Origin: Zhongshania aliphaticivorans
GTDB lineage: Bacteria > Pseudomonadota > Gammaproteobacteria > Pseudomonadales > Spongiibacteraceae
DNA: 64,000 bases
Assembly (NCBI RefSeq): GCF_001586255.1
Contig: NZ_CP014544.1
Coordinates: 537,001-601,000, forward strand
Reading direction: 5' to 3'
Shown here: piece by piece, positions 1 to 64,000 of the stretch
How the letters are laid out: each line of letters opens with the position of its first letter
Numbering within the stretch: position 1 is the stretch's first letter
Position numbers and translations under genes: made by a program
The notes under the pieces: model-generated
Told to the model about the DNA's origin: nothing
Seen by the model: only the letters and a program-made list of their open reading frames with translations
The model's database searches: none

Positions 1-1
1 T

Positions 2-847
2 GAGGTTGTAGAACACAATGATCCCGACCTTATTATTATTGGGCACAGCGATATTATCACTGTAGACAGTCTTAAATTGGTGCGCCAGCGTCGCCCCGAG
101 TGCGTATTGATTCACTGCAATTGCGATCCCTTATTTGTGCCCAATAACAGCAAGCGCATTGCTGCTTTTGCGGGGGTGGTGGACGCGGTATTTGTCACTA
201 CTGGCCTGCGTGATTTGCGACGTTACGCTGGCTTGGGTGCACGGCTTTACTATATTCCCAATCCGGTAGAGCCCACGGTTGAAGTTTTAGATAACTCCGT
301 TAAAACCGATTTGCCCATCGATCTGTTGTTTTGCAGTAATGCCACAAAATTCACTAAGCGTTTGGAAATGGTTAAAGCTATTAAAGACGCTGTAGACGGT
401 GAAATGAATTTTAAAACCTACGGTAGTTTTGGTGAGGCTCCAGTGTGGGGGCGGGATTACGATCTTGCTTTGTCAAAGACAAAAATGGCGCTTAATTTAA
501 ACCGCCAGGAAGGCGATCACTGGTATACCTCAGACCGTATGTCTCAGCTTGGTGGTAACGGGGTGCTGCAATTCGCTCACAGCAGCGGCAATTTTTCGGA
601 ATACGTGCCGCCGGAAACCTTGGTGTATTTTGATGACCAAGAAGATTTAATTGCTAAGATTCGGGAATTTCATCACGACGATGCTAAGCGCCAAGATTGG
701 GCCGCGCGGGCGCGCACTTTTTTCCAGCAGGAATTAAATTCGACCTTGTACTCACGCTATATTGTTGAGGCAACGATGGTTCAGCCCTTTAGTCACGACT
801 ATGTTTGGGCGCGGAACATCAACCCCGACGGTAGCGACAAGGCATGA
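2..847 (+). CDS. Glycosyltransferase, CgeB/GT1-like, 5' end outside window
   Basis: The frame is open from base 2, so the true start lies left of the window; TTG at 77 is not a convincing start. About 281 residues are visible. The C-terminal half looks like the glycosyl transferase family 1 domain of CgeB-type proteins: a short strand with IPNPVEP, then LLFCSNATKFTKR (the start of the second Rossmann half), NLNRQEGDHWYTSDR, and GNGVLQFAHSSG before a YFDDQEDLI segment. Proteins of this type transfer sugars in envelope or LPS assembly. The stop overlaps the next gene by ATGA, so the two are translationally coupled. Acceptor and donor cannot be told from sequence. Confidence 0.7.
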   Translation, partial: EVVEHNDPDLIIIGHSDIITVDSLKLVRQRRPECVLIHCNCDPLFVPNNSKRIAAFAGVVDAVFVTTGLRDLRRYAGLGARLYYIPNPVEPTVEVLDNSVKTDLPIDLLFCSNATKFTKRLEMVKAIKDAVDGEMNFKTYGSFGEAPVWGRDYDLALSKTKMALNLNRQEGDHWYTSDRMSQLGGNGVLQFAHSSGNFSEYVPPETLVYFDDQEDLIAKIREFHHDDAKRQDWAARARTFFQQELNSTLYSRYIVEATMVQPFSHDYVWARNINPDGSDKA

Positions 848-1539
848 TTGCACTCAAGGCCTTAAAGCCGTTTGCCGCGGGTGGTAATCGCTGGTGCTAT
901 GTTGATCCGAGTGATTCCGCGCGGTGTATTAAAGTGCGACGCCCCGATTTTAGTATCGCGGAGCGGCGCCGTAGTAAGGGCTTCCCGAAAAACTTAAAGC
1001 CCCTGTCGAGCTTCGACGATAATCTCGATGAATTCAAGGTTATGGCGAGCCTCGAGCGCCACTATGATGACAAGATTTTTGCGCATATCAGTCGCTGCTT
1101 TGGTTTTGTTGACACCGATATGGGCAGGGGGCTGTGTTCGGAGTTGATTCGTGACAGCGGCGGAGAGGTCTCGCTATCGCTAAAGCAGTACCTTTGGGAA
1201 AATGACTATGATGATGATTGTCGCAATGCGGTGAATGCCTTGTGTGAGCATTGGTTGGCATACCGCGTGCCTTCGCGGGATTTGATTTTGCACAATGTTG
1301 TGGTGCAGCGTGATGTTAGCGTGCCTGATGCGCCACAAATACAGCGTTTAGTGGTGATTGACGGCGTTGGTAGTGCCGGTGTCATTCCAGGCCATGCAAT
1401 GCCTGGGTTTATGCAAATAAAGAAAGCTCAGCGCAAAGTGGCCAATATCCACCAGCGTATTGACGACCTGCTCAGCGATAAAGCCCAGGGCAAAGGCCCA
1501 GGAATGCATGGCTTTTTATTTCATAGCGGGCAAGAGTAG
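844..1539 (+). CDS. YrbL-like family protein (kinase fold)
   Basis: This 231-residue protein resembles the PhoP-regulated YrbL family, which has a protein-kinase-like fold. Visible landmarks are an N-terminal glycine-poor loop (AAGGNRWCYVDP) followed by a lysine in CIKVRR, a catalytic-loop-like RDLILHN, and a VIDGVG segment in the place of the DFG motif. The family occurs in LPS core loci, where it may modify or regulate core sugars; its exact reaction is unsettled. It overlaps the upstream glycosyltransferase by 4 bp and ends 15 bp before a convergent GT4 gene. The length is normal for the family. Confidence 0.65.
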   Translation: MIALKALKPFAAGGNRWCYVDPSDSARCIKVRRPDFSIAERRRSKGFPKNLKPLSSFDDNLDEFKVMASLERHYDDKIFAHISRCFGFVDTDMGRGLCSELIRDSGGEVSLSLKQYLWENDYDDDCRNAVNALCEHWLAYRVPSRDLILHNVVVQRDVSVPDAPQIQRLVVIDGVGSAGVIPGHAMPGFMQIKKAQRKVANIHQRIDDLLSDKAQGKGPGMHGFLFHSGQE

Positions 1540-1554
1540 CTGATGTGGTTAGGT

Positions 1555-2694
1555 TTAGTTTGCTACCCGTTGCTCGGCTACGTATCCCAGTAATTTTTTT
1601 GCTATCTGGGGCCACTGTAATTCAGTTTGCGCACGCTGCAACGCTCTTTGTCCCATGCTTGCCAAGGCTTGCTGGTCGCCAAGCATTTTGTTGATGTTCA
1701 GATAAATATCGTCCTCGCTGTCGCCATCACACAGTAATCCGGTTTGACCGTCGATCACGGCGTCGCCAGCACCGCCGACACGTCCGGCCAAGCTGGGTAG
1801 GCCGAGCATGGCGGCTTCTATATAGACAATTCCAAAACCTTCAACCGAATCGCCAACCGCGCGGCAGGGCATGGCAAAAACATCGGCTTTTTGTAGTAGC
1901 GCTGATCGCTCGCCGTCGCTCACTCTTCCGCAGAATTTAACGTTAGCACCGAGGCCGAGTTCTTTAACGCGGGCAACGAGACTATCTTGCAGGGGGCCGC
2001 TGCCCGCGATCAGATATAGCGCATTGGGGTACTCCGCAAGCAGCTTGGGCATGATCTCAATGATTTTGTCCTGCCCTTTTCGGGCTTCTATGCGGCCCAC
2101 GGTGATTAAAATAGGGGTGTGTTCGCCAAGCCAGCTTTTGGCTTTTGCCTGCTCATGACTATTGGCTTGAATTGGCGGATTTACGCCCGGATGCAATGTG
2201 TGAAGTCGCGTAAAATCAGGGGTGTAGGGCTTTGCTCTTTGGGCTGTAAACGCTGAATTAGCTAAAATTAAATCTGCTCTCGCCAAGGTTTTGGTGATGC
2301 GCTGGTGCTTTTTGGCTTCGAGCTGGGCAGGAAACTCCATGCCATGAGCAATACAAATACAGTAGGTATTGGTTAATTTCTCGGTATTGAGGAGTTCCAA
2401 GCTTTTCCAGCTATCGCAAATTAATATGGGTTGATTCAGCTTTTTGAGCTGAGAAGAAACTTTATGGGCTTTGCGGTAGCGGCGCAGGATCTTGGGGCCG
2501 CTTAGTCGTTTCACTGAAAATGCTAGTTCATTGTCAAAAGGGTCTTGGCCATCTACTGTTGGTGCGTCGCAAATAACGTGCACGGTATTGCCGAGCTGGT
2601 GCAGCGCTAGGGCAAGTTCATGCATGTAATTTTGAATGCCACCAGCGGCGGGGGGGTAGTTTTGGGTGCTAATAATAATATTGTGGCTTGGCAT
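1555..2694 (-). CDS. Glycosyltransferase family 4
   Basis: A 379-residue GT-B enzyme. The N-terminal acceptor domain carries the GGIQNY loop after YPPAA. The C-terminal donor domain opens with ILITVGRIEARKGQD and contains the retaining-GT E-x7-E signature in EGFGIVYIEA, followed by a GLPSLAGRVGG nucleotide-sugar loop. It is predicted to transfer a hexose from a nucleotide sugar to an LPS or polysaccharide intermediate at the cytoplasmic face. It is the only minus-strand gene in the polysaccharide locus and is convergent with the yrbL-like gene. The specific sugar is unknown. Confidence 0.9.
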   Translation of the reverse strand: MPSHNIIISTQNYPPAAGGIQNYMHELALALHQLGNTVHVICDAPTVDGQDPFDNELAFSVKRLSGPKILRRYRKAHKVSSQLKKLNQPILICDSWKSLELLNTEKLTNTYCICIAHGMEFPAQLEAKKHQRITKTLARADLILANSAFTAQRAKPYTPDFTRLHTLHPGVNPPIQANSHEQAKAKSWLGEHTPILITVGRIEARKGQDKIIEIMPKLLAEYPNALYLIAGSGPLQDSLVARVKELGLGANVKFCGRVSDGERSALLQKADVFAMPCRAVGDSVEGFGIVYIEAAMLGLPSLAGRVGGAGDAVIDGQTGLLCDGDSEDDIYLNINKMLGDQQALASMGQRALQRAQTELQWPQIAKKLLGYVAEQRVAN

Positions 2695-2975
2695 TACGCT
2701 GAAATCCAGTTCGGGGTGCTGGTTTATGTGGTTAAGCCATTGTATTCAGTTTGGCCGGCTTGCTGCGTTCTATTCTATTTTAAATGTTACAATAGTCGCC
2801 AAATTGAGGTCGAGATGATGGCCAATTAAGCGCTGGGTGAATATAAACGGACGCTTGGAATCATACAAGGCGCTGCTGTCCCTTTGAAATTTTACTTAAT
2901 GGGCGTGACTAGCCGCTTGTCGAGGGTGGATTGCGCTCGGCTTGGGGCTGATGAAAGGCGAAGAAAGAGGGTTAC

Positions 2976-3776
2976 ATGCAAAAAAAATGCATATGCTGGG
3001 TGATAAGCCTTAATCCCACGTCGGAAAATTCCCAAAAGCTGCTTGCCGACTTGCAGTCTCAGGGGGTTAGTGCGGATATTTTTCCGGCGATCGATGGCCG
3101 AGTGGGTATGCCTGCTTTAGAAGGTGACGAGCAAATTCTTGGCAATTTGGCGATGGTGCGTCATGGTAAGTGCTTAACGGCGAGTGAGTTAGGGTGTTAT
3201 TTGTCGCATTTGCGGGCGATAAAATCGGCTTATCGTGACGGTCATGACTACGTCTGCGTCATTGAGGACGATGTTGTTATTGAAGATCGTTTTGGCGATG
3301 TGTATCGCTCGGTGCTTGATAAAGGCCTGGACATGGTTCGATTGATGTCGCTGCGAATTCGTAAACGAACCGTACTTGAACACCTTATTGGCGAGCACCG
3401 CTTGGTTCGCCCCGAGCGCGGTGGGCTGGGAACGCAGGCCTATGTTTTGAATCGCGCTGGCATGAAAAAATTTATTGATTATGCTCAGAACATATATGAG
3501 CCCGTTGATAAAGTATTTGACCACTTTTTCCTGTTTGATCTAAATGTTTTCGCTGTTGAGCCTCATGTTGCCTACGAGTTAGTTCACGAAACCAGTGTGG
3601 CTAAGTCGTCAAATACCGCTACCGAGAAGCCTCTGCTATGGCATCGCGTGGTATTTCATCCGGTGAAACTGTGGTTTAGCCTGCGTCGGCATTTCTATCG
3701 ATTTCGCCATTGGCAAGACTTTCGTGATGCGGTAATGCCAGAGCATAAGGTCGGTAGAACAGAGCGCGCGCGTTAA
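2976..3776 (+). CDS. Glycosyltransferase family 25 (LPS type)
   Basis: A 266-residue member of the GT25 family (LgtB/LpsA type). It begins with the usual hydrophobic strand followed by LNPTSENSQ, then FPAIDGR. The family block [14 protein letters not shown] is followed by [11 protein letters not shown], whose ED/DD pair is the metal and donor-binding site. The C-terminal half has the [16 protein letters not shown] segment seen across the family. It probably adds galactose or a related sugar to LPS. The ATG is preceded by AAAGAGGG, a good ribosome binding site. It stands alone between the divergent GT4 gene and rfbB. Confidence 0.85.
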
Positions 3777-3844
3777 TTTTAAAGTGCTGCCTTAATAAAC
3801 TGAATTATCTTCTGGGCACTGATATTTTTTGGGTTTTTTTAAAT

Positions 3845-4918
3845 ATGAAATGTTTAGTCACCGGCGGTGCCGGTTTTATCGGCAGCGCCGTAGTTCGCCA
3901 TATTTTGTCCGACACCGATGCCGCCGTGGTTAATGTGGATGTGCTTACTTATGCGGGTAATCTAGAGTCACTGCCCGGCGTGGAAGGTTCTGGCCGTTAC
4001 GCCTTTGCCCAAGTTGATATTTGCGACGCAGCAGCCATGAGCGCCGTTTTTGCCAAGCACCAACCCGATGTTGTGATGCACCTGGCCGCTGAAAGTCATG
4101 TCGACCGCTCCATCGACGGCCCCGGCGCCTTTATTCAAACCAATGTGGTGGGCACTTACACTATGTTGGAAGCGGCCCGCGCCTACTGGCAAGGACTAGA
4201 GGGCGACAAAAAGGCCGCGTTCCGTTTCCATCATATCTCCACCGATGAGGTCTATGGTGACCTTCACGGCACCACCGACTTGTTTACGGAAACCACGTCC
4301 TACGAGCCCAGCTCGCCCTACTCGGCCAGTAAGGCCAGCTCCGACCATTTGGTAAGAGCCTGGGGGCGCACCTTTGGCCTGCCTATCGTGGTGACTAATT
4401 GCTCCAATAATTACGGCCCCTACCATTTCCCCGAGAAACTGGTGCCCCATATTATTCTTAACGCCTTGCACGGCAAACCGTTGCCGGTCTATGGCGATGG
4501 CAGCCAAATCCGCGATTGGCTGTATGTCGAAGACCACGCCCGCGCTCTGTTTAAAGTGGTTCGCGAAGGTAAGCTTGGCGAGACCTACAATATTGGTGGC
4601 CACAATGAAAAGTGCAATATTGAGGTGGTGGAAACCATCTGCGAACTGCTGGAAGAACTCGCTCCCGAGAATGCCAATTCCCGCGCCAGCGGCAAAGGTT
4701 TTAAAGACTTAATCACCTTTGTTAAAGACCGGCCCGGTCACGATGCCCGCTACGCGATTGATGCCAGCAAGATTCAGCGCGACTTGGGTTGGGTGCCAGA
4801 AGAGACCTTTGAATCGGGTATTCGCAAAACCGTGCAATGGTACTTAGATAACCCCCAGTGGTGGCAGCGGGTATTGTCGGGAGACTATAAGCTGGATCGG
4901 ATAGGCGACGCGGGCTGA
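3845..4918 (+). CDS. rfbB: dTDP-glucose 4,6-dehydratase
   Basis: RmlB/RfbB converts dTDP-D-glucose to dTDP-4-keto-6-deoxy-D-glucose, the branch point for dTDP-rhamnose and for 4-amino-4,6-dideoxy sugars. This extended SDR of 357 residues has TGGAGFIGS at residues 6-14 (NAD binding), the dehydratase triad TDE at 133-135, and Y159-x3-K163 in [17 protein letters not shown] and RDWLYVEDH are the usual RmlB blocks. It is separated from rfbA by 635 bp of repeats, so it may be transcribed separately from rfbA-C-D. Length and motifs are standard. Confidence 0.97.
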
Positions 4919-5018
4919 GCGCTTGAAAACAGCTGAACGCTGGAGGGGAGGCGGGAGACGCAAAAGCTAGCCTCCTTGCCTGCGCAGGGGCGGGGGCCGA
5001 CTACGCCGGAGCGACGGG

Positions 5019-5475
5019 GTCATACCTGCGGAGGCAGGTATCCATGTGAGCGCAGCGAATGTCGTTGGGTGCTAAATACGAGATGCGAGGTACAAGGCCA
5101 AGGTATAGACTCCTGCCTGCGCAGGAGTGACTTAATTTGTCGTCATACCTGCGCGTCATCCCTGCGGAGGCAGGGACAGGTATCCACGTGAGCGCAGCGA
5201 ATGCCGTTAGGTGGTAAATGCGAGACGCGAGGTACAAGGCCAAGGTATAGGCTCCTGCCTGCGCAGGAGTGACTTAATTTATTGTCATACCTGCGCGTCA
5301 TCCCTGCGGAGGCAGGGACAGGTATACACCTGAGCGCAGCGAATGCCGTTGGGTGGTAAATGCGAGGCGCGAGGTACAAGGCCAAGGTATAGACTCCTGC
5401 CTGCGCAGGAGTGACTTAAGTTGTTGTCATACCTGCGAAGGCAGGTATCCATTGAACGCAGTGACAGCGTTGAGT
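5019..5475. repeat. Tandem 142-bp repeats with palindromic cores
   Basis: Between rfbB and rfbA a unit of exactly 142 bp recurs. The same TACAAGGCCA marker starts at 5091, 5233 and 5375. Each unit holds CTCCTGCCTGCGCAGGAG (self-complementary arms), the line GTCATACCTGCG, a CCTGCGGAGGCAGG palindrome, and GAGCGCAGCGAATG. The first and last units are incomplete variants. Reading frames through this block give PASAGMT-type peptides that are products of the repeat rather than proteins. The pattern resembles dispersed palindromic intergenic repeats of proteobacteria that have expanded in tandem. Confidence 0.85.
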
Positions 5476-5513
5476 CGCCAGCTCAGTGCTTAGGCGAAAC
5501 TAAATTCATATTG

Positions 5514-5538
5514 GGCCTGATGTTTGTGACATCAGGCC
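5514..5538 (+). promoter_or_regulatory. Perfect 10-bp hairpin in the rfbA leader
   Basis: GGCCTGATGT at 5514-5523 pairs perfectly with ACATCAGGCC at 5529-5538 around a 5-base loop. It ends 15 bp before the rfbA ATG. No T-run follows, so it is not a typical terminator. An AAGGG ribosome binding site lies between it and the ATG. A role in translation or mRNA stability, or as a protein site, is inference. Confidence 0.5.
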
Positions 5539-5553
5539 GGTAAGGGAAACACC

Positions 5554-6438
5554 ATGACCAAGAAATACAAAGGCATTATCCTCGCTGGTGGCTCTGGCAC
5601 GCGCTTACACCCCATTACCATGGGTTGCTCCAAGCAGTTACTGCCAATTTACGATAAACCAATGATCTATTATCCACTGTCAGTGCTGATGCTGTCGGGT
5701 ATCAAAGATATTTTAGTTATCTCTACGCCCACTGATTTGCCGGGCTTTCAGCGCCTATTGGGCGATGGCAGCCAGTTTGGTACGAATATCTCTTATGCCG
5801 AGCAGCCCAGCCCCGACGGTTTGGCCCAGGCTTTCACCATTGGCGCTGAGTTCATTGGCAACGACAATGTCAGCTTGGTCTTAGGCGACAATATCTTCTA
5901 CGGTCAGCGATTCTCAGACAATCTTAAAAGTGCCGTTGCCAAAGAGTCCGGAGCAACAGTCTTTGGCTACCACGTCACCGACCCAGAGCGCTTTGGGGTG
6001 GTTGAGTTTGACGAAGCTGGCAAGGCGATCAGCATTGAAGAAAAGCCCATCAAGCCGAAATCGCCCTACGCAGTAACAGGCCTGTATTTTTACGACAACG
6101 ACGTGATCGAGATTGCGCGCAATATCAAGCCCTCGCCGCGAGACGAACTAGAGATTACCGATGTGAATCTTGCCTACCTCCAGCGCGGCGATCTCAGTGT
6201 TGAAGTGCTGGGTCGCGGTTTTGCCTGGTTGGACACCGGCACCCACGATTCCTTAATTGATGCGGGACAGTTTGTGCAGACTGTTGAGCATCGCCAAGGC
6301 CTCAAAGTTGCCTGCCTAGAAGAGATCGCCTACCGACAGGGTTGGATTAGCACCGAACAATTGTTGCAGCAGGGTGAGGCTCTTAAAAAGACCGGCTATG
6401 GCGAGTATTTGTTGCGGGTTGCCGCGGGGTATAAATGA
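5554..6438 (+). CDS. rfbA: Glucose-1-phosphate thymidylyltransferase
   Basis: RmlA/RfbA makes dTDP-glucose from glucose-1-phosphate and dTTP, the first step of the dTDP-rhamnose route. Residues 11-17 carry the nucleotidyltransferase signature AGGSGTRL and residues 26-40 the [15 protein letters not shown] block. LGDNIFYG around residue 112 supplies the metal-binding aspartate, and [14 protein letters not shown] and [10 protein letters not shown] follow as in the family. At 294 residues it has the normal length. It overlaps rfbC by 4 bp, which starts a coupled rfbA-rfbC-rfbD unit. Confidence 0.97.
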
Positions 6439-6974
6439 ACGTCATTCCAACCCAACTCAAAGATTGCGTGATTATCGAACCTAAAGTGTTTGGTGATCAT
6501 CGGGGCTTTTTCTTAGAAACCTTTCAGGCAGATCGCTACCGCGACATGGCGGGTATCAGTCTGCCCTTTGTGCAAGACAATCACTCCCGTTCGGCCAAAG
6601 GTGTCTTGCGTGGTCTACACTTTCAAAAGACCAAGCCCCAGGGCAAATTGGTGCGGGTGGTCAGCGGTGAGGTGTATGACGTGGCCGTGGATATTCGCCC
6701 CGACTCCCCCAGCTTTGGTCAGTGGGAAGGCGTAATCCTCTCGGAAGAAAATAAACGTCAATTGTGGGTGCCGCCGGGTTTTGCCCACGGCTTTGTGGTG
6801 CTCAGCGACACCGCTGACTTTGAATACAAATGCACCGACTATTACGACCCCAGTGACGAAGGCAGCCTGATTTGGAATGATCCGGCGATGGCGATCACCT
6901 GGCCGCTAAAAAATCCTACCCTGTCGGATAAAGACAGCAAGGCCCCCACCTTTGCCGAGCTGTTTCAGCAATGA
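6435..6974 (+). CDS. rfbC: dTDP-4-dehydrorhamnose 3,5-epimerase
   Basis: RmlC/RfbC epimerises C3 and C5 of dTDP-4-keto-6-deoxyglucose. This 179-residue cupin-fold protein has the catalytic base H62 in RGLHFQ and the conserved Y131 in [20 protein letters not shown] and PPGFAHGF are further family blocks. It overlaps rfbA and rfbD by 4 bp each (ATGA junctions). All three are therefore likely co-translated. Confidence 0.97.
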
Positions 6975-7885
6975 GTGCGCAGATCGCAATGCACCTGCTG
7001 GTGACCGGCGCCAATGGCCAGCTAGGCCAATGCTTGGCGGACCAGCTCAAGACGCAGAACATTGCCCACACCCTGCTGAGTCGTCAAGACGCCGATATTA
7101 ACGACACCGTGGTACTGGAAAAAATCATCGCGGATAAAGGCGTTACCGCCATTATCAACGCGGCGGCCTATACCGCAGTCGATAAAGCCGAGTCTGAGCC
7201 AGACTTGGCGAGGCGAGTGAATGTTGACGGCCCCACTGCGCTGGCCAAACTCAGTGCGCGATTTGATATCCCCTTATTGCATGTTTCTACGGACTACGTG
7301 TTCGATGGTAATCAGCAAACGCCTTACGTCGAAACGGATGCAACCGGCCCAACGGGGGTCTATGGCCAAACCAAACTCGACGGCGAGTTGGCCATACAGC
7401 GCCATGCGACAAAATACATTATTATGCGTACCGCCTGGGTGTTTAGTGAATATGGCAATAACTTCTTAAAGACCATGCTGCGACTGGCAAAGGAGCGGGA
7501 CACGCTCGGCGTGGTTGCCGACCAAGTGGGTTGCCCGACTTATGCTGGGGATATCGCGCAGGCATTAATCAGTGTTGCTCGGCAATTGCACGAGGCCGAA
7601 GAGCAAAATCTACCAGAAGCGCGCTACGGTATTTATCACTATGCCGGCGACGAGGCGGTGAGCTGGCACGGCTTTGCCATGGCGATATTTGAGGAGGCTC
7701 ATCAGCAGGGTGCGTTAGTCAAAATACCGGTGGTGAATGCCATTGCAACGCAAGATTACCCAACGCCAGCGAAGCGGCCTGCGTATTCGGTGTTGAGTAC
7801 AGTTAAACTTAGCCATGATTACGGAGTAGATGCGAGCGATTGGTGTAAGGCCATTGCGCATATTGTCTGTAAGGCTGGGATGTAA
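6971..7885 (+). CDS. rfbD: dTDP-4-dehydrorhamnose reductase
   Basis: RmlD/RfbD reduces the 4-keto group to give dTDP-L-rhamnose. The 304-residue protein has the Rossmann GANGQLGQ at 13-20, the catalytic T107 in STDYVFDG, and Y131-x3-K135 in YGQTK. AINAAAYTAVDKAE-like and MRTAWVFS blocks match the family. ATG at 6971 overlaps the rfbC stop; an internal ATG at residue 7 is an alternative start nearer the Rossmann strand. It completes the dTDP-rhamnose pathway in this window. Confidence 0.96.
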   Translation: MSAQIAMHLLVTGANGQLGQCLADQLKTQNIAHTLLSRQDADINDTVVLEKIIADKGVTAIINAAAYTAVDKAESEPDLARRVNVDGPTALAKLSARFDIPLLHVSTDYVFDGNQQTPYVETDATGPTGVYGQTKLDGELAIQRHATKYIIMRTAWVFSEYGNNFLKTMLRLAKERDTLGVVADQVGCPTYAGDIAQALISVARQLHEAEEQNLPEARYGIYHYAGDEAVSWHGFAMAIFEEAHQQGALVKIPVVNAIATQDYPTPAKRPAYSVLSTVKLSHDYGVDASDWCKAIAHIVCKAGM

Positions 7886-7925
7886 TGAAGCATATTTTTT
7901 CCATGGCAATCTATAGGGCCTAATA

Positions 7926-8735
7926 ATGCAGGATCTCTCTACAGAACTAAGCTTGGTTACGGTGACATATAATAGCGCCAAGGTTTTAGGTGGGCATATC
8001 GATTCTCTGCGTAGCTCAGCAACAGGACCTTTACCCAAGTGGTTTATTGTTGATAATGCCAGTACAGATGATACTGATAGCTTGCTGAGCACATACGGCC
8101 AAGACGTAGAGTTAATAAAGAACTCAGAAAATCTCGGGTTTGGTAGCGCGTGCAATATTGGCATCGCCGCAAGCAACACGCGTTATGTCTTGATTTTAAA
8201 CCCAGATACTGAGCTGTCGGAGTCGGCGATACAACAATTGCTCGTCGAGATGAAGTCGCGCGATGCCGCAATCGCTGGTCCCGCTCTAGACCCAAGCGAC
8301 GACCGTAGCGTGGAGGCAGTAGATTGGCTGGTCGGTGCAGTGTTGCTATTTGATACCGAGAAAATGGATTCAGTGGGTTATTTTGATGAGCAGTTTTTCC
8401 TCTATGAGGAAGATGTCGATATTTGTAAGTGCGCTAATAATGCCGGTTTGAAAGTTGTACATTGCCGTAATGTTAGTATTCCTCATGTCGGTGCGGGGTC
8501 CACAGAGCGCACAAGCACCGTGAATGAGTTTATTCACTTCCATAAAGGTCGGTCATTTGTTTTGTATGCGAGAAAGCATAACTTGCCTCCAAGTGTGGTT
8601 GAAAAATATATTGGCGATAACCGTCGTCGAAAATTTATTGCGCTACTGACCTTTGGTCGAGGTCGTTATTTGCGTGCCCGCGCCAAACTTAAAGGTGTGG
8701 CATCAGTTTTGTTAGAAATGAACGGCTGTGAGTAA
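7926..8735 (+). CDS. Glycosyltransferase family 2, rhamnosyltransferase-like
   Basis: A 269-residue GT-A enzyme. It starts with the GT2 strand LVTVTYNSA, then FIVDNASTDDTD, ENLGFGSACNIGI and the DxD-type LNPDTEL. The EEDVDICKCANNAG motif in the second half is typical of WbbL-like rhamnosyltransferases. Its place 40 bp after rfbD fits use of dTDP-L-rhamnose as donor. The donor assignment rests on context and family resemblance, not on a diagnostic residue. Confidence 0.85.
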   Translation: MQDLSTELSLVTVTYNSAKVLGGHIDSLRSSATGPLPKWFIVDNASTDDTDSLLSTYGQDVELIKNSENLGFGSACNIGIAASNTRYVLILNPDTELSESAIQQLLVEMKSRDAAIAGPALDPSDDRSVEAVDWLVGAVLLFDTEKMDSVGYFDEQFFLYEEDVDICKCANNAGLKVVHCRNVSIPHVGAGSTERTSTVNEFIHFHKGRSFVLYARKHNLPPSVVEKYIGDNRRRKFIALLTFGRGRYLRARAKLKGVASVLLEMNGCE

Positions 8736-8858
8736 AAAATTGCATAGAAGGTGTGGGTGGTTAGAGGGCTTGGCTTTTGTAGTCTTAGTCGTCTAAATGC
8801 TTTCTAGGCCAGTTTTTCTGCGCGCGTACTTGCCGTAATTTGGCCGGGAGAAGGTGTA

Positions 8859-9887
8859 ATGAAAGTCCTATTTACTTTAGGAGTTTATCAAGAAGATCGG
8901 CCAGAACGATGGGCGGCGAAGCACGGTGTTTTTTTTGCGTTGGCGAATTCGCTTACTAAGCTTGGTCATGAGATTTTGTTTTACTGTAATAAGAAGTCGG
9001 TCAAATCAAGATTTGTTACTTCTAAATATAAATACTACTTCGAAGGCGAAGATATTTTTTCGGAAGTTCTTCTGAAGAACGGCATTCAGTGTGTTGTTGT
9101 TTGGGGTGGGCGTACCGATGCTGACGACAAACTAAGAAGAAGTTGTCCTGAAAATATAAAATTAATATATGCAGAGGCTGGCTGGTTTCCTCAGGCTGGC
9201 ACCTGCTATTTTAGTGAATTCGGTACTAATGCTAATGCCCAGTTTTTAAAGGAAGGGCTTCAAGATCACCATTTTAACGCCGCAAGTTTTGCGCGAGCTA
9301 GAAGAAAAGTGCTGGGGGCGTCTATTGGCTATTTTCGATGTTTGAAATTGCCAAATTTTTATGAAGTCAAAAAATTTGATTCGACAAAGCCTATATTTCT
9401 ACCTTTGCAAGATGAAGGCGATACGAACATTGTGCTTTCCTCGCCAGTGAAGAGCATGGCACTTTTTATATCTAAATTTGCGGAGCAATACCCACAAGTG
9501 AGTTTTATTGCACGTCCGCATCCGCGGGCAAGCTATTCGAGTTTGCCAGCTCATGATAATGTAACGTATCAGAGTTCAGCCGTTGATCCGTACACTGATT
9601 TTGATCGTTACGGGGGGGTAGTTGGGATTAACTCAACAATGCTTCTGCAGTACGCGTTACTTGGTTTGCCGGTGGCCGGTGTGGGTAAGGGAGTTGCTAC
9701 AGGGAGTGGGGCATACTTCGACCTTGAATACGACCAATTGCCTAGCCAACTTGATGACATTGTGTACGACGTTCATTCGTCGGCAAAATTTTTCGATTAT
9801 ATGCTGAGAAATAAGCAGTTAGCGGTTAGAAATCTAATGAATACTCGCTATGTCAGTAAATCATATTTAATGGGTATGTTTGAATAA
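8859..9887 (+). CDS. Putative glycosyltransferase, capsule (KpsC/KpsS)-like
   Basis: A 342-residue protein with no confident family. The C-terminal half carries FIARPHPRASYS, a conserved-looking GINSTMLLQYALLG and PVAGVGKG. This resembles the donor-site half of KpsC/KpsS-type capsule glycosyltransferases and other GT-B enzymes. The N-terminal half has CVVVWGGRTDADD and LIYAEAGWFPQ, also reminiscent of that group. It sits inside the polysaccharide locus 123 bp after the GT2 gene, so an envelope role is likely. The acceptor and donor are unknown. Confidence 0.55.
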   Translation: MKVLFTLGVYQEDRPERWAAKHGVFFALANSLTKLGHEILFYCNKKSVKSRFVTSKYKYYFEGEDIFSEVLLKNGIQCVVVWGGRTDADDKLRRSCPENIKLIYAEAGWFPQAGTCYFSEFGTNANAQFLKEGLQDHHFNAASFARARRKVLGASIGYFRCLKLPNFYEVKKFDSTKPIFLPLQDEGDTNIVLSSPVKSMALFISKFAEQYPQVSFIARPHPRASYSSLPAHDNVTYQSSAVDPYTDFDRYGGVVGINSTMLLQYALLGLPVAGVGKGVATGSGAYFDLEYDQLPSQLDDIVYDVHSSAKFFDYMLRNKQLAVRNLMNTRYVSKSYLMGMFE

Positions 9888-9900
9888 TAATGGGTGTCTA

Positions 9901-10431
9901 ATGAGATTTGATTTTTGGTTTCGGCGCTATTTGCTTGGGTCTCGTTTGAAAAAAAAGAGGACCCCTATTATTGGGCTTAGTAGTAGCGCGCGTATACAAG
10001 AGAAAACTCGAATATTTATCGGTAAGGGTGCTGGTTTTTTTGAGCTTGGCGCTCGCTCTGAATTACGGCGTTTGGTTGATATTCAGGTTGGCGGCGGATT
10101 TTCCCTCGGCGAAAACTCTGTGGTTGGGGTTGGTTCCTTCATTGAGGCTTTTGGAACGGTTCGCATCGGCGATCGAGTGCTAATGGGCCCTCATGTTAAA
10201 ATATTTTCCAGTACCCACGAATACGGTGTGCCCGGGGCTTTGCACAGACCGTTGGTCAAAGGGGATATTAGTATTGGGAACGATGTGTGGGTCGGAGCGG
10301 GCGCAGTTATAGCAACAAACGTGACGATAGGCGAGAATTCAGTGATTGGTGCTAATGCATTCGTTAATTCAGATGTGCCAAGTAATTGTGTAGTGGCTGG
10401 CTCTCCGGCTAAGGTTGTAAAAAGGCTCTAG
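9901..10431 (+). CDS. Hexapeptide-repeat acetyltransferase (WbbJ-like)
   Basis: A left-handed beta-helix acyltransferase of about 176 residues. The ATG at 9901 is preferred over the TTG at 9880, which overlaps the previous gene. It carries the catalytic-His loop SSTHEYGVPG, then hexad repeats ISIGNDVWVGAGAVIATNV and IGENSVIGANAFV, and the typical ending AGSPAKVVKRL. It probably O- or N-acetylates a sugar in the glycan made by the surrounding genes. A second hexapeptide enzyme lies 3.6 kb downstream. Confidence 0.85.
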   Translation: MRFDFWFRRYLLGSRLKKKRTPIIGLSSSARIQEKTRIFIGKGAGFFELGARSELRRLVDIQVGGGFSLGENSVVGVGSFIEAFGTVRIGDRVLMGPHVKIFSSTHEYGVPGALHRPLVKGDISIGNDVWVGAGAVIATNVTIGENSVIGANAFVNSDVPSNCVVAGSPAKVVKRL

Positions 10432-10812
10432 TTGTTTGCTATGAGTGTATAATGCTCCTTCTAATTTAAGTATGGTGCTTTGCGCTGAATTATAAATAGT
10501 GGCCGGTTTTTATACTTAGGCTATAGTGGGGCAGCCTTGATGTCATGTGCATATTTTGCTTCATAGCTCCGAATCTACAAGCGGGATGTCACGTTTGGAT
10601 TTGAGTCGCCACATGCCAAATGATTAAGCTCGTCATAAGATCTCTTTTTTCGATTTAATTTGGGCCTGGTGGTATACAGAGGCAGCAGTTTTTTATGGCT
10701 ATTTGGATTCGGATGTTTAAATGAACGTGACGCGAATATTGCGAGTGAAATTTTTGGTCCCTGCTAAAATGTGTTTGTCCGGGTCCACCGTAGATCGTTG
10801 TGGACCACAAGC
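10432..10812. other. Gene-free gap before a GT2 gene
   Basis: About 380 bp without a supportable gene. Stops occur in all frames. I see no clear terminator, repeat or known regulatory element; the opening bases of the following GT2 gene are ambiguous because GTG codons occur at 10771 and 10813. Confidence 0.5.
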
Positions 10813-11751
10813 GTGTTAAGCGCCCCTCCTAAGATATCTGTAGCGATGTGCACGTTTAATGGCGAGCGCTTTGTGGCGGAGCAATTGGATTCTATTTTAA
10901 ATCAGACATATGAGAATATTGAGCTGGTAGTTGTAGATGACGTATCAACCGACGGCACATTGCGGTTGCTTGATGAGTATGCTGCGCGCGATGGGCGTAT
11001 CCGTGTGATTCGTAATAGCGAGAATATTGGTTTTGTACGGAACTTTGAAAAAGCGATGGGGGCATGTAGTGGCGAATTCATTGCATTGGCAGATCAAGAC
11101 GATATCTGGTTCCCCGAAAAAATTGAAACGCTATACAGTGAAATTGGTGAAAACTGGCTAATTTACTCCGAGGTTAGCCCTGTCGATTTTGAAGGCAATC
11201 TTTTGGATATCAGCTTTCCAAATGTTAATCGTCTTGAAGGTCGTTGTCCGCTGGCGCTAATGCTAAATAATTGTGTTACCGGTCACGCAAGTTTAATAAG
11301 GCGGGAGTTATTACATCTTGCAATGCCGGCAATGAGTGAAATGCCCTTTCACGATCAATGGCTAGCGATAGTCGCTGCGTCGCGAGGCAAGCTCAAGGCG
11401 AGTAATAAGGTTTTGTCTTTCTATCGACAGCACGAGAATAATGCGGTCTGGAAAACGAAATCTAAACGAACCGAGGCTAAGTACCTAAAGACCTTGCGAG
11501 ATGTGGAGCGGGTGTGCGAGTTTATTCGCACCGTATTGGCAGCAAATATCTTGATCGGACGCGATCAGGACTTGCTTGAAGAGTTTTATGTCTACTATTC
11601 ACGTTACGATCGCGTTTTTTATAATTTTAAGCTTCGCCTTTTTCTTAAAAAGCACGGAGATACTTTTCTTGCTCTATTTTTACAGCAAGAAAAATACCGT
11701 CGCAGGATTTGCCGCGGCAAGTGGTATTTTATATTTTTGGCGTTTTGGTGA
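10813..11751 (+). CDS. Glycosyltransferase family 2
   Basis: A GT2 enzyme of about 312 residues. GTG at 10813 gives the protein a normal start just before the PPKISVAMCTFNGERF strand; the longer frame from GTG at 10771 adds 14 unconserved residues. Donor-site motifs are LVVVDDVSTDGT, ENIGFVRNFE and the DxD-type LADQDDIWFPEK. HDQWLA in the middle is the acceptor-side motif of this subfamily. It resembles O-antigen rhamnosyl- or glucosyltransferases. The C-terminus is basic and aromatic-rich and may contact the membrane. Confidence 0.85.
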   Translation: MLSAPPKISVAMCTFNGERFVAEQLDSILNQTYENIELVVVDDVSTDGTLRLLDEYAARDGRIRVIRNSENIGFVRNFEKAMGACSGEFIALADQDDIWFPEKIETLYSEIGENWLIYSEVSPVDFEGNLLDISFPNVNRLEGRCPLALMLNNCVTGHASLIRRELLHLAMPAMSEMPFHDQWLAIVAASRGKLKASNKVLSFYRQHENNAVWKTKSKRTEAKYLKTLRDVERVCEFIRTVLAANILIGRDQDLLEEFYVYYSRYDRVFYNFKLRLFLKKHGDTFLALFLQQEKYRRRICRGKWYFIFLAFW

Positions 11752-12018
11752 TAAAACGTAAGGAGTTTTTTAAATAATATTTTTCGACAATTCTAGTATT
11801 CATAAGTGAGTGAGATTGGTTTTCTTTGCTTTATTTCCAATTCAAAGTCTGGGCGTAAACCGGTTGTTAGGGCAGTGGTGCTACCATTTCTTCGTTGAGG
11901 TCTGATTTTCCATTTTGTTGCGAGATTGTGGAGATGACTGGATTTAAGTTTTCATAGGATTGTTGCTTTCTGGTAGCGGATCGAACAGTCAAATTAGTTA
12001 GGGAGTTTCGACTGCTAT

Positions 12019-12840
12019 ATGAATTGTATTGTTTGTAACGGAAAGTCAAGATACTTTTTTTCTAAGCGGTATACCGATCCGTATATAGTAAAATTAATGA
12101 CTGATATTGGTGATGTGCATTATTGTCGATGTGATAGTTGTGGATTTGTCATATCTCGAACTCATGTTGAAATGTCGGATGAGGTGTGGGGAGAGCTAAA
12201 CTACCAGTTTCACCATTTTCATGAAAGAGCAGGGTTTGATGGCGAGATTAACCAGCCTCCGTATCTAGAGCAAGCTGCGATGTTGGCTATACTAAGTAAA
12301 AGTAATATTGTTGATGCTAGCAGCATGTTGGATTATGCAGCCGGGTATGGCAGTTTAAGTCATTTGTTAAATAAGTATTTTGGTATGAGTTTGCCGAAAT
12401 ATGATCCTTATGTGAATAAAGGCGGCGATCGTCCCTATTTGAAAGATGAAGAGTTGGGAACTTATAAAACGGTGATCAATTCTGCAATGTTTGAACATGT
12501 AAGAAGCCGAGATGATTTAGATCGGGTGCACTCGCTCGTTACGAGCGATGGCTGCATGATTGTTCACACTCTTGTGTGTGAGCGTGTACCAAGCGACCCA
12601 GATTGGTTTTATTTGCGTCCTCCTGTTCACACTGCATTTCATACAAATAAGAGCATGGAAATATTGATGGCCCAGTGGGGGTTTAAATCGTCACTATATT
12701 GTCCGCAAAGTAAGTGCTGGGTGTTGCTTCGGGATGATGTAAGTCATGTTGAGCGGCTGGTTGCGGATATGAATCTAGAGCTACAGTGCCAGTGGTTTCA
12801 TTGCAAAAATGGGTTTGTCGATTTTTGGAAAGGATTTTAG
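12019..12840 (+). CDS. Class I SAM methyltransferase with N-terminal zinc-type motif
   Basis: A 273-residue protein. The N-terminus has paired cysteines C3-x2-C6 and C36, C38, C41, a likely zinc knuckle, as in sugar C-methyltransferase and related families. SAM motif I is MLDYAAGYGSLSH, and a later INSAMFEHV segment matches motif II/post-II. It lies between a GT2 and the VioA-like gene, so it probably methylates a sugar or the growing glycan. Whether the target is C, N or O is open. Confidence 0.75.
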   Translation: MNCIVCNGKSRYFFSKRYTDPYIVKLMTDIGDVHYCRCDSCGFVISRTHVEMSDEVWGELNYQFHHFHERAGFDGEINQPPYLEQAAMLAILSKSNIVDASSMLDYAAGYGSLSHLLNKYFGMSLPKYDPYVNKGGDRPYLKDEELGTYKTVINSAMFEHVRSRDDLDRVHSLVTSDGCMIVHTLVCERVPSDPDWFYLRPPVHTAFHTNKSMEILMAQWGFKSSLYCPQSKCWVLLRDDVSHVERLVADMNLELQCQWFHCKNGFVDFWKGF

Positions 12841-12954
12841 GTATTCGCATAGCAGTTAGGCAAAAGTGATACAACCTGATTCGGAATTTTTCCTTTTGCT
12901 ATCGTTTGACTGAAACAATTTTATTTAAGCAATATGTCGACATAGGTTAGAGAA

Positions 12955-14064
12955 ATGCCCGATAAGCCAATTTTTGTTACGCAACCATTTTTGCCCCCGC
13001 TAGATGAGTATGTGCCGTATCTGGAAGAAATATGGGACAGTAAGATACTGACGAATGGAGGGCAGATGCATCAGCGCTTCGAGCGTGCTTTGTGTGAGCA
13101 TTTGGGCGTTGAGCATATTTCTTTGTTCAATAATGGCACCATCGCCCTTCTTGCAGCGCTGCAAGAATTGCGTGTTACCGGCGAGGTTATTACTACTCCC
13201 TATTCTTTTGTGGCAACCAGTCACTCGCTTTTATGGAAAGGAGCAAAGCCGGTATTTGTTGATATTGATCCCGTTAGTTTGAATCTTGATCCTCAAAAAA
13301 TCGAAGCGGCCATCACGCCGCAAACTACAGCTATCATGCCGGTGCATTGTTATGGCAATCCATGTGATACGGACGCTATTAAGGCAATAGCAGATTTATA
13401 TAATTTAAAAGTTATATATGACTCTGCACATGCTTTTGGTGTTGAGGATCGAGCGGGTAGTATCTTGAACCATGGTGACCTAAGTGTGCTCAGTTTTCAT
13501 GCAACAAAGGTGTTTACAACCTTTGAAGGTGGCGCTGTTATTTGTCCGGATGCCAAGTCTAAGAGGCGCCTAGACTATATAAAGAATTTTGGCTTTCAGA
13601 ACGAGGTCTCAGTGGTTGCTCCCGGGATCAACGGGAAGTTGAGCGAGGTAAACGCCGCTATGGGTTTGCTGCAATTAAAATATTTCGATCAGATTATTAA
13701 GCGTCGAAAGGATATTGATGCCTATTATCGACGTGGTCTGGCGGGTGTCAGTGGTATTGCCATACCAAGCCGCGAACGACAAGTAGTGGATAATTACGCG
13801 TATTTCCCCATTTTGATTGAAAGTGATTTCGGCATGTCCCGAGATGAACTATACGAATTGATGCTAAGTGATGATATTTATACTCGTCGCTATTTTTATC
13901 CGCTTATTAGCGAATTTCCGATGTACCGAGGATTGCCATCGGCTTCGTCAAATAACCTCCCCGTGGCAAGTTCGGTGTCCAGGAAAATTTTGTGTTTGCC
14001 AATTTACCCGGCGCTGGAGAACGCTGATGTTCAGCGCGTTGTTGATGTAATAAGGAAAGTTTGA
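12955..14064 (+). CDS. vioA: dTDP-4-amino-4,6-dideoxyglucose aminotransferase (VioA-like)
   Basis: A PLP enzyme of the DegT/DnrJ/EryC1/StrS family, 369 residues. K185 in FHATKVFTTFEGG is the Schiff-base lysine; D156 in IYDSAHAFG holds the PLP ring. GNPCDTDAI and the VAPGINGKLSEVNAA block recall VioA, which makes dTDP-viosamine from the RfbB product, better than other DegT members as far as I remember that family. That substrate is available from rfbA and rfbB here. The next gene, 1 bp on, is an acetyltransferase, as in the Qui4NAc route. The subfamily is inferred, not proved. Confidence 0.75.
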   Translation: MPDKPIFVTQPFLPPLDEYVPYLEEIWDSKILTNGGQMHQRFERALCEHLGVEHISLFNNGTIALLAALQELRVTGEVITTPYSFVATSHSLLWKGAKPVFVDIDPVSLNLDPQKIEAAITPQTTAIMPVHCYGNPCDTDAIKAIADLYNLKVIYDSAHAFGVEDRAGSILNHGDLSVLSFHATKVFTTFEGGAVICPDAKSKRRLDYIKNFGFQNEVSVVAPGINGKLSEVNAAMGLLQLKYFDQIIKRRKDIDAYYRRGLAGVSGIAIPSRERQVVDNYAYFPILIESDFGMSRDELYELMLSDDIYTRRYFYPLISEFPMYRGLPSASSNNLPVASSVSRKILCLPIYPALENADVQRVVDVIRKV

Positions 14065-14065
14065 A

Positions 14066-14635
14066 ATGGGAATTTTGTCGAAAGAGCAGATCAAAGAGAT
14101 GGGCTTTGCGCGTGTTGGTGATAACGTCGCACTATCTGATAAGGCCTCTTATTATAATTGCGGAAAAATTACTATTGGCAATAACGTCAGAATCGACGAT
14201 TTCTGTGTTCTGTCTGCCGGTGAGGGCGGCATAATGATCGGCAATTATTGTCATTTCGCTGTTTTCACCTCAATGATCGGCGCGGGCAAGATATCCTTTG
14301 GAGATTTTGGCGGCACGTCGTCAAGAGTAAGTATCTATAGTAGTAGTGACGATTATAGTGGCGAGTATTTAGTTGGGCCCCAGGTTCCTTCAGAGTTCAG
14401 CAATGTGCATCACGCTGATGTATGCATTGGTCGTCATGTAATTTTTGGTGCGGGTTCAGTCGTGTTGCCCGGAGTGGTAGTAGAAGATGGTGCTTCCGTG
14501 GGTGCGCTTAGTTTAGTAACGAAAAGTCTGAGTTCTTTTGGTTCGTACTTTGGGGTGCCGGCGCGAAAGATTGGTGCGCGATCACGGCAGTGCCTAGAGA
14601 AAGAGCAAGCATTGATGGCATCTTTGCAGATATGA
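14066..14635 (+). CDS. Hexapeptide-repeat sugar acyltransferase
   Basis: A 189-residue left-handed beta-helix enzyme. Hexad runs include KITIGNNVRIDDF, IMIGNYCHFAVF and VCIGRHVIFGAGSVVLPG; the C-terminus closes with YFGVPARKIGARSR. It begins one base after the VioA-like stop and is almost certainly co-transcribed with it. This suggests it acetylates the 4-amino group to give dTDP-Qui4NAc or an analogue. It lacks an obvious VioB/PglD-type N-terminal Rossmann extension, so an O-acetyltransferase role is also possible. Confidence 0.75.
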   Translation: MGILSKEQIKEMGFARVGDNVALSDKASYYNCGKITIGNNVRIDDFCVLSAGEGGIMIGNYCHFAVFTSMIGAGKISFGDFGGTSSRVSIYSSSDDYSGEYLVGPQVPSEFSNVHHADVCIGRHVIFGAGSVVLPGVVVEDGASVGALSLVTKSLSSFGSYFGVPARKIGARSRQCLEKEQALMASLQI

Positions 14636-14694
14636 GCTTTAGGGTGTTGACGAGTTTTTTTTATAAGTGTCCCAAGCATCATTGGGTGAAGTAA

Positions 14695-15597
14695 ATGCGC
14701 GCTAAGCCTAAATATATTATTGTAACTCCAGATTACGACGACACGTCTGGTGGACGTATTGCGCTGCACAAGCTGTGTCATGAATTGAATCAGCTGGGCG
14801 CGACGGCGGTCATTTGGCCAGATAAGTGGGTGCAGCGTAAGAAGGCATATAGCCTTCTGAAACAATTTCGCCTGAACCTAAAGGACGCAATCCGTGGTGT
14901 GTCATTTTCTTGTCATCCCGACCTCAATACACCGTTAGCGAAGCTTTGGGGGGTGGGGGCGCGAGATATTGTTGTATATCCAGAAGTGGTTGCGGGGAAC
15001 CCCTTAGGTAATCGCAATGTGGTGCGTTGGCTTTTGCATAGACCAGGCTTTCATACCGGTATTGTCGATTACAATGATGGGGATCTTTTTTTTAAGTATG
15101 CTGATTTTGCTGATGACCCAGTTGTAACAGGTGGGAAGGCTGAACGACTTTTTGTTTTTTCGGTAAACGACGTTTATCGAAATCATGGTTTAGCTGAGCG
15201 GAAAGGAGCCTGCTACCTTGTTCGTAAGGGCGAAGGTGTCGAAATTGACGCTCGCCTAGCGGGTGCCACTAAAATTGACGGGCTGCCTCATCCTGAGGTT
15301 GCGGAGATTTTTAATCGCTGTGAAGTCTTTTACTCCTTTGACGACGCTAGCATGTATTCCTGTTACGCCGCGATGTGTGGCTGCACGAGCGTAGTGTTGC
15401 CAAAACATTATGCCTCGCGTGAAGAATGGGTGGCGAAGAACCCTGCATTGCAGTTAGGGGTTGCCTACGGTGAAGAAGATGTCGCGCATGCTCGTGCTAC
15501 CCAGGACCGGGTGCGTGGGCACCTTAATGCGATGGAAAATGAATCCCTTGCATCGGTGAAACGCTTCGTCGAGCTTACACAGCGTTATTTTGCCTAG
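14695..15597 (+). CDS. Putative glycosyltransferase (WavQ-like)
   Basis: A 300-residue protein of GT-B appearance. It starts YIIVTPDYDDTSGGRIALHK, the N-terminal loop seen in several LPS glycosyltransferases. It has IVVYPEVVAGNPLG in the first domain, and HPEVAEIFNRCEVFYSFDDA followed by YAAMCGCTSVVLP in the second. WavQ-type LPS core enzymes look similar. No E-x7-E or DxD motif stands out. It is the last gene of the polysaccharide locus. Confidence 0.55.
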   Translation: MRAKPKYIIVTPDYDDTSGGRIALHKLCHELNQLGATAVIWPDKWVQRKKAYSLLKQFRLNLKDAIRGVSFSCHPDLNTPLAKLWGVGARDIVVYPEVVAGNPLGNRNVVRWLLHRPGFHTGIVDYNDGDLFFKYADFADDPVVTGGKAERLFVFSVNDVYRNHGLAERKGACYLVRKGEGVEIDARLAGATKIDGLPHPEVAEIFNRCEVFYSFDDASMYSCYAAMCGCTSVVLPKHYASREEWVAKNPALQLGVAYGEEDVAHARATQDRVRGHLNAMENESLASVKRFVELTQRYFA

Positions 15598-15721
15598 AGC
15601 GGTTTGCGCTGCTTGGCGGCGGAGTGAGCTCATGGTCCCGCTGATTTCGCGGCCCAATCTGTAGGCCGGCTTGCTTGTCCTTGGCAATACTCACAGCGGT
15701 CAGAGTCAGAGTGTCATACGG

Positions 15722-15730
15722 TGTTATAAT
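15722..15730 (+). promoter_or_regulatory. Extended -10 promoter of the sulP gene
   Basis: TGTTATAAT is a perfect extended -10 (TGnTATAAT). It lies 54 bp before the sulP ATG. The -35 region at about 17 bp upstream is poor, which an extended -10 tolerates. Confidence 0.45.
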
Positions 15731-15783
15731 GTTCGGCTTTGCCTTTGCAGGCTTGCCTGTTAATCGTCTATATCGGAATTTTT

Positions 15784-17277
15784 ATGCTGTTGTTATCGAA
15801 GAAAGAAGACTGGCTGGGTAATATCCGCGGGGACGTCCTCGCCGGTTTGGTCGTCGCGCTAGCGCTGATCCCTGAGGCCATAGCCTTTTCTATTATCGCG
15901 GGCGTTGATCCAAAAGTAGGTCTTTACGCCTCGTTTTGTATCGCGGTGGTTACCGCCATCGTCGGTGGGCGCCCAGGCATGATCTCGGCCGCGACTGGCG
16001 CGATGGCCCTGCTGATGGTTACCTTGGTTAAAGAGCACGGTTTGCAGTATTTGCTAGCCGCGACCTTGCTAACCGGGGCTTTTCAGATTGTTGCGGGCTA
16101 TTTCAAACTGGGGCAATTGATGAGCTTTGTCTCGCGCTCGGTGGTTACCGGTTTTGTAAACGCCTTGGCGATACTCATTTTTATGGCGCAGTTGCCAGAA
16201 CTGACTAATGTCACGTGGCACGTTTACGCGATGACGGCAGCGGGGCTCGGGGTCATCTATTTGTTCCCACTCTTGCCGGTGATTGGCAAAGTGATTCCCT
16301 CGCCGCTGGTGTGTATTCTGAGTCTGACGGCGTTTAGTCTGTTAGTGGGTTTGGATATCCGCACCGTCGGCGACATGGGCGAGCTGCCGGATACCTTGCC
16401 CATCTTTCTCTGGCCAGAAGTCCCGTTGAATATGGAAACCTTGGCGATTATCTTTCCCTACTCCGCGGCATTGGCCGTGGTAGGTTTGTTGGAGTCATTA
16501 ATGACGGCGACAATCGTTGATGACCTTACTGACACAGGTAGTGATAAGAACCGCGAGTGTAAGGGCCAAGGCATCGCCAATATATTCTCAGGTTTACTGG
16601 GTGGTATGGCCGGTTGCGCCATGATTGGTCAGTCAGTGATCAATGTGAAATCGGGTGGTCGCGGTCGTCTATCTACTATGGTTGCTGGGGTAATGTTGCT
16701 GACTATGGTGGTGTTTTTGAGTGATTTGGTCTCAATTATCCCAATGGCAGCCCTTGTCGCGGTAATGATTATGGTGTCGATTGGTACCTTTAATTGGGGC
16801 TCAGTGACCAATCTAAAATCAAACCCGCTTTCGAGCAATGTGGTTATGATCGCGACTGTTGCGGTGGTGGTATGGACGCATAATTTGGCCTTTGGGGTAT
16901 TTGTTGGCGTTTTGTTAGCCGCATTGTTCTTCGCAAATAAAGTTAGCCACTTTATGTATGTCGACAGTCAAATTGATGAAAAGACCGCCGCTCGCTATTA
17001 CCGAGTGATCGGCCAAGTATTCTTCAATTCAGCCGATAAGTTCGTCGCGTTTTTCGATTTTAAGGAAGCCAACGAAAAAGTGGTTATCGATTTGAGTCGC
17101 GCTCACTTTTGGGATGTGTCGGCGGTGGCTGCGCTTGATAAAGTAGTGTTAAAGTTTCGCCGTGAAGGCGCAGAAGTCGAGCTAATTGGTTTAAATGAAG
17201 CCAGTGAAACCATCGTCGACCGTTTTGGCGTTCACGATAAGCCGGAAGAAATCGAAAAAGTTCTCGGAGGGCACTAA
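15784..17277 (+). CDS. SulP-family anion transporter with STAS domain
   Basis: About 497 residues. The ATG at 15784 ([10 protein letters not shown]) is chosen over an upstream TTG at 15739, which only adds hydrophobic read-through. The membrane part starts with the SulP block [20 protein letters not shown] and [12 protein letters not shown], with about 10-12 hydrophobic segments. The C-terminus is a short STAS domain ([20 protein letters not shown]). SulP proteins carry sulfate, bicarbonate or other anions. It shares a 1-base stop/start overlap with a universal stress protein gene, a common SulP pairing that often goes with bicarbonate-type transporters. Confidence 0.9.
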
Positions 17278-18125
17278 TGAATAATAATTACATATTGGGA
17301 TGCATTGATGGCGCGAGTCTGACCACAGCGGTGTGTGACTACACTGCCTGGCTCTCTGATAAAACAGGTGCGCCGGTAAAACTGCTGCACAACTTGGAGC
17401 ATCGCCCTCAAGCGCCGCTTGCTGATTTGAGTGGCAGCATTGGCCTTGGTAGCCAGGAAGAGTTGTTAGAGGAGCTTATTAAAGTTGAACAGCATCGCAG
17501 TCGGCTCTTGATGGAAAAAGGTAAGCTAATGCTCGATGCTGCACGCCGGCGTGTGGAGGCCGATGGCGTAAGTAATATTGAGACATGGCAGCGTAACGGA
17601 AGTCTTCAAGAGACCTTGGTTGAGCACGAAGAAGAAATTCGGGTGCTCGTTATGGGGGTACGGGGTGACGAGCATCGCGAGGGGCAGCTGGGTGCTCATT
17701 TGGAAACAGTTATTCGCGCTTTACACAAACCGGTATTGGTTGTGAATAAGGAATTTACTGCACCGAAGAAAGTGATGCTAGCTTATGATGGTCAGGACGC
17801 AGCGCAAAAGGCGCTTGATATGATGGTCAATAGCCCTCTATTTAAAGATATTTCGTGTCATTTGGTTTATGTCGGTGAGGAACAGCTTGGCGAAGATTTG
17901 CTGTTATCGGCGTCGAGCATACTTGCAAAGGCAAATATTCAACATACTACAGTGTGTTTGCAAGGGCGTGGCGACGAAGTGTTATGCCAGTATCAAATTG
18001 ATAACGAAATTGATATGACGGTAATGGGGGCATACAGCCATCATCCTTTGCGCAATATGTTACTCGGTAGCTTTACCGCTAAAATGCTGCAAAAAAATCG
18101 TCAGCCATTACTGTTGTTGCGCTAG
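17277..18125 (+). CDS. Tandem universal stress protein (UspA family)
   Basis: A 282-residue protein with two Usp domains. The first covers about residues 1-155 and lacks a clean ATP motif. The second runs from the KKVMLAYDGQDAAQKALD strand to VMGAYSHHPLRNMLLGSFT, which keeps the G-x2-G-x9-G(S/T)-like ATP-binding pattern. It overlaps the SulP stop by one base (TAATG) and is surely co-expressed. It may sense nucleotide or energy state for the transporter. Confidence 0.85.
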   Translation: MNNNYILGCIDGASLTTAVCDYTAWLSDKTGAPVKLLHNLEHRPQAPLADLSGSIGLGSQEELLEELIKVEQHRSRLLMEKGKLMLDAARRRVEADGVSNIETWQRNGSLQETLVEHEEEIRVLVMGVRGDEHREGQLGAHLETVIRALHKPVLVVNKEFTAPKKVMLAYDGQDAAQKALDMMVNSPLFKDISCHLVYVGEEQLGEDLLLSASSILAKANIQHTTVCLQGRGDEVLCQYQIDNEIDMTVMGAYSHHPLRNMLLGSFTAKMLQKNRQPLLLLR

Positions 18126-18205
18126 ATAAAAGCGAGTTCCCTGACAGCTGAGAGAGGCAAGGCTTTGTAGGCCATGCTTCTCATTTTTATATTCGATTTA
18201 TTCGG

Positions 18206-18585
18206 CTATTGAATACAATTGGGTTTGCGCTTTTCCAGAACTGCAGAAAGTCCTTCCCTGCCTTCGTCGGAGCCACGAGTTTGAGCAATGCGCTCGCTGG
18301 TGTCGGCAATCATCGCGGCGTCAATTTCACGTCCTGCGATATCTAGTACTAGGCGTTTGGCTTCAGCTATCGCGTTTGGGCCATTGCGAAGTAGATTGGT
18401 TACAATATTCGCCACGTGCGCCTGAAGCTCTTTTGGCTCTACTAATTCAGAAACTAAGCCCAGCACATGAGCTTTATTCACGCTAATTAGCTCCGCCGTG
18501 GTGAAATATCGGCTGCGGCGCAATTGGCATAGGAGCTAATAGTAGCTGAGATGAAGGCTGTATAAATAACCCTGACTCTTGCTCG
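18206..18585 (-). pseudogene. Decayed enoyl-CoA hydratase/isomerase C-terminus
   Basis: Reading leftwards, a frame from 18523 to the stop at 18206 gives SRYFTTAELIS, GLVSELVEPKEL and AQTRGSDEGREGL, ending EKRKP. This is the C-terminal third of a methylglutaconyl-CoA hydratase-like crotonase. Just upstream, a different frame reads FISATISSYANCAAA (about 18585-18530), matching the preceding IPATISPYV region of such enzymes. Frameshifts and loss of the whole N-terminal two thirds make this a remnant. No start or ribosome site supports the 105-residue frame. Confidence 0.65.
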
Positions 18586-18621
18586 CTAGATTTGCTGAAC
18601 TCTTGATTCATTCACATTAAG

Positions 18622-19272
18622 TTATTTTTTATTGAGCCCATCGAGTACCATATTTGCCAGCGCAGCACCAATTTCCTTCGATTTCATGATGCCGTTGGGA
18701 CGAAACCACTGCGACGACGATGTCAGCATGCCGATCAGCGAATGAGTGATCAGTCTAGGGGGTAGTATTGACCGAATCTCGCCGCTAGCCATGCCATCGG
18801 TAACAACGTTATTGATGAGGCTAAAATACTCTTTTGAGAGCTTTTTGCTCGTCTCCAGCCACTGCTCGTTTTTAGGGTCGTTCATTGACTCTATTTTTCG
18901 CAGGTCTTCTTGCACAAAAATATAGTAATACGGGTATTTCTCTTCAAACGACGCCATGAGCGCGGTCATTAATTTGGCAAGTTTTTCAGGTGCGGGAATA
19001 TTTTCCTCCGCAATTATCTGTGCTTGCTGGATGTTGTCGCCAACCACCGTTGAATAAATGTCTTCGTAAAGATCTTGTTTAGAGCCGACATAGTAGTAAA
19101 GGCTGGCGCGGTCCATATTCGCTTCTTCGGCTATGTCACTTAGTTTAGTGGCGAGAAACCCTTTCTTTAAAAACACATTACCAGCGGCGCGGCGGATAAT
19201 ATCTTTGCGGTCGTTATAGAGGGCTTTACCGGATTCGGCACGGGATTTTCTTCGTATCTTAAGCTTGCTCAT
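18622..19272 (-). CDS. TetR/AcrR family regulator
   Basis: A 216-residue repressor. The N-terminal HTH occupies about residues 25-70: IIRRAAGNVFLKKGFLATKL, then the classic DRASLYYYVGSKQDLYEDI recognition-helix region. The ligand domain (about 80-216) is like that of regulators of fatty-acid or acyl-CoA genes, but the ligand is unknown. A lysine/arginine-rich N-tail precedes the HTH. The neighbours are two pseudogenes, so its original target may be gone. Confidence 0.9.
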   Translation of the reverse strand: MSKLKIRRKSRAESGKALYNDRKDIIRRAAGNVFLKKGFLATKLSDIAEEANMDRASLYYYVGSKQDLYEDIYSTVVGDNIQQAQIIAEENIPAPEKLAKLMTALMASFEEKYPYYYIFVQEDLRKIESMNDPKNEQWLETSKKLSKEYFSLINNVVTDGMASGEIRSILPPRLITHSLIGMLTSSSQWFRPNGIMKSKEIGAALANMVLDGLNKK

Positions 19273-19480
19273 TGGGTGTATTGCCTTGCATTATTTTTTG
19301 GAGAAACTTGTCTCTAGTGTATGGCTTATTGGTCGCCACGCGTCATTAATATTGAATTTTTTTTCTAGCTAGTGATTCTAAACTAGCAAAAAATTATTGT
19401 CATGGTGATAGTGCTTGTGTGTCGGTCGGTGTTGCTTTATCTTCTCGGTTTATTCGTCTAGCGACTCGCATGCGATCCGC

Positions 19481-19912
19481 GTGCTGGCATTTACGCTCAC
19501 TATTACGGCCGCCGCGATGTGGTCAGTATCCAATATTGTAATTAAAAAAATAATTTATCTGGTGGTAGTTACAATCCACTAAGTATCGTCGTTTGGTCGG
19601 GCTTGATTTCAGGCATACAGTTTCTGCTAGCAACGTTGCTATCGGAGGGCGGAGCTATTCAGAAAAATTGGCTTAATGAATCGGTAAGTACCTGGTTGTC
19701 GTTACTTCACTTGGGCGTCGTTGTTAACGGTGCCGGCTAATATGTTGGCGCGTTATCAGGTTAGCCGAGTTGCTCCGTAGGGGGCGGTAGTGGGCATGGT
19801 TGCGGGTGTGGCTATATTGGATGAGTCGGTGAGCAGGCTAGAATGGCTTGGCGCTGGCTTCATTATGTCTGCATTGTTCTTTATTGTTGCGGAGTCGCGG
19901 CGCGCTGGTTAG
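19481..19912 (+). pseudogene. Decayed EamA/DMT transporter
   Basis: Three adjacent frames read as the second half of an EamA transporter. Frame one from 19481 gives LAFTLTITAAAMWSVSNIVI and stops. Frame two picks up with YNPLSIVVWSGLISGIQFLL and WLSLLHLGVVVNGAG, then stops near 19740. Frame three continues with MLARYQVSRVAP, an in-frame TAG, then GAVVGMVAGVAILDESVSRL and EWLGAGFIMSALFFIV, ending at the TAG of 19910-19912. Two frameshifts plus an in-frame stop and a missing first half mark it as a pseudogene. An intact EamA gene sits at 27.7 kb. Confidence 0.8.
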
Positions 19913-20022
19913 GCAGCGATACAATTTAAAGGCAGATAGCGAGCACTCGCTTCGGGTGCCCGTCGGGAAAAAACTCCTACGGTCAGTCAAATGTCGGCGC
20001 CGATGGGCTTGCGCATTAGGCC

Positions 20023-20304
20023 TTAGCCGTATTTGCTTAACAGCGCCGTGATGTGACTGATTTGATCGTTCGTTACGGCGTTGTCGCCGGCACCAGCGCC
20101 TTTAGACAGTTCCTGTTGCATCGCGCAGGCCATTGTTTCGAAAAACGTTTTGTCTAAGGCCTTGCGGGCTGCCGATAGTTGTTGGGCGACCCGTTCGCAG
20201 CTCTGTTCCTCTTCCATCATCTTCTGTATACCGCGCAGCTGTCCTTCAACTCGTTTCAGGCGAGTGATGAGTGCTTTGCGCTTTTTGTCCCATTCCAGTT
20301 CCAT
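20023..20304 (-). CDS. CsoR/FrmR-family (DUF156) repressor
   Basis: A 93-residue all-helical repressor: RLKRVEGQLRGIQKMMEEE is the family signature helix, followed by C36 in SCERVAQQLSAARKALD. In CsoR and FrmR the next ligand is a His around residue 61 and, in CsoR, a Cys four residues on. Here the region reads ETMACAMQQEL, with a Cys one position before the usual His and no His. It is therefore a variant ligand set, perhaps thiol-based as in CstR. Its own promoter holds an inverted repeat (20325-20342). No transporter or hydrolase target is adjacent. Confidence 0.85.
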   Translation of the reverse strand: MELEWDKKRKALITRLKRVEGQLRGIQKMMEEEQSCERVAQQLSAARKALDKTFFETMACAMQQELSKGAGAGDNAVTNDQISHITALLSKYG

Positions 20305-20324
20305 AATGCTTAATCTTCGATGCC

Positions 20325-20342
20325 TATACTTTGTCCAGTATA
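20325..20342. promoter_or_regulatory. Inverted repeat upstream of the CsoR-like gene
   Basis: TATACT and AGTATA form a perfect 6-bp inverted repeat with a 6-bp spacer, ending 21 bp before the minus-strand start codon. Its position fits an autoregulatory operator overlapping the -10. It lacks the long G/C tract common in CsoR operators. Confidence 0.4.
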
Positions 20343-20492
20343 TACTGCTAGGCGACTACAGCTAGAGCAAAACGGATAAAGCGAGGTCTCATTAGGCGCT
20401 TTGACGGTGTTGTGATCAGTTCGTTGGGGGTGGGTGTTGATTTAATCGGCAGCTGATGCGATTTTAGATATAATTTTTATTGGTGAAATTTT

Positions 20493-20870
20493 ATGAGTAT
20501 TGAAGATAGAAATGCCGGTGAGCTTATTCGTCGTGAAGTTATGGGTAGTGCTCATGTTGATACATCATTAGGCAATGCATCAGATTTTGATATGCCTTTG
20601 CAAGAGGCGGCGATGGAGCATGCCTGGGGCGGAGTGTGGACCCGCGAAGGCATTGATCGTAAAACGCGCAGCATTGTGACGGTGTCTATGCTTATTGCGT
20701 TACAGGCACATGGTGAGCTGAAAGGTCATGTGCGAGGGGCGTTAAATAATGGCGTTAGCCCAGAGGAAATTCGTGAAATCGTTATGCATGCGGCGGCTTA
20801 TTGCGGCTACCCTGCAGCCCTGTCCGCAATGCGCGTAGCGCGAGAAGTCATTGATACGTATGGGGCTTGA
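20493..20870 (+). CDS. Carboxymuconolactone decarboxylase family protein
   Basis: A 125-residue AhpD-fold protein of the PcaC-like group. VWTREGIDRKTRSIVTVSML, ELKGHVRGALNNGVSPEEIR and HAAAYCGYPAALSAM match 4-carboxymuconolactone decarboxylase relatives. These act in the beta-ketoadipate pathway or as generic lactone and peroxide enzymes. It has no Cys-x-x-Cys of AhpD, so a peroxidase role is unlikely. No pca genes are near, so the substrate is open. Confidence 0.85.
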   Translation: MSIEDRNAGELIRREVMGSAHVDTSLGNASDFDMPLQEAAMEHAWGGVWTREGIDRKTRSIVTVSMLIALQAHGELKGHVRGALNNGVSPEEIREIVMHAAAYCGYPAALSAMRVAREVIDTYGA

Positions 20871-20958
20871 TTGCATTTTATGAATTTAAGGCTTTGTTGT
20901 ACCGCGAGTTTGGCTATCGCGTTTATTACATGGCTAAAGATTCAATGGATCATTTCAG

Positions 20959-21210
20959 TTAAACAATAAACTTAATAACCAATTGTGAGGTAATAAAGCA
21001 AACCAAGAAAAAAATAAGCATTGCCGATACGCCAGCAAACAGTATTGGCATCGGATTAGACTCCGCCTGATCCATGAGTCTTTTTCGACCAGATTTGTTT
21101 TGAAGGGCAAATAATAAAGATAGGCCCTGCTTTAATGTTTCGACGATACCAAGTGGTTTTGGTGTTTGCTTTGAGACGGTGTTTGGGTCTTGCTGATTCA
21201 TCATTGCCAT
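20959..21210 (-). CDS. DUF2970-like small membrane protein
   Basis: An 83-residue protein with a polar N-terminus, a GIVETLKQGLSLLFALQNKS stretch and one hydrophobic helix (MPILFAGVSAMLIFFLVCFI) followed by a further hydrophobic tail. The pattern fits the small inner-membrane DUF2970 family of proteobacteria. The function is unknown. It stands alone with no operon partner. Confidence 0.6.
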   Translation of the reverse strand: MAMMNQQDPNTVSKQTPKPLGIVETLKQGLSLLFALQNKSGRKRLMDQAESNPMPILFAGVSAMLIFFLVCFITSQLVIKFIV

Positions 21211-21331
21211 TTTCTCAATTGCTGTTATCGCTGAGCTTATACTTTAGTCTACTTCTGAAAGGTAAAACAGGTACAGATGGGCCCGATTCTAACGGGTCAG
21301 TTATCTGAGGTGGGCAATTGCTAAGGTGTGG

Positions 21332-22735
21332 CTAATGCTCATTGATTAGTGTACCGAGCGTTTTTATCGCATTTTCGAGTTTACTTGTCCATGTGCTGCA
21401 GCCGTAATTGAGCCTTATGCAGTTTTTGAATCCTTGTGTTGCTGAGAAAATAGGGCCGGGAGCAATGCTGATGTTTTTGTTTAGCGCGGCGCGGAAGAGC
21501 TGCAGTGAGTCAATGTGTTCAGGCAGCTCAATCCACAGAAAATAGCCTCCTGCTGCGGACAAAAGCCTTGTGTTTTTCGGAAAATATCGATCAATAGCGG
21601 CCGTCATATAGCCGTGCTGAAGTTCTAGGGTATCTCGCAGTTTCCTCAAGTGTCGATCATAGCCGCCGTATTGTAAGTAGTTGGCGATGCCTAGTTGCGC
21701 GGGAATTGAGCTTGACAGTGTTGTCATTAACTTAAGGCGGTGTATTTTTGTGCTGTATTTTCCTGCCGCGCACCAGCCTATTCGATAACCGGGGGCCAGG
21801 CATTTTGAAAAGGAGCTGCAATGCAGTACATAGCCATCGGTATCAAAGGATTTGAGCGATTTGGGCGGGATATTGCCAAAGTACAGTTCTTGGTAAACAT
21901 CGTCCTCAATCAGGGGGACCTTGTGTTTGGTGAACAAGGCGACAAGCGCCTGCTTTTTGGGGTCAGACATACTGGCACTGGTTGGGTTTTGAAAATTGCT
22001 CATAAACCAGCCTGCTTTAATTGGATGCTTTTTGAGTGCCTCTGTCATTGTAGGCAGGTCAATCCCATTAACTGGGTCTACCGGTATGGCGATGGCTTTT
22101 AACTTCAGACGTTCGAGTGCTTGTAAGCTGGCATAGAAGGCTGGCGCTTCAACCGCGACGAGATCCCCCGGCTCGGTAACGGCCTGTAAACTTAGGTTTA
22201 ATGCTTCCAGAGCGCCATTGGTAATGACAAGTTCATCGTGGCCAAGGTGTACGTCGGCTATTGCATAACGCTGAAGAAGTTGTCGACGAAGCGCGACGCT
22301 GCCTTCTGGTAGGTATGAGACCAGTGAGTGTATATCCATCTCGCGGCTGGCTTTTGCGAGTGATTGCGACAGCCGAGTCATAGGGAAAAAGCTTGGGCAG
22401 GGAAAGGCTGAGCCTAGGGGGATAATACTCGGGTTGCTGAGTGAGCCAAGCACCGAAAAAACCAGCTCACTCACATCGACTTGGGTCGGGCTTAAAACCT
22501 GCCTGGTAAGCGCTGGTTGGCGCTTTAGAGTGTTACACACATAATATCCTGAACGCGGTTGCGAGCGGATTAGCCCCTGATTTTCTAGCAGAAAATAGGC
22601 TTGGTAGACGGTCGAAGGGCTAACGCGATAGGTTTTGCTGGCATGTCGGATTGACGGAACTCGCTCGCCAGATGCCAGCGCGCCACTGTGTATCAAATTA
22701 CGAATATCCTGCGCCAGTTTTTCGTAACGTTTCAT
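21332..22735 (-). CDS. MocR-type GntR regulator with aminotransferase domain
   Basis: A 467-residue fusion. Residues 1-70 form a GntR winged helix (RVPSIRHASKTYRVSPSTVY, then ENQGLIRSQPRSGYYV). Residues about 100-460 are a fold-type I aminotransferase: ITNGALEALNLSL, NFQNPTSASM, IEDDVYQELYF, and the PLP lysine in SSFSKCLAPGYRIGW. MocR proteins bind PLP or an amino compound and usually control vitamin B6, GABA or amino-acid export genes. The next minus-strand genes are an MFS and a dehydrogenase, but no tight coupling shows the target. Confidence 0.93.
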   Translation of the reverse strand: MKRYEKLAQDIRNLIHSGALASGERVPSIRHASKTYRVSPSTVYQAYFLLENQGLIRSQPRSGYYVCNTLKRQPALTRQVLSPTQVDVSELVFSVLGSLSNPSIIPLGSAFPCPSFFPMTRLSQSLAKASREMDIHSLVSYLPEGSVALRRQLLQRYAIADVHLGHDELVITNGALEALNLSLQAVTEPGDLVAVEAPAFYASLQALERLKLKAIAIPVDPVNGIDLPTMTEALKKHPIKAGWFMSNFQNPTSASMSDPKKQALVALFTKHKVPLIEDDVYQELYFGNIPPKSLKSFDTDGYVLHCSSFSKCLAPGYRIGWCAAGKYSTKIHRLKLMTTLSSSIPAQLGIANYLQYGGYDRHLRKLRDTLELQHGYMTAAIDRYFPKNTRLLSAAGGYFLWIELPEHIDSLQLFRAALNKNISIAPGPIFSATQGFKNCIRLNYGCSTWTSKLENAIKTLGTLINEH

Positions 22736-22798
22736 TCATTTCCCTATGAGCTTAATTGGCTATGCCTGTTTTCACTGTGCACGGTACCGGCTTGATAT

Positions 22799-24106
22799 TT
22801 AATCTGGCGCTAGCGATAAATCCCTTTGCAGATTGCGAGATGCGGCATAGAAAAACAAGGCCGACATCATCATTATTGCTGGCACGATGTAAAGCAGTGC
22901 CATACCTAGTGCGGCGCCGCCAAAGCTTGGTGTGAGTAAGTCACTGAGTAAGCCTACACTCCAAGGCCCTAGCCCTAGACCAATAATGTTAATGATGAAA
23001 AACAGAATGGCTGACGCGGTGGCTCGCATACTCAAGCCCACTAAACCGTGGCTCATGGCAATGACATTGCCGAGATAGCTGTTCATTATTATGCCGGGAA
23101 TTATAAGGCACGCTAAGGCCATGTATTTTCCGTCAACGGTAAACGCGGCGGCGGTAAAGGGTAGGCCAACGACAAGCGCGAGTACGGGCATCCACATATA
23201 CCAGCGCTTGTCTCGCTTGCTGAGTTTGTCAGAGATATAGCCTCCAGCAATTACGCCAATCGCGCCTCCTAAGCCCAGTATCAGGGCTAACCAAGTGCCG
23301 AGTTCGCCGGTGGTCATGCCATGACTGCGAATCATAAATGAGGCGGTCCAGTTTGCCGTTGCATAGCCTGCAAAGGCGTTGAGCGCGGCGCCCATAGAGA
23401 GGTAGCGAAATGAGTGCCGACTCCATAACACGTAAAGCACCTCAGTGAGTGGTGCTTGCGTTACGCTTGCTGTTCGCGCTTCAGATTGGCCTCGCATTGG
23501 TTCTGTAATAGTGAATCTAACGATAATCGCCAGCAGTATGCCGGGCAGGCCCACGACGACAAAGGCAACGCGCCAGCCAAAAAATTCATTTAGCCAGCCA
23601 CCAAGTAAAAAGCCAAAGAGAATGCCAATATTGACGCCAGAGGAATAAAGCCCCATTGCTGTTGCGCGCTTTTGGGGTGGAAAGATATCTGAAATCATCG
23701 AGTGGGAGGGTGGGCTGCCGCCAGCCTCACCGACACCAACCCCAATTCGAGCAAGTAAAAGCTGCGCAAAATTCTGCGCTAGGCCGCTAATACTGGTCAT
23801 AAAACTCCAGGTAAATACTGCGAGTGCGACTATATTGCGACGGTTGGCACGGTCTGCCCAGCGTGCAATCGGAATCCCGGCAGTGACATAAAAGGCGGCA
23901 AAAGCGAAGCCTGTCAGCAGGCCTAAATGAGCATCCTTTAAGCCTAGGTCAGCTTTGATCGACTCTTGTAAGATGGCGAGTAATTGGCGATCAATGAAAT
24001 TAAAGCTATACACCATCGTCAGGACCCCGAGGGCATAGTACGCAGCGCCGGGGATCTTAGAATCTAATACCTGATTTTTATCGTTTCTTTGTTTGTCGGC
24101 ATCCAT
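22799..24106 (-). CDS. MFS transporter (spinster-like)
   Basis: A 435-residue permease with about 12 hydrophobic segments. Family features are the early FNFIDRQLLAILQESI segment, the cytoplasmic loop IPIARWADRANRRN (motif A-like), GVGVGEAGGSPPSHSMISD, and FPPQKRATAMGLYS. Similar spinster-type MFS proteins occur beside aromatic, steroid and phthalate catabolic genes. The substrate is unknown. It lies 63 bp after the MocR gene start and 215 bp from the next gene. Confidence 0.9.
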   Translation of the reverse strand: MDADKQRNDKNQVLDSKIPGAAYYALGVLTMVYSFNFIDRQLLAILQESIKADLGLKDAHLGLLTGFAFAAFYVTAGIPIARWADRANRRNIVALAVFTWSFMTSISGLAQNFAQLLLARIGVGVGEAGGSPPSHSMISDIFPPQKRATAMGLYSSGVNIGILFGFLLGGWLNEFFGWRVAFVVVGLPGILLAIIVRFTITEPMRGQSEARTASVTQAPLTEVLYVLWSRHSFRYLSMGAALNAFAGYATANWTASFMIRSHGMTTGELGTWLALILGLGGAIGVIAGGYISDKLSKRDKRWYMWMPVLALVVGLPFTAAAFTVDGKYMALACLIIPGIIMNSYLGNVIAMSHGLVGLSMRATASAILFFIINIIGLGLGPWSVGLLSDLLTPSFGGAALGMALLYIVPAIMMMSALFFYAASRNLQRDLSLAPD

Positions 24107-24320
24107 GTTCAGTATTCTCGTTATTTATTGTTATACGGAGTTTTTGGATTGCGATTACAGTAGCGGGCCGTCGCTGCCTTATGTGCGAGTCTAGGTTTAT
24201 TCGGATATTCAAGGATGAGCGCAGATCCCTAGGCGGTTTTAATAAAACCTGACTAGGGATGCTGATCATGTTTCGGTGCTGGTCTTGGGAAAAGCGCCAT
24301 TGCATTTCCCGTCGCCGCCG

Positions 24321-25460
24321 TTATTTTGATGGATTGATTAGGAATTTCTTGCCTGTCGCCTGCTGGCTGTAAGCGGTGACAATATCTTTGTTAAGTGCGT
24401 CGACCAGTGAGATTTCATCACTGTAGTGGCTCGCAAAAGTAGTGTCTAATTCATCCGCCACGCGTTTGCGCAGTTCCATGCCTTTTTCCATGCCGACCTT
24501 TTGCAAAAATGGGGTGAGCAGCCAGGCGTTAATTCCCCAGCTAAAGCCAAAGTTGCGGTTGATAATCGTTGGCGACATATCCAAGCCGCCGTATATGTAA
24601 AGCTGTTTAAAGGTGGTAGAGCCGTACGGTCCAGGCAAGTCCACATCTTTCAGTGCCGCGCGTTCCATGCAGCTTAGAATTCGGCTGCCAAGGTCGCCGC
24701 CGCCGGTGGCGTCAAACGCAATGTATGCGCCGGTTGCTTCAATCGCGGCGGTAAGGTCGTCCATGAAAGTATCATCACTGGAGTTGCATATATACTTCGC
24801 GCCTTGCGCTTTGAGGAGCTCGGCTTGGTCTTTTTTGCGAACAATGTTAATCAGGTCGATGCCGTCATCCTGGCAAATTCGGTTGAGCATTTGCCCCAAA
24901 TTTGATGCCGCAGCGGTGTGAATAATGGCTTTGTAGCCCTCCATGCGCATGGTTTCCACAAATCCTAACGAGGTTAGCGGGTTAACAAAACAGGAGGCGG
25001 CTGCCTTTGCTGTCGTGCCTTCGTTCAGTGTCATGCATTGCATAACATTTACTTTTCGATACTGGCAATACAGTGCGCCGTCGAGAACGGCAACGGTTTT
25101 GCCGAGTAATGCTTGTGCGGCGTCGCTGCTGCCCGCTTTTACAACGGTGCCAGCACCCTCGTTACCGATGGGCAGTGGTTTGCCAACACGTGGCTTTACA
25201 CGGCTTTCGATACCCTTGCGTAATTTGGCGGTATATACCGTGTCAGCGCCCGTTCCTGTGGTTTCGCCGGTGGAGACATCAGCGGGAATGATCAGTGTCG
25301 CTTGGTCGGATGGGTTGATTGGTGTTGCCTCAATTCGCACCACCACTTCATTCTCGCCGGGTTCAGGGATCGGGGCTGATTGTAGAAGTAATTTCAGGTG
25401 TCCGTCGTCGGTAACGAGCGAGCGTAATTGTAGGCCTGTGGTGGGGGTTTCCAGTGTCAT
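24321..25460 (-). CDS. Medium-chain dehydrogenase/reductase family protein
   Basis: A 379-residue MDR protein (quinone oxidoreductase-like). It starts with the GroES-like domain: PEPGENEVVVRIEATPINPS, then PLPIGNEGAGTVVKAG. The Rossmann part starts at YKAIIHTAAASNLGQML; VRKKDQAELLKAQGAKYI and YIAFDATGGGDLGSRI follow. The zinc-binding cysteines of alcohol dehydrogenases are absent. It probably reduces alpha,beta-unsaturated ketones with NADPH. The region GADTVYTAKLRKGIESRVKP is an insertion unlike most QORs. Confidence 0.8.
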   Translation of the reverse strand: MTLETPTTGLQLRSLVTDDGHLKLLLQSAPIPEPGENEVVVRIEATPINPSDQATLIIPADVSTGETTGTGADTVYTAKLRKGIESRVKPRVGKPLPIGNEGAGTVVKAGSSDAAQALLGKTVAVLDGALYCQYRKVNVMQCMTLNEGTTAKAAASCFVNPLTSLGFVETMRMEGYKAIIHTAAASNLGQMLNRICQDDGIDLINIVRKKDQAELLKAQGAKYICNSSDDTFMDDLTAAIEATGAYIAFDATGGGDLGSRILSCMERAALKDVDLPGPYGSTTFKQLYIYGGLDMSPTIINRNFGFSWGINAWLLTPFLQKVGMEKGMELRKRVADELDTTFASHYSDEISLVDALNKDIVTAYSQQATGKKFLINPSK

Positions 25461-25705
25461 GGGTTTATGTCCTTTAAGGCGCTGGTGAGTTGGTTTCTGC
25501 TTAACTATAGCGTGTTAGCAGTGATTACTTCTATAGGTGCGTCGGTTATGGGCGAGATGGCCATGGCTTTGCTCGCCAATCTTCAGGTGGCAATGGTGTT
25601 CTACTGGCAGTAATGCGCAGCGTCTTTAGCAAAATTGTTATTAGCCTAGCAGAATATTTTTACTCTGGGGGTGATGGTACTGCTTTGGCTCGCTGGGCTA
25701 CCGCA

Positions 25706-26902
25706 TTAACGCGGTAGCAGCTTCGCGGGCATCGTTTTAAAGGCATGAATAGAGTTTGAGCGTATATAACTGGGTTCGCCCAACAGTTCGATACTGGCGA
25801 AGTGCTTGAAGAACTCCTCAAAGAATATCCTTGCCTCCATCCGTGCTAAGTTTGCGCCAAGACAGAGATGAATACCGTGTCCGAAGGCCATGTGAGGGTT
25901 ATGCTTGCGCTCAATGTTGAATTGCATCGGCTGATCGAAAACCGCTTCGTCAAAGTTGGCTGAGCTATACAGCATGACCACTTTGTCTTCTGCTTTAATC
26001 GCCGTGCCGCCGATGTCCGTGTCGCAGGTCGCCGTGCGGCGAAAGTAGTGCAAAGGACAGGTCCAGCGCAGCATTTCTTCTACGGCACTAGGCAATTTCT
26101 CTGGCTGGGCTTCGAGCTCCCGATACAGTTCAGGCTGCTGCAGGAGCTGGTACATGCCGGAGCTGATTAAGCCGCGGGTGGTTTCATTGCCTGCCACAGC
26201 GATCTGCACAAATAGGCTGGCGAACTCCGCTTCAGAAATGAGCTCGCCGTCGACTTCTTGGTTAATCAGCAGGGATATCAGATCGTCGCCGTCTTTGCCC
26301 TTGCGCTCACAGGCCAGCTCAAAACCGTAGGTGCCCATTTCGATGCTGGCCTGCAGAACGTCTTCCTCGGTGCCGCCTAGGTCGGGGTCCGAGGCAGAAG
26401 TTTGCATGTCGGACCAGCGCCGGATCTGCGGCCACATGTCCCGGGGGATTTCCATTAACTCGCAGATGACCGCGGTGGGCAGATCGCCGGCCAAATCATC
26501 GACGAAGTCCACGGTGTCACGGCCTTGGGCTGAGCGCATAATCTCTTGGGCTATGGCGCGTATTTGTGGCTCAAGTGCCTTGAGTCGGCTCGATGTAAAG
26601 CGGGTAATGACGGCGCGGCGAGGCTTGGCGTGACGCGGCGGATCCATCCCGAGTAATTGGTTGCGGGCCATTTCTAGGGTGCTGTCCGGCAGGTCATCAA
26701 TAAGCACAAAACCCCGTTCGGCAGAGAAAGTCTTGAAGTCCCGTGACACCGCCATGACGTCGGCGTGCTTGCTAATCACCCAGTAGCTGCTGCCGTCAGG
26801 ATGAGGGTGGCGATACACCGGTGCATTTTCGCGCAGCCATTGAAACTGGCTGTGGGGAATCCCCTTTAGATAACTGTCTGGGCTGTATACATCAATATTC
26901 AT
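25706..26902 (-). CDS. Cytochrome P450 monooxygenase
   Basis: A 398-residue soluble class I P450. The I-helix oxygen motif is AGNETT at about 238-242; the K-helix ExxR is E276-M-L-R279; the heme cysteine is C347 in FGHGIHLCLGANLARME. HAKPRRAVITRF is the usual C-helix segment. It likely hydroxylates a hydrophobic ring compound and needs ferredoxin and ferredoxin reductase, neither of which is adjacent. It starts 1 bp after the cupin gene, so the two are one operon. A GCTACCGC/GCGGTAGC hairpin spans its stop codon. Confidence 0.95.
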   Translation of the reverse strand: MNIDVYSPDSYLKGIPHSQFQWLRENAPVYRHPHPDGSSYWVISKHADVMAVSRDFKTFSAERGFVLIDDLPDSTLEMARNQLLGMDPPRHAKPRRAVITRFTSSRLKALEPQIRAIAQEIMRSAQGRDTVDFVDDLAGDLPTAVICELMEIPRDMWPQIRRWSDMQTSASDPDLGGTEEDVLQASIEMGTYGFELACERKGKDGDDLISLLINQEVDGELISEAEFASLFVQIAVAGNETTRGLISSGMYQLLQQPELYRELEAQPEKLPSAVEEMLRWTCPLHYFRRTATCDTDIGGTAIKAEDKVVMLYSSANFDEAVFDQPMQFNIERKHNPHMAFGHGIHLCLGANLARMEARIFFEEFFKHFASIELLGEPSYIRSNSIHAFKTMPAKLLPR

Positions 26903-26903
26903 C

Positions 26904-27350
26904 TTATTCCACCAATACTTTTGGCGTTGCTAAGCCTTGGGCTTCGCACATGGCGAGGTAGAAGTCGAGGGTCATCTGCCCATCTACAGCGTAGGTGATA
27001 TTGCCGTCGGCATCCAAATTAAGGTTTGCGCCATACATTTGAAACCACACCCGAGTATTGTCCTCGATACATTGCAGGGTATGCATTGATCCCGCTGGTT
27101 CATAAAGGAATGAACCGGCACGGTTAACGTAGTCGTACTCTTTGTACTTCCACGCGCCGGAGCTGGTGTAGCCCCACACTGGTCCAGTGTGTTTGTGGGT
27201 TTCAACTTCATAGCCTGCTTTGAAGATGTTCTCGATTATCCACAGGCCTTCGCCGCGCTTGACTTGTAATACCCGTAGTAGACTGCCATCGCCAATGTCA
27301 ATGAACGGCAGTTCGTCTGCGCCGATGTGAACCGCCTCAGTAATAGACAT
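26904..27350 (-). CDS. Cupin dioxygenase-like protein (dihydroxyacetophenone dioxygenase family)
   Basis: A 148-residue single cupin. The metal site is H52-x-H54 in ETHKHTGPVWG, E84 in LYEPAGSMH and H90. The overall layout is that of the ChrR-like 2,4'-dihydroxyacetophenone dioxygenase family, which cleaves a C-C bond between carbonyl and hydroxylated carbons. The cupin gene stands first in a two-gene operon with the P450. A joint role, with hydroxylation by the P450 and cleavage by the cupin, is inference. The actual substrate is unknown. Confidence 0.8.
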   Translation of the reverse strand: MSITEAVHIGADELPFIDIGDGSLLRVLQVKRGEGLWIIENIFKAGYEVETHKHTGPVWGYTSSGAWKYKEYDYVNRAGSFLYEPAGSMHTLQCIEDNTRVWFQMYGANLNLDADGNITYAVDGQMTLDFYLAMCEAQGLATPKVLVE

Positions 27351-27659
27351 ATTTGCTCCTGATGTCGTGGTCTCTTTCGAGTTCTTATTCGCTATGCAGT
27401 TTGTAGCAACACCGAGTATGACGAGGTGGCAAGGCCTTTAACACCTCCGTTTGGGGGGGGAAGGCCTGCAGTTGTGGAGTTACTTAAAACCGCATTTTCC
27501 TTTAATTTCAGCGGTGGTAAGGTTTTGTCATATAAATCAGAAATCGCGTCATCCTTGCTGGAATGTCATTGCTTGATTTTACAAACTGGGGCATTTTGGT
27601 ATCGTTCAGTGGCTCGCCCAAGCGTACCACTTATTTTAATAGGGACTAGACAATAAATT

Positions 27660-28625
27660 ATGACAAAAATGCGCGGCGGCATTAAAGGCACAATGTCCGC
27701 TGATCTGCTATTCGTAGCGGTTACTTTACTTGCCGCCATTAGCTGGATTTTTTCCAAGGAAGCGGTGGCGATTATGCCGCCGTTATTGTTTATGTCGGCG
27801 CGATTTTTGATCGCTGCAATATTGCTGGCTCTGTTAGCACGGCGCCAATTGCGCGTACTGACTATAGCTAGCCTGTGGCGCTGCGCTAAGGTCGGCGTTG
27901 TGTTCGGTGCGGCGATGAGCCTATGGGTGCTCGGCCTCACCGCCTCAAGCCATGTAGGGGAGGCGGCCTTTTTAGTTAGCTTAGCTGTCGTACTTGTGCC
28001 GGTAATTGCGCGGCTAATTTTTAAAGAAGCTGTTCCTCAAAGTACCTGGGTGGCGTTGCCGATAGCCTGTTGCGGCTTAGCACTACTGTCGCTTAATCAA
28101 GAGCTGAAATTGGAGGCCGCACAGTTGCTTTTGCTGGCAGCCGCAAGCTTCTTTGCAATTTACTTCAACCTTAACGCCCGCGCCGCAAATCCCATTTCAC
28201 AGACCGGCAGGGATGGACTAATACGAAACACGCCGCAAGTTCCTGTGCTCGTACTAACAACGTTGGTACTGATGATTGTCGCTATTGTGACGGGAATCTT
28301 TTCAGCGTTTACGGAAAGCTGGGAAATCGGGAAGTTGGTCGCATCTCCAATGGTTTGGATGTGGGTAATGCTTTCTGCCACGATTGGCACTGCAATGCGA
28401 TTTTATATACAGACATATGCTCAGAGTCTTTCTCCATATAGTAATGGTGTGGTTATTATGGTCCTTGAGCCGGTGTGGACTGCCTTGATTGCGGCCTTGT
28501 GGTTCAAAGAGAGTATGTCAGTAATACAATTAGTAGGGTGTCTATTGATCTTTCTCGCTCTGCTCGTGAACCGTTGGCGAGCGGTACAGCTGTTTTTGAG
28601 ACAAATCGTTGGTTATGAGAATTAA
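27660..28625 (+). CDS. EamA/DMT-family transporter
   Basis: A 321-residue permease with ten hydrophobic segments in two EamA halves. First half: DLLFVAVTLLAAISWIFSKE and LLFMSARFLIAAILL. Second half: FYIQTYAQSLSPYSNGVVIM and LEPVWTALIAALWFKESM, followed by the closing LVGCLLIFLALLVNR helix. It is probably an exporter of amino acids or metabolites. The start ATG is at 27660. It follows a 309-bp gap with no gene. Confidence 0.88.
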   Translation: MTKMRGGIKGTMSADLLFVAVTLLAAISWIFSKEAVAIMPPLLFMSARFLIAAILLALLARRQLRVLTIASLWRCAKVGVVFGAAMSLWVLGLTASSHVGEAAFLVSLAVVLVPVIARLIFKEAVPQSTWVALPIACCGLALLSLNQELKLEAAQLLLLAAASFFAIYFNLNARAANPISQTGRDGLIRNTPQVPVLVLTTLVLMIVAIVTGIFSAFTESWEIGKLVASPMVWMWVMLSATIGTAMRFYIQTYAQSLSPYSNGVVIMVLEPVWTALIAALWFKESMSVIQLVGCLLIFLALLVNRWRAVQLFLRQIVGYEN

Positions 28626-29097
28626 CAAGTAAATACCGCCGGTAAATTTAAGCAGCATTACCTCGCGTGAAATTATGAATTAGTAGCGATTTTCTATATT
28701 TTGCATTTTTGCCCTGAGAGAACTTAATTCCAATTAAGCTTGTTCTTAGTTGGCGTGAGTAGCACGGGAAATGTCATGATTGACCGGAGCTTCGGGGCGG
28801 CGAAGCATTTGTTGCTATTGAACAGTGGCAAGGGCGGAGGGACTTCCGCAGGAGTAGTTGTTCGCTTATCTCCTTTAGACCTTGCTTATCTGCGGTAGTA
28901 ACCGCTAATTTGGCCTCGGAGTTTGTAAAGGAAGAGTCGCAGCGTGGGCTGTTAGTCAAACAGCGTTGCGACACTTCCCATATCCCTGAGCCGTAAATAT
29001 ACCCACATACAGGGAATAATGATCAGCAGGTTTGGCTAATACTGTAGCCTGCTGGATACTCAACCAGCGTGGCGCTGGCTATTTTATTGGTGAGTTG
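28626..29097. other. Gene-free gap with a possible ORF relic
   Basis: About 470 bp. A plus-strand frame reads ANLASEFVKEESQRGLLVKQ and ends at a TAA near 28997; it may be the tail of a decayed regulator, but I cannot name it. CCAGCG-TGG-CGCTGG at 29064-29078 is a short hairpin just past the TonB receptor stop, possibly a weak terminator. Confidence 0.3.
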
Positions 29098-31311
29098 TTA
29101 GAAGGACAATGTTACATCTAGCCCAAAACTGCGAGGTTCGCCAAAGATGGTGGTTACGAAGCCGCTGGCAGCCCAGTCGATTTCGTGCGCAGCGTAGTTT
29201 TTGTTTTCTAGGTTTTTGCCCCATAGTTGTACGCTAAGTTCGCCATCGCCCATTGCGATATTGCGGACGCCGAGTGTCGCGCCTAATAGCCCAACGTCGT
29301 CTTTGCGGGCCACACCTTGCGAACTGAAGTAATATTCATCTTCCCAGCTGTAGTTCAGCGCGGCATTGAGTTCGCCGAATGAAACAGTTCGAGCGTAGTC
29401 TAAGCTAATGTTGTAACTATGCTGAGGCGCAGACGGAACATTTTTTGAGTTTGACACCTCTTGCCCATATTGAATAAAGGACTCGTAATTGGCGTCAAGA
29501 TAGCCGTAGCTAGCATTTAGTAGTAGGTCGCGACTCAATACGGCAGTTAAGTCTATTTCTGCGCCTGACATTTCTGCTTCACCGGCGTTAAATGTGTCGG
29601 TTGCAATAATATTGACAGGATCGCTTTGGTCTACTTGTAAGTCTGTGTATTCGTATAAGAAGGCGGCAAGGTTAAGACGTACGCGGCGATTAAATAATTC
29701 GGCTTTGCTGCCAATTTCGTAGGCGAGTAATTCCTCCGGGTCGAAGCCTGAGGCAAAGCGTGACTCTGTGCCTCGAGTATTAAACCCACCTGCCCGATAG
29801 GCCGTGGCGATTTTGGCATAAGCATTTATGTCGTCGCTGAGGTCATAGGCCACGGTGATGCTGGGGGTGAATTTACTGGAGGACTGCTCGCCGTTCACTG
29901 TGGTGCCATTTAGGTTGTTGAATAAGTTGTCGTACTTACTCGCTTCGCGCTTATCGTTGGTGTAACGCATACCTAGGGTCAAATGAAGCCGCTGCTCCAG
30001 CAGGTCGGGCGTGTATTCAAATTGAGAGAACGCGGCTAGGGATTCGGCACTGGCGTCTACTTCATTATATTCTTCAGCTATTTCTGGGAATCCGCCCAGT
30101 GCTAAAAGATTGAGTGAAGCGAGTTGGTCTTCGCGGCCTTTCTCTTTGAAATAATACAAGCCGGCTACATAGTCTATTTTGCCGTATAGCGTGCCTAGAA
30201 ATTGGATTTCCTGCGAGATCTGATCTTGAACCTTGTCGGTACGAGTGTCGAGAATTTCAGCGCCGCTGGCGACCATGGATGGGAATGCGCCGCCACTGAA
30301 ATGGTGCGCGCTGGCAGAATAGTCCTGGTAGGCGAACTCATCGAGGTCACGATAGGCTGTAATGGACTTAATTGTGAGATCGTCACTAATAAACCAGCTT
30401 GCCGTTAGACTATGGCCACTAACGTCATCACTGCTTTTTTCCAAATTATTAACCGACAGTGCCGATTGACGTGTATTACGAGAAAACGGAGCTAATCCAG
30501 CGCCATTTGGGTTGGTGATGTGAGTCAGCTGATAGGCGAGTTGGCCACCATTGATTTCAGATTGGTCAAAGGCGTAATCTAAGGTCAGTGTGTCACTAAC
30601 CAACCAGCGCACAGCAAGACGGAGTGCTTGCTTTTGTTGTTCGCCAAAATCTTTACCTGTGCCGATGTTTTCTACCCAGCCGTCTTCAGCGCTGCGGCTA
30701 AACGCGGCACGCACCATGACGGTATCGGTAATAGGTAAATTGACTTGCGTTAATGTGCGCCAGTAACCGCGATTTCCCTTGCTAAATTTTTGTTTAAGAC
30801 TAAATTCCTCGTCCGCTTGCGCGCTGCGAATTGAAATCGCACCGCCGGTGGTATTGCGTCCGTAAAGGGTGCCTTGGGGCCCCCGTAATACTTCGATCGC
30901 TTGCACGTCGGCGATATCGGCAGTTAAGCCCGCAGAACGACCTAAATAGACGCCATCGAGGTAAACACCCACCGCCGGGTCTTTGGTGATTTGTAAGTCA
31001 GCGTTGCCGACGCCGCGAATAAAAGCAGTGAGTGAGTTGCGATTTGAGGGGTGTGGCGCGGTGGATAAATTCGGTACCGCGCCTTGTATATCGCCAACAT
31101 CACTAATTCCAAGCTGTTCGAGTTTTTCACTACCAAATGCGATTAGGGAAATTGGTGCATCTTGTAGCGATTCAGTTTTCTTTTGGGCGGTTACAATTAC
31201 CTCTTCTAGTTCCAGGCTGTTGTTTGATTGTTCGGCATAGCTAATATTAATGGCCGCTATGGCCATAATAAGCGCTCTTACTGCGTAACTGTAGTTTTTC
31301 GGTGATGACAT
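29098..31311 (-). CDS. TonB-dependent outer-membrane receptor
   Basis: A 737-residue receptor. A signal peptide (about 1-26, ending in the IAAINISYA region) precedes ELEEVIVTAQKKTESLQDAP, the TonB-box/plug entry. The plug contains IRGVGNADLQITKDPAVGVY and VEVLRGPQGTLYGRNTTGGA-like blocks. The barrel ends with FGLDVTLSF, a C-terminal aromatic as required for outer-membrane insertion. Receptors of this group import hydrophobic carbon compounds as well as siderophores. Its place next to SDR and BVMO genes suggests the former. Confidence 0.93.
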   Translation of the reverse strand: MSSPKNYSYAVRALIMAIAAINISYAEQSNNSLELEEVIVTAQKKTESLQDAPISLIAFGSEKLEQLGISDVGDIQGAVPNLSTAPHPSNRNSLTAFIRGVGNADLQITKDPAVGVYLDGVYLGRSAGLTADIADVQAIEVLRGPQGTLYGRNTTGGAISIRSAQADEEFSLKQKFSKGNRGYWRTLTQVNLPITDTVMVRAAFSRSAEDGWVENIGTGKDFGEQQKQALRLAVRWLVSDTLTLDYAFDQSEINGGQLAYQLTHITNPNGAGLAPFSRNTRQSALSVNNLEKSSDDVSGHSLTASWFISDDLTIKSITAYRDLDEFAYQDYSASAHHFSGGAFPSMVASGAEILDTRTDKVQDQISQEIQFLGTLYGKIDYVAGLYYFKEKGREDQLASLNLLALGGFPEIAEEYNEVDASAESLAAFSQFEYTPDLLEQRLHLTLGMRYTNDKREASKYDNLFNNLNGTTVNGEQSSSKFTPSITVAYDLSDDINAYAKIATAYRAGGFNTRGTESRFASGFDPEELLAYEIGSKAELFNRRVRLNLAAFLYEYTDLQVDQSDPVNIIATDTFNAGEAEMSGAEIDLTAVLSRDLLLNASYGYLDANYESFIQYGQEVSNSKNVPSAPQHSYNISLDYARTVSFGELNAALNYSWEDEYYFSSQGVARKDDVGLLGATLGVRNIAMGDGELSVQLWGKNLENKNYAAHEIDWAASGFVTTIFGEPRSFGLDVTLSF

Positions 31312-31491
31312 AATGTACTCCTAAAATGTTGTTTTTATAATCTGAATAGCTAAATGCGGCCTTGGCGGCTTATCTTTTTTCTGTCTTTTTAATAACATCT
31401 TTATGTCATGGCGATAGAGGTGAAACATCGTTGAAATGGACTATTTAAGATATAAGTAAAAAGAATGGTCACTTATGGTCGCCCAATAGAC

Positions 31492-32247
31492 TTATTTGGG
31501 ATGGGCTGCAAATTTGCGACCAGCGCTAAATCCGCCGTCAACCGCGATGGTTTGACCGTTTACAAATGATGCTGCACTAGATGCAAGAAAGTCGATCACA
31601 CTGGCTACTTCGTCGGCGCGGCCAGCGCGGCCTTGCAGATGCCAGCTAATAAATTTTTCATGGAGTTGCGGGGCTAGGGCGATATCTTTGGTCATGGCGG
31701 TTTCAATCAAGCCAGGCGCCACGCTGTTGCAGCGGATACCGCAGCTGGCATAGTCCGCTGCAATACTGCGAGTTAATTGAATGATGCCGCCCTTGGATAC
31801 ATTATAGGCAACATTATTGTCGCAGGCCTCTAGACCAAAAATACTCGCTACATTAATGATATTGCCGTGGCCTTGGGCGAGCATGACCGGTAGTGCGTAT
31901 TTACACATCAGCATGCTGCCGGTCAGGTTAACGCTTAATACCTTTTGCCATTGCGCCATATCAATATCGCTTACGCCGCCCCAACCGCTGATTCCTGCGC
32001 AGTTGACAAGGGTGTCGATGCTGGCGAACTCATCGGCAATTTGGGTAAGCGTGGCACGTATTGCTGCTTCATTTTCCACGTCGAGCTGGAAAAAATGTAT
32101 ACCGTTGGCTTGCCATAATGTGGAAAGCGAATTCGATGGGGACATGATATCGCAGGCAATAACGGTGGCACCGCTGGCGAGTAAGCTATCTACTGTGGCT
32201 AGGCCGATACCCGAACAGGCGCCGGTAATAAGAGCTACGTTCCTCAT
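31492..32247 (-). CDS. SDR-family oxidoreductase
   Basis: A 251-residue classical SDR. T8-G-x3-G-x-G in TGACSGIG binds the cofactor; NCAG is at about 82-85; the triad is S135, Y148 and K152 in AYNVSK. D33 after the second strand favours NAD. It ends with NGQTIAVDGGFS, the usual SDR tail. The BVMO gene, upstream on the same strand, is 36 bp away, so both are likely co-transcribed. It may oxidise an alcohol to the ketone used by the BVMO. Confidence 0.93.
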   Translation of the reverse strand: MRNVALITGACSGIGLATVDSLLASGATVIACDIMSPSNSLSTLWQANGIHFFQLDVENEAAIRATLTQIADEFASIDTLVNCAGISGWGGVSDIDMAQWQKVLSVNLTGSMLMCKYALPVMLAQGHGNIINVASIFGLEACDNNVAYNVSKGGIIQLTRSIAADYASCGIRCNSVAPGLIETAMTKDIALAPQLHEKFISWHLQGRAGRADEVASVIDFLASSAASFVNGQTIAVDGGFSAGRKFAAHPK

Positions 32248-32283
32248 GCTAAATCCCCGATTTTTGTGATTCCGTAATAGCGT

Positions 32284-33771
32284 TCAGATCATGTGGAACG
32301 CTGAAAAGTCTGGCTTATGCATTGCGGCTTTAAACTGCGCACGGGTCCACGGCCACGTAGCGGGTACACCTTGAGAATCCAAATACCAACTCTGGCAGCC
32401 AGAGCCAAAAATCGATTTTTTGGCGGCCGCGATCCGTGCTTTGTCGAAATTATCTAGGGCTGTCTGGGTGGCGCTAATTTTCCGATATTCACCATTTTCC
32501 ACCGGTGCCATCAGTTGGCTAATGTAATGCCATTGCTGTTCGGCGATCTCAATGAGGGAGAAGTTGCCAACGGGGCCATTGGGGCCGTTGAGCATAAATA
32601 GATTGGGGAAGCCAGGAATAGATACCGACATATAAGCCGTTGGGCGCTCTGCCCAGGCTTGTTCAAGTGTAATGCCGTTTTCGCCGGTAATTTGCATTGG
32701 TCTCATAAAGCGGTCGGCGTGGAAACCAGTAGCAAGCACGATAATATCGAATTCTCTTAGGGTGCCGTCGAGGCTGCGAATGCCGTCCTCTTCGATGACC
32801 TCCACGCCTTCGGTTAGTATGTCGACATTGGACTTTTGTACAGCTTGGTAGAATGTTTCGGAGTAAATGAGTCGCTTGCAGGCCGCGCGATAATCAGGCC
32901 GAAGACGTTCTCTGAGCTCGGGGTCGCTTACGGATGATTCTAAGTTTTGTCTAACAATATTCTCTATTTCATGCATTGCTGCAGAATCGGGTTCGGTGAT
33001 CGCGACTGAAAAGCGCTCGATATTAACTTCTAATTCTGGGTCGTTCTGAATGCGTTTGAGCGCTGCGGTATTATTCCGAAAAAGCGCCTTCTCTGCCTCG
33101 CTAAATTCGGCATTAACTACGGGCATTATCCATTGCGGAGTGCGTTGATAGTGGCATAAATTGGCTGCTCGATCGGCGAGTGCCGTTACGATCTGAACAC
33201 CAGTAGAGCCAGTGCCAACCACAGCAATACGTTGATTATCTAGTACAGCAGAATGATCCCAGCGTGCACTGTGAAATAACTTTCCTTTGAATTTCTCCAT
33301 TCCTTTTATGGCCGGGATGCGTGGGTGATGTAGTACACCCGTAGCGGCAATGACGAAATCGGCGTAGTCGGTATTGCCTTTTGAGGTAGAAATCTGCCAC
33401 TGCTCGTTGTTAAATTGGCAGTCGGTGATTTCTTCATTAAAAGATATAATTTCTTCAAGCTGATATTTTTTGACTACAGATTCAAAGTAAGCTTGAACCT
33501 CATCCCCTGGTGGTAAATGCCGAGTCCACTCCGAATTGGGTTCAAAGGAGTAGGTATATGAGTGTGAGGGTACGTCACAGGTCAGGCCTGGGTAGGTGTT
33601 TTCGCGCCACGTGCCGCCGATGCGATCTGCCTTCTCGTACACGCGAATATTATCTTTGCCTGCTTCGCGTAATTTTATGGCTGCTAAAATGCCAGCCATG
33701 CCGGCGCCGACGATTACGTAACGACGCTGTGTGTTGCAGCTATTTTTGGTCATTTTAACGACACCCTTCAT
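32284..33771 (-). CDS. Flavin-containing (Baeyer-Villiger-type) monooxygenase
   Basis: A 495-residue class B monooxygenase. FAD site: G22-x-G24-x2-G27 (VGAGMAG). The Baeyer-Villiger fingerprint FxGxxxHxxxW is at F161-W171 (FKGKLFHSARW). NADPH site: GTGSTG from 187. GGTWRENTYPGLTCDVPS is the conserved block after the FAD motif. Such enzymes insert oxygen next to a ketone, giving an ester or lactone. The alpha/beta hydrolase at 36.1 kb could then split the ester. Confidence 0.92.
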   Translation of the reverse strand: MKGVVKMTKNSCNTQRRYVIVGAGMAGILAAIKLREAGKDNIRVYEKADRIGGTWRENTYPGLTCDVPSHSYTYSFEPNSEWTRHLPPGDEVQAYFESVVKKYQLEEIISFNEEITDCQFNNEQWQISTSKGNTDYADFVIAATGVLHHPRIPAIKGMEKFKGKLFHSARWDHSAVLDNQRIAVVGTGSTGVQIVTALADRAANLCHYQRTPQWIMPVVNAEFSEAEKALFRNNTAALKRIQNDPELEVNIERFSVAITEPDSAAMHEIENIVRQNLESSVSDPELRERLRPDYRAACKRLIYSETFYQAVQKSNVDILTEGVEVIEEDGIRSLDGTLREFDIIVLATGFHADRFMRPMQITGENGITLEQAWAERPTAYMSVSIPGFPNLFMLNGPNGPVGNFSLIEIAEQQWHYISQLMAPVENGEYRKISATQTALDNFDKARIAAAKKSIFGSGCQSWYLDSQGVPATWPWTRAQFKAAMHKPDFSAFHMI

Positions 33772-33880
33772 ACCTAAATTTACTGAGCCGATAGGCGCTA
33801 TAGGTATGATCTTATGTGGCTTTAAGAGGGCTTTAATCGTCCAGATTAACTATATTTAGTAAATAGCATTAAATATGAAT

Positions 33881-35074
33881 TTAACGCGACGACGCCAGAA
33901 ATGCCGCAACGCTTTTCAATAGTAAGCTAACTAGCATGGTTTGTTGGGTGACACCGGTTTTGGCAAAGATTGCGCGTAAATGGGCGCGGGCCGTGTTGCG
34001 GCTGATATGCAAACTATTGCTGGCGTCTTCTAGGCTATGTCCATCTGCTAAGGCCATGGCGAGCCTCGATTCTGCTGGCGTTAATCCGTAAAGCTGACCT
34101 AATATTTCCGCCGAAGTGTGAGATTTATATTCTGGGTCACTAATAAAAATAGCGACCGAAGCCACGGTTTGTCCGTCAAGCTGACTCACTTGCGGCATTG
34201 AGCGAACCACTATATTTAAGGGTAGTCGTCCAGCTTTACGGCTAATGGCCATGGCTTGAACGATGTAGGGTTTGCTTTGTTTATGGGCGTCAATTGCATT
34301 ATTAATTAGTTGTCTAAAGTGGTTGGCTTCGCTGCTATGAGTAATGAGTATTTGTCGGTCTTTGCTGCAGATTCCGTCTTTCTCCGTGATAATGCGATCT
34401 GCGACGGCGTTGCAGTGAAGTACGCGGCGGCCGTCGTCGAGAATGATCGTACCGAGTGATAGTTGGGAGACGGTACGATCGAGAAGCGACCTCTCGGTTT
34501 CCATTTGCTGGAGTCTGGCGTAGAGGGGTATTGCCTGCTGCAGATGTGGAATCAGTAATGTAATTTTCTCTTTGTCTTTTGCGGTAAATGAGCGTGCATT
34601 GGCGCAGCGAGTTATGCGTAGGCTCACCCGCAAGCTGCCGGGGAGCTGCATGTCTACGCCTAGAATATGTAATAAATCAAAAGGTTGCATGCAGCGCAAA
34701 TAAAACTCGCTACGTAAAAGCTGTTCGGTCGGCACAAACTCTTCAAGTGTGGTGACTTGGTCTGAGGGAAGGTTTGCAAAAGGGTCTATGGCATACAGTC
34801 CATCACTGTAGACATTGTTTGGGCTGCCCGACAGCGCGGGCGGCAGGCCGTCACTCAGGAGTAGGCCCGCATCCCCAGGGTTGGGGTTGCGTAGGATAAG
34901 AAAACAAATGTTCGCGCTCATTTCCGTACGTAATTTGCATAGAAAACCCTGCCACAGTGGCGTCTCGTTTAAGCCTTTATAAATGCTCTCTAAAAGGCCG
35001 CTAAAGGTGCATAAGTCATATGCGGGGGTGTTGTCTAAGCTCATGTCGATAGGGTCGCTTATTATATTCACCAT
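33881..35074 (-). CDS. LuxR-family transcriptional regulator
   Basis: About 397 residues from the ATG at 35074. The longer frame (start 35254) would overlap the divergent SDR gene and adds a hydrophobic, unlikely N-terminus. The C-terminal HTH (about the last 65 residues) reads YGLTPAESRLAMALADGHSL and SLHISRNTARAHLRAIFAKT, a GerE-type domain. The N-terminal part has no quorum-sensing or receiver signature that I recognise. A PAS-like stretch (GTIILDDGRRVLHCNAVADR) precedes the HTH. It stands divergent to the SDR-hydrolase pair and likely controls this cluster. Confidence 0.88.
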   Translation of the reverse strand: MVNIISDPIDMSLDNTPAYDLCTFSGLLESIYKGLNETPLWQGFLCKLRTEMSANICFLILRNPNPGDAGLLLSDGLPPALSGSPNNVYSDGLYAIDPFANLPSDQVTTLEEFVPTEQLLRSEFYLRCMQPFDLLHILGVDMQLPGSLRVSLRITRCANARSFTAKDKEKITLLIPHLQQAIPLYARLQQMETERSLLDRTVSQLSLGTIILDDGRRVLHCNAVADRIITEKDGICSKDRQILITHSSEANHFRQLINNAIDAHKQSKPYIVQAMAISRKAGRLPLNIVVRSMPQVSQLDGQTVASVAIFISDPEYKSHTSAEILGQLYGLTPAESRLAMALADGHSLEDASNSLHISRNTARAHLRAIFAKTGVTQQTMLVSLLLKSVAAFLASSR

Positions 35075-35219
35075 TGTTTGCAGCGATTGTAGAGCAAAAA
35101 TACAGCATATCCCTATCGTGATGGTTTGTACTAGTCCATCTCGACGATGATTATTGAGATTAAGATCGGCACATTGTTGCATTGTGAAAACTAGCAACAT
35201 AATGACGGGGTAGATATCA

Positions 35220-36047
35220 ATGGACATAGAAGAGCAGCAGGTCGCTGTTATCACTGGCGCGGCCAGTGGAATCGGTTTGGCCTTAGTTCAAGTTTGTGCG
35301 GCTAGAACGATCCGTTTTGTTGCCGCAGATATTAGTCTGCCTAGGCTCGAGTCTCTGAGCCACGATTTGCTACAGCGCAATATTGACCATCAAATTATGG
35401 TTTGTGATGTCTCTGACCCTAGCCAAGTTAAAGCATTGGCCGATCTTGCCTATTCTCATTATGGCCGTGTAAACCTGTTGTTCAACAACGCGGGTATTAT
35501 GATAAATGGTCTGAGTTGGGAGTGCGGCGTTGCGCAGTGGCAGACCGTAATGAACGTCAATTTCATGGGTGCGGTCTTTGGCATACATGAATTTGTGCCG
35601 CGAATGCTGGCGCAGGCATCGCCAGCGCATATTGTAAATACGTCATCGCTGGCGGGGTTGTTGAGCTCGCCAATGATGGGACCGTACAGTGCGAGTAAGC
35701 ATGCGCTGGTGTCGTTGTCGGAAACTTTGCTTTATGACTTGCAGTCACAGGGCGCTGACATTGGTGTGTCGGTACTATGTCCTGCCCAGGTAGCCAGCAA
35801 TATTATGGATCTCATTGATGCCGACGATAACGTTCTCCATAAAGCAGGGCAATTGAACGATTTTTTACGTGATGGCATTCGCGACGGTATGCAGCCATGT
35901 GATGTGGCAGAACTGGTTTTTGATGCCATTGAACGCGGCGCGTTTTGGATATTTACACATCCTGACTTTAAGTCTGCGTATATTTCTAAGGCCCAGTCCA
36001 TGGTTAATGAGCGTAATCCGTGTTTTGAGCAAGTGTTTTGCGATTAG
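35220..36047 (+). CDS. SDR-family oxidoreductase
   Basis: A 275-residue classical SDR: TGAASGIG at 12-19, NNAG at 89-92, S143, and Y156-x3-K160 in YSASK. The C-terminal region (HPDFKSAYISKAQ) is like the longer SDRs found with BVMOs in cyclic-ketone clusters. It is transcribed divergently from the LuxR gene with 145 bp between starts. The hydrolase gene follows at 48 bp. It probably oxidises a secondary alcohol. Confidence 0.92.
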   Translation: MDIEEQQVAVITGAASGIGLALVQVCAARTIRFVAADISLPRLESLSHDLLQRNIDHQIMVCDVSDPSQVKALADLAYSHYGRVNLLFNNAGIMINGLSWECGVAQWQTVMNVNFMGAVFGIHEFVPRMLAQASPAHIVNTSSLAGLLSSPMMGPYSASKHALVSLSETLLYDLQSQGADIGVSVLCPAQVASNIMDLIDADDNVLHKAGQLNDFLRDGIRDGMQPCDVAELVFDAIERGAFWIFTHPDFKSAYISKAQSMVNERNPCFEQVFCD

Positions 36048-36095
36048 CTACCGAGTACAGCCAGTGTTTTATATAACAAGAAGAATGACGGAGTG

Positions 36096-37034
36096 ATGAT
36101 GCTAGCCCCGGAAGTGAAAGCCCTATTAGAATTCATGAATAGTCAGCCTCAGTTACCTATGGCTGACGTCACGCCCGCATTGATGCGCGAAGGTGTGAAG
36201 GCGGTGGCTGGTAAAGTAGAGCCGGTATATCAAGTTGTGAATACTCTGATTCCAATCGTCGCCAGAGACAACGAGCCTGGCCGAAATGATCCGCTGCGAG
36301 CGCGGATATATTATCCGGAGAGTACTGGTGCAAATGACGCTGCATTATTGCCCGCGGTGTTGTTTTTTCACGGTGGCGGCTTCGTGATGTGTGATTTGGA
36401 TAGTCACGACGGAATGTGCCGGATGTTGTGTAATGCCAGCAAAGCGGTAGTGATTTCGGTGGACTATCGTTTAGCACCAGAAGCGCAATTTCCTGCAGCC
36501 CCAGAAGATGCGTATCGCGCACTACTGTGGTTGCAACAAGAAGCGGAGACCTTAGGCATTGACGTAAATGCCATTTCAGTTTGCGGTGACAGTGCTGGGG
36601 CTAATCTCGCCGCCGTTTTGTGTTTGCTTGCTCGCGACCGACAGGGCCCGTTAATACAAAGGCAATTGTTACTGTATCCAGTAATATCGCCTGGTTGTGA
36701 CACTGGCTCTCAGCACAAATTTGCTAAAGGCTACTTTTTGACTCGCGAACAAATGCAATGGTTCTGGAAAAATTACCTTGGTACTAAGGCAAACACAAAT
36801 ACACCATACGTCGATTTGCTGGTCGCAGAGGTAGCTAACCTGCCGCCCGCGGTGATTATTACCGCTGAGTACGACCCACTCTGCGACGAGGGGAGGCTTT
36901 ATGCGGAAAAGCTTAAAGCCATGGGCAACGCGGTTGAGTATCGTTGTGTACTGGGCCAAATTCATGGGTTTTGTAGCTTTAGCGATTATATTCCCCAGGG
37001 GCGAGAAGTACTGTATAGCTTATTTAAATCTTGA
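36096..37034 (+). CDS. Alpha/beta hydrolase (HSL-type esterase)
   Basis: About 312 residues of the hormone-sensitive lipase family. FFHGGGFVM forms the oxyanion hole, GDSAGAN carries the nucleophilic serine (around residue 166), AEYDPLCDEG the aspartate and GQIHGFCSF the histidine. ATG at 36096 or 36099 follows the GGAG site at 36090-36093; GTG at 36093 is inside that site. It could hydrolyse the esters or lactones produced by the neighbouring monooxygenase. A terminator lies 160 bp past the stop. Confidence 0.93.
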   Translation: MMLAPEVKALLEFMNSQPQLPMADVTPALMREGVKAVAGKVEPVYQVVNTLIPIVARDNEPGRNDPLRARIYYPESTGANDAALLPAVLFFHGGGFVMCDLDSHDGMCRMLCNASKAVVISVDYRLAPEAQFPAAPEDAYRALLWLQQEAETLGIDVNAISVCGDSAGANLAAVLCLLARDRQGPLIQRQLLLYPVISPGCDTGSQHKFAKGYFLTREQMQWFWKNYLGTKANTNTPYVDLLVAEVANLPPAVIITAEYDPLCDEGRLYAEKLKAMGNAVEYRCVLGQIHGFCSFSDYIPQGREVLYSLFKS

Positions 37035-37191
37035 GTTTGGTAGTTTGGTGATGTGGTCGTGGGCAGGGTTGCTAGGCGCGGATAATAATTTAAAACCGTG
37101 GCAGGCGATAAAAATGGCAAGCCAGTCAGTAACTGGGTTACCGCGCTAAAAATTTTAACCGAGGTAAGAGCTTGGTGATAGAGGAGCGTTG

Positions 37192-37222
37192 TGGCGGTAA
37201 AATGTACTTATACCGCCATTTT
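37192..37222 (+). terminator. Rho-independent terminator after the hydrolase
   Basis: TGGCGGTA (37192-37199) pairs with TACCGCCA (37211-37218), with TTTTGC after the stem. It lies downstream of the SDR-hydrolase pair, between it and the Rieske remnant. Confidence 0.55.
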
Positions 37223-37255
37223 GCTTTTGAGATGGGAAAATTAAGAAATAACTAA

Positions 37256-37510
37256 TTAATCTGCATTCATATAGTTATTTAACACTTCGTGAAAGTGTTG
37301 CACTCGGCGTTCTTGGTGGGGTAAATAAAATCCCTGAAAGCCCGACGAGTTCAAGCCTTCTTGTTGCATTTTGGCTATGCTCAAATCCTCGTCTGCTGTT
37401 GTTCCCAATGATTTCTCACCGTACATTACGTGCTCGTATTCGCAGTCTTGAACCGGTAAGTCTGGACCGCCAGCGGGAGAGGGGGCGTTGGTTTTATGAG
37501 AAGTTTGATT
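37256..37510 (-). pseudogene. C-terminal remnant of a Rieske ring-hydroxylating oxygenase
   Basis: A minus-strand frame ending at the stop 37256-37258 reads GPDLPVQDCEYEHVMYGEKS, then DEDLSIAKMQQEGLNSSGF, then QERRVQHFHEVLNNYM. This is the C-terminal tail of large-subunit Rieske oxygenases (the Q-x-GL-x-S-x-GF and V-x-HFH pattern). There is no start, no Rieske or mononuclear-iron domain, and the frame loses resemblance beyond about 37510. It looks like a deletion remnant beside the first catabolic cluster. Confidence 0.6.
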
Positions 37511-37867
37511 TCGAAATGGTGATGGCGAGATTGCAAGTGCCTGAAATACAAGAAATTGTTATTGAAGATGAGTAGAGCTTGTTCGACAGAAGTATTGACA
37601 AAATACTGCTTGTTGACGAAATGGAAAGTAATATGGGGTAAGTGCTAATACGCTAGGGGCTTATTTTGGGTCCATCTTAGAGTGTATTTACATTGTTAGT
37701 GGTGGCTTATTCCCGCAAGTCCTGAGCTATTAGCTGGAATACTAGCAAGGCAGCGGTGTTTTACGGCTGACTTCTTGTGTGGCTATTTATGTTAAAATAC
37801 TTGCACTGGAATAGCCTAGGTTAATCCCATTTTCAGTCCGGTCTATTGTTTATAGCGAGTTATTTAG
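37511..37867. other. Gene-free gap before lipA
   Basis: About 360 bp with no supportable gene. A plus-strand frame ending at 37575 (KFDFEMVMARLQVPEIQE) has no recognisable identity and may be chance or another relic joined to the Rieske fragment in the opposite orientation. Confidence 0.35.
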
Positions 37868-38857
37868 ATGTCAGATAGCGATATTATACCGTCTGTACGA
37901 ATCTACAGTGGTGAGAAATTCACCACCGAAAGAGGCGTTAGGGCGATTAAGGATGGTATTAAGGCGACTAATCAAACCCAAGCCCGGCTAGCAAAGCCTG
38001 ATTGGCTGCGCGTTAAAATTCCGGGCGGCGATGCTTATAAAAAAGTGGCGTCAATTGTCTCCGAAAATAGACTCGCGACGGTTTGTGAAGAGGCAAAGTG
38101 CCCAAATTTGCAGGAGTGTTGGAGCGCGGGTACGGCAACCATTATGTTAATGGGCGATGTGTGTACACGAGCTTGCCGGTTTTGCGCAGTAAACACGGGT
38201 AACCCCAAAGGGGCTTTGGACGCTGATGAGCCGGAGCGCACGGCGCGATCCGTCGAGCTGATGAAGCTTAAATACGTGGTGCTGACATCGGTCAATCGCG
38301 ATGATTTGGCTGACGGCGGTGCCGGTCACTACGCTGCCTGTGTTAAGCGGGTGAAAGAATTAAATCCCGATACTGCTGTTGAGGCCTTAACCCCAGATTT
38401 TGAAGGGGTATTAAGCGATGTTGAAGCGGTGGTTGATTCTGGGATCGAAGTGTTTGCACAGAATATTGAGACGGTAAGGCGCCTAACCCACCCGGTGCGT
38501 GATCCTCGAGCGGGCTATCAGCAAACCCTCGATGTCTTGGCACATGCTAAACGCTACAAGCCAGAAGTATTAAGCAAAACGAGCTTAATGCTTGGTCTGG
38601 GTGAAACCGACCAAGAAATCCTAGAGACAATGGATGATTTGCGAAGGGCTAATGTCGATATTTTGACGCTGGGTCAGTACTTGCAGCCAACGGTAAATCA
38701 TTTGCCGATTGCACGCTATGTAACGCCTGCTGAGTTTGAAAATTACCGCCAATTAGGTTTGGAGAAGGGATTTTTAGAAGTGGTTTCTGGTGTTATGGTG
38801 CGCTCTAGTTACCGCGCTGAGCAGGTGCTGCAAAAGAATAATGTGGGACTTGGCTAA
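37868..38857 (+). CDS. lipA: Lipoyl synthase
   Basis: Radical-SAM enzyme that inserts two sulfurs into octanoyl groups of E2 subunits. The auxiliary cluster cysteines are C73, C78 and C84 ([13 protein letters not shown]). The SAM cluster is C99-x3-C103-x2-C106 (CTRACRFC). The R312-S-S-Y motif ([10 protein letters not shown]) closes the active site. The length of 329 residues is normal. No lipB is next to it. It is a housekeeping gene standing at the left edge of the accessory island. Confidence 0.97.
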
Positions 38858-39265
38858 TCCCCAATAGGTATTCTTATATATTCTGCTGGCCCCGAATAGC
38901 TAAATCAATGATGTGTCGAGGCAGGTGTGGCTTATGTGGCGGCAGTAAGCGGCTGGAACCACCACATAATCTAAAACTCATTGTTCGCTGCTAATTTATA
39001 TAATTTAGAGCATTTACGGCAACGCCCGTTGCCGCTACTCATCTTCTTGTGGGTTTGATCTCACAACTCTTTTGCTCCAGAAAACGTGCGCCTCAATCCC
39101 ATGAGCTGCGCATAAATCCTATACCAACGAAATTATATAATTCATAACGCGGTAAATGATTCGTATCTATCTTTGCGATTATGGTAATTCCGCTATTGTG
39201 ATATGGCTGCCCACCTAATTCATTTCTTGGGGTGGCTTGGCGTTGCTTGGCTCTTCATCATTAAC
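38858..39265. other. Gap between lipA and the ISL3 element
   Basis: About 410 bp with no gene. CGGCAAC-GCCC-GTTGCCG at 39017-39034 is a clean 7-bp hairpin without a T-run, possibly a terminator relic. TTATGTGG and CCACATAA near 38930-38970 form another weak hairpin. Confidence 0.4.
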
Positions 39266-40531
39266 GGGGGACACCGGCATTCATTAAACTGAATTTGCGA
39301 AGAAACAGTTTGATGGAGAATACCGATGTCCCACGCAGGAAGAATTATAGGCATACCTGGCCTTGAGATTGAACGGGTAGTTCGCAGGAAAGGGATCGAA
39401 GTCTGGGCAAAGCCTGTGCACAGGCCGCCTTGTAAGCATTGTCAGGGCAATGGCCTGAGGATTAAGGCCACGTATCTTAGGACGGTGAAACACACTCGTC
39501 AGGGGAATCAAGTGATGACCTTGCACCTTCGAGTACCCAAGTACCATTGTCAGGAGTGTAAACGTTATTTCCGTCATTCTTTCACGGGTATTCGGCCGCG
39601 TTACCGTGCTTCTGAAGCGTATCGGCTGGAAGTATTCGAGGCCCATGATGGCGGCGTGACCCAGCGCAAGCTCTCGCGAACCCACCTCATCAGCCCGGCG
39701 ACCGTAGAGCGTTGGTATCAGCACCATATTAACCAGAAGCGTTCCGAGGGGGATCGCCGATATTGCCCCCGCGTCTTGGGGATTGATGAGCATTTCTTTA
39801 CCCGTAAAAAGGGTTATGCGACTACGCTTACCGACCTCAAGAATCACAAAGTGTTTGATGTTCAACTAGGACGATCAGAATTGAGTTTGCGCCGCTATTT
39901 AAAGGCCCTTGAGGGACGAGAGCGCGTTCAGGTTGTGGTGATGGACCTCTCGGAAACGTACCGCAGCATTGCCCGCCGCTACTTTCCCAATGCCGCGATC
40001 GTGGCTGACCGATTCCATGTGGTCAGACTTATTAACCAGCACTTTTTAAGTGTCTGGAAGCAGCATGATCCTGAGGGCAGAAAGAACCGCGGTTTGATCA
40101 GTTTAATGCGCCGTCATCAGTGGAATTTGCGGGATGAGCAGCACGCCAACCTTATGCAGTATTTGGCTGATTACCCAGTGCTGCAAGCACTGTATGTAGC
40201 CAAACAACGGCTGATCCGGTTTGTGCTGCTCAAGACCCTGACGCGCAAGAAAGCCAGCATCAAGTTGCCGGTATTTATGAGATTGCTTGAAGAGCTCGCT
40301 GAGAGCCCGCTACGAGCGCTAGCTAACACATTGCGCTCATGGTTGAAGCCCATTGTGGCCATGTGGCGATTTAGTAAAAGTAACGGAATAACTGAGGGCT
40401 TCCACAGCAAGATGGAAATAATTTCAAGGCGAGCGTATGGTTTTAGAAACTTTGAAAATTACAGGATAAGAGTGCTAGCCCATTGTGGATGGGACGGGAT
40501 TATAAACAGGGTTTAATGAGTGCTATCCCCC
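39266..40531 (+). mobile_element. ISL3-family insertion sequence
   Basis: A 1266-bp element with one transposase. The ends are imperfect inverted repeats: left GGGGGACACCGG then CATTCATTAAAC (from 39266), right reading inward GGGGGATAG then CACTCATTAAAC (from 40531). The flanking 8-mers (TCATTAAC and GATAATGG) do not match, so no target duplication is visible. That suggests either rearrangement after insertion or that my end calls are a few bases off. Confidence 0.75.
39326..40516 (+). CDS. ISL3-family transposase
   Basis: A 396-residue DDE transposase of the ISL3 family. The N-terminal zinc finger has PPCKHCQG and YHCQECKRYF. A HTH follows (TQRKLSRTHLISPATVERW). The catalytic core starts at LGIDEHFF (first D) and VVVMDLSETYR (second D), with GITEGFHSKMEIISRRAYGF near the end providing the E. 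ADRFHVVRLINQ is the family's recognisable block. It appears intact. Confidence 0.93.
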   Translation: MSHAGRIIGIPGLEIERVVRRKGIEVWAKPVHRPPCKHCQGNGLRIKATYLRTVKHTRQGNQVMTLHLRVPKYHCQECKRYFRHSFTGIRPRYRASEAYRLEVFEAHDGGVTQRKLSRTHLISPATVERWYQHHINQKRSEGDRRYCPRVLGIDEHFFTRKKGYATTLTDLKNHKVFDVQLGRSELSLRRYLKALEGRERVQVVVMDLSETYRSIARRYFPNAAIVADRFHVVRLINQHFLSVWKQHDPEGRKNRGLISLMRRHQWNLRDEQHANLMQYLADYPVLQALYVAKQRLIRFVLLKTLTRKKASIKLPVFMRLLEELAESPLRALANTLRSWLKPIVAMWRFSKSNGITEGFHSKMEIISRRAYGFRNFENYRIRVLAHCGWDGIINRV

Positions 40532-40724
40532 GATAATGGGGTAGAGCCCGTTGCTTGTCGGTAGGGTTTTGCTATGAATCAGGGGCGCGGTCTACTAGAC
40601 CTATATTGTTGAATGAGTGCGACAAGATCGTCTCAGCTTTTATTGATTTGAGTGCATGGAGGCGCTTGTTGGCAGTAGGTTTAAACTCAAGAGTGTCGCC
40701 GAAGTTTAAAACCAACAGGCGAAA

Positions 40725-40759
40725 AAAAACGGCAAATCAAAATATGATTTGCCGTTTTT
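40725..40759 (+). terminator. Strong rho-independent terminator
   Basis: AAAAACGGCAAATCA (40725-40739) pairs perfectly with TGATTTGCCGTTTTT (40745-40759) around an AAATA loop. The A- and T-flanks make it bidirectional. No intact gene ends here now; it may belong to a gene lost when the ISL3 element inserted. Confidence 0.8.
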
Positions 40760-40810
40760 AATGTGGTGGTTATGAGAGTTCCAAAATACGTACTTATTAA
40801 ATGTACTAAA

Positions 40811-40840
40811 TTGACCTATTTTGACGTTATTAGCTATGCT
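40811..40840 (+). promoter_or_regulatory. Candidate promoter of the dual recombinase
   Basis: TTGACC at 40811-40816 and TATGCT at 40835-40840 are spaced by 18 bp. This lies 48 bp before the GTG start at 40888. An alternative -35, TTGACG, is at 40821-40826. Confidence 0.4.
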
Positions 40841-40887
40841 ATAAGGGTGCAGGAGATTTTATCCGGTGGAAATAAGAGCATTTAAAG

Positions 40888-43800
40888 GTGAAGGAAGACA
40901 CTCAAGATCGGCACAGTACCGACGAAAAGCTCGTGACCTTCAGGCTGCCGTCGCGCTATGAAGGTATATCTGATTGGGCAAACAAGGCCGGCTTTCACGA
41001 TGAGCTGGAGATCGCTTATTTTTGCCTTGGCAGACCTGAGGATCCTCGAGTAATACACAATTTTGCTAGCGAGTTTACCCAGCCAATCTCCGAGCCAATA
41101 TTAGCAGAGTGGGCAGACAAACCGATAGTATCTCGCCTGTGGGAATTCTCAAAATCGCTAAGCAATACCAACGAACATATCCCCAAAGCTGACTCATCCA
41201 TTTCTCACAAAGGAAAATCTGCACAAGGCACTAAGTCTGAGTTTTCCCCACTGACTTCCAGATATTACCTGCTTGCTATGATCGTGAACCCCCGGTCCCA
41301 TAGCGATCAGGACAAAATCGCCGAGAGCCGCCAAAGGCTTCGACTTTGGTTAATCCTTCAGGCAGCTATGCGCATTGCCGAGGAAGGCTGCATCTCCGAT
41401 AGCAATATCAGCTGGGCGGCACGCCATATTACCCTAGACAGGATTGATCCAAAGTGGGAGAAGGTTGATGAATTACTCACCCACGCTCGGCATGAAACTC
41501 AAGGCTTTCCAAACACGTTTCAGTGGTTCAGTTATGCGATAGAAAAGGTTGCATCTGGGCTTTCCGCGCACGCCAATGTTTCTGATAAGCGATTCCTTGG
41601 CGCGATCTCTCCTATTGCCAGAGGCTATTGCAGCCCATTACCCATTTCTGTGGACGTCGATTCCCCAGGCATCTATCCGCAGTTAGGTTCAGTCAGGATT
41701 GAGGGCCTGCCGTTGGGTCTCCTGGACCCGGAACTGCCGGTAATACAAAACCTCCCAAGTACGGCTGACAATGACGAGGACGAACCAGACAGCACGCTCG
41801 TGGAAGTTGACTCATCGGATACTGATGAGGAGCAAGCACTTACTTCTCGGTCTGTCTTTCTCTATTCTGCCGAGGAATCTCAATATTTGCCCTGGAGTTG
41901 GGATAAGCTCTTGCCGCCGGAATTACTTCAATTTGAGGCATGGCTGGAAAACATAGCTAGCTCCAAGGAGCTAGTCCAGTCCCTCGGCGCCGCGATCGCA
42001 AAAATTGGGACTCTTGTCGGGCGCTCGCTTTACCATGCTCAAAGAATCGAGATCGATGCGACTGCTGGGGACGACTGGCGAATTACGCCTGATTATCGTC
42101 ATATTCAACGACAATCGCCGCGTCGACATAGTGCGTGGCGCCCACAATCTCCGCAGGAACAAGCGGAGGTGCACCCATATTCGGAAATCATCCGCTTAGA
42201 GCTCCCGCAAGACATCACATCGGCCTTGAGAAGGGTCGCCAGAGAGCGAGCCGCGGGCAAAGCTACTTTAGGTAGCTTATGGAATGAAGTTAACCCTACT
42301 ACCAAAATCACTACATGGTTTGATGGGGTAGCAAAAGAGCAGTTTCCAAGGGTGACTAGCGGGAAACTGGCCCAAGTAGCAGCGCAGCGAGTTTTCGAAA
42401 ATACTGGCGACCATAATCTTGCTCGAATTGTGACTGCATTGCCGCAAAGTGGACTACCTGCGGCATGTGGTTATGCCAACTGGGATGTAAGCACCATTGC
42501 TAAAGGGCTCGATTTGCCCGTGGTCACAGACAATGTCGACTTAGCGACCTTGATGCTTGGCAGTTTGCTAGCCCCGATTGAATCGGTATTATCTCAAGGT
42601 ATTACTGAAGCAAAATCCTTGTTAGCTGGAGACCAGGATCTCGTTAGCTTTCATAATAGGTATACTCAGTATTGCTTGCTGGCGCTGTATGCGGGTACTG
42701 CTAGCAGGTACTTGAAATCACCTTTTGAACTACTCGACCACTTCAACTTTAAACATCTTTGTGCATACATTAATGATAAGTCGGATGGTGCTCGTCACAA
42801 TGGGCGAATAGTGCCGCTTCCCGAGCAATTGGCCAAGCTACTGGCAGCTTACCTTGATTATCTTGTGCGACTTCAAAAATATCTAGAAGCCTTGCGCCCT
42901 GAGCTGGCTGGAAAATTACTAGCATTACTGGAGCGTAAGGGCGGTGACCTTCCGCTGTTTTTCTTCTTGGATGAGCAACTTAGTTGGCATCAAACATCTG
43001 ACGGCGACCTCCTCGGCTTGCCCATTATTGGCTGGTCACTTCCACCAAACCTGTTTCGGCACCGATATTCGCAGCGACTCGCCCGCGCTGGTGTGCCCTG
43101 CGACGTTATCGATGGTTGGATGGGGCACTCCGAACGAGGAGGCGCGGCTTATGGGGACTATTCGCCTAGGTGTTGGATCAATGATGCGGATCAGTACCGC
43201 CTGGCATATAACGCCATTTATGACTCACTTGGTTTTGATGTTATAGGTGCGCCGGCAGCGTTACCTAGCTACTTAGGCTCACGGGCAAAAAAGCGGAGCT
43301 ATATTGAGCCAAGCATTTATGGCTTAAAAGAAAGAGCTCTGTACCGACGCCAGAGGTATAGAAATGCCCGGAGAATTGCACAGCAAGAAATTAAACTGTT
43401 TATTGGCGAGAAAGAGCTTGAGGATCTAAATCCTACGGAGATCGAAAAGCTCGGGAATCGCATGCTGAAGCGAGAAAATGGACTGCCTCATCCTGACGCC
43501 GGTATTCGATTTCGTGTTCTTGAGCAATTCCTGAAATCAAGAGACAGTAAGCACACTCGCTCTATTAGGAAAAAAATCCTTAAGCGGGAAGAGGAGCGAA
43601 ATCTGATTGCGGGAAGCTTGCCTGCAGATTTGGATCGCTATGAGAACGCAAAACAGTGGGCAAAACATGCGACGATCACCATTCAGAAGGGCTCGGTAAA
43701 TAAAACTACCGCGCTGATTGTCGGTACGATACTGCTATGCATCGATAAAAGGCTAAGCTACCGCGGTATGTTATTGGATGTACTTAACGGACGGAACTTC

Positions 43801-46263
43801 CGGCTCATCCAACATAAGAAGAAATATTTTATTGAATACAGTGAGGAATGGGATACCGGTGATTATGATGCGCCGGTCCAGCGCCATGAAATTAGTTATA
43901 AAACAGCATCCCTGCTTCATTTCGGTTGCACAAATTCACGGCTAGCAGATCTAAACTCTCTGCAAATCCCGTCAGAACTGAATGCGTTAAAAAAGTGCAT
44001 TTCGCCAGACATAGCGAAAGAAGCGTTTTCAGTGAAAGAGTTTTTGACGCAGCTTACTAAAATTATTGGACAAGCTAACCTTATAGAACTCCCTGGGATG
44101 GTGGCTGGCGCGCTCAGTGAAAGAGTGCCACCGACGAGCTTAAATTGGCAGGATATATTTCGGTTGCAACACGGGGTATACATCACGCTACCGAATGTGG
44201 AACCAAACTCGGACGTATTTCAAGACTTTAGGTTTAATCAGAGAGTAGCGATTGAGAGCGACGCCCAAGTTCTCCAAGGCAATGCAAAGGGGCTATACAA
44301 TGAAGTGACAAACATTCTTAGTAACTATGAGAAGAAAAAGGCAAAAAAAATCGCTAAAGAAATCCAAAATTCTTGTCATACTTACCGAGGGAAAGTAAGT
44401 ACGTCAATCCTGATGGTGGCCTACTGGATAAGCCACGTCATAGAAAAAGGAAAAGGCCGGGGTAAGCACCATGTGCCTTACGCCATGAATAGCGTACAAG
44501 ATTACTTCAGCTGTCTACGGCTAGCTTTTCAGGGCTTAGCCTATTCCTGTGACCTACTCTCAATGGATTCCGATGCGATTACCGATCTCTATCATGATAT
44601 GGTGGAATCCCGCAGAGATCGTGGAAGGAAAATCGGATATTTTAGTGAGCGATTGAGGACTTTCCATCGTTGGGCAGTGAAGTTTGGAGTAAAAAATCCA
44701 GACTGGTCTGAAATAGACACTGAAGATAACCACCGGAGTGTAAGCCCCGGGTGTATATCGGAGAAAGAATACTTAGATTGCCAGGAATATATCCGCGCTG
44801 CTTATGGCGAAGATAGCCAACTCGCATTATTTCTAGGGTTTGTGCTTCTACTTACATTCCGGTTTGGGCTGCGAGGAAATGAAGCCTTGGGGTTGCGTCG
44901 CCAAGATTGGTGTCAGTGGCAGAGTTTTACATGGGTGCTTATTCGAGATAACCGAATTCGCCAGCTGAAGCGAAAAAGCAGTCGACGCGCTGTACCGCTG
45001 CTATTCAATCTGACGCCGCATGAAATAGAGCTCATCGAAAAAGTGTTGGCGAATTACGACAGTATTGCGGGGACGGAAAAGAATGCGCCTATGCTTTGTG
45101 AGGTACGCGGCGGGCGCGTTGATCAATGGGCAGCATGCCGTGAAATCCAGGAAACGCTTACTGTTATTTTGCGAACAATTACTGGAAGCAAGACCTTAAC
45201 TCCCCACCATTGTCGCCATGCATTCTATAACCACATTGCCCCAATACTGCTTGGATGTGAAACTCCTACAGGGAGTAAGCTTTGCAAAAACATAGATGCG
45301 GATACATTGCAGGGAGTTGTGTTGGGGCAACATCAAGGTAGATCGATTAGGTCATCGATAGGCTTGGCAAGATTGATGGGGCACAGTGGCGCATCGTCTG
45401 GCCTTAAAAACTACAATCACCTCATGACCGAATGGGCCGATTCGCTCACGCCCGTCAGAACTGAACGAGCACTTGTTATCAATGGTATTTTTAATACGGC
45501 GGAATTTGAACGAATTCACATGGAGAAGTTTCCCCAGGCACCTGATATTTCTTTTCGAGATCCAACACTATTATCGACTATCAGGTTGCTTCGGCTCGTT
45601 GCTCAAGGGAGATCTTACCAAAGTGCAGGGAAGCTAGTCGCATTGCATCCTGACTTTGTATGTTCAGTCCAAGCGAATTTTGACAAAGCCAATGAGGTCA
45701 TGCGTTTTAAAAAACGTGGGGAGAACGGGTGGTTTAAAGGAAAAACAGCGCCTAATGCGATTCTGCACTATATTAATGATTCTGCATGGGTTCGTTTTAT
45801 AGAGCTAGCTGAAAAATTTGAGATCTTTCCGGTACCAGGCTGCCCTGCCGTTGACGAATTACCACTTTTGCTTGGAATGAACAGACAGCTAAAAATGAGT
45901 CATGATCGTCACTGTATAATCGTAAAGCACACGTTTGATATACTCGGCATAGAAAGCAATCGCTATGATGTGTATGCCACTGAAGATGACCCGATAGTGA
46001 CCAGTTTTCTTGTTGAACAGGGATTTCAAGTAAAAACGATTGAAAGAGTCTCTGAGTCTGGAAAAAGTGTGCAACTCGATGTATTCAAACGTCCTGTTGA
46101 AGAAAGACGAGGTGGTATTTATGATTATGGAGCGATAATCATTGGGCCGACCGGTGATGGGGTTGTAAGAAACTCTTATGAAATGGCGGTGGGTTTTCTT
46201 GCAGTTTCGATAATGCTGGTCTGGGGTTCTGAGACTTGCAACAAGATGATGGCTGTCAATTGA
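40888..46263 (+). CDS. Giant protein with two tyrosine-recombinase catalytic domains
   Basis: A single open frame of 1791 residues (GTG start; a stop lies just upstream at 40873). Domain 1: R607 in YAGTASRYLK, N721-L-F-R724 where HxxR is expected, H747 in GWMGHSE, and Y755 or Y758 in AAYGDYS. Domain 2: R1329 in RFGLRGNEALGLR, H1440-H-C-R1443, H1499 in LMGHSG, and Y1509 in LKNYNH. Domain 2 keeps the full R-H-R-H-Y set; domain 1 has lost the first box-II histidine. An acidic linker (DNDEDEPDS) lies near residues 290-315. A 500-residue spacer separates the domains and a 280-residue tail follows. Ordinary integrases are 300-450 residues. The neighbours are an ISL3 element and TA genes, so it probably mobilises an island, but its target site is unknown. 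Confidence 0.85.
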   Translation: MKEDTQDRHSTDEKLVTFRLPSRYEGISDWANKAGFHDELEIAYFCLGRPEDPRVIHNFASEFTQPISEPILAEWADKPIVSRLWEFSKSLSNTNEHIPKADSSISHKGKSAQGTKSEFSPLTSRYYLLAMIVNPRSHSDQDKIAESRQRLRLWLILQAAMRIAEEGCISDSNISWAARHITLDRIDPKWEKVDELLTHARHETQGFPNTFQWFSYAIEKVASGLSAHANVSDKRFLGAISPIARGYCSPLPISVDVDSPGIYPQLGSVRIEGLPLGLLDPELPVIQNLPSTADNDEDEPDSTLVEVDSSDTDEEQALTSRSVFLYSAEESQYLPWSWDKLLPPELLQFEAWLENIASSKELVQSLGAAIAKIGTLVGRSLYHAQRIEIDATAGDDWRITPDYRHIQRQSPRRHSAWRPQSPQEQAEVHPYSEIIRLELPQDITSALRRVARERAAGKATLGSLWNEVNPTTKITTWFDGVAKEQFPRVTSGKLAQVAAQRVFENTGDHNLARIVTALPQSGLPAACGYANWDVSTIAKGLDLPVVTDNVDLATLMLGSLLAPIESVLSQGITEAKSLLAGDQDLVSFHNRYTQYCLLALYAGTASRYLKSPFELLDHFNFKHLCAYINDKSDGARHNGRIVPLPEQLAKLLAAYLDYLVRLQKYLEALRPELAGKLLALLERKGGDLPLFFFLDEQLSWHQTSDGDLLGLPIIGWSLPPNLFRHRYSQRLARAGVPCDVIDGWMGHSERGGAAYGDYSPRCWINDADQYRLAYNAIYDSLGFDVIGAPAALPSYLGSRAKKRSYIEPSIYGLKERALYRRQRYRNARRIAQQEIKLFIGEKELEDLNPTEIEKLGNRMLKRENGLPHPDAGIRFRVLEQFLKSRDSKHTRSIRKKILKREEERNLIAGSLPADLDRYENAKQWAKHATITIQKGSVNKTTALIVGTILLCIDKRLSYRGMLLDVLNGRNFRLIQHKKKYFIEYSEEWDTGDYDAPVQRHEISYKTASLLHFGCTNSRLADLNSLQIPSELNALKKCISPDIAKEAFSVKEFLTQLTKIIGQANLIELPGMVAGALSERVPPTSLNWQDIFRLQHGVYITLPNVEPNSDVFQDFRFNQRVAIESDAQVLQGNAKGLYNEVTNILSNYEKKKAKKIAKEIQNSCHTYRGKVSTSILMVAYWISHVIEKGKGRGKHHVPYAMNSVQDYFSCLRLAFQGLAYSCDLLSMDSDAITDLYHDMVESRRDRGRKIGYFSERLRTFHRWAVKFGVKNPDWSEIDTEDNHRSVSPGCISEKEYLDCQEYIRAAYGEDSQLALFLGFVLLLTFRFGLRGNEALGLRRQDWCQWQSFTWVLIRDNRIRQLKRKSSRRAVPLLFNLTPHEIELIEKVLANYDSIAGTEKNAPMLCEVRGGRVDQWAACREIQETLTVILRTITGSKTLTPHHCRHAFYNHIAPILLGCETPTGSKLCKNIDADTLQGVVLGQHQGRSIRSSIGLARLMGHSGASSGLKNYNHLMTEWADSLTPVRTERALVINGIFNTAEFERIHMEKFPQAPDISFRDPTLLSTIRLLRLVAQGRSYQSAGKLVALHPDFVCSVQANFDKANEVMRFKKRGENGWFKGKTAPNAILHYINDSAWVRFIELAEKFEIFPVPGCPAVDELPLLLGMNRQLKMSHDRHCIIVKHTFDILGIESNRYDVYATEDDPIVTSFLVEQGFQVKTIERVSESGKSVQLDVFKRPVEERRGGIYDYGAIIIGPTGDGVVRNSYEMAVGFLAVSIMLVWGSETCNKMMAVN

Positions 46264-46276
46264 CGGCCACCATCTT
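46243..46276. terminator. Hairpin shared by two convergent genes
   Basis: AAGATGATGGCTGTCAA and TTGACGGCCACCATCTT form a near-perfect 17-bp inverted repeat. It overlaps the stop codon of the recombinase (46261-46263) and lies 21 bp from the stop of the convergent 293-codon gene. A bidirectional terminator is the simplest reading. Confidence 0.55.
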
Positions 46277-46297
46277 GATTACTTGTAGAACGTAAAT

Positions 46298-47179
46298 TCA
46301 GCCAAGAACTTCTATGTCTTTGAGAGTAAAGGTTGGTTTGTCGGGCCGCTTCTCAAAAACTTTATCGGCGATATAGCGAATTTTCTTGCCAAAATGCTTA
46401 GCGTCGTTGAGCTTCTTGAAAAGTTTCGTGTCTTGTATTACAAAGTCTTTGGATGCCTCTACAATTCCAACGGAATCAAAAATATTCAGATACGCCGTAT
46501 TACGAAACTCTCGAAAACCGTCGACTGTCGCCAGTCCGGAAACTTTTTCTGCGGGAGGAAGATCAAATTCGAAGTTGTCAAACTCATCATAAAATCCAGT
46601 AGGTGCATTAGTCGAATTCAGATTTTCAATTCCAAACGGATGTGCGATTTTTATGCCGGACATGCGTTTACGTAGCTCATTAATCTGATCTGTAAGAAAT
46701 ACGACTTCCGGGGCAAGGAGCCCGGTTGACTCATCTCTGAAGAATAAATCCGGCTGGCTTTGCTGGACTCTGGCGCAGACGAATCCAGTGACATGAGATA
46801 GCTTCTCCGCTATTTCTCCAGCCTCATCAGAACCAACTAAAAATAAACACGTTCTCTGGTTCCGACTAATCTTAGAATTCTTGGCAGTCAAGTTTCGAGT
46901 AGACACGCTGACGTCGACTCCTGAGTAAAATTTTTCTATAACAGCGTTACATATGCATTTTAATTCGCCGGCAAATTTTTTCCGCACTCGAGAGCCAACA
47001 TCTTCATCATCATCGGTTGCAACCCAGTCTTCATTGAGATGAGTAACCAAGGAGCTTTGCGGAAAAAGGTATGCGAAAGGGATCCCGAATTCTGTTAGCT
47101 TGCGACCCAGAAATTTTACTGATTCGAGCTCAAATTTTTCGCCAAGAGAATATTCTGTTTTTTTCATATCCGTTTCCAT
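46298..47179 (-). CDS. Unknown protein convergent with the dual recombinase
   Basis: A 293-residue protein I do not recognise. ATG at 47167 (MKKTEYSLGEKFE) has GGAAACGGAT just ahead and may be the true start instead of 47179. The middle contains a strand-like TCLFLVGSDEAGEIAEKLS. No transmembrane segment, signal peptide or clear catalytic motif is seen. It is soluble and slightly acidic. It ends 34 bp from the recombinase stop with a shared hairpin, so it belongs to the same island. A regulatory or accessory recombination role would only be a guess. Confidence 0.6.
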   Translation of the reverse strand: METDMKKTEYSLGEKFELESVKFLGRKLTEFGIPFAYLFPQSSLVTHLNEDWVATDDDEDVGSRVRKKFAGELKCICNAVIEKFYSGVDVSVSTRNLTAKNSKISRNQRTCLFLVGSDEAGEIAEKLSHVTGFVCARVQQSQPDLFFRDESTGLLAPEVVFLTDQINELRKRMSGIKIAHPFGIENLNSTNAPTGFYDEFDNFEFDLPPAEKVSGLATVDGFREFRNTAYLNIFDSVGIVEASKDFVIQDTKLFKKLNDAKHFGKKIRYIADKVFEKRPDKPTFTLKDIEVLG

Positions 47180-47419
47180 TTTTCGCTAGTTAAAATAGCT
47201 AATGTAATATTTGATAAAAAATTACTGCTTACTTTCCACATAAACGACATGCAGTTACTCAGTCGATGCACTATTTATAACTCAAGAAAACGGAAATTAT
47301 TTAATCAGGAGGAAAAGTTGTACCTTGTAGGGTACAAAATGAAGCGAAAATTACTTTTAAGCCGTTCAAGTAATGAATAAAAGGCGTCGGAGTGAGGTCT
47401 GGCGCTCCGTGTCCTGAAC

Positions 47420-47450
47420 TTAAACTCGTCTAGCGGTCAAGGAGTGGCTC
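47420..47450. repeat. Degenerate dispersed repeat, copy 1
   Basis: TTAAACTCGTCTAGCGGTCA with following GGAGTGGCTC. The second copy is at 48218-48250. The shared core is TCGTCTAG followed by a G-x-TCA-x-GG pattern. Confidence 0.55.
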
Positions 47451-47605
47451 ACGCTAACTGAGCTAGAACACACAGTTAACAGTTAAGGAGTGACCGAGCT
47501 GTTTACGATGAAATTTCAGTAATTTTCGAATTGTTAATTACGAGATGAATCGAATAAGATCGAGGAAGATCTGGCACCCCATCATGTTAATGACGTGGCA
47601 ATGGG

Positions 47606-47635
47606 GCTTGGTCACCTTGCTGCCTTGAACTCTAC
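47606..47635. repeat. 30-bp degenerate repeat, copy 1
   Basis: GCTTGGTCACCTTGCTGCCT and the ten bases after it match 47775-47804 at about 26 of 30 positions, 169 bp apart. Confidence 0.55.
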
Positions 47636-47713
47636 GACTACAATTCGTCTACAGAGAATTAAGATTCTGGGAAAAGACATCTGAGATCAATTTCAGCGGA
47701 TAGGTAAGCAGAC

Positions 47714-47742
47714 CCATACCGATAACGGCAGCGACGGTATGG
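47714..47742. promoter_or_regulatory. 8-bp perfect hairpin
   Basis: CCATACCG pairs with CGGTATGG over a 13-base loop. It lies between the two copies of the 30-bp repeat. No T-run follows, so its role is unknown. Confidence 0.4.
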
Positions 47743-47774
47743 CCTCCATGATTGGAGATGAATGCGGCCGGTTC

Positions 47775-47804
47775 GCTTGGTCACCTTAGTGCCTTCACCT
47801 CTAC
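47775..47804. repeat. 30-bp degenerate repeat, copy 2
   Basis: GCTTGGTCACCTTAGTGCCT and the following ten bases mirror the copy at 47606-47635. Confidence 0.55.
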
Positions 47805-47825
47805 CTGACTTGCGAAAAGTTGTCG

Positions 47826-47875
47826 TTTAATTTGACGCTAATTTTAGGGGTGTTACGTTAGATCGTAGTTCACAA
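47826..47875 (+). repeat. 50-bp upstream element, copy 1 (before the ParD-like gene)
   Basis: Starts TTTAATTTGACG and ends TTCACAA. The copy at 48290-48340 matches along its whole length with small gaps: TAATTTGACG, ATTTTA, TTAC and TCGT are shared. TTGACG at 47832-47837 looks like a -35 box. Both copies sit upstream of small accessory genes, which suggests a shared promoter or recombination block. Confidence 0.55.
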
Positions 47876-47926
47876 GCTTTGTTGTGACTATCTGGATGGT
47901 GAAACGGAGATATATTGAGGTGGCAT

Positions 47927-48175
47927 ATGACTAAAGAAATTCTACTAGACAAGAATTTTATTCGCGAGTCGACGAGTCGAGCAAAGGTAAGTGGTCGCAG
48001 CGTGGTACAGCAAATTGAATACGATGCCAAGATCGGCCGAATTGCCATTGATAACCCAGATCTAAGCTATGCATTTATTGAAAAAGCACTGCTAGCTAAA
48101 GATGAAATGGAGCGCGGTGAAATAGCGCCGTATGTTAGAAAAAGTAGCAAGACTCCCAAATTAAGTGATGAATGA
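47927..48175 (+). CDS. ParD-like antitoxin (orphan)
   Basis: An 82-residue protein. ATG at 47927 has a GAGGTGG site 5 bp ahead; the slightly longer frame begins inside that site. The sequence contains SRAKVSGRSVVQQIEYDAKI followed by GRIAIDNPDLSYAFIEKALL. The R-S-x3-Q-I-E-x2-A-K/R-I-G pattern is that of ParD-like antitoxins, a ribbon-helix-helix-type group. No toxin gene follows within 170 bp. It may be orphaned, or may act with distant toxins. Confidence 0.65.
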   Translation: MTKEILLDKNFIRESTSRAKVSGRSVVQQIEYDAKIGRIAIDNPDLSYAFIEKALLAKDEMERGEIAPYVRKSSKTPKLSDE

Positions 48176-48217
48176 GAGGCTCCTGTCTAATTGGTGTGAT
48201 GTTTGTCTTCTTGGATA

Positions 48218-48250
48218 TTAAGTTCGTCTAGTGATCAGGGTATATGGCTC
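48218..48250. repeat. Degenerate dispersed repeat, copy 2
   Basis: TTAAGTTCGTCTAGTGATCA followed by GGGTATATGGCTC, matching 47420-47450. Confidence 0.55.
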
Positions 48251-48289
48251 GCAAAGGGCCGCGATTCGGGCTGAAGCTACAGCATGTCC

Positions 48290-48340
48290 TCTAATTTGAC
48301 GGCCGATTTTATTGGGTTACCTTGATATCGTCGTAAACAA
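48290..48340 (+). repeat. 50-bp upstream element, copy 2
   Basis: Starts TCTAATTTGACGG and ends GTAAACAA. It lies immediately before the AAGGAGG site of the interrupted gene at 48353. TTGACG is at 48296-48301. Confidence 0.55.
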
Positions 48341-48352
48341 AAGGAGGTGACG

Positions 48353-48619
48353 ATGTTAGTTGATAATTTAATATGGCACATCTACAGGGCCGGCACGAGT
48401 AGTGGTTTCGTTGAAATAGATCCGGGATACATGCTCCTCGACGCTGGTGAAGCTTCAGGGTACTACTACTCTGGCTGCTATATCGTTGAATTTGACTTTG
48501 ATGTTGCTGAATTGTGGTTTATGGAGCGATCAATGTGCATGGAGCCTATCCCAATTCATAAGCCGAAAGATTTATATTTGGCATCATTGCTGTCCCATAA
48601 ATATTCACATCAAGCATAG
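48353..48619 (+). pseudogene. Small TA-operon gene, 5' part, cut by the IS4 element
   Basis: ATG at 48353 has a perfect AAGGAGG site 5 bp ahead. The first 77 codons are native (MLVDNLIWHIYRAGTSSG to KDLYLA); the frame then runs 11 codons into the IS end and stops. Deleting the IS and one copy of its 9-bp duplication joins codon 77 to LNEWAPNFRSLDLEQLGIWE and a stop at 49926-49928, giving 97 residues. I do not recognise the protein. It is rich in Y, E and D and begins with an IYRAG strand. Directly ahead of an MbcA/ParS-type antitoxin it is a candidate toxin, but it lacks an evident RES-domain pattern. Confidence 0.75.
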
Positions 48620-49857
48620 TTGCGGATGAATGTTGTTGTCGATTGGCTCCGGTGGATCACCTCTTAGCAAAGGCAGCAACTCTCTGCGCTCAAATAAATT
48701 GAGCTGCAAAAGGCGAATCATTTGCTGCAGGCTGCGATCAATTTGGCTACTGAACTTAATCCAAGCCAGCAGTAGATAGGCGCACATAGCAATCCAAATC
48801 TGGGTCATGACCGCGTTCTTGGACGTGCCGACAAAGGATTTGATTTTCAGGTTTTGCTTGATGCATTTGAAGAACAATTCAATTTTCCAGCGGGATTTGT
48901 AGATATCAGCAATGGTCTTGGCGGCAAGATGGAAGTTGTTGGTCAGAAACACATAGTGCTTGCCGGTTTCAGCATCACGGAAGCCGATCCGGCGCAAAGG
49001 AATTGGGCAAGTCTTTGCCTTTGCCCCGGTGATCAGTATGGTCTGATCACATGTCAGGCCTTTGGATTTAATGACCTCGCGGCGTTCGATAATACGGTAC
49101 GTGGCATTACGTTTTTGTCGAGTAACGAAAAATATTCCTTTGTCATTCAGGGCCTTAAACCATGTGTAATCGGTATAGGCACGATCCATTACCACAATGC
49201 TATCAGCAGGGAATTCAAGGACGCGACCGACAGTGACATCGTGCTTTTTGCCATCGCTAATGCTGACAAAGCTGGGAAGTAGTCCGTCATGATCTAGGCC
49301 AATATGCACTTTTACTGCTCCTTTGGCACGACGGAATTTTGCCCAAGGGAACACGGAAAGACACAGGTCAATAGTTGTGGAATCGAGAGAATACAGTTTG
49401 TTCCCAAAGCGAAATCCATGTTTGGGCGCGACGCCTTGGCAGCGAGAAAGCAGTTTATGAAACAGCGCTTCGTAAAGCGTATAGGGCTGACTTTCATTCA
49501 CGCGGGAAAGAGTGCTTCTCGACACATTACCGGTACCGAGGTGGTAAAGCCTGGCCGCTTGGGCAGACAGATTGCTGACGATATCGCGTAAGCTGGATCG
49601 GCCAGAAAATTGCGCCAAACTCAGCGCGACGAACTGAGACCAGCGCGACATTTTGCGCAGTTTTTGACCCTCGTGATGCTGTTTGGCGAGATTCTCAAAT
49701 TCATGTCTCGATACGAGTTTTAACAATTGAGAAAATACCGTGTTATGATGTGCCAAGGCTTGAATCTCCCTGTTTTTACAGTGTTTGGTCGCACATCCAT
49801 TGTAACAACTTGTTGGGATTCAAGCCCTTTTTATGTCAGATTTATGGGACAGCAATG
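48585..49857 (-). mobile_element. IS4-type insertion sequence with intact ends
   Basis: A 1273-bp element bounded by perfect 18-bp inverted repeats, CATTGCTGTCCCATAAAT (48585-48602) and its complement (49840-49857). The direct repeats ATTTGGCAT at 48576-48584 and 49858-49866 are a 9-bp target duplication. The transposase is on the minus strand. Unbroken ends, an exact duplication and an intact transposase suggest recent insertion. Confidence 0.95.
48605..49756 (-). CDS. IS4-family transposase
   Basis: A 383-residue DDE transposase. The N-terminus (MAHHNTVFSQLLKLVSRHEF) is the DUF4372-type domain common in this group. Catalytic residues: D in LDSTTIDL, D in IVVMDRAYTDY, and E in YKSRWKIELFFKCIKQNL (the Y-x2-R-W-x-I-E signature). 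It fills nearly the whole element and seems intact. Confidence 0.95.
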   Translation of the reverse strand: MAHHNTVFSQLLKLVSRHEFENLAKQHHEGQKLRKMSRWSQFVALSLAQFSGRSSLRDIVSNLSAQAARLYHLGTGNVSRSTLSRVNESQPYTLYEALFHKLLSRCQGVAPKHGFRFGNKLYSLDSTTIDLCLSVFPWAKFRRAKGAVKVHIGLDHDGLLPSFVSISDGKKHDVTVGRVLEFPADSIVVMDRAYTDYTWFKALNDKGIFFVTRQKRNATYRIIERREVIKSKGLTCDQTILITGAKAKTCPIPLRRIGFRDAETGKHYVFLTNNFHLAAKTIADIYKSRWKIELFFKCIKQNLKIKSFVGTSKNAVMTQIWIAMCAYLLLAWIKFSSQIDRSLQQMIRLLQLNLFERRELLPLLRGDPPEPIDNNIHPQLCLM

Positions 49858-49866
49858 ATTTGGCAT

Positions 49867-49928
49867 TAAATGAGTGGGCGCCAAATTTTAGATCCCTAGA
49901 TTTGGAGCAATTGGGGATATGGGAATGA
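49867..49928 (+). pseudogene. 3' part of the IS-interrupted gene
   Basis: Read in the frame set by the upstream half, this encodes LNEWAPNFRSLDLEQLGIWE and a TGA at 49926-49928. That stop overlaps the antitoxin ATG at 49925 as ATGA. The exact frame and overlap after removing the IS strongly support that the two halves were one gene. Confidence 0.8.
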
Positions 49929-50371
49929 TGGGAAATATGCGGATATCAACGTCGGAGGGGCCCGTGACAGCAAATCTTTCAGGTAAATTCCTAGAACTTC
50001 AATCTAACCCAGACGCCAGCGGTATTGTGCTGCCGGTCATATTTGAAATATTGGCTAAGTGGTCGTTCGGTGTAAAGGATCAAATGATTATTCTGGGGCT
50101 TGTCGAAGAGCAGACGCTGCATAGCTGGAGGGAGCACCCAGAAAAGGTTGAAATGACGCACGATCGTATAGACCGGGTCAGTTATATTCTGGGTATCTTT
50201 AAATCATTGGAAACCCTATTGCCCGATCCTCAAATCGCAGATAGCTGGCTAAGCACGCCGAATGACAATTCCTTTTTTAATGGAGCACCACCAAAATCTC
50301 GTTTGCTGACTTGCGCGATTGCCGACCTAGCGGCTGTGAGGAATTTTCTCAGCTCTCAAGAGGATCGGTAA
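49925..50371 (+). CDS. MbcA/ParS/Xre-type antitoxin (DUF2384)
   Basis: A protein of about 148 residues. ATG at 49919, 49925 and 49928 are possible; 49925 gives the ATGA overlap with the disrupted gene. The core reads LGLVEEQTLHSWREHPEK, then DRIDRVSYILGIFKSLETLL, then SWLSTPNDNSFFNGAPP. This is the HTH plus toxin-binding DUF2384 fold of antitoxins that usually neutralise RES toxins. In the usual order the antitoxin comes first. Here the small partner gene comes first and has been destroyed by the IS. Confidence 0.8.
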   Translation: MMGNMRISTSEGPVTANLSGKFLELQSNPDASGIVLPVIFEILAKWSFGVKDQMIILGLVEEQTLHSWREHPEKVEMTHDRIDRVSYILGIFKSLETLLPDPQIADSWLSTPNDNSFFNGAPPKSRLLTCAIADLAAVRNFLSSQEDR

Positions 50372-50487
50372 AAAGTATCTTACATTTGAAAGTGAACTAG
50401 AAGTAGTGGGCGCAGAGCCCAGCTATAGATGTTGTAGGCATGTTTGTGGAATGTCTCGGGAATGTTGCTGGGAAAAGTGGAGAAAAC

Positions 50488-50799
50488 GTGAAAACTAAAA
50501 AGTCACATGCCCGGTATGTAGTCAGAGTGAACGAAGATATTCACATGTTGATTCGGTCTGCGGCGGAGCTGTCAGGTAGCAGTATGTCTCAGCTTCTCAT
50601 AGACGCGGCGGTGTCGAGGGCGCGGAAGGTGATTGGGCAGAAAACGAGCATAAAGTTAACTTTGCAGGGTGCAGAGAAAATGCACGCGGCCCTTGAGAAT
50701 TCGCCTGTTACTTCGGATGCACTGCTGGATGCAGCTAAAAACTATAAGGACAAAAATTATAGTGAGACTCACTTTTCGGATGATCCGGAGGGGCAATAA
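50488..50799 (+). CDS. DUF1778 (TacA-type) antitoxin
   Basis: A 103-residue ribbon-helix-helix antitoxin. GTG at 50488 follows a GGAG site; an upstream frame from 50440 adds 16 unconserved residues. The N-terminus has ARYVVRVNEDIHMLIRSAAE and LSGSSMSQLLIDAAVSRAR, as in TacA. The C-terminal tail (SDALLDAAKNYKD) is the toxin-binding part. The partner of this family is a GNAT acetyltransferase, and only a stub of one is seen downstream. Confidence 0.75.
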   Translation: MKTKKSHARYVVRVNEDIHMLIRSAAELSGSSMSQLLIDAAVSRARKVIGQKTSIKLTLQGAEKMHAALENSPVTSDALLDAAKNYKDKNYSETHFSDDPEGQ

Positions 50800-50878
50800 C
50801 TGCGCCAGTTTCGACATTGGGATGGAGCCTGTGAATACTTTCATGAATCCGGCCCTCCGTGGCGAATGCCTAGGGTGA
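50792..50878 (+). pseudogene. GNAT-toxin N-terminal stub
   Basis: Overlapping the antitoxin stop in another frame, codons read NNCASFDIGMEPVNTFMNPA then LRGE and a stop. TacT-type GNAT toxins open with a similar F-D-C/S-G-x2-x-L/V-N-x-F/W-L pattern followed by an A-L pair. The stub stops after about 27 codons and no acetyl-CoA domain follows. The resemblance is short, so the call is tentative. Confidence 0.45.
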
Positions 50879-51061
50879 TCCCGCCCTGTCTATAAATACA
50901 TATTTATAATCTCGGGAAAATTAATAGGCTTCTATTTGTATCGTTAATTAGCGAATTTCAAGCGACAATATCTGGAGAGCGGGTATCAAATTAACACCGC
51001 CTAAACATGTTGTCATCAGCTTAGCTTTTCCGTCAGTGCTTTACGGGTGAAATTGCTTAAT

Positions 51062-51673
51062 TCATGGCGCTGTATAGCTTGAGCCAAATACGGTGGCGAG
51101 CGCTGATTCGACAAGCATTGATGTTACTGCTTCGTGGTCTATTCCAGGTTTTCTCACTAGTTGCATTCTAAGTGCAACTGCAAGGATTGATGTGAACACC
51201 ACGAATACAGCAGAGGGTAAGTTGGTGTTGGGAAGTTCTGCATGGTGCTGAAGCGCATAGCTCCTAAATAAATCGGTGAAATGCCCTTCTATTTTATCGG
51301 CGGCAATGCTCAGGCGTCGCTCGCCATCGGAGCTTAGCAGTGCACGTATAAGAAGTGGTTGTGAATTGACGTAAAAAATAACGCTGGAGATAAGGACGTG
51401 ACTAAAGTCTCTAAACCCGCTCAGCATTTCACTGCTCGCCACTAAGTCAAGTTGATCTTTAATCTCTTCTGCTAAGGCGAGTGATACAGCATCTAGTAGC
51501 TGCTCTTTATTCTCAAAATACTGGTACATCGTCCCGACGCTCACCCCTGTGCGGTTGGCCACGGCTGAGGTGTTGAAGCCGTCAAGTCCGTGCTCGCTTA
51601 AATGTTCTCGGGCGGCTTGCACAATATCCCTAACAATCAATTTCGATCGCTGTTGTTTCGGCTGGCGGCGCAT
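51062..51673 (-). CDS. TetR/AcrR family regulator
   Basis: A 203-residue repressor. The HTH is at about residues 14-60: DIVQAAREHLSEHGLDGFNT, then VANRTGVSVGTMYQYFENKE. The ligand domain has no specific signature. It is divergent from the acyl-CoA ligase gene with about 208 bp between starts, and an inverted repeat (51719-51730) lies in that gap. It probably controls the second catabolic cluster in response to the substrate or its CoA ester. Confidence 0.9.
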   Translation of the reverse strand: MRRQPKQQRSKLIVRDIVQAAREHLSEHGLDGFNTSAVANRTGVSVGTMYQYFENKEQLLDAVSLALAEEIKDQLDLVASSEMLSGFRDFSHVLISSVIFYVNSQPLLIRALLSSDGERRLSIAADKIEGHFTDLFRSYALQHHAELPNTNLPSAVFVVFTSILAVALRMQLVRKPGIDHEAVTSMLVESALATVFGSSYTAP

Positions 51674-51718
51674 AAACGCGAATGCTCCTACGAATAGTTG
51701 AATGGTTTAGCATAGACC

Positions 51719-51730
51719 TATTCGGGAATA
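51719..51730. promoter_or_regulatory. Candidate TetR operator
   Basis: TATTCGGGAATA has TATTC and GAATA arms around a GG centre, 46 bp upstream of the TetR start and in the intergenic region shared with the ligase. Confidence 0.4.
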
Positions 51731-51881
51731 GTACTACATGATTGATATATAAAGATAAATATCTGATTGCAAAGGCGAATATTAGCTGAGTAAGGCATCG
51801 AGATAGACTTTGTGCCCTGTAATTTGTATCGGTGCGGCAGGAAAATAGCGGCGCCGATAATTTGTTTAGGGGCAAAATAAG

Positions 51882-53471
51882 ATGACTGCACATATCACGC
51901 AAATATTATACCGGGCAGCGCAGCTGCATGGGGATTCTCCGGCGTTGGAGTTCCAATCGGTATCAAGAACTTGGCAGGAGACCCTTAGCCGGGTGCAGCA
52001 TTTTGCGGGGGGGCTGAAGCATATAGGTGTTGAGGCAAACCAGCAGGTGGCGATTTTGGCGCTAAACAGCGCGGCTTATTTCGAGTGTCTGTTTTCCGTT
52101 CCGGCCCTTGGGGCACGAATAGTGCCGCTTAATGTGCGCTGGGCAGCGGCTGAAATAGACTTTGCCATTAAGGACTCAGAGAGTCAGACGCTAATTTTTG
52201 ACCGCGCTTTTCTACCCGTTGTGGAGACTCTTCGGCATTCTTGCGCCGCAGTCACTCGCTATGTGTTTATTGATGATGGTGGTGATTGCCCAGTTTGGGC
52301 TCTGTCGATGGAAGGTTTACTCAGTTCATCTAAGCCATACCTCGATTTAGCGAACAATGATAATGACCTCGCTGGCATCTTTTACACTGGTGGCACCACT
52401 GGTTTTCCCAAGGGCGTTATGTTGCAACATGCTGCGTTAATGAGCAGTGCGCTGTGCGTGGTTGCCGCCGTTGAAGCAAATAGTACAAGCGTTGCTCTGC
52501 ACGCCGCGCCAATGTTTCACCTTGCGGATCTAACCTCGTGTTTTGCGTATACGATGCTCGGCGCCAAGCATGTGATTGTGCCCATGTTTGAGCCTCAGTC
52601 TGTGGCGAGTTGCCTCACCCAGCATGCGATTACAGATTTGCTGCTAGTGCCTACAATGATTCAACTGCTTATGGACAGCCCGGCCTTCCAAGAGCACGGC
52701 TTTGCTCAGGTTAATAACCTGCTTTACGGTGCCTCGCCAATGCCTGAAGGGCTCTTGGTGAAAGTCTTAGAGGGGCACCCTAATGTCAGTTTAATTCAAG
52801 CCTTTGGGCAGACGGAGATGGCCCCGGTTATAAGCCTTCTCGTGGGTTCTGACCATTCATTAACGGAAAATAAAAAGTACTTATTGCGCTCCGCTGGTCG
52901 CGCAGTACCGTCGGTAAGTATCGAAATTAAGGCAGAGGATGGCACCTTACTCGACGCCGGCCAGGTTGGCGAGGTTTGCGCGCGTGGCCCCAGTGTCATG
53001 GCGGGCTATTGGCGAAATCCGTCAGTAACTGCAGAGACTATCGTAAATGGCTGGCTCCATACTGGAGATGCAGGCTATATCGACGACGATGGTTACTTAT
53101 TCATAGTAGACCGCATCAAAGACATGATCGTCACGGGCGGTGAAAATGTCTATTCGGCAGAGGTTGAAAATGTATTATCAACAATGCCAGGGATTCAGCA
53201 AGTTGCCGTGATTGGCGTTCCCGACTCTCAGTGGGGCGAGCGTGTACACGCTGTTGTAATGCTTGCGCAGAGTAAAAACTACACGTCAACAGATCTAATT
53301 GAGCACTGTAAACAGCACATTGCGACCTACAAATGCCCGAAATCCATTCAGTTTACAGCGGAGCCTTTGCCTCTGTCTGGTGCGGGAAAAGTCCTGAAGC
53401 GTGAGTTGCGCGACGCGTATATCGCGAGTGAGGCGAGTTCGCGCGAACGGGATCTATCTAAATGCGAATGA
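51882..53471 (+). CDS. Fatty-acid/aryl acyl-CoA ligase (AMP-forming)
   Basis: A 529-residue ANL-superfamily ligase. Adenylation motifs: AGIFYTGGTTGFPKGVMLQ (A3), FGQTEMAP (A5), WLHTGDAGYID (A7/A8 hinge) and the catalytic lysine in SGAGKVLKREL near residue 510. The length is that of FadD-like and medium-chain ligases. It activates a carboxylic acid, with ATP, to its CoA thioester. It is the first gene of the cluster after the divergent TetR. The substrate chain is unknown. Confidence 0.93.
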   Translation: MTAHITQILYRAAQLHGDSPALEFQSVSRTWQETLSRVQHFAGGLKHIGVEANQQVAILALNSAAYFECLFSVPALGARIVPLNVRWAAAEIDFAIKDSESQTLIFDRAFLPVVETLRHSCAAVTRYVFIDDGGDCPVWALSMEGLLSSSKPYLDLANNDNDLAGIFYTGGTTGFPKGVMLQHAALMSSALCVVAAVEANSTSVALHAAPMFHLADLTSCFAYTMLGAKHVIVPMFEPQSVASCLTQHAITDLLLVPTMIQLLMDSPAFQEHGFAQVNNLLYGASPMPEGLLVKVLEGHPNVSLIQAFGQTEMAPVISLLVGSDHSLTENKKYLLRSAGRAVPSVSIEIKAEDGTLLDAGQVGEVCARGPSVMAGYWRNPSVTAETIVNGWLHTGDAGYIDDDGYLFIVDRIKDMIVTGGENVYSAEVENVLSTMPGIQQVAVIGVPDSQWGERVHAVVMLAQSKNYTSTDLIEHCKQHIATYKCPKSIQFTAEPLPLSGAGKVLKRELRDAYIASEASSRERDLSKCE

Positions 53472-53635
53472 ATGCTGAGTAGCAACCCCAAAAAGCGTAT
53501 ATAACGCCGACGTTGAATGCTTAATATTAATTTAATCCATTGAATTTAAAAGATTATTTAAATTTAGGCGAAGGCGAATTTTTGGTGAGTCAAAAACTGA
53601 ATATTCTGTTAGCTGCAGAATAACTAATTCAAAAG

Positions 53636-55204
53636 GTGTCAGTGTTGTTAAATTTTGAACCGTCAAACAGTAGCGTTGCTTCTCTGGAACGAGATCCGAT
53701 CGTGATTATCGGTGCCGGGTTCGGCGGGCTGGCAATGGCCAAGCGTTTAATGGATCAGGGTATTGAAGACTTTTTGGTGTTTGAGCGGGCCGATGATATC
53801 GGTGGTACGTGGCGCGATAACACTTATCCGGGCTGTGCCTGTGACGTGGCTAGTAATCTGTACTCCTTGTCATTTGCGCAAAATCCTAATTGGACGCGAA
53901 CTTATGGTAGTCAAAAGGAGATATTTGCCTACCTGCGGGACGTCACGGCCACGTTAAATTTGCGTAAAAAAATTCGATTTGGGCATGAGTTATTGAGCGC
54001 TCGATGGGTTGAAGAGCGGCTAGCATGGTGTATTGAGACGTCGGCAGGGCATCACTATGCCCGAGTGCTTATTACCGCCACAGGACCTTTCGGGAGTCCA
54101 GTTATTCCTGCGCTGGAGGGCCAAGATCAATTCGGGGGGCGCTCTTTTCATAGCTTCAATTGGGATCACGAGTACGATTTTACGGGTAAGCGAGTCGCCG
54201 TGATTGGCACCGGTGCAACCGCGGCTCAAATTGTTCCTGAGTTACAAAAGGAAGCGAAGCAGGTCAATGTGTTTCAGCGCACACCAACTTGGATACTGCC
54301 GCGCCTAGATTCAGAAACAAGCGCCTTTAAGCGCGGAATATACCGGCGTATACCGCTATTGCAAAAAATGGTGCGAAGCGCGTGGTATTGCGCATATGAG
54401 GGTATTGTCGGTCTTCCTCAATATGTTCACCCCATTTTTCTTGGCGGCTTTGAGGCTATTGGCCGTTGGCATATCCGTCGGAATATTGATTCTCCAAAGT
54501 TGCGATCAAAGTTGACGCCGGACTTTAGGTTCAATTGTAAGCGCACATTGCTAAGCGATGCATACTATCCAGCATTAAATATGGCAAATGTGGATCTGAT
54601 TACTGACGGTATCGCCCGGTTCTATGAGGATGGTATTGAGACCGACAAAGGCGACAAAATCGACGTCGATGTTGTGGTTTATGCTACCGGATTTCAAGTG
54701 CCGAATGATCAGTTTAACCGCATATTTAGCCGTGACGGGCAGAGCCTATCCTCTGTATTTAAGGAAGATATGAGTGGTGCTTATCTCGGTACCTCGGTAA
54801 GCCGCTTCCCGAATATGTTCACCATGCTCGGGCCGTTCTCTGCGGCGGGCAACCAATCAGCAATTTTCATGCTGGAATCCCAGGCTGAATATATCGCAAT
54901 GGTCATGGCTGAGCTTGATCGCGACGACATTGCTAGCATTGACGTAAAACCCTCAGCACAAACTAAATTTGTCGCCGATGTCCATAAAAAAAGTCAGCGA
55001 GTAAGTTGGGTCGCCGGTGGATGTAAGAGTTACTACCAAGACAAGAACGGGCAGAACCTAGGCTTATGGCCGGATTGGAGTTTCCGATATCGGCGCACCT
55101 TGTCGTCATTTCAGCGGCAAGACTTTAACTGTGTTTACCGACGAGACGTCAAAGTTGCGCCAACGGACTACCCGCAAACTGAACCCTCAGCGTGCGCGAA
55201 ATAG
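53636..55204 (+). CDS. Baeyer-Villiger-type flavin monooxygenase
   Basis: A 522-residue class B monooxygenase. FAD: G26-x-G28-x2-G31. Fingerprint FxGxxxHxxxW at F166-W176 (FGGRSFHSFNW). NADPH: GTGATA from 191. GGTWRDNTYPGCACDVAS is the family block. GTG at 53636 is the start given; GTG at 53642 is also possible. It shares its architecture with the enzyme at 32.3 kb but clearly diverges in sequence and C-terminus. The SDR starts 14 bp after its stop. Confidence 0.92.
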   Translation: MSVLLNFEPSNSSVASLERDPIVIIGAGFGGLAMAKRLMDQGIEDFLVFERADDIGGTWRDNTYPGCACDVASNLYSLSFAQNPNWTRTYGSQKEIFAYLRDVTATLNLRKKIRFGHELLSARWVEERLAWCIETSAGHHYARVLITATGPFGSPVIPALEGQDQFGGRSFHSFNWDHEYDFTGKRVAVIGTGATAAQIVPELQKEAKQVNVFQRTPTWILPRLDSETSAFKRGIYRRIPLLQKMVRSAWYCAYEGIVGLPQYVHPIFLGGFEAIGRWHIRRNIDSPKLRSKLTPDFRFNCKRTLLSDAYYPALNMANVDLITDGIARFYEDGIETDKGDKIDVDVVVYATGFQVPNDQFNRIFSRDGQSLSSVFKEDMSGAYLGTSVSRFPNMFTMLGPFSAAGNQSAIFMLESQAEYIAMVMAELDRDDIASIDVKPSAQTKFVADVHKKSQRVSWVAGGCKSYYQDKNGQNLGLWPDWSFRYRRTLSSFQRQDFNCVYRRDVKVAPTDYPQTEPSACAK

Positions 55205-55218
55205 GACGAATTTAACTT

Positions 55219-56115
55219 ATGTATCAACTTCATAATAAAACGGTATTTATCACAGGCGCTGCGCGCGGATTAGGCGCAGAGATAGCCCGCAGACTACATA
55301 AGCTTGGTGCAAATGTGGCGCTTATCGGTCTTGAGATTGACCGTATGGACGCTATTTGCGCCGAACTAGTCACCCGTTGCATCGCAATTGAAGTTGATGT
55401 TACCGATGCAGACTCTTTAGTTAACGCGGCGGAAGTGGTCAAACAGCGTTTAGGTCCAATCGATATCGCAGTGGTGAACGCAGGAGTGCTGCATGTCGGA
55501 AATTTTTATAGTGCTAGTAGCACGGGCTTTGACAGAACACTCGACGTTAATTTACATGGAGTTATAAATAGTATTAGAGCGGTTTTACCGCAGATCGTCA
55601 GTCAGCGTGGTTATATTCTTAATATCGCCTCTGTGGCAGCCGTCATTAACGGCCCACTGGTCGGTGCCTACGCTACCGCGAAAGCCGCGGTAGACGCGTT
55701 AAGCAATAGTTTGAGGATTGAGCTGGCGCGCAAGGGCGTATCCGTGGGCTGTGCTTACTTTGGTGCCATCGATACAGACCTAGTGCATGGCTCCAGAAAA
55801 CACCCAGCCATGGCGACGATGGAAGCCTCTCTGCCAAAATTTCTTGGCGCCGAAATCAGCGTAGAGAAAGCAGTTGCGGTCATTGAAACAGCCATTAAAA
55901 AACGCTCTAGCCGAGTTTGGGCGCCAAAATGGATTGCACTCATTTATGCATTTCGTGGCGTGTTACAGCCTTTAGTGGAGTGGCGGTACTCAGGAAGCGA
56001 CGACTTAGCGGCGGCATTGGATATTGCCGACAGTGAAGAAGAGAAAGGCAGCAGTGCGCAAGATCTAAAACTTGGTGCCGCTGTAAACGTTTTGCGAGAA
56101 GAAACAGAATACTAA
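55219..56115 (+). CDS. SDR-family oxidoreductase
   Basis: A 298-residue SDR: TGAARGLG at 12-19, NAG at 87-89, S138, and Y151-x3-K155 in YATAK. The 50-residue C-terminal extension, with KWIALIYAFRGVLQPLVEW, is amphipathic and may bind the membrane. It lies 14 bp after the BVMO gene and overlaps the next frame, so all are one operon. Confidence 0.92.
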   Translation: MYQLHNKTVFITGAARGLGAEIARRLHKLGANVALIGLEIDRMDAICAELVTRCIAIEVDVTDADSLVNAAEVVKQRLGPIDIAVVNAGVLHVGNFYSASSTGFDRTLDVNLHGVINSIRAVLPQIVSQRGYILNIASVAAVINGPLVGAYATAKAAVDALSNSLRIELARKGVSVGCAYFGAIDTDLVHGSRKHPAMATMEASLPKFLGAEISVEKAVAVIETAIKKRSSRVWAPKWIALIYAFRGVLQPLVEWRYSGSDDLAAALDIADSEEEKGSSAQDLKLGAAVNVLREETEY

Positions 56116-56126
56116 TGGAGAGCAAC

Positions 56127-56975
56127 ATGAGCATACATAATATTAAACCGCGTCGAATGGATTTCCAGTTCGATGGCGAGGTAGACAGAGACTGGTTGGC
56201 GAACAACCCTTTTCTTACGCATTTTTTCACCGGGTTTGCGGCGCAATTTCCAGAAGGTGAGCGTTTTATGATTGATGCGGTGAAGCATTATCGTAATCAG
56301 CTTGATAAGCAGTCAAATCTTAGTCGTGAGGTTGCCGGGTTTATTGGTCAAGAGGCTCATCATGCATATGCTCACGATCAACTTAATGACTTTTTGGCAG
56401 GGCAGGGTGCACCTACCGTCGCAATTGATAAGCAAACCAAATTTGCAATAAAAGTAATCAAGAAAATATGTGGACCAAAGGCACAGCTGGCAATGACGGC
56501 CGGTTTAGAGCACTTTACCTCAATGTTTGGTACAGCGGTATTGCGCAACCCTGAAATTGCTGAATCGGTGCATCCAATGATTCGTCCCATGTTTGTTTGG
56601 CATGCCATTGAGGAAGTTGAGCACAATACCGTTGCGTATGATGTGTACCAGCAGTTAGACGGTAGTTATGTTCGCCGTATCGCCATGTACCTTGTGTCAA
56701 CTGTATTGCTAATGACCTTTATCCTACTTTCGCAGTTACGTTTGGCAATTAATGATCCTCGCGCATTGGCACCAAAGTCTATATTTGGCGGTATAAAGTG
56801 GATGTTCGGATTTGGTAAAAATTCAGGCTATATACGACGTATGACGCCGGAATTTCTGCAATATTTCAAGCCTAGCTTTCACCCAGCGAACGATGAAAAG
56901 CAAGAAATGCTGGAAACCTGGCGCGAGGAAATGGCATCACTCGAAGCACGGTTTTTGTACAAGCGCACTGCGTAA
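56127..56975 (+). CDS. PF10118-type metal-dependent hydrolase-like protein
   Basis: About 282 residues. ATG at 56127 has a GGAGAG site 6 bp ahead; ATG at 56115 overlaps the SDR stop. Family motifs are FIGQEAHHAYAHDQLNDF and WHAIEEVEHNTVAYDVYQQ, clusters of H, E and D that resemble a di-iron or metal site in a ferritin-like helical bundle. One hydrophobic helix (MYLVSTVLLMTFILLS) suggests membrane contact. The family accompanies BVMO and ligase genes in catabolic clusters, but its reaction is not settled. Confidence 0.8.
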   Translation: MSIHNIKPRRMDFQFDGEVDRDWLANNPFLTHFFTGFAAQFPEGERFMIDAVKHYRNQLDKQSNLSREVAGFIGQEAHHAYAHDQLNDFLAGQGAPTVAIDKQTKFAIKVIKKICGPKAQLAMTAGLEHFTSMFGTAVLRNPEIAESVHPMIRPMFVWHAIEEVEHNTVAYDVYQQLDGSYVRRIAMYLVSTVLLMTFILLSQLRLAINDPRALAPKSIFGGIKWMFGFGKNSGYIRRMTPEFLQYFKPSFHPANDEKQEMLETWREEMASLEARFLYKRTA

Positions 56976-57014
56976 AACCAGTTGATAGCAACCTAATAAT
57001 TTAGTGTGAGTGTT

Positions 57015-59549
57015 ATGACAGTTAAAATGATGAAAATTCCCGCCTTGCTATCTGCAGCGTTTGTGTCCGGTCTAGCCCAGCAAGCTTGGTCAGCAGGGGT
57101 GCTCGAAGAAGTGATAGTTACGGCTCAGCATCGCAGTGAGAGTTTGGCCGACGTACCAGTGTCCGTTAGTGCGGTCTCTGGCGACAAACTTTTCGAAGCC
57201 GGCATTAATAAAATGGAAGATTTGGCAGCGTATGTCCCCAATTTAAAAATGGCGGAAGGCGGCGTTGGCACCTTGATTTTCATTCGCGGTATTGGTTCCG
57301 GTGAAAATCAAGGCTTTGAACAATCAGTCGGCACTTACGTTGATGGTGTTTACTACGGCCGTGCACAGCTTGCTCGAGCGCCTTTTCTTGATTTGGCCCA
57401 GGTCGAGGTATTACGAGGACCGCAGAATATTCTGTACGGTAAAAACAGTGTGGGTGGCGCGATATCGGTTCGGACCGCTAGCCCCAGTCAAGACTCCGAG
57501 ATACTTGCCTCGGTAACAGGTGATCCTGAATACAACGAATATACCACGGACGTCGTTTTTTCTGGCCCGGTGAATGATAGCTTTGGGCTGCGTTTCGCAA
57601 TGCGTGCTCGCCAGACTGACGGTTATATGATTAACCAAATCAGCAATGAACCTGAGCCGCAGCGAGAGGAGTTAACCGCAAGACTCAAAGGCGTCTGGGA
57701 CATGCCCAGTGACAAAACATTAACGGTAAAGCTTGAACACGGCATTTTTGATGTTGTAGGCCGACAGTTTGAGGTGATATCTGATGATCCTTCACCTTCC
57801 GACATTTTCCTGTTTAATGGCAGAACCTACGGTGAAATTGTAAGTGATACCAATGCGGGTGTGCCGATTGGCAATACGACCTATGGCTTGGTGCTAAATG
57901 AACACCCTTCGGTGCGTGACCATACTCCAGATTATCGCACTTCTCGCCAAGAAGATTACAGCAACAACAAAACGTACAACCTTACCAGTCAGCTCGATTG
58001 GAACGGTGATAGCGGCGGCATCTACAATCTTATTTTCGCGCACATGATGTACTCATATGATGAACTCTGTGATTGCGATTACACCGGTGCAGATCTTCTT
58101 CAGGCAGAATTCTCGGAGGACTACCAGCAGACGAGTCTAGAGTTCCGCTGGCTGTCCGATCAGGGCGACAATTGGGAATATATCGGTGGTGGTTACCTGC
58201 AATACAGCGAAGTCGATTTCCAGGATCGCGTAATTGTCTCTAGTGACCTTGCACCACAATTGATTAATGCGGCGGATATCCTCGAAGGCGGAGCCCGCGG
58301 TGACATTGATCCCGGGCTTGGAAATATATTAGACCCAAGGACGACACTGGGTATAGGTGATGCTGGTAACGAGTTGGTCGGATTTTCTGCACCTAGAACC
58401 TTTATCTCAGAATCTACGATTGCATCTGCATTTTTGCAGGCTACGTGGCTTGCTACAGACTACTCTCGCGTGATTTTCGGTGGTCGTTATACGTGGGAAA
58501 GAAAGACCGGTGCACGGAAGTTTGATTTTGCGGGCGCAGACGGTGAGATCATGCCCGTTGGTGAAATAGATACGGTGGCAGCGATTAGTTTCGCTGGCGA
58601 GCGCCATGATTTACGGGGGCAGCGTGAAGAAGGCCAGTTCGCTCCTTCGCTAAAGTATCAATACTATCCAAGCGACGACGTAATGCTGTATGCGAGTTGG
58701 GCGCGGGGCTATAAGTCTGGTGGCTATGATGCCCGATCCAATTCAAGTCCGGATCCAAGCTTAACCCCACTCAATCCAAATGTATTGGGTTGTACTAATG
58801 GTGGCGTTGCCGACGGATGTAATCAGGTGTCGCTGGTCGGTAGTTTTGAGTATGACCGTGAAGAAGCCGATACCGTTGAGCTAGGCAGTAAGTCGAGTTT
58901 CTTAGGCGGCGTCGCGGAGTTGAATATGGCCTTGTTCTATACTAATTTCCGCGATCTCCAGGTTTCTATTTTTGACGGTACACTCGGTTTTAATGTCGGC
59001 AACGCTGCAAGTGCGGTTTCATACGGTCTAGAAATGGATGGTCGCGTGGCGCTGAGTGCCAACTGGCTGCTCGCCGCGGGCATATCGGTAATGTCCTTTG
59101 AGTATGAAGACCACGAAAAAGGAACCTGTGTACAAGGTCAGGAACCGGATGTGGTAGGTTCGCCAACCTGCGATTACTCAGGGAAAACCGGGCAATTCGT
59201 GGCTACATACTCGGGGAATGCGGTACTTGGGTATGAGTCTGAGTTGACTGACAGTCTGTTGTTCCGCGGCAATATTGACGCAATATTTAGCGATTCTTAT
59301 AACCCCTCGCCAAATCTAGATCCCCGTGTTGAACAAGAGGCATACGTTGCTTTCAACGCACGGTTAAGTATTTCTACAATAGATAATATGTGGGACCTTG
59401 CCTTGGTTGGCAAAAACCTAACCGACGAGCGCGTATATCTGTACGCCAACGACACGCCAATGGTTAACACTATTACGGGCGGCACGTCGCATATTGCTGT
59501 TGTTGGCCCCCGCCGTAGCATAGGTATGCAGGCAACTTACAGATTCTAG
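57015..59549 (+). CDS. TonB-dependent outer-membrane receptor
   Basis: A protein of about 844 residues. ATG at 57015 gives a signal peptide (MMKIPALLSAAFVSGLAQQA then WSA). The plug follows: LEEVIVTAQHRSESLADVPV, GVGTLIFIRGIGSGENQGFE and VEVLRGPQNILYGKNSVGGA. The barrel ends with SIGMQATYRF. It probably imports the hydrophobic substrate of this cluster. It is the second TonB receptor beside a BVMO in this window. Confidence 0.93.
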   Translation: MTVKMMKIPALLSAAFVSGLAQQAWSAGVLEEVIVTAQHRSESLADVPVSVSAVSGDKLFEAGINKMEDLAAYVPNLKMAEGGVGTLIFIRGIGSGENQGFEQSVGTYVDGVYYGRAQLARAPFLDLAQVEVLRGPQNILYGKNSVGGAISVRTASPSQDSEILASVTGDPEYNEYTTDVVFSGPVNDSFGLRFAMRARQTDGYMINQISNEPEPQREELTARLKGVWDMPSDKTLTVKLEHGIFDVVGRQFEVISDDPSPSDIFLFNGRTYGEIVSDTNAGVPIGNTTYGLVLNEHPSVRDHTPDYRTSRQEDYSNNKTYNLTSQLDWNGDSGGIYNLIFAHMMYSYDELCDCDYTGADLLQAEFSEDYQQTSLEFRWLSDQGDNWEYIGGGYLQYSEVDFQDRVIVSSDLAPQLINAADILEGGARGDIDPGLGNILDPRTTLGIGDAGNELVGFSAPRTFISESTIASAFLQATWLATDYSRVIFGGRYTWERKTGARKFDFAGADGEIMPVGEIDTVAAISFAGERHDLRGQREEGQFAPSLKYQYYPSDDVMLYASWARGYKSGGYDARSNSSPDPSLTPLNPNVLGCTNGGVADGCNQVSLVGSFEYDREEADTVELGSKSSFLGGVAELNMALFYTNFRDLQVSIFDGTLGFNVGNAASAVSYGLEMDGRVALSANWLLAAGISVMSFEYEDHEKGTCVQGQEPDVVGSPTCDYSGKTGQFVATYSGNAVLGYESELTDSLLFRGNIDAIFSDSYNPSPNLDPRVEQEAYVAFNARLSISTIDNMWDLALVGKNLTDERVYLYANDTPMVNTITGGTSHIAVVGPRRSIGMQATYRF

Positions 59550-59562
59550 ATGGGCGACGTTT

Positions 59563-60783
59563 ATGGAAGACTTAATTCCCTACATCGTTATGCCATTTGT
59601 CGTGGCCTTTGTGGGCTGGGCAACGAATGTGGTTGGTCTGCAAATGATGTTTTATCCTGTCCAGTGGCGGGGCGTTGGGAAGAGCATAGGATGGCAGGGA
59701 ATTATCCCGCGTATACGCGAACGATTTACTCGGGATTTAGTTACTAAAACAGTTGTTAAAGTTTGTACACCAGCGGAGATGCTAAACGCATTAAATGATG
59801 ACGATGCGCTCGGTGAAATGAGCGTGCTTATTCGTTCACAAATCGAAGAAGCGGTCGATGACTTCATGCAAAGCAATGGCGTTAAGTTATGGTCTATTGC
59901 GCCGGATATGGCACGTCAGCGAGTTTATAAACGAATATTGCATGATATCCCGTCTATATCTCGCTTAGTGATTCGGGAGATTACAGAGAACCGCGAATAT
60001 TTGTTGGATATAGAGACGCTCGCGGTTTCAAGGGCCAAAGAACGTCCAGAAATACTCGGTGAATTAATTCTATCCATGTTCGGAACAGAATTTCGATTCA
60101 TGAAGATTTCCGGTTTGTATATTGGATTCCCATTGGGGTGCCTACAGGCTCTGTGTTGGTATTTTATGCCGATCAACGCGCTTTTGCCTTTATTTGGATG
60201 CCTAGTCGGCGCGTTAACAAATTGGATAGCACTCAATATTCTTGCCTATCCCGCCAGAGGCGTGAAATTCCTAAACTGGGAGTTGCAAGGCCTAGTTCTA
60301 AAACGACAGAAGGACGTTTCATTAAGTTTCGCCGAAGTGTTTACTGAGAAATTTTTAAACACCAAAGATGTACTTGAATTTATATGGGATGGCGAGCGCG
60401 GTGACGAAATAAAGCGAATGATCAAGCGTCAGCTAAGAAATCATATGGAGTCAAAGCTATTTTCGAAAGGAATAGATTTAAGCGTGCGCTTGGCCTCTCG
60501 AGATGAACTTTATGATGAAAAGGCGCTGAAAGTACTAGAGAGCAATATTTTTCCATTACTGGATAACAGTAAAGTCAGTCGGACGTTAGTAAAACCAGTG
60601 CAGATGCTTTTAACGATGCGTATGCAGCAGATGCCACCTGAGCAGTTCCAGGAGCTATTTCTTCCAATTTTTCAACACGATAAATGGCTGGTGATTATCG
60701 TTGGAGCGATGCTTGGTGGCGCCGCTGGTTTACTGCAGCTTTTGGTATTGTTCAGTGATGGCCCTATTTTCAGTATAGGCTAA
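59563..60783 (+). CDS. DUF445 family membrane protein
   Basis: A 406-residue protein. It starts with a hydrophobic helix and the family signature GWATNVVGLQMMFYPVQW, then GWQGIIPRIRERF. A second signature-like GALTNWIALNILAYPARGVK is near residue 220, and a C-terminal helix (VIIVGAMLGGAAGLLQLLVL) closes it. The family is of unknown function and lies at the inner membrane. It sits 13 bp after the TonB receptor and may help to handle the substrate across the envelope. Confidence 0.85.
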   Translation: MEDLIPYIVMPFVVAFVGWATNVVGLQMMFYPVQWRGVGKSIGWQGIIPRIRERFTRDLVTKTVVKVCTPAEMLNALNDDDALGEMSVLIRSQIEEAVDDFMQSNGVKLWSIAPDMARQRVYKRILHDIPSISRLVIREITENREYLLDIETLAVSRAKERPEILGELILSMFGTEFRFMKISGLYIGFPLGCLQALCWYFMPINALLPLFGCLVGALTNWIALNILAYPARGVKFLNWELQGLVLKRQKDVSLSFAEVFTEKFLNTKDVLEFIWDGERGDEIKRMIKRQLRNHMESKLFSKGIDLSVRLASRDELYDEKALKVLESNIFPLLDNSKVSRTLVKPVQMLLTMRMQQMPPEQFQELFLPIFQHDKWLVIIVGAMLGGAAGLLQLLVLFSDGPIFSIG

Positions 60784-60803
60784 GCGAATATAAGGGAATA
60801 TTA

Positions 60804-61379
60804 ATGAGTAAGGTGGCTTTAATTTATTTTACTGGTTTTCTTCTAACGTTTTTTGGAGGGAGTGTGGCTTCTGCTAATGCTGCTAACGATAAGATAACAC
60901 CGGCATTGGAGAGGCTTGGTGAAATATTGCCGGGCGAGCTCGTTACTAGAGGGGATGCGATTGAATACCGTAAATGGACTGCCTATAGCCCCGCTCGGAA
61001 AAACGTTTTATTTATTCATTTCCCTGCGAAATTAAGTATTAAGACAGAAGTCGATGCGCTTAAAAATCGCATAATTAAAGAACAATACAGCGTTGATTAC
61101 TTGCGTGTTGTTACTGTTGCTGATTTCGATGATGCCCTTTGGGGGACAAAATCTTTGGCTGCGCTAGAGCTAAAAGCGAATAAAAAGTCGAATCCAGATG
61201 TTGAAGTCGTACGTGATAATACCGGAGCGGTCAGAAATGTCTGGTCATTACCTAAGAATACGCTTTTTGTCGCGCTGTTCTCTGCATCTGGTAAGCCAGT
61301 GTATCAACATACCGGTCCGATTTCTGAGTCAGAGATGAATGCGCTCCTTGAAAAAATTAACGAGCAATTGACGCGCTAA
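60804..61379 (+). CDS. YtfJ-like periplasmic protein
   Basis: A 191-residue secreted protein with an N-terminal signal peptide (about 1-26, ALIYFTGFLLTFFGGSVASA). The mature part matches YtfJ in several places: FDDALWGTKSLAALELKANK, RDNTGAVRNVWSLPKN and FVALFSASGKPVY. The fold is thioredoxin-like but the CxxC active site is missing. The function is unknown. It is 20 bp after the DUF445 gene. Confidence 0.7.
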   Translation: MSKVALIYFTGFLLTFFGGSVASANAANDKITPALERLGEILPGELVTRGDAIEYRKWTAYSPARKNVLFIHFPAKLSIKTEVDALKNRIIKEQYSVDYLRVVTVADFDDALWGTKSLAALELKANKKSNPDVEVVRDNTGAVRNVWSLPKNTLFVALFSASGKPVYQHTGPISESEMNALLEKINEQLTR

Positions 61380-61460
61380 TCGCCGCGGCTGCTTGCAATC
61401 ATTGACCCAATATTTCAGTTTCGGGTGAAATACCATTTCAAAAACTAAGTGAGAATTTAG

Positions 61461-62669
61461 ATGACAAATCACGCCTATATTTATGATGCCGTGCGCACTC
61501 CGCGAAGCAAAGGTAAGAAAGACGGCAGCTTGCATGAAGTGAAACCGATCGATTTGGGCGCCAGTCTGCTTAAGAGTTTACAGGCCCGTCACGACCTCGA
61601 TACCGCTTATGTTGATGATGTTGTCATGGGCTGCGTTGGTCCGGTTGGCGAGCAGGGATCAGATGTGGCAAAAATGATAGTGCAAAATGCGGGCTGGGAT
61701 GAGTCCGTGCCCGGTGTGCAGCTAGATCGCTTTTGTGCCTCAGGCCTAGAGGCGGTGAACTTCGCAGCCCAAAAAATTGCGTCCGGCTGGGAGGATCTTG
61801 TCGTGGCTGGTGGCGTTGAAAGTATGTCGCGAGTGCCAATGGGCTCGAATGGTGGCGCCATGGTTGGCGATACGGCATTTCAGCTTAAAATCGGATTTGT
61901 ACCGCAAGGTATTGGTGCAGACGTTATCGCCAGTATTGAAGGTTGGAGTCGAGAGGATGTAGACGCATTTGCTCTGGAGTCACAGCGTCGGGCGGCATTT
62001 GCCCGTGACAACGGTTATTTTGACCGTTCTGTTGTCCCTGTGCTCGATAAAAATGGCTTAGTGATTTTAGACAAAGACGATTTCATTAAGGCTGACTCAT
62101 CGATGGCGGGTCTAGCTAAGTTAAAGGCGTCCTTCGAGGCCATGGGTCAAATCGGCTTTAACGATGTTATTTTGCGTAAATACAATACTCTTGAAAAAGT
62201 AAATCATGTTCATACACCCGGAAATTCATCGGGAATTGTCGATGGCGCCTCAGCGGTTTTAATCGGCAGCGAAAAAGCCGGTAAAGATTTGGGTTTGACA
62301 CCGCGCGGTCGGATTGTCGCAACCGCAGTGCTGTCCACCTGCCCTATTATTATGCTCACAGGACCTGGGCCAGCCGCACAAAAGGCATTGGCCAAAGCCG
62401 GCCTTAAAACCTCAGATATCGATCTCTGGGAAATTAACGAAGCCTTTGCATCCGTTGCTATGCGCTATATGAAGGATTTAGACATCAGTCATGAAATTAC
62501 CAATGTAAATGGCGGTGCTATCGCAATGGGGCATCCGCTCGGTGCGACTGGCGGTATGTTAGTGAGCATTACGCTCGATGAACTCGAGCGCCGAGGTTTG
62601 AAGCGCGCCATGTTGTCACTCTGTGTCGGCGGCGGGATGGGAATCTCAACGATCATCGAGCGGTTATAG
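61461..62669 (+). CDS. Acetyl-CoA acyltransferase (thiolase)
   Basis: A 402-residue thiolase. C92 in [14 protein letters not shown] is the nucleophile, H358 in [15 protein letters not shown] and C388 in SLCVGGGMG complete the site. It cleaves 3-ketoacyl-CoA in beta-oxidation. The FadB-like gene follows 54 bp later, so the two form a FadA/FadB-type pair in inverse order to the E. coli fadBA. The substrate range is not visible. Confidence 0.93.
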
Positions 62670-62723
62670 CTTCTCGCATCAATTAGTTCAATAGACAGTT
62701 AACCACCGAATTTAGGGATTAGC

Positions 62724-64000
62724 ATGAGTGTATTTAAATACGAGAAAGACGCTGACGGCATAGTGACAGTGACTATGGACCAGACAGGTCCAGTCAATGC
62801 GATGAACACGGAATACCAGCTAGCAATGGCAGAAACAGTAGCCCGTATCGAACAGGAAGCGGCATTAAGTGGTGTTATTTTTGCTTCGGCAAAAAAGACT
62901 TTTTTCGCCGGCGGTGATCTTAATGATCTTTTGGCCGCGAAACCTGGTGATGAAGCATCGTTTATGGAAACTCTTGAAGCTATCAAGGGACCCTTACGAC
63001 GTTTAGAAAAGTTACCTGTACCTGTAGTGGCGGCTATTAACGGCACGGCCTTAGGTGGCGGCTTTGAAATTTGCCTAGCGTGTAACTATCGAATTGCCTT
63101 TAATCATAAGTCTGTGCAGCTGGGCCTGCCGGAAGTCAGTCTGGGACTACTACCTGGCGGTGGCGGTGTTGTGCGCATGGTGAACTTACTGGGATTGCAG
63201 GCCGCCTTGCCCTATTTGCTTGAGGGCATGAAAGTAGTGCCGGAAAAGGCGCTAGCAGCCGGTATGATTCATGAAACAGTACAGTCTCTTGAAGAGCTTC
63301 TTCCTCGCGCAAAGGCGTATATCAAGGCAAATGCGGGTAACGTAGCCGCTGCAATTCAGCCTTGGGATCAGAGTGGCTTTAAGATTCCTGGGGGCAATGC
63401 GAGTTCACCTAAACTAGCGCAGTTATTGATGGCTGCACCGGCCATGCTGGCCGCAAAGACTCGAGGCCTCTTGCCAGCGCCTGAGCAAATACTAGATTGC
63501 GCTGTAGAGGCTGCGCGTGTGGACTTCGACACGGCACTGCGCATTGAAAGCCGCGGATTAACGTATTTGGTGATGACGCCTCAAGCCAAGAATATGATCA
63601 CCACGTTCTTCTTCCAAATGAACGAGATCAATGGTGGTGCGTCACGTCCCCAAGGAATAGCACCACAGTTGACCAAAAAGGTAGGCGTACTCGGTGCGGG
63701 GATGATGGGGCAGGGCATTGCTTATGTCTCGGCGATGGCTGGTATAGATGTGGTTCTTAAGGATATCTCTTTGGATGCTGCTGAAAGAGGCAAAGCCTAT
63801 ACCGAGAAATTGCTGGCCAAGCGCGTTGCTAAAGGGCGCATGAGCGCTGACGAAAAAGCGAAGATCTTAGCGCGGATAATGCCTTCGGCAGAAAATGATG
63901 ATCTCGACGGCTGTGACCTAATTATCGAGGCTGTCTTCGAAAACGTTGAGCTTAAAAATAAGATTATCCGCGCGACGGAAAAGCATTTAGATGATGATGG
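62724..64000 (+). CDS. Enoyl-CoA hydratase/3-hydroxyacyl-CoA dehydrogenase, 3' end outside
   Basis: FadB/FadJ-type fusion, 425 codons visible, cut by the window edge. The N-terminal crotonase domain has FFAGGDLNDLL (oxyanion hole), INGTALGGGFEICLA and LGLPEVSLGLLPGGGGVVRM with its catalytic glutamate. A linker near residues 250-310 leads into the NAD-binding domain at VGVLGAGMMGQGIAYVSAMA. ATG at 62724 follows TTTAGGGATTAGC, with AGGG as ribosome site. It works with the thiolase upstream. Confidence 0.93.
   Translation, partial: MSVFKYEKDADGIVTVTMDQTGPVNAMNTEYQLAMAETVARIEQEAALSGVIFASAKKTFFAGGDLNDLLAAKPGDEASFMETLEAIKGPLRRLEKLPVPVVAAINGTALGGGFEICLACNYRIAFNHKSVQLGLPEVSLGLLPGGGGVVRMVNLLGLQAALPYLLEGMKVVPEKALAAGMIHETVQSLEELLPRAKAYIKANAGNVAAAIQPWDQSGFKIPGGNASSPKLAQLLMAAPAMLAAKTRGLLPAPEQILDCAVEAARVDFDTALRIESRGLTYLVMTPQAKNMITTFFFQMNEINGGASRPQGIAPQLTKKVGVLGAGMMGQGIAYVSAMAGIDVVLKDISLDAAERGKAYTEKLLAKRVAKGRMSADEKAKILARIMPSAENDDLDGCDLIIEAVFENVELKNKIIRATEKHLDDD

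What the first reader, a model, noticed from the sequence alone, without database searches (positions are those of the whole stretch)
40888..46263. One protein carries two tyrosine-recombinase catalytic domains
The 1791-residue frame holds two separable sets of recombinase boxes, R607/R724/H747/Y755 or Y758 and R1329/H1440/R1443/H1499/Y1509. The second has every expected residue; the first has N721 where the first HxxR histidine should be. The 500-residue spacer and the long N- and C-terminal parts match no integrase I know. Trio-type systems (three separate recombinases) exist, but a single dual-domain chain of this size beside TA genes is unusual. It could be an intramolecular pair, with one domain structural and one catalytic, driving a new kind of island.
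Basis: partly seen in the sequence, partly recalled or inferred. Interest (0 to 1): 0.8.

Follow-up and report, generated by a model that had tools for sequence, protein, structure and literature searches.

The report
Two-headed recombinase of tRNA-Met islands
A single giant protein joins two DNA-recombining enzymes that related bacteria make from neighbouring genes; it sits at the edge of an island inserted in a tRNA gene and is very probably the enzyme that inserts it.

Summary
One 1791-residue frame (40888-46263 +) carries two tyrosine-recombinase domains. It is not an assembly artefact: 11 full-length copies, one a paralogue in the same genome, occur in 9 genomes of 3 genera. In relatives the same two domains occur as two adjacent genes (13 of 13 intact split loci opened), as one 1240-1350 aa protein behind a separate ~540 aa gene (4 loci), and as other full fusions (3 loci). 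So this chain is the fused form of a co-inherited recombinase pair.

Domain 2 is canonical (R-K-H-R-H-Y). Its tyrosine (Y755) is present in all 13 copies of this clade but lost in 17 of the 20 other relatives.

Twelve of the 13 copies lie beside a displaced piece of tRNA-Met that ends at its anticodon loop; 8 of 20 other relatives show the same rule with tRNA-Met, -Arg, -Asp or -His. In this clade the displaced piece has lost 5-32 nt just before the loop, which is unexplained.

Best reading: the island's integrase, a covalent pair of unequal recombinases. It resembles SE and GInt islands but is not recognisably SE or GMT. Activity is untested.

The parts
40725..40759 (.). Hairpin AAAAACGGCAAATCA-5 nt-TGATTTGCCGTTTTT. 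Read on the - strand it looks like the tRNA-Met transcription terminator, left outside the island
   Evidence: Perfect 15-nt arms; a similar hairpin lies next to most of the tRNA-Met genes of the genus shown
40764..40767 (-). TGGT: last trace of the displaced tRNA-Met 3' end (other copies keep 12-29 nt more of it)
   Evidence: Comparison of left ends
40768..40776 (.). GGTTATGAG, left end of the element. TTATGAG is the complement of the tRNA-Met anticodon loop; presumed crossover site
   Evidence: Identical at 12 of 12 left ends; found at 40768
40790..40806 (.). Palindrome GTAC-TTATTAAAT-GTAC, possible operator or recombinase arm site
   Evidence: Read by eye; a palindrome of differing sequence lies at a similar place in several other left ends. 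No statistical test
40888..46263 (+). Gene of the fused two-domain recombinase, 1791 aa
40888..42612 (+). N1, residues 1-575: N-terminal part. Its last ~230 residues match the N-terminal part of the first gene of the split pair
   Evidence: hhalign, part of 311-794 against S2; no Pfam family
42613..43257 (+). Domain 1, residues 576-790: N-box recombinase domain (R607, K631, N721, R724, H747, Y755)
43258..44472 (+). Spacer, residues 791-1195; its last ~160 residues match the second gene of the split pair
   Evidence: hhalign 1033-1514 against S3
44473..45462 (+). Domain 2, residues 1196-1525: canonical recombinase domain (R1329, K1361, H1440, R1443, H1499, Y1509)
45463..46260 (+). C-terminal part, residues 1526-1791, unknown
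   Evidence: Conserved in the clade; dN/dS 0.12-0.25
46298..47179 (-). Convergent 293-aa gene of unknown function, usual neighbour of the fused gene
   Evidence: Homologue beside 9 of the 13 copies (window, G008, G005a, G003, G001, G004, G013, G000b, G614) and beside truncated G534; elsewhere in the G685 island; not found beside G005b or G010. The two most distant, G013 and G000b, helped to build the profile; their pairwise support is E 1e-4 to 1e-6

Best explanation
The gene encodes the integrase of a family of genomic islands that insert into the anticodon loop of tRNA-Met. The protein is the fused form of two recombinases which relatives encode as adjacent genes. SHOWN by comparison: two recombinase domains in one chain, conserved in 11 full-length copies; the same pair split at two different joints in relatives; a canonical active-site set in domain 2; an invariant N-box set in domain 1 whose tyrosine is optional across the family but present throughout this clade; the gene always next to the end of the element that abuts the tRNA fragment (12 of 12). 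INFERRED: each chain occupies one att site as a covalent unequal pair, domain 2 on one half-site and domain 1 on the other; two chains synapse into the usual four-domain recombination complex; domain 2 makes the first strand cut with Y1509 within the 7-nt loop sequence; domain 1 positions the partner half-site and, in this clade, may make the second cut with Y755. In relatives without that tyrosine the second exchange would be left to replication or repair.
For: Superfamily: Pfam, NCBIfam Xer models below their cut-offs, Foldseek of the C-half model with XerH, IntI4, Cre and Flp in all of ranks 1-21 (best E 2.6e-5), profile of the N half to XerA 4a8e E 0.0012. Residues. One chain equals two genes: hhalign 311-794 to S2 E 5e-32, 1033-1514 to S3 E 2e-35, 582-1514 to F3 E 1e-45, 553-1529 to F2 E 1e-30; S2 directly upstream of S3 on one strand in 13 of 13 intact split loci opened. 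Co-inheritance: distance correlation 0.968 (31 loci) and 0.966 (13 split loci, 0 of 10000 permutations as high). Constraint: dN/dS 0.07-0.25 over five regions in five of six pairs. Integrase position and target: 12 of 12 left ends; 8 of 20 other loci hold a tRNA piece within 700 nt upstream, all 8 ending at or within about 3 nt of the anticodon loop. Islands with an intact tRNA-Met at the far end: G008 29.6 kb, G010 6.4 kb, G685 27.7 kb, G614 52.8 kb.
Against: No recombination was observed: nothing here shows excision, a circle or an empty site within one strain. The model of the N half is poor (mean pLDDT 43.9, pTM 0.37) and its Foldseek matches, though recombinases in ranks 1-12, have E 0.08-0.65. 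A single-sequence search of the C half against the PDB found no recombinase. Y755 lies 8 residues after H747, against 9-10 in the recombinases I recall, so its role as nucleophile is assumed from its place. At the left end the tRNA fragment lacks 5-32 nt, which a simple conservative exchange in the anticodon loop does not predict. 12 of the 20 other loci showed no tRNA piece by the patterns used. The far end of the window's own island is not defined: another integrase gene and a second fused gene lie between it and tRNA-Met. G534 is cut at its 5' end and G010 at its 3' end.
Confidence: 0.72

Rival explanations
1. Both domains are full catalysts in this clade: a XerC/XerD-like pair in one chain that makes both strand exchanges in turn and so excises cleanly.
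For: Y755 in 13 of 13 clade members, with R, K, N, R and H invariant; dN/dS of domain 1 is 0.10-0.14 in five of the six pairs and 0.24 in the sixth.
Against: The HxxR histidine is Asn in 33 of 33; outside the clade the tyrosine is lost in 17 of 20 while the rest of the pocket stays, so that pocket is kept for something other than cleavage there.
Confidence: 0.35
2. Domain 1 never cleaves: it is a DNA-binding and allosteric partner, and only one strand is exchanged, as proposed for SE elements.
For: Loss of the tyrosine in 17 of 20 relatives outside the clade and an invariant Asn; SEs circularise with strong strand bias and carry a recombinase-fold protein without the RHRY motif (PMC10214605, passages).
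Against: The tyrosine is kept in all 13 members of this clade and in 3 of 20 others.
Confidence: 0.45
3. The fusion has no special function: stop codons between translationally coupled genes are lost now and then.
For: In split loci the two genes often overlap by a few codons, and fusions sit on at least two separated branches of the tree.
Against: The fused state has persisted from 95% down to about 36% identity in three genera without a re-split copy among the 13 found; the joint falls at different places in different lineages.
Confidence: 0.4
4. Assembly or frame artefact joining two genes.
For: Two adjacent genes do occur in relatives.
Against: 11 full-length copies in 9 genome assemblies, two of them in one closed genome, and purifying selection across the joint.
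Confidence: 0.01

Closest known systems
SE, strand-biased circularizing integrative elements (intA-tfp-intB-srap), PMC10214605
   Same: Island moved by more than one tyrosine recombinase, one of them a recombinase-fold protein with a degenerate active site; coupled genes at one end of the element; target specificity.
   Different: SE proteins of pAQU1 show no detectable similarity to any of these proteins (best hhalign probability 20%, single SE sequences); four separate genes of about 545, 614, 671 and 161 aa; Tfp is said to lack RHRY, whereas domain 1 here keeps R, K, R and H; the split form occurs in an alphaproteobacterial plasmid, where the paper found no SE homologues.
GInt, genomic islands with three integrases (ginABCD), PMC5385486
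   Same: Tripartite island with a recombinase operon at one end and varied cargo; one recombinase (GinC) lacks a catalytic residue; flanking imperfect repeats.
   Different: Three recombinases plus GinD against one fused chain, or a pair plus a ~200-aa protein in the split form; GInt targets named in the part read are an ABC-transporter gene and ssb, not tRNA anticodon loops. No GInt sequence was compared.
Gamma-mobile-trio (GmtX, GmtY, GmtZ)
   Same: Island type named after a trio of recombinase-associated proteins; defence genes as cargo (recalled, and passages in PMC12715929).
   Different: The GmtY model (441 positions) has no match over its cut-off in this genome, and its weak matches are not at the fused genes; no Gmt model among the NCBIfam hits of the fused and split proteins.
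XerC/XerD and other tyrosine recombinases (Cre, XerH, IntI)
   Same: Catalytic boxes and, for domain 2, the fold.
   Different: These are single-domain proteins acting as separate subunits; here two catalytic domains lie in one chain with a ~400-residue spacer.

Membership tests
Tyrosine recombinase superfamily (domain 2) | R-K-H-R-H-Y catalytic set | tested here: met
   R, E, K, R, R, H and Y in 32 of 32; the HxxR histidine is H in 28 of 32, Y in 2, Q in 2
Tyrosine recombinase superfamily (domain 2) | Catalytic-domain fold | tested here: met
   C-half model: Foldseek ranks 1-21 are all tyrosine recombinases, best E 2.6e-5, prob 1.00, though mean pLDDT is 51.3
Tyrosine recombinase superfamily (domain 1) | R-K-H-R-H-Y catalytic set | tested here: not met
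   Asn replaces the HxxR His in 33 of 33; Tyr present in 16 of 33, among them all 13 of this clade. The rest of the set is invariant
Tyrosine recombinase superfamily (domain 1) | Catalytic-domain fold | tested here: inconclusive
   Foldseek ranks 1-12 are recombinases (XerA, Tn1549 Int, XerD and others) but E 0.08-0.65 on a low-confidence model; profile match to XerA 4a8e E 0.0012
SE (strand-biased circularizing integrative element) | Homologues of IntA, Tfp, IntB and Srap | tested here: not met
   hhalign of eight family profiles against four pAQU1 proteins: best probability 20.4% (S3 against IntA); all the others 3.5% or less. Which pAQU1 gene is which was assigned by me from order and neighbouring blaGMA-1. 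Single sequences, so a weak test
SE (strand-biased circularizing integrative element) | Circular joint carrying one flank's 6 bp; no empty site formed | not testable with these tools
   Needs living cells
GInt | ginABC three recombinase genes plus ginD | tested here: not met
   Gene content only: fused form has one recombinase gene, split form two; no third recombinase was seen in the operons opened. No sequence comparison with Gin proteins
Gamma-mobile-trio | GmtY family membership at the curated cut-off | tested here: not met
   NF040693.1: 0 matches over cut-off in the genome. Whether models for GmtX and GmtZ are held was not checked
RIT (recombinase in trio) | Three recombinases of 315-410 aa, all with catalytic Tyr (as given in PMC10214605) | tested here: not met
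   Number and sizes of genes differ, and the tyrosine of domain 1 is absent in 17 of 33
tRNA-integrated genomic island | Recombinase gene beside a displaced tRNA fragment, intact tRNA at the other end | tested here: met
   12 of 12 left ends; intact tRNA-Met at the far end in G008, G010, G685 and G614. For the window's own copy the far end is not resolved

The most novel reading that the evidence does not exclude
A new design of site-specific recombinase: a covalent heterodimer in one chain, one half canonical and one half an invariant N-box partner with an optional nucleophile, specialised for cutting inside tRNA anticodon loops. In this clade the regained or retained second tyrosine goes with an unusual exchange that trims 5-32 nt from the displaced tRNA half immediately before the loop, so that integration is precise on the element's side and lossy on the host's side. 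The family as a whole (fused, split at two different joints) would be a separate lineage of multi-recombinase islands beside SE, GInt, RIT and GMT.
Probability: 0.25. Interest if true: 0.85.

Novelty: new variant of a known kind. Interest (0 to 1): 0.62.

Why it matters
Tyrosine recombinases work as assemblies of separate subunits, and how unequal subunits share the work is studied mostly in XerC/XerD. A natural single-chain pair fixes the stoichiometry and allows either domain to be disabled on its own. Relatives that have lost only the second tyrosine make the question of one-strand against two-strand exchange in multi-recombinase islands directly testable within one family. The tRNA anticodon-loop rule gives defined att sites for such tests, and in one relative the island carries a BREX defence cluster.

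Tried and rejected
Gamma-mobile-trio membership: rejected by the GmtY model and by the NCBIfam scans. SE membership: no detectable homology. Homology of the convergent ~290-aa gene with the ~200-aa gene of the split operon, or with the gene upstream of the F2 fusions: none. Defence-gene identity of the recombinases: no PADLOC match of note. Phage or plasmid copies of the fused form: none in plasmids or phages by tblastn; viral contigs gave none with the fused profile or the paralogue, but a scan with the split second protein gave five loci, one of them a distant 1795-aa fusion.

The left-end hairpin was first taken for a recombinase core site and then rejected, because a similar hairpin lies beside tRNA-Met genes without a fused gene. 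Simple conservative exchange in the anticodon loop as a full account of the left end was not accepted: it predicts an untrimmed tRNA half. Slippage deletion after integration was considered; it does not explain why one deletion edge is the same at all 12 ends, but it is not excluded.

Limits of the counts. Split loci opened: 13 intact (L032-L036, L105-L108, L154, L156, L162, L163) and a 14th, L037, whose first gene is cut by an insertion. Many further hits were not opened (for instance 241 plasmid records, of which four regions were opened). Genome samples: 57 relatives, 369 of the class, 390 of the order, overlapping and partly drawn. dN/dS was saturated in four of five regions for window against G004. 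The tree is midpoint-rooted; branches inside the clade near G013 have support 30-34. The N-box and tyrosine counts rest on MAFFT alignments of domains found by profiles built partly from the same sequences.

Literature: the listings (open PubMed Central library only) showed no paper on a single-chain protein with two tyrosine-recombinase domains of this kind. Seen: PMC5385486 abstract, first part of Results, passages; PMC10214605 abstract, first part of Background, passages; PMC12715929 and PMC12039261 passages; PMC8138268 a passage search only; PMC9345347 listing only. The GMT paper itself was not seen.

Full report
1. The gene. Window 40888-46263 (+) is one open frame of 1791 codons. The window is part of a closed 4.2-Mb genome; named near relatives are Zhongshania and Spongiibacter thalassae. 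The same genome has a second full-length copy at 613637-619018, 38% identical. Among 57 relatives searched, full-length copies occur in 7 of the 18 genomes of the genus, 9 copies in all. In a sample of 390 genomes of the order two more lie in two other genera (G685, 1807 aa; G614, 1800 aa); a sample of 369 genomes of the class showed the fused form only in the home genome. That makes 11 full-length copies in 9 genomes and two cut copies: G010, whose 3' part is gone next to genes that look by eye like an IS21-type pair, and G534, which lacks the 5' part. One carrier, G003, is an incomplete assembly (84% complete, 7% contaminated). dN/dS is 0.07-0.25 in all five regions of the protein for five of six pairs; the sixth pair is saturated in four of five regions. 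An assembly artefact is therefore excluded.

2. The domains. Domain 2 (about 1196-1525) matches Pfam Phage_integrase and NCBIfam XerC/XerD models well below their cut-offs; its model matches XerH, IntI4, Cre and Flp (Foldseek ranks 1-21, best E 2.6e-5) although mean pLDDT is only 51.3. Domain 1 (about 576-790) is harder: its model has mean pLDDT 43.9, with the region 580-780 better than the rest; Foldseek ranks 1-12 are tyrosine recombinases but none reaches E 0.001 (best 0.08, prob 0.96); a profile of the N half finds XerA (4a8e) at E 0.0012. A single-sequence search with the C half found no recombinase in the PDB.

3. The residues. Over 33 domain-1 sequences of all classes, N721, R724 and H747 are invariant (33 of 33), as are R607, D630 and K631 in the 32 that cover them. 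The presumed nucleophile is Tyr in 16 of 33: all 13 members of this clade, one other fusion (V164) and two split forms (Vibrio, Dinoroseobacter); otherwise F (11), W (2), I, L, A and M (1 each). Over 32 domain-2 sequences R, E, K, R, R, H and Y are invariant; the HxxR histidine is H in 28, Y in 2 and Q in 2 (after). Y758 is not conserved.

4. One chain, two genes, other joints. In 13 of 13 intact split loci opened, a 743-875 aa protein with domain 1 lies directly upstream of a 995-1120 aa protein with domain 2 on the same strand. A ~200-aa protein precedes them in 10 of the 13 (7 of these built its profile). Profile alignments: fused 311-794 with the first protein (E 5e-32), 1033-1514 with the second (E 2e-35). 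In four loci (F3: G687, G718, G487, G198) both domains lie in one 1238-1350 aa protein behind a 521-567 aa gene; this aligns with fused 582-1514 (E 1e-45), and the short gene aligns with the N-terminal part of the split first protein (E 1e-9; its direct match to the fused N-terminus is not significant, probability 3.5%). Two further full fusions, F2 (G680, G627), align at 553-1529 (E 1e-30), and one viral-contig locus (V164) has a 1795-aa fusion. In a tree of 32 loci this clade and F2 group together (support 100), F3 groups (100), and V164 lies among split forms (85). The same assembly has therefore been cut or joined at different points more than once. Distances of domains 1 and 2 are correlated (0.968 over 31 loci; 0.966 over 13 split loci, 0 of 10000 permutations as high). 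Adjacent genes inherited together would give this too, so it shows co-inheritance and not contact.

5. The site. Upstream of every copy of the clade whose left end could be read (12; G534 has none in the 17 kb fetched) is the 3' end of a tRNA-Met gene on the other strand, followed by GGTTATGAG, in which TTATGAG is the complement of the anticodon loop. Each of the 18 genomes of the genus also has at least one full match to the tRNA-Met pattern. An intact tRNA-Met closes the island at the far end in G008 (29.6 kb), G010 (6.4 kb), G685 (27.7 kb) and G614 (52.8 kb). Direct repeats between left flank and right end are longer than the tRNA piece: 120 bp (88%) in G008, 122 bp (91%) in G010, 242 bp (96%) in G685 with a whole second tRNA-Met in it, and at least 313 bp (96%) in G614; in G013 two contig ends share 367 bp. 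For the window copy the far end is not resolved: the next tRNA-Met fragment is at 613443, the intact gene at 721219, and another integrase gene (Arm-DNA-bind_2 plus Phage_integrase) lies in between.

6. The family rule and the exception. Among 20 loci of the other classes, 8 have a tRNA piece within 700 nt upstream of the operon by simple T-loop and D-arm patterns; read by eye they are tRNA-Met (3), -Arg (3), -Asp and -His (1 each; the last two named from recall), and all 8 end at or within about 3 nt of the anticodon loop (intact tRNA-Met and tRNA-Arg by ARAGORN). The two split-type elements at tRNA-Met in this genus keep the stretch before the loop untrimmed. In the fused clade it is shortened at all 12 ends, by 5 nt (G010, G685, G614), 8 (G013), 16 (two paralogues), 18 (G003), 19 (G008, G001, G004, G005a) or 32 nt (window), always right up to GGTTATGAG. 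An orphan end of this type with 23 nt lost and no fused gene lies at G002:C17:1573. Because 19 nt recurs at 38-ish to 11% protein divergence with different outer flanks, the shortened form is probably carried by the element in part of the clade; variation elsewhere speaks for repeated loss. I have no tested explanation.

7. Mechanism. Shown: the anatomy above. Inferred: the chain acts as the island's integrase, as integrase genes usually sit beside one att site; it binds an att site as a covalent unequal pair; domain 2 cleaves within the loop sequence; domain 1 is the partner, with a second nucleophile in this clade. The published SE and GInt islands show that recombination can depend on a canonical recombinase plus a recombinase-fold partner with a degenerate site (PMC10214605, PMC5385486, passages), so the way of working is plausible; membership in SE is not supported by sequence, in GMT not by the GmtY model, and GInt proteins were not compared.

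8. Cargo. In the window the fused gene is followed by a convergent 293-aa gene of unknown function, antitoxin-like genes, a DDE transposase gene, and a TetR-like to thiolase cluster of acyl-CoA/oxidoreductase type (the TetR label is by eye). Whether that cluster belongs to the same element is open. The G685 island carries BrxL, PglZ, PglX and BrxC.

9. Verdict. I rate it a new variant of a known kind.

Noticed in passing
L146:7880-8071 and L169:15562-15791 (G685); L147 and L174 (G614): The island's right end carries a copy of a whole tRNA-Met gene plus spacer, making a 242-313 bp direct repeat, much longer than usual att repeats.
   Followed up: partly
L157:1573-1593 (G002:C17): Left end of the fused-clade type (GGGGGC joined to GGTTATGAG) with no fused gene behind it: an orphan or decayed element.
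   Followed up: partly
L096 (G001:C9:240300) and L097 (G007:C1:1321838): A further element type at tRNA-Met, with an untrimmed tRNA half followed by AAATCC; not identified.
   Followed up: no
L034:616-8923 and L033:4123-12378: AbiE-type toxin-antitoxin genes sit between the ~200-aa gene and the recombinase pair of the split operon.
   Followed up: partly
L088 and L077 (left of the intact tRNA-Met in G000 and G012): Identical 1500-bp stretches encoding what looks by eye like a large serine recombinase abut the tRNA-Met 3' end in two species.
   Followed up: no
window:39326-40516, L025:8908-10098, L029:12700-13893: An ISL3-family transposase gene lies shortly left of the tRNA fragment at three of the fused loci, in the same orientation as the fused gene.
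   Followed up: no
window:40790-40806 and the other left ends: A short palindrome whose letters differ between elements lies at a similar place between the att end and the fused gene; possible operator or arm site.
   Followed up: no
L154:8212-9062 (G593): Decayed pieces resembling the spacer and domain 2 of the fused clade lie directly behind an intact split operon.
   Followed up: no
L146:13670-18415 and L169:629-9394 (G685): A BREX defence cluster (BrxL, PglZ, PglX, BrxC by PADLOC models) is cargo of a fused-type island.
   Followed up: partly
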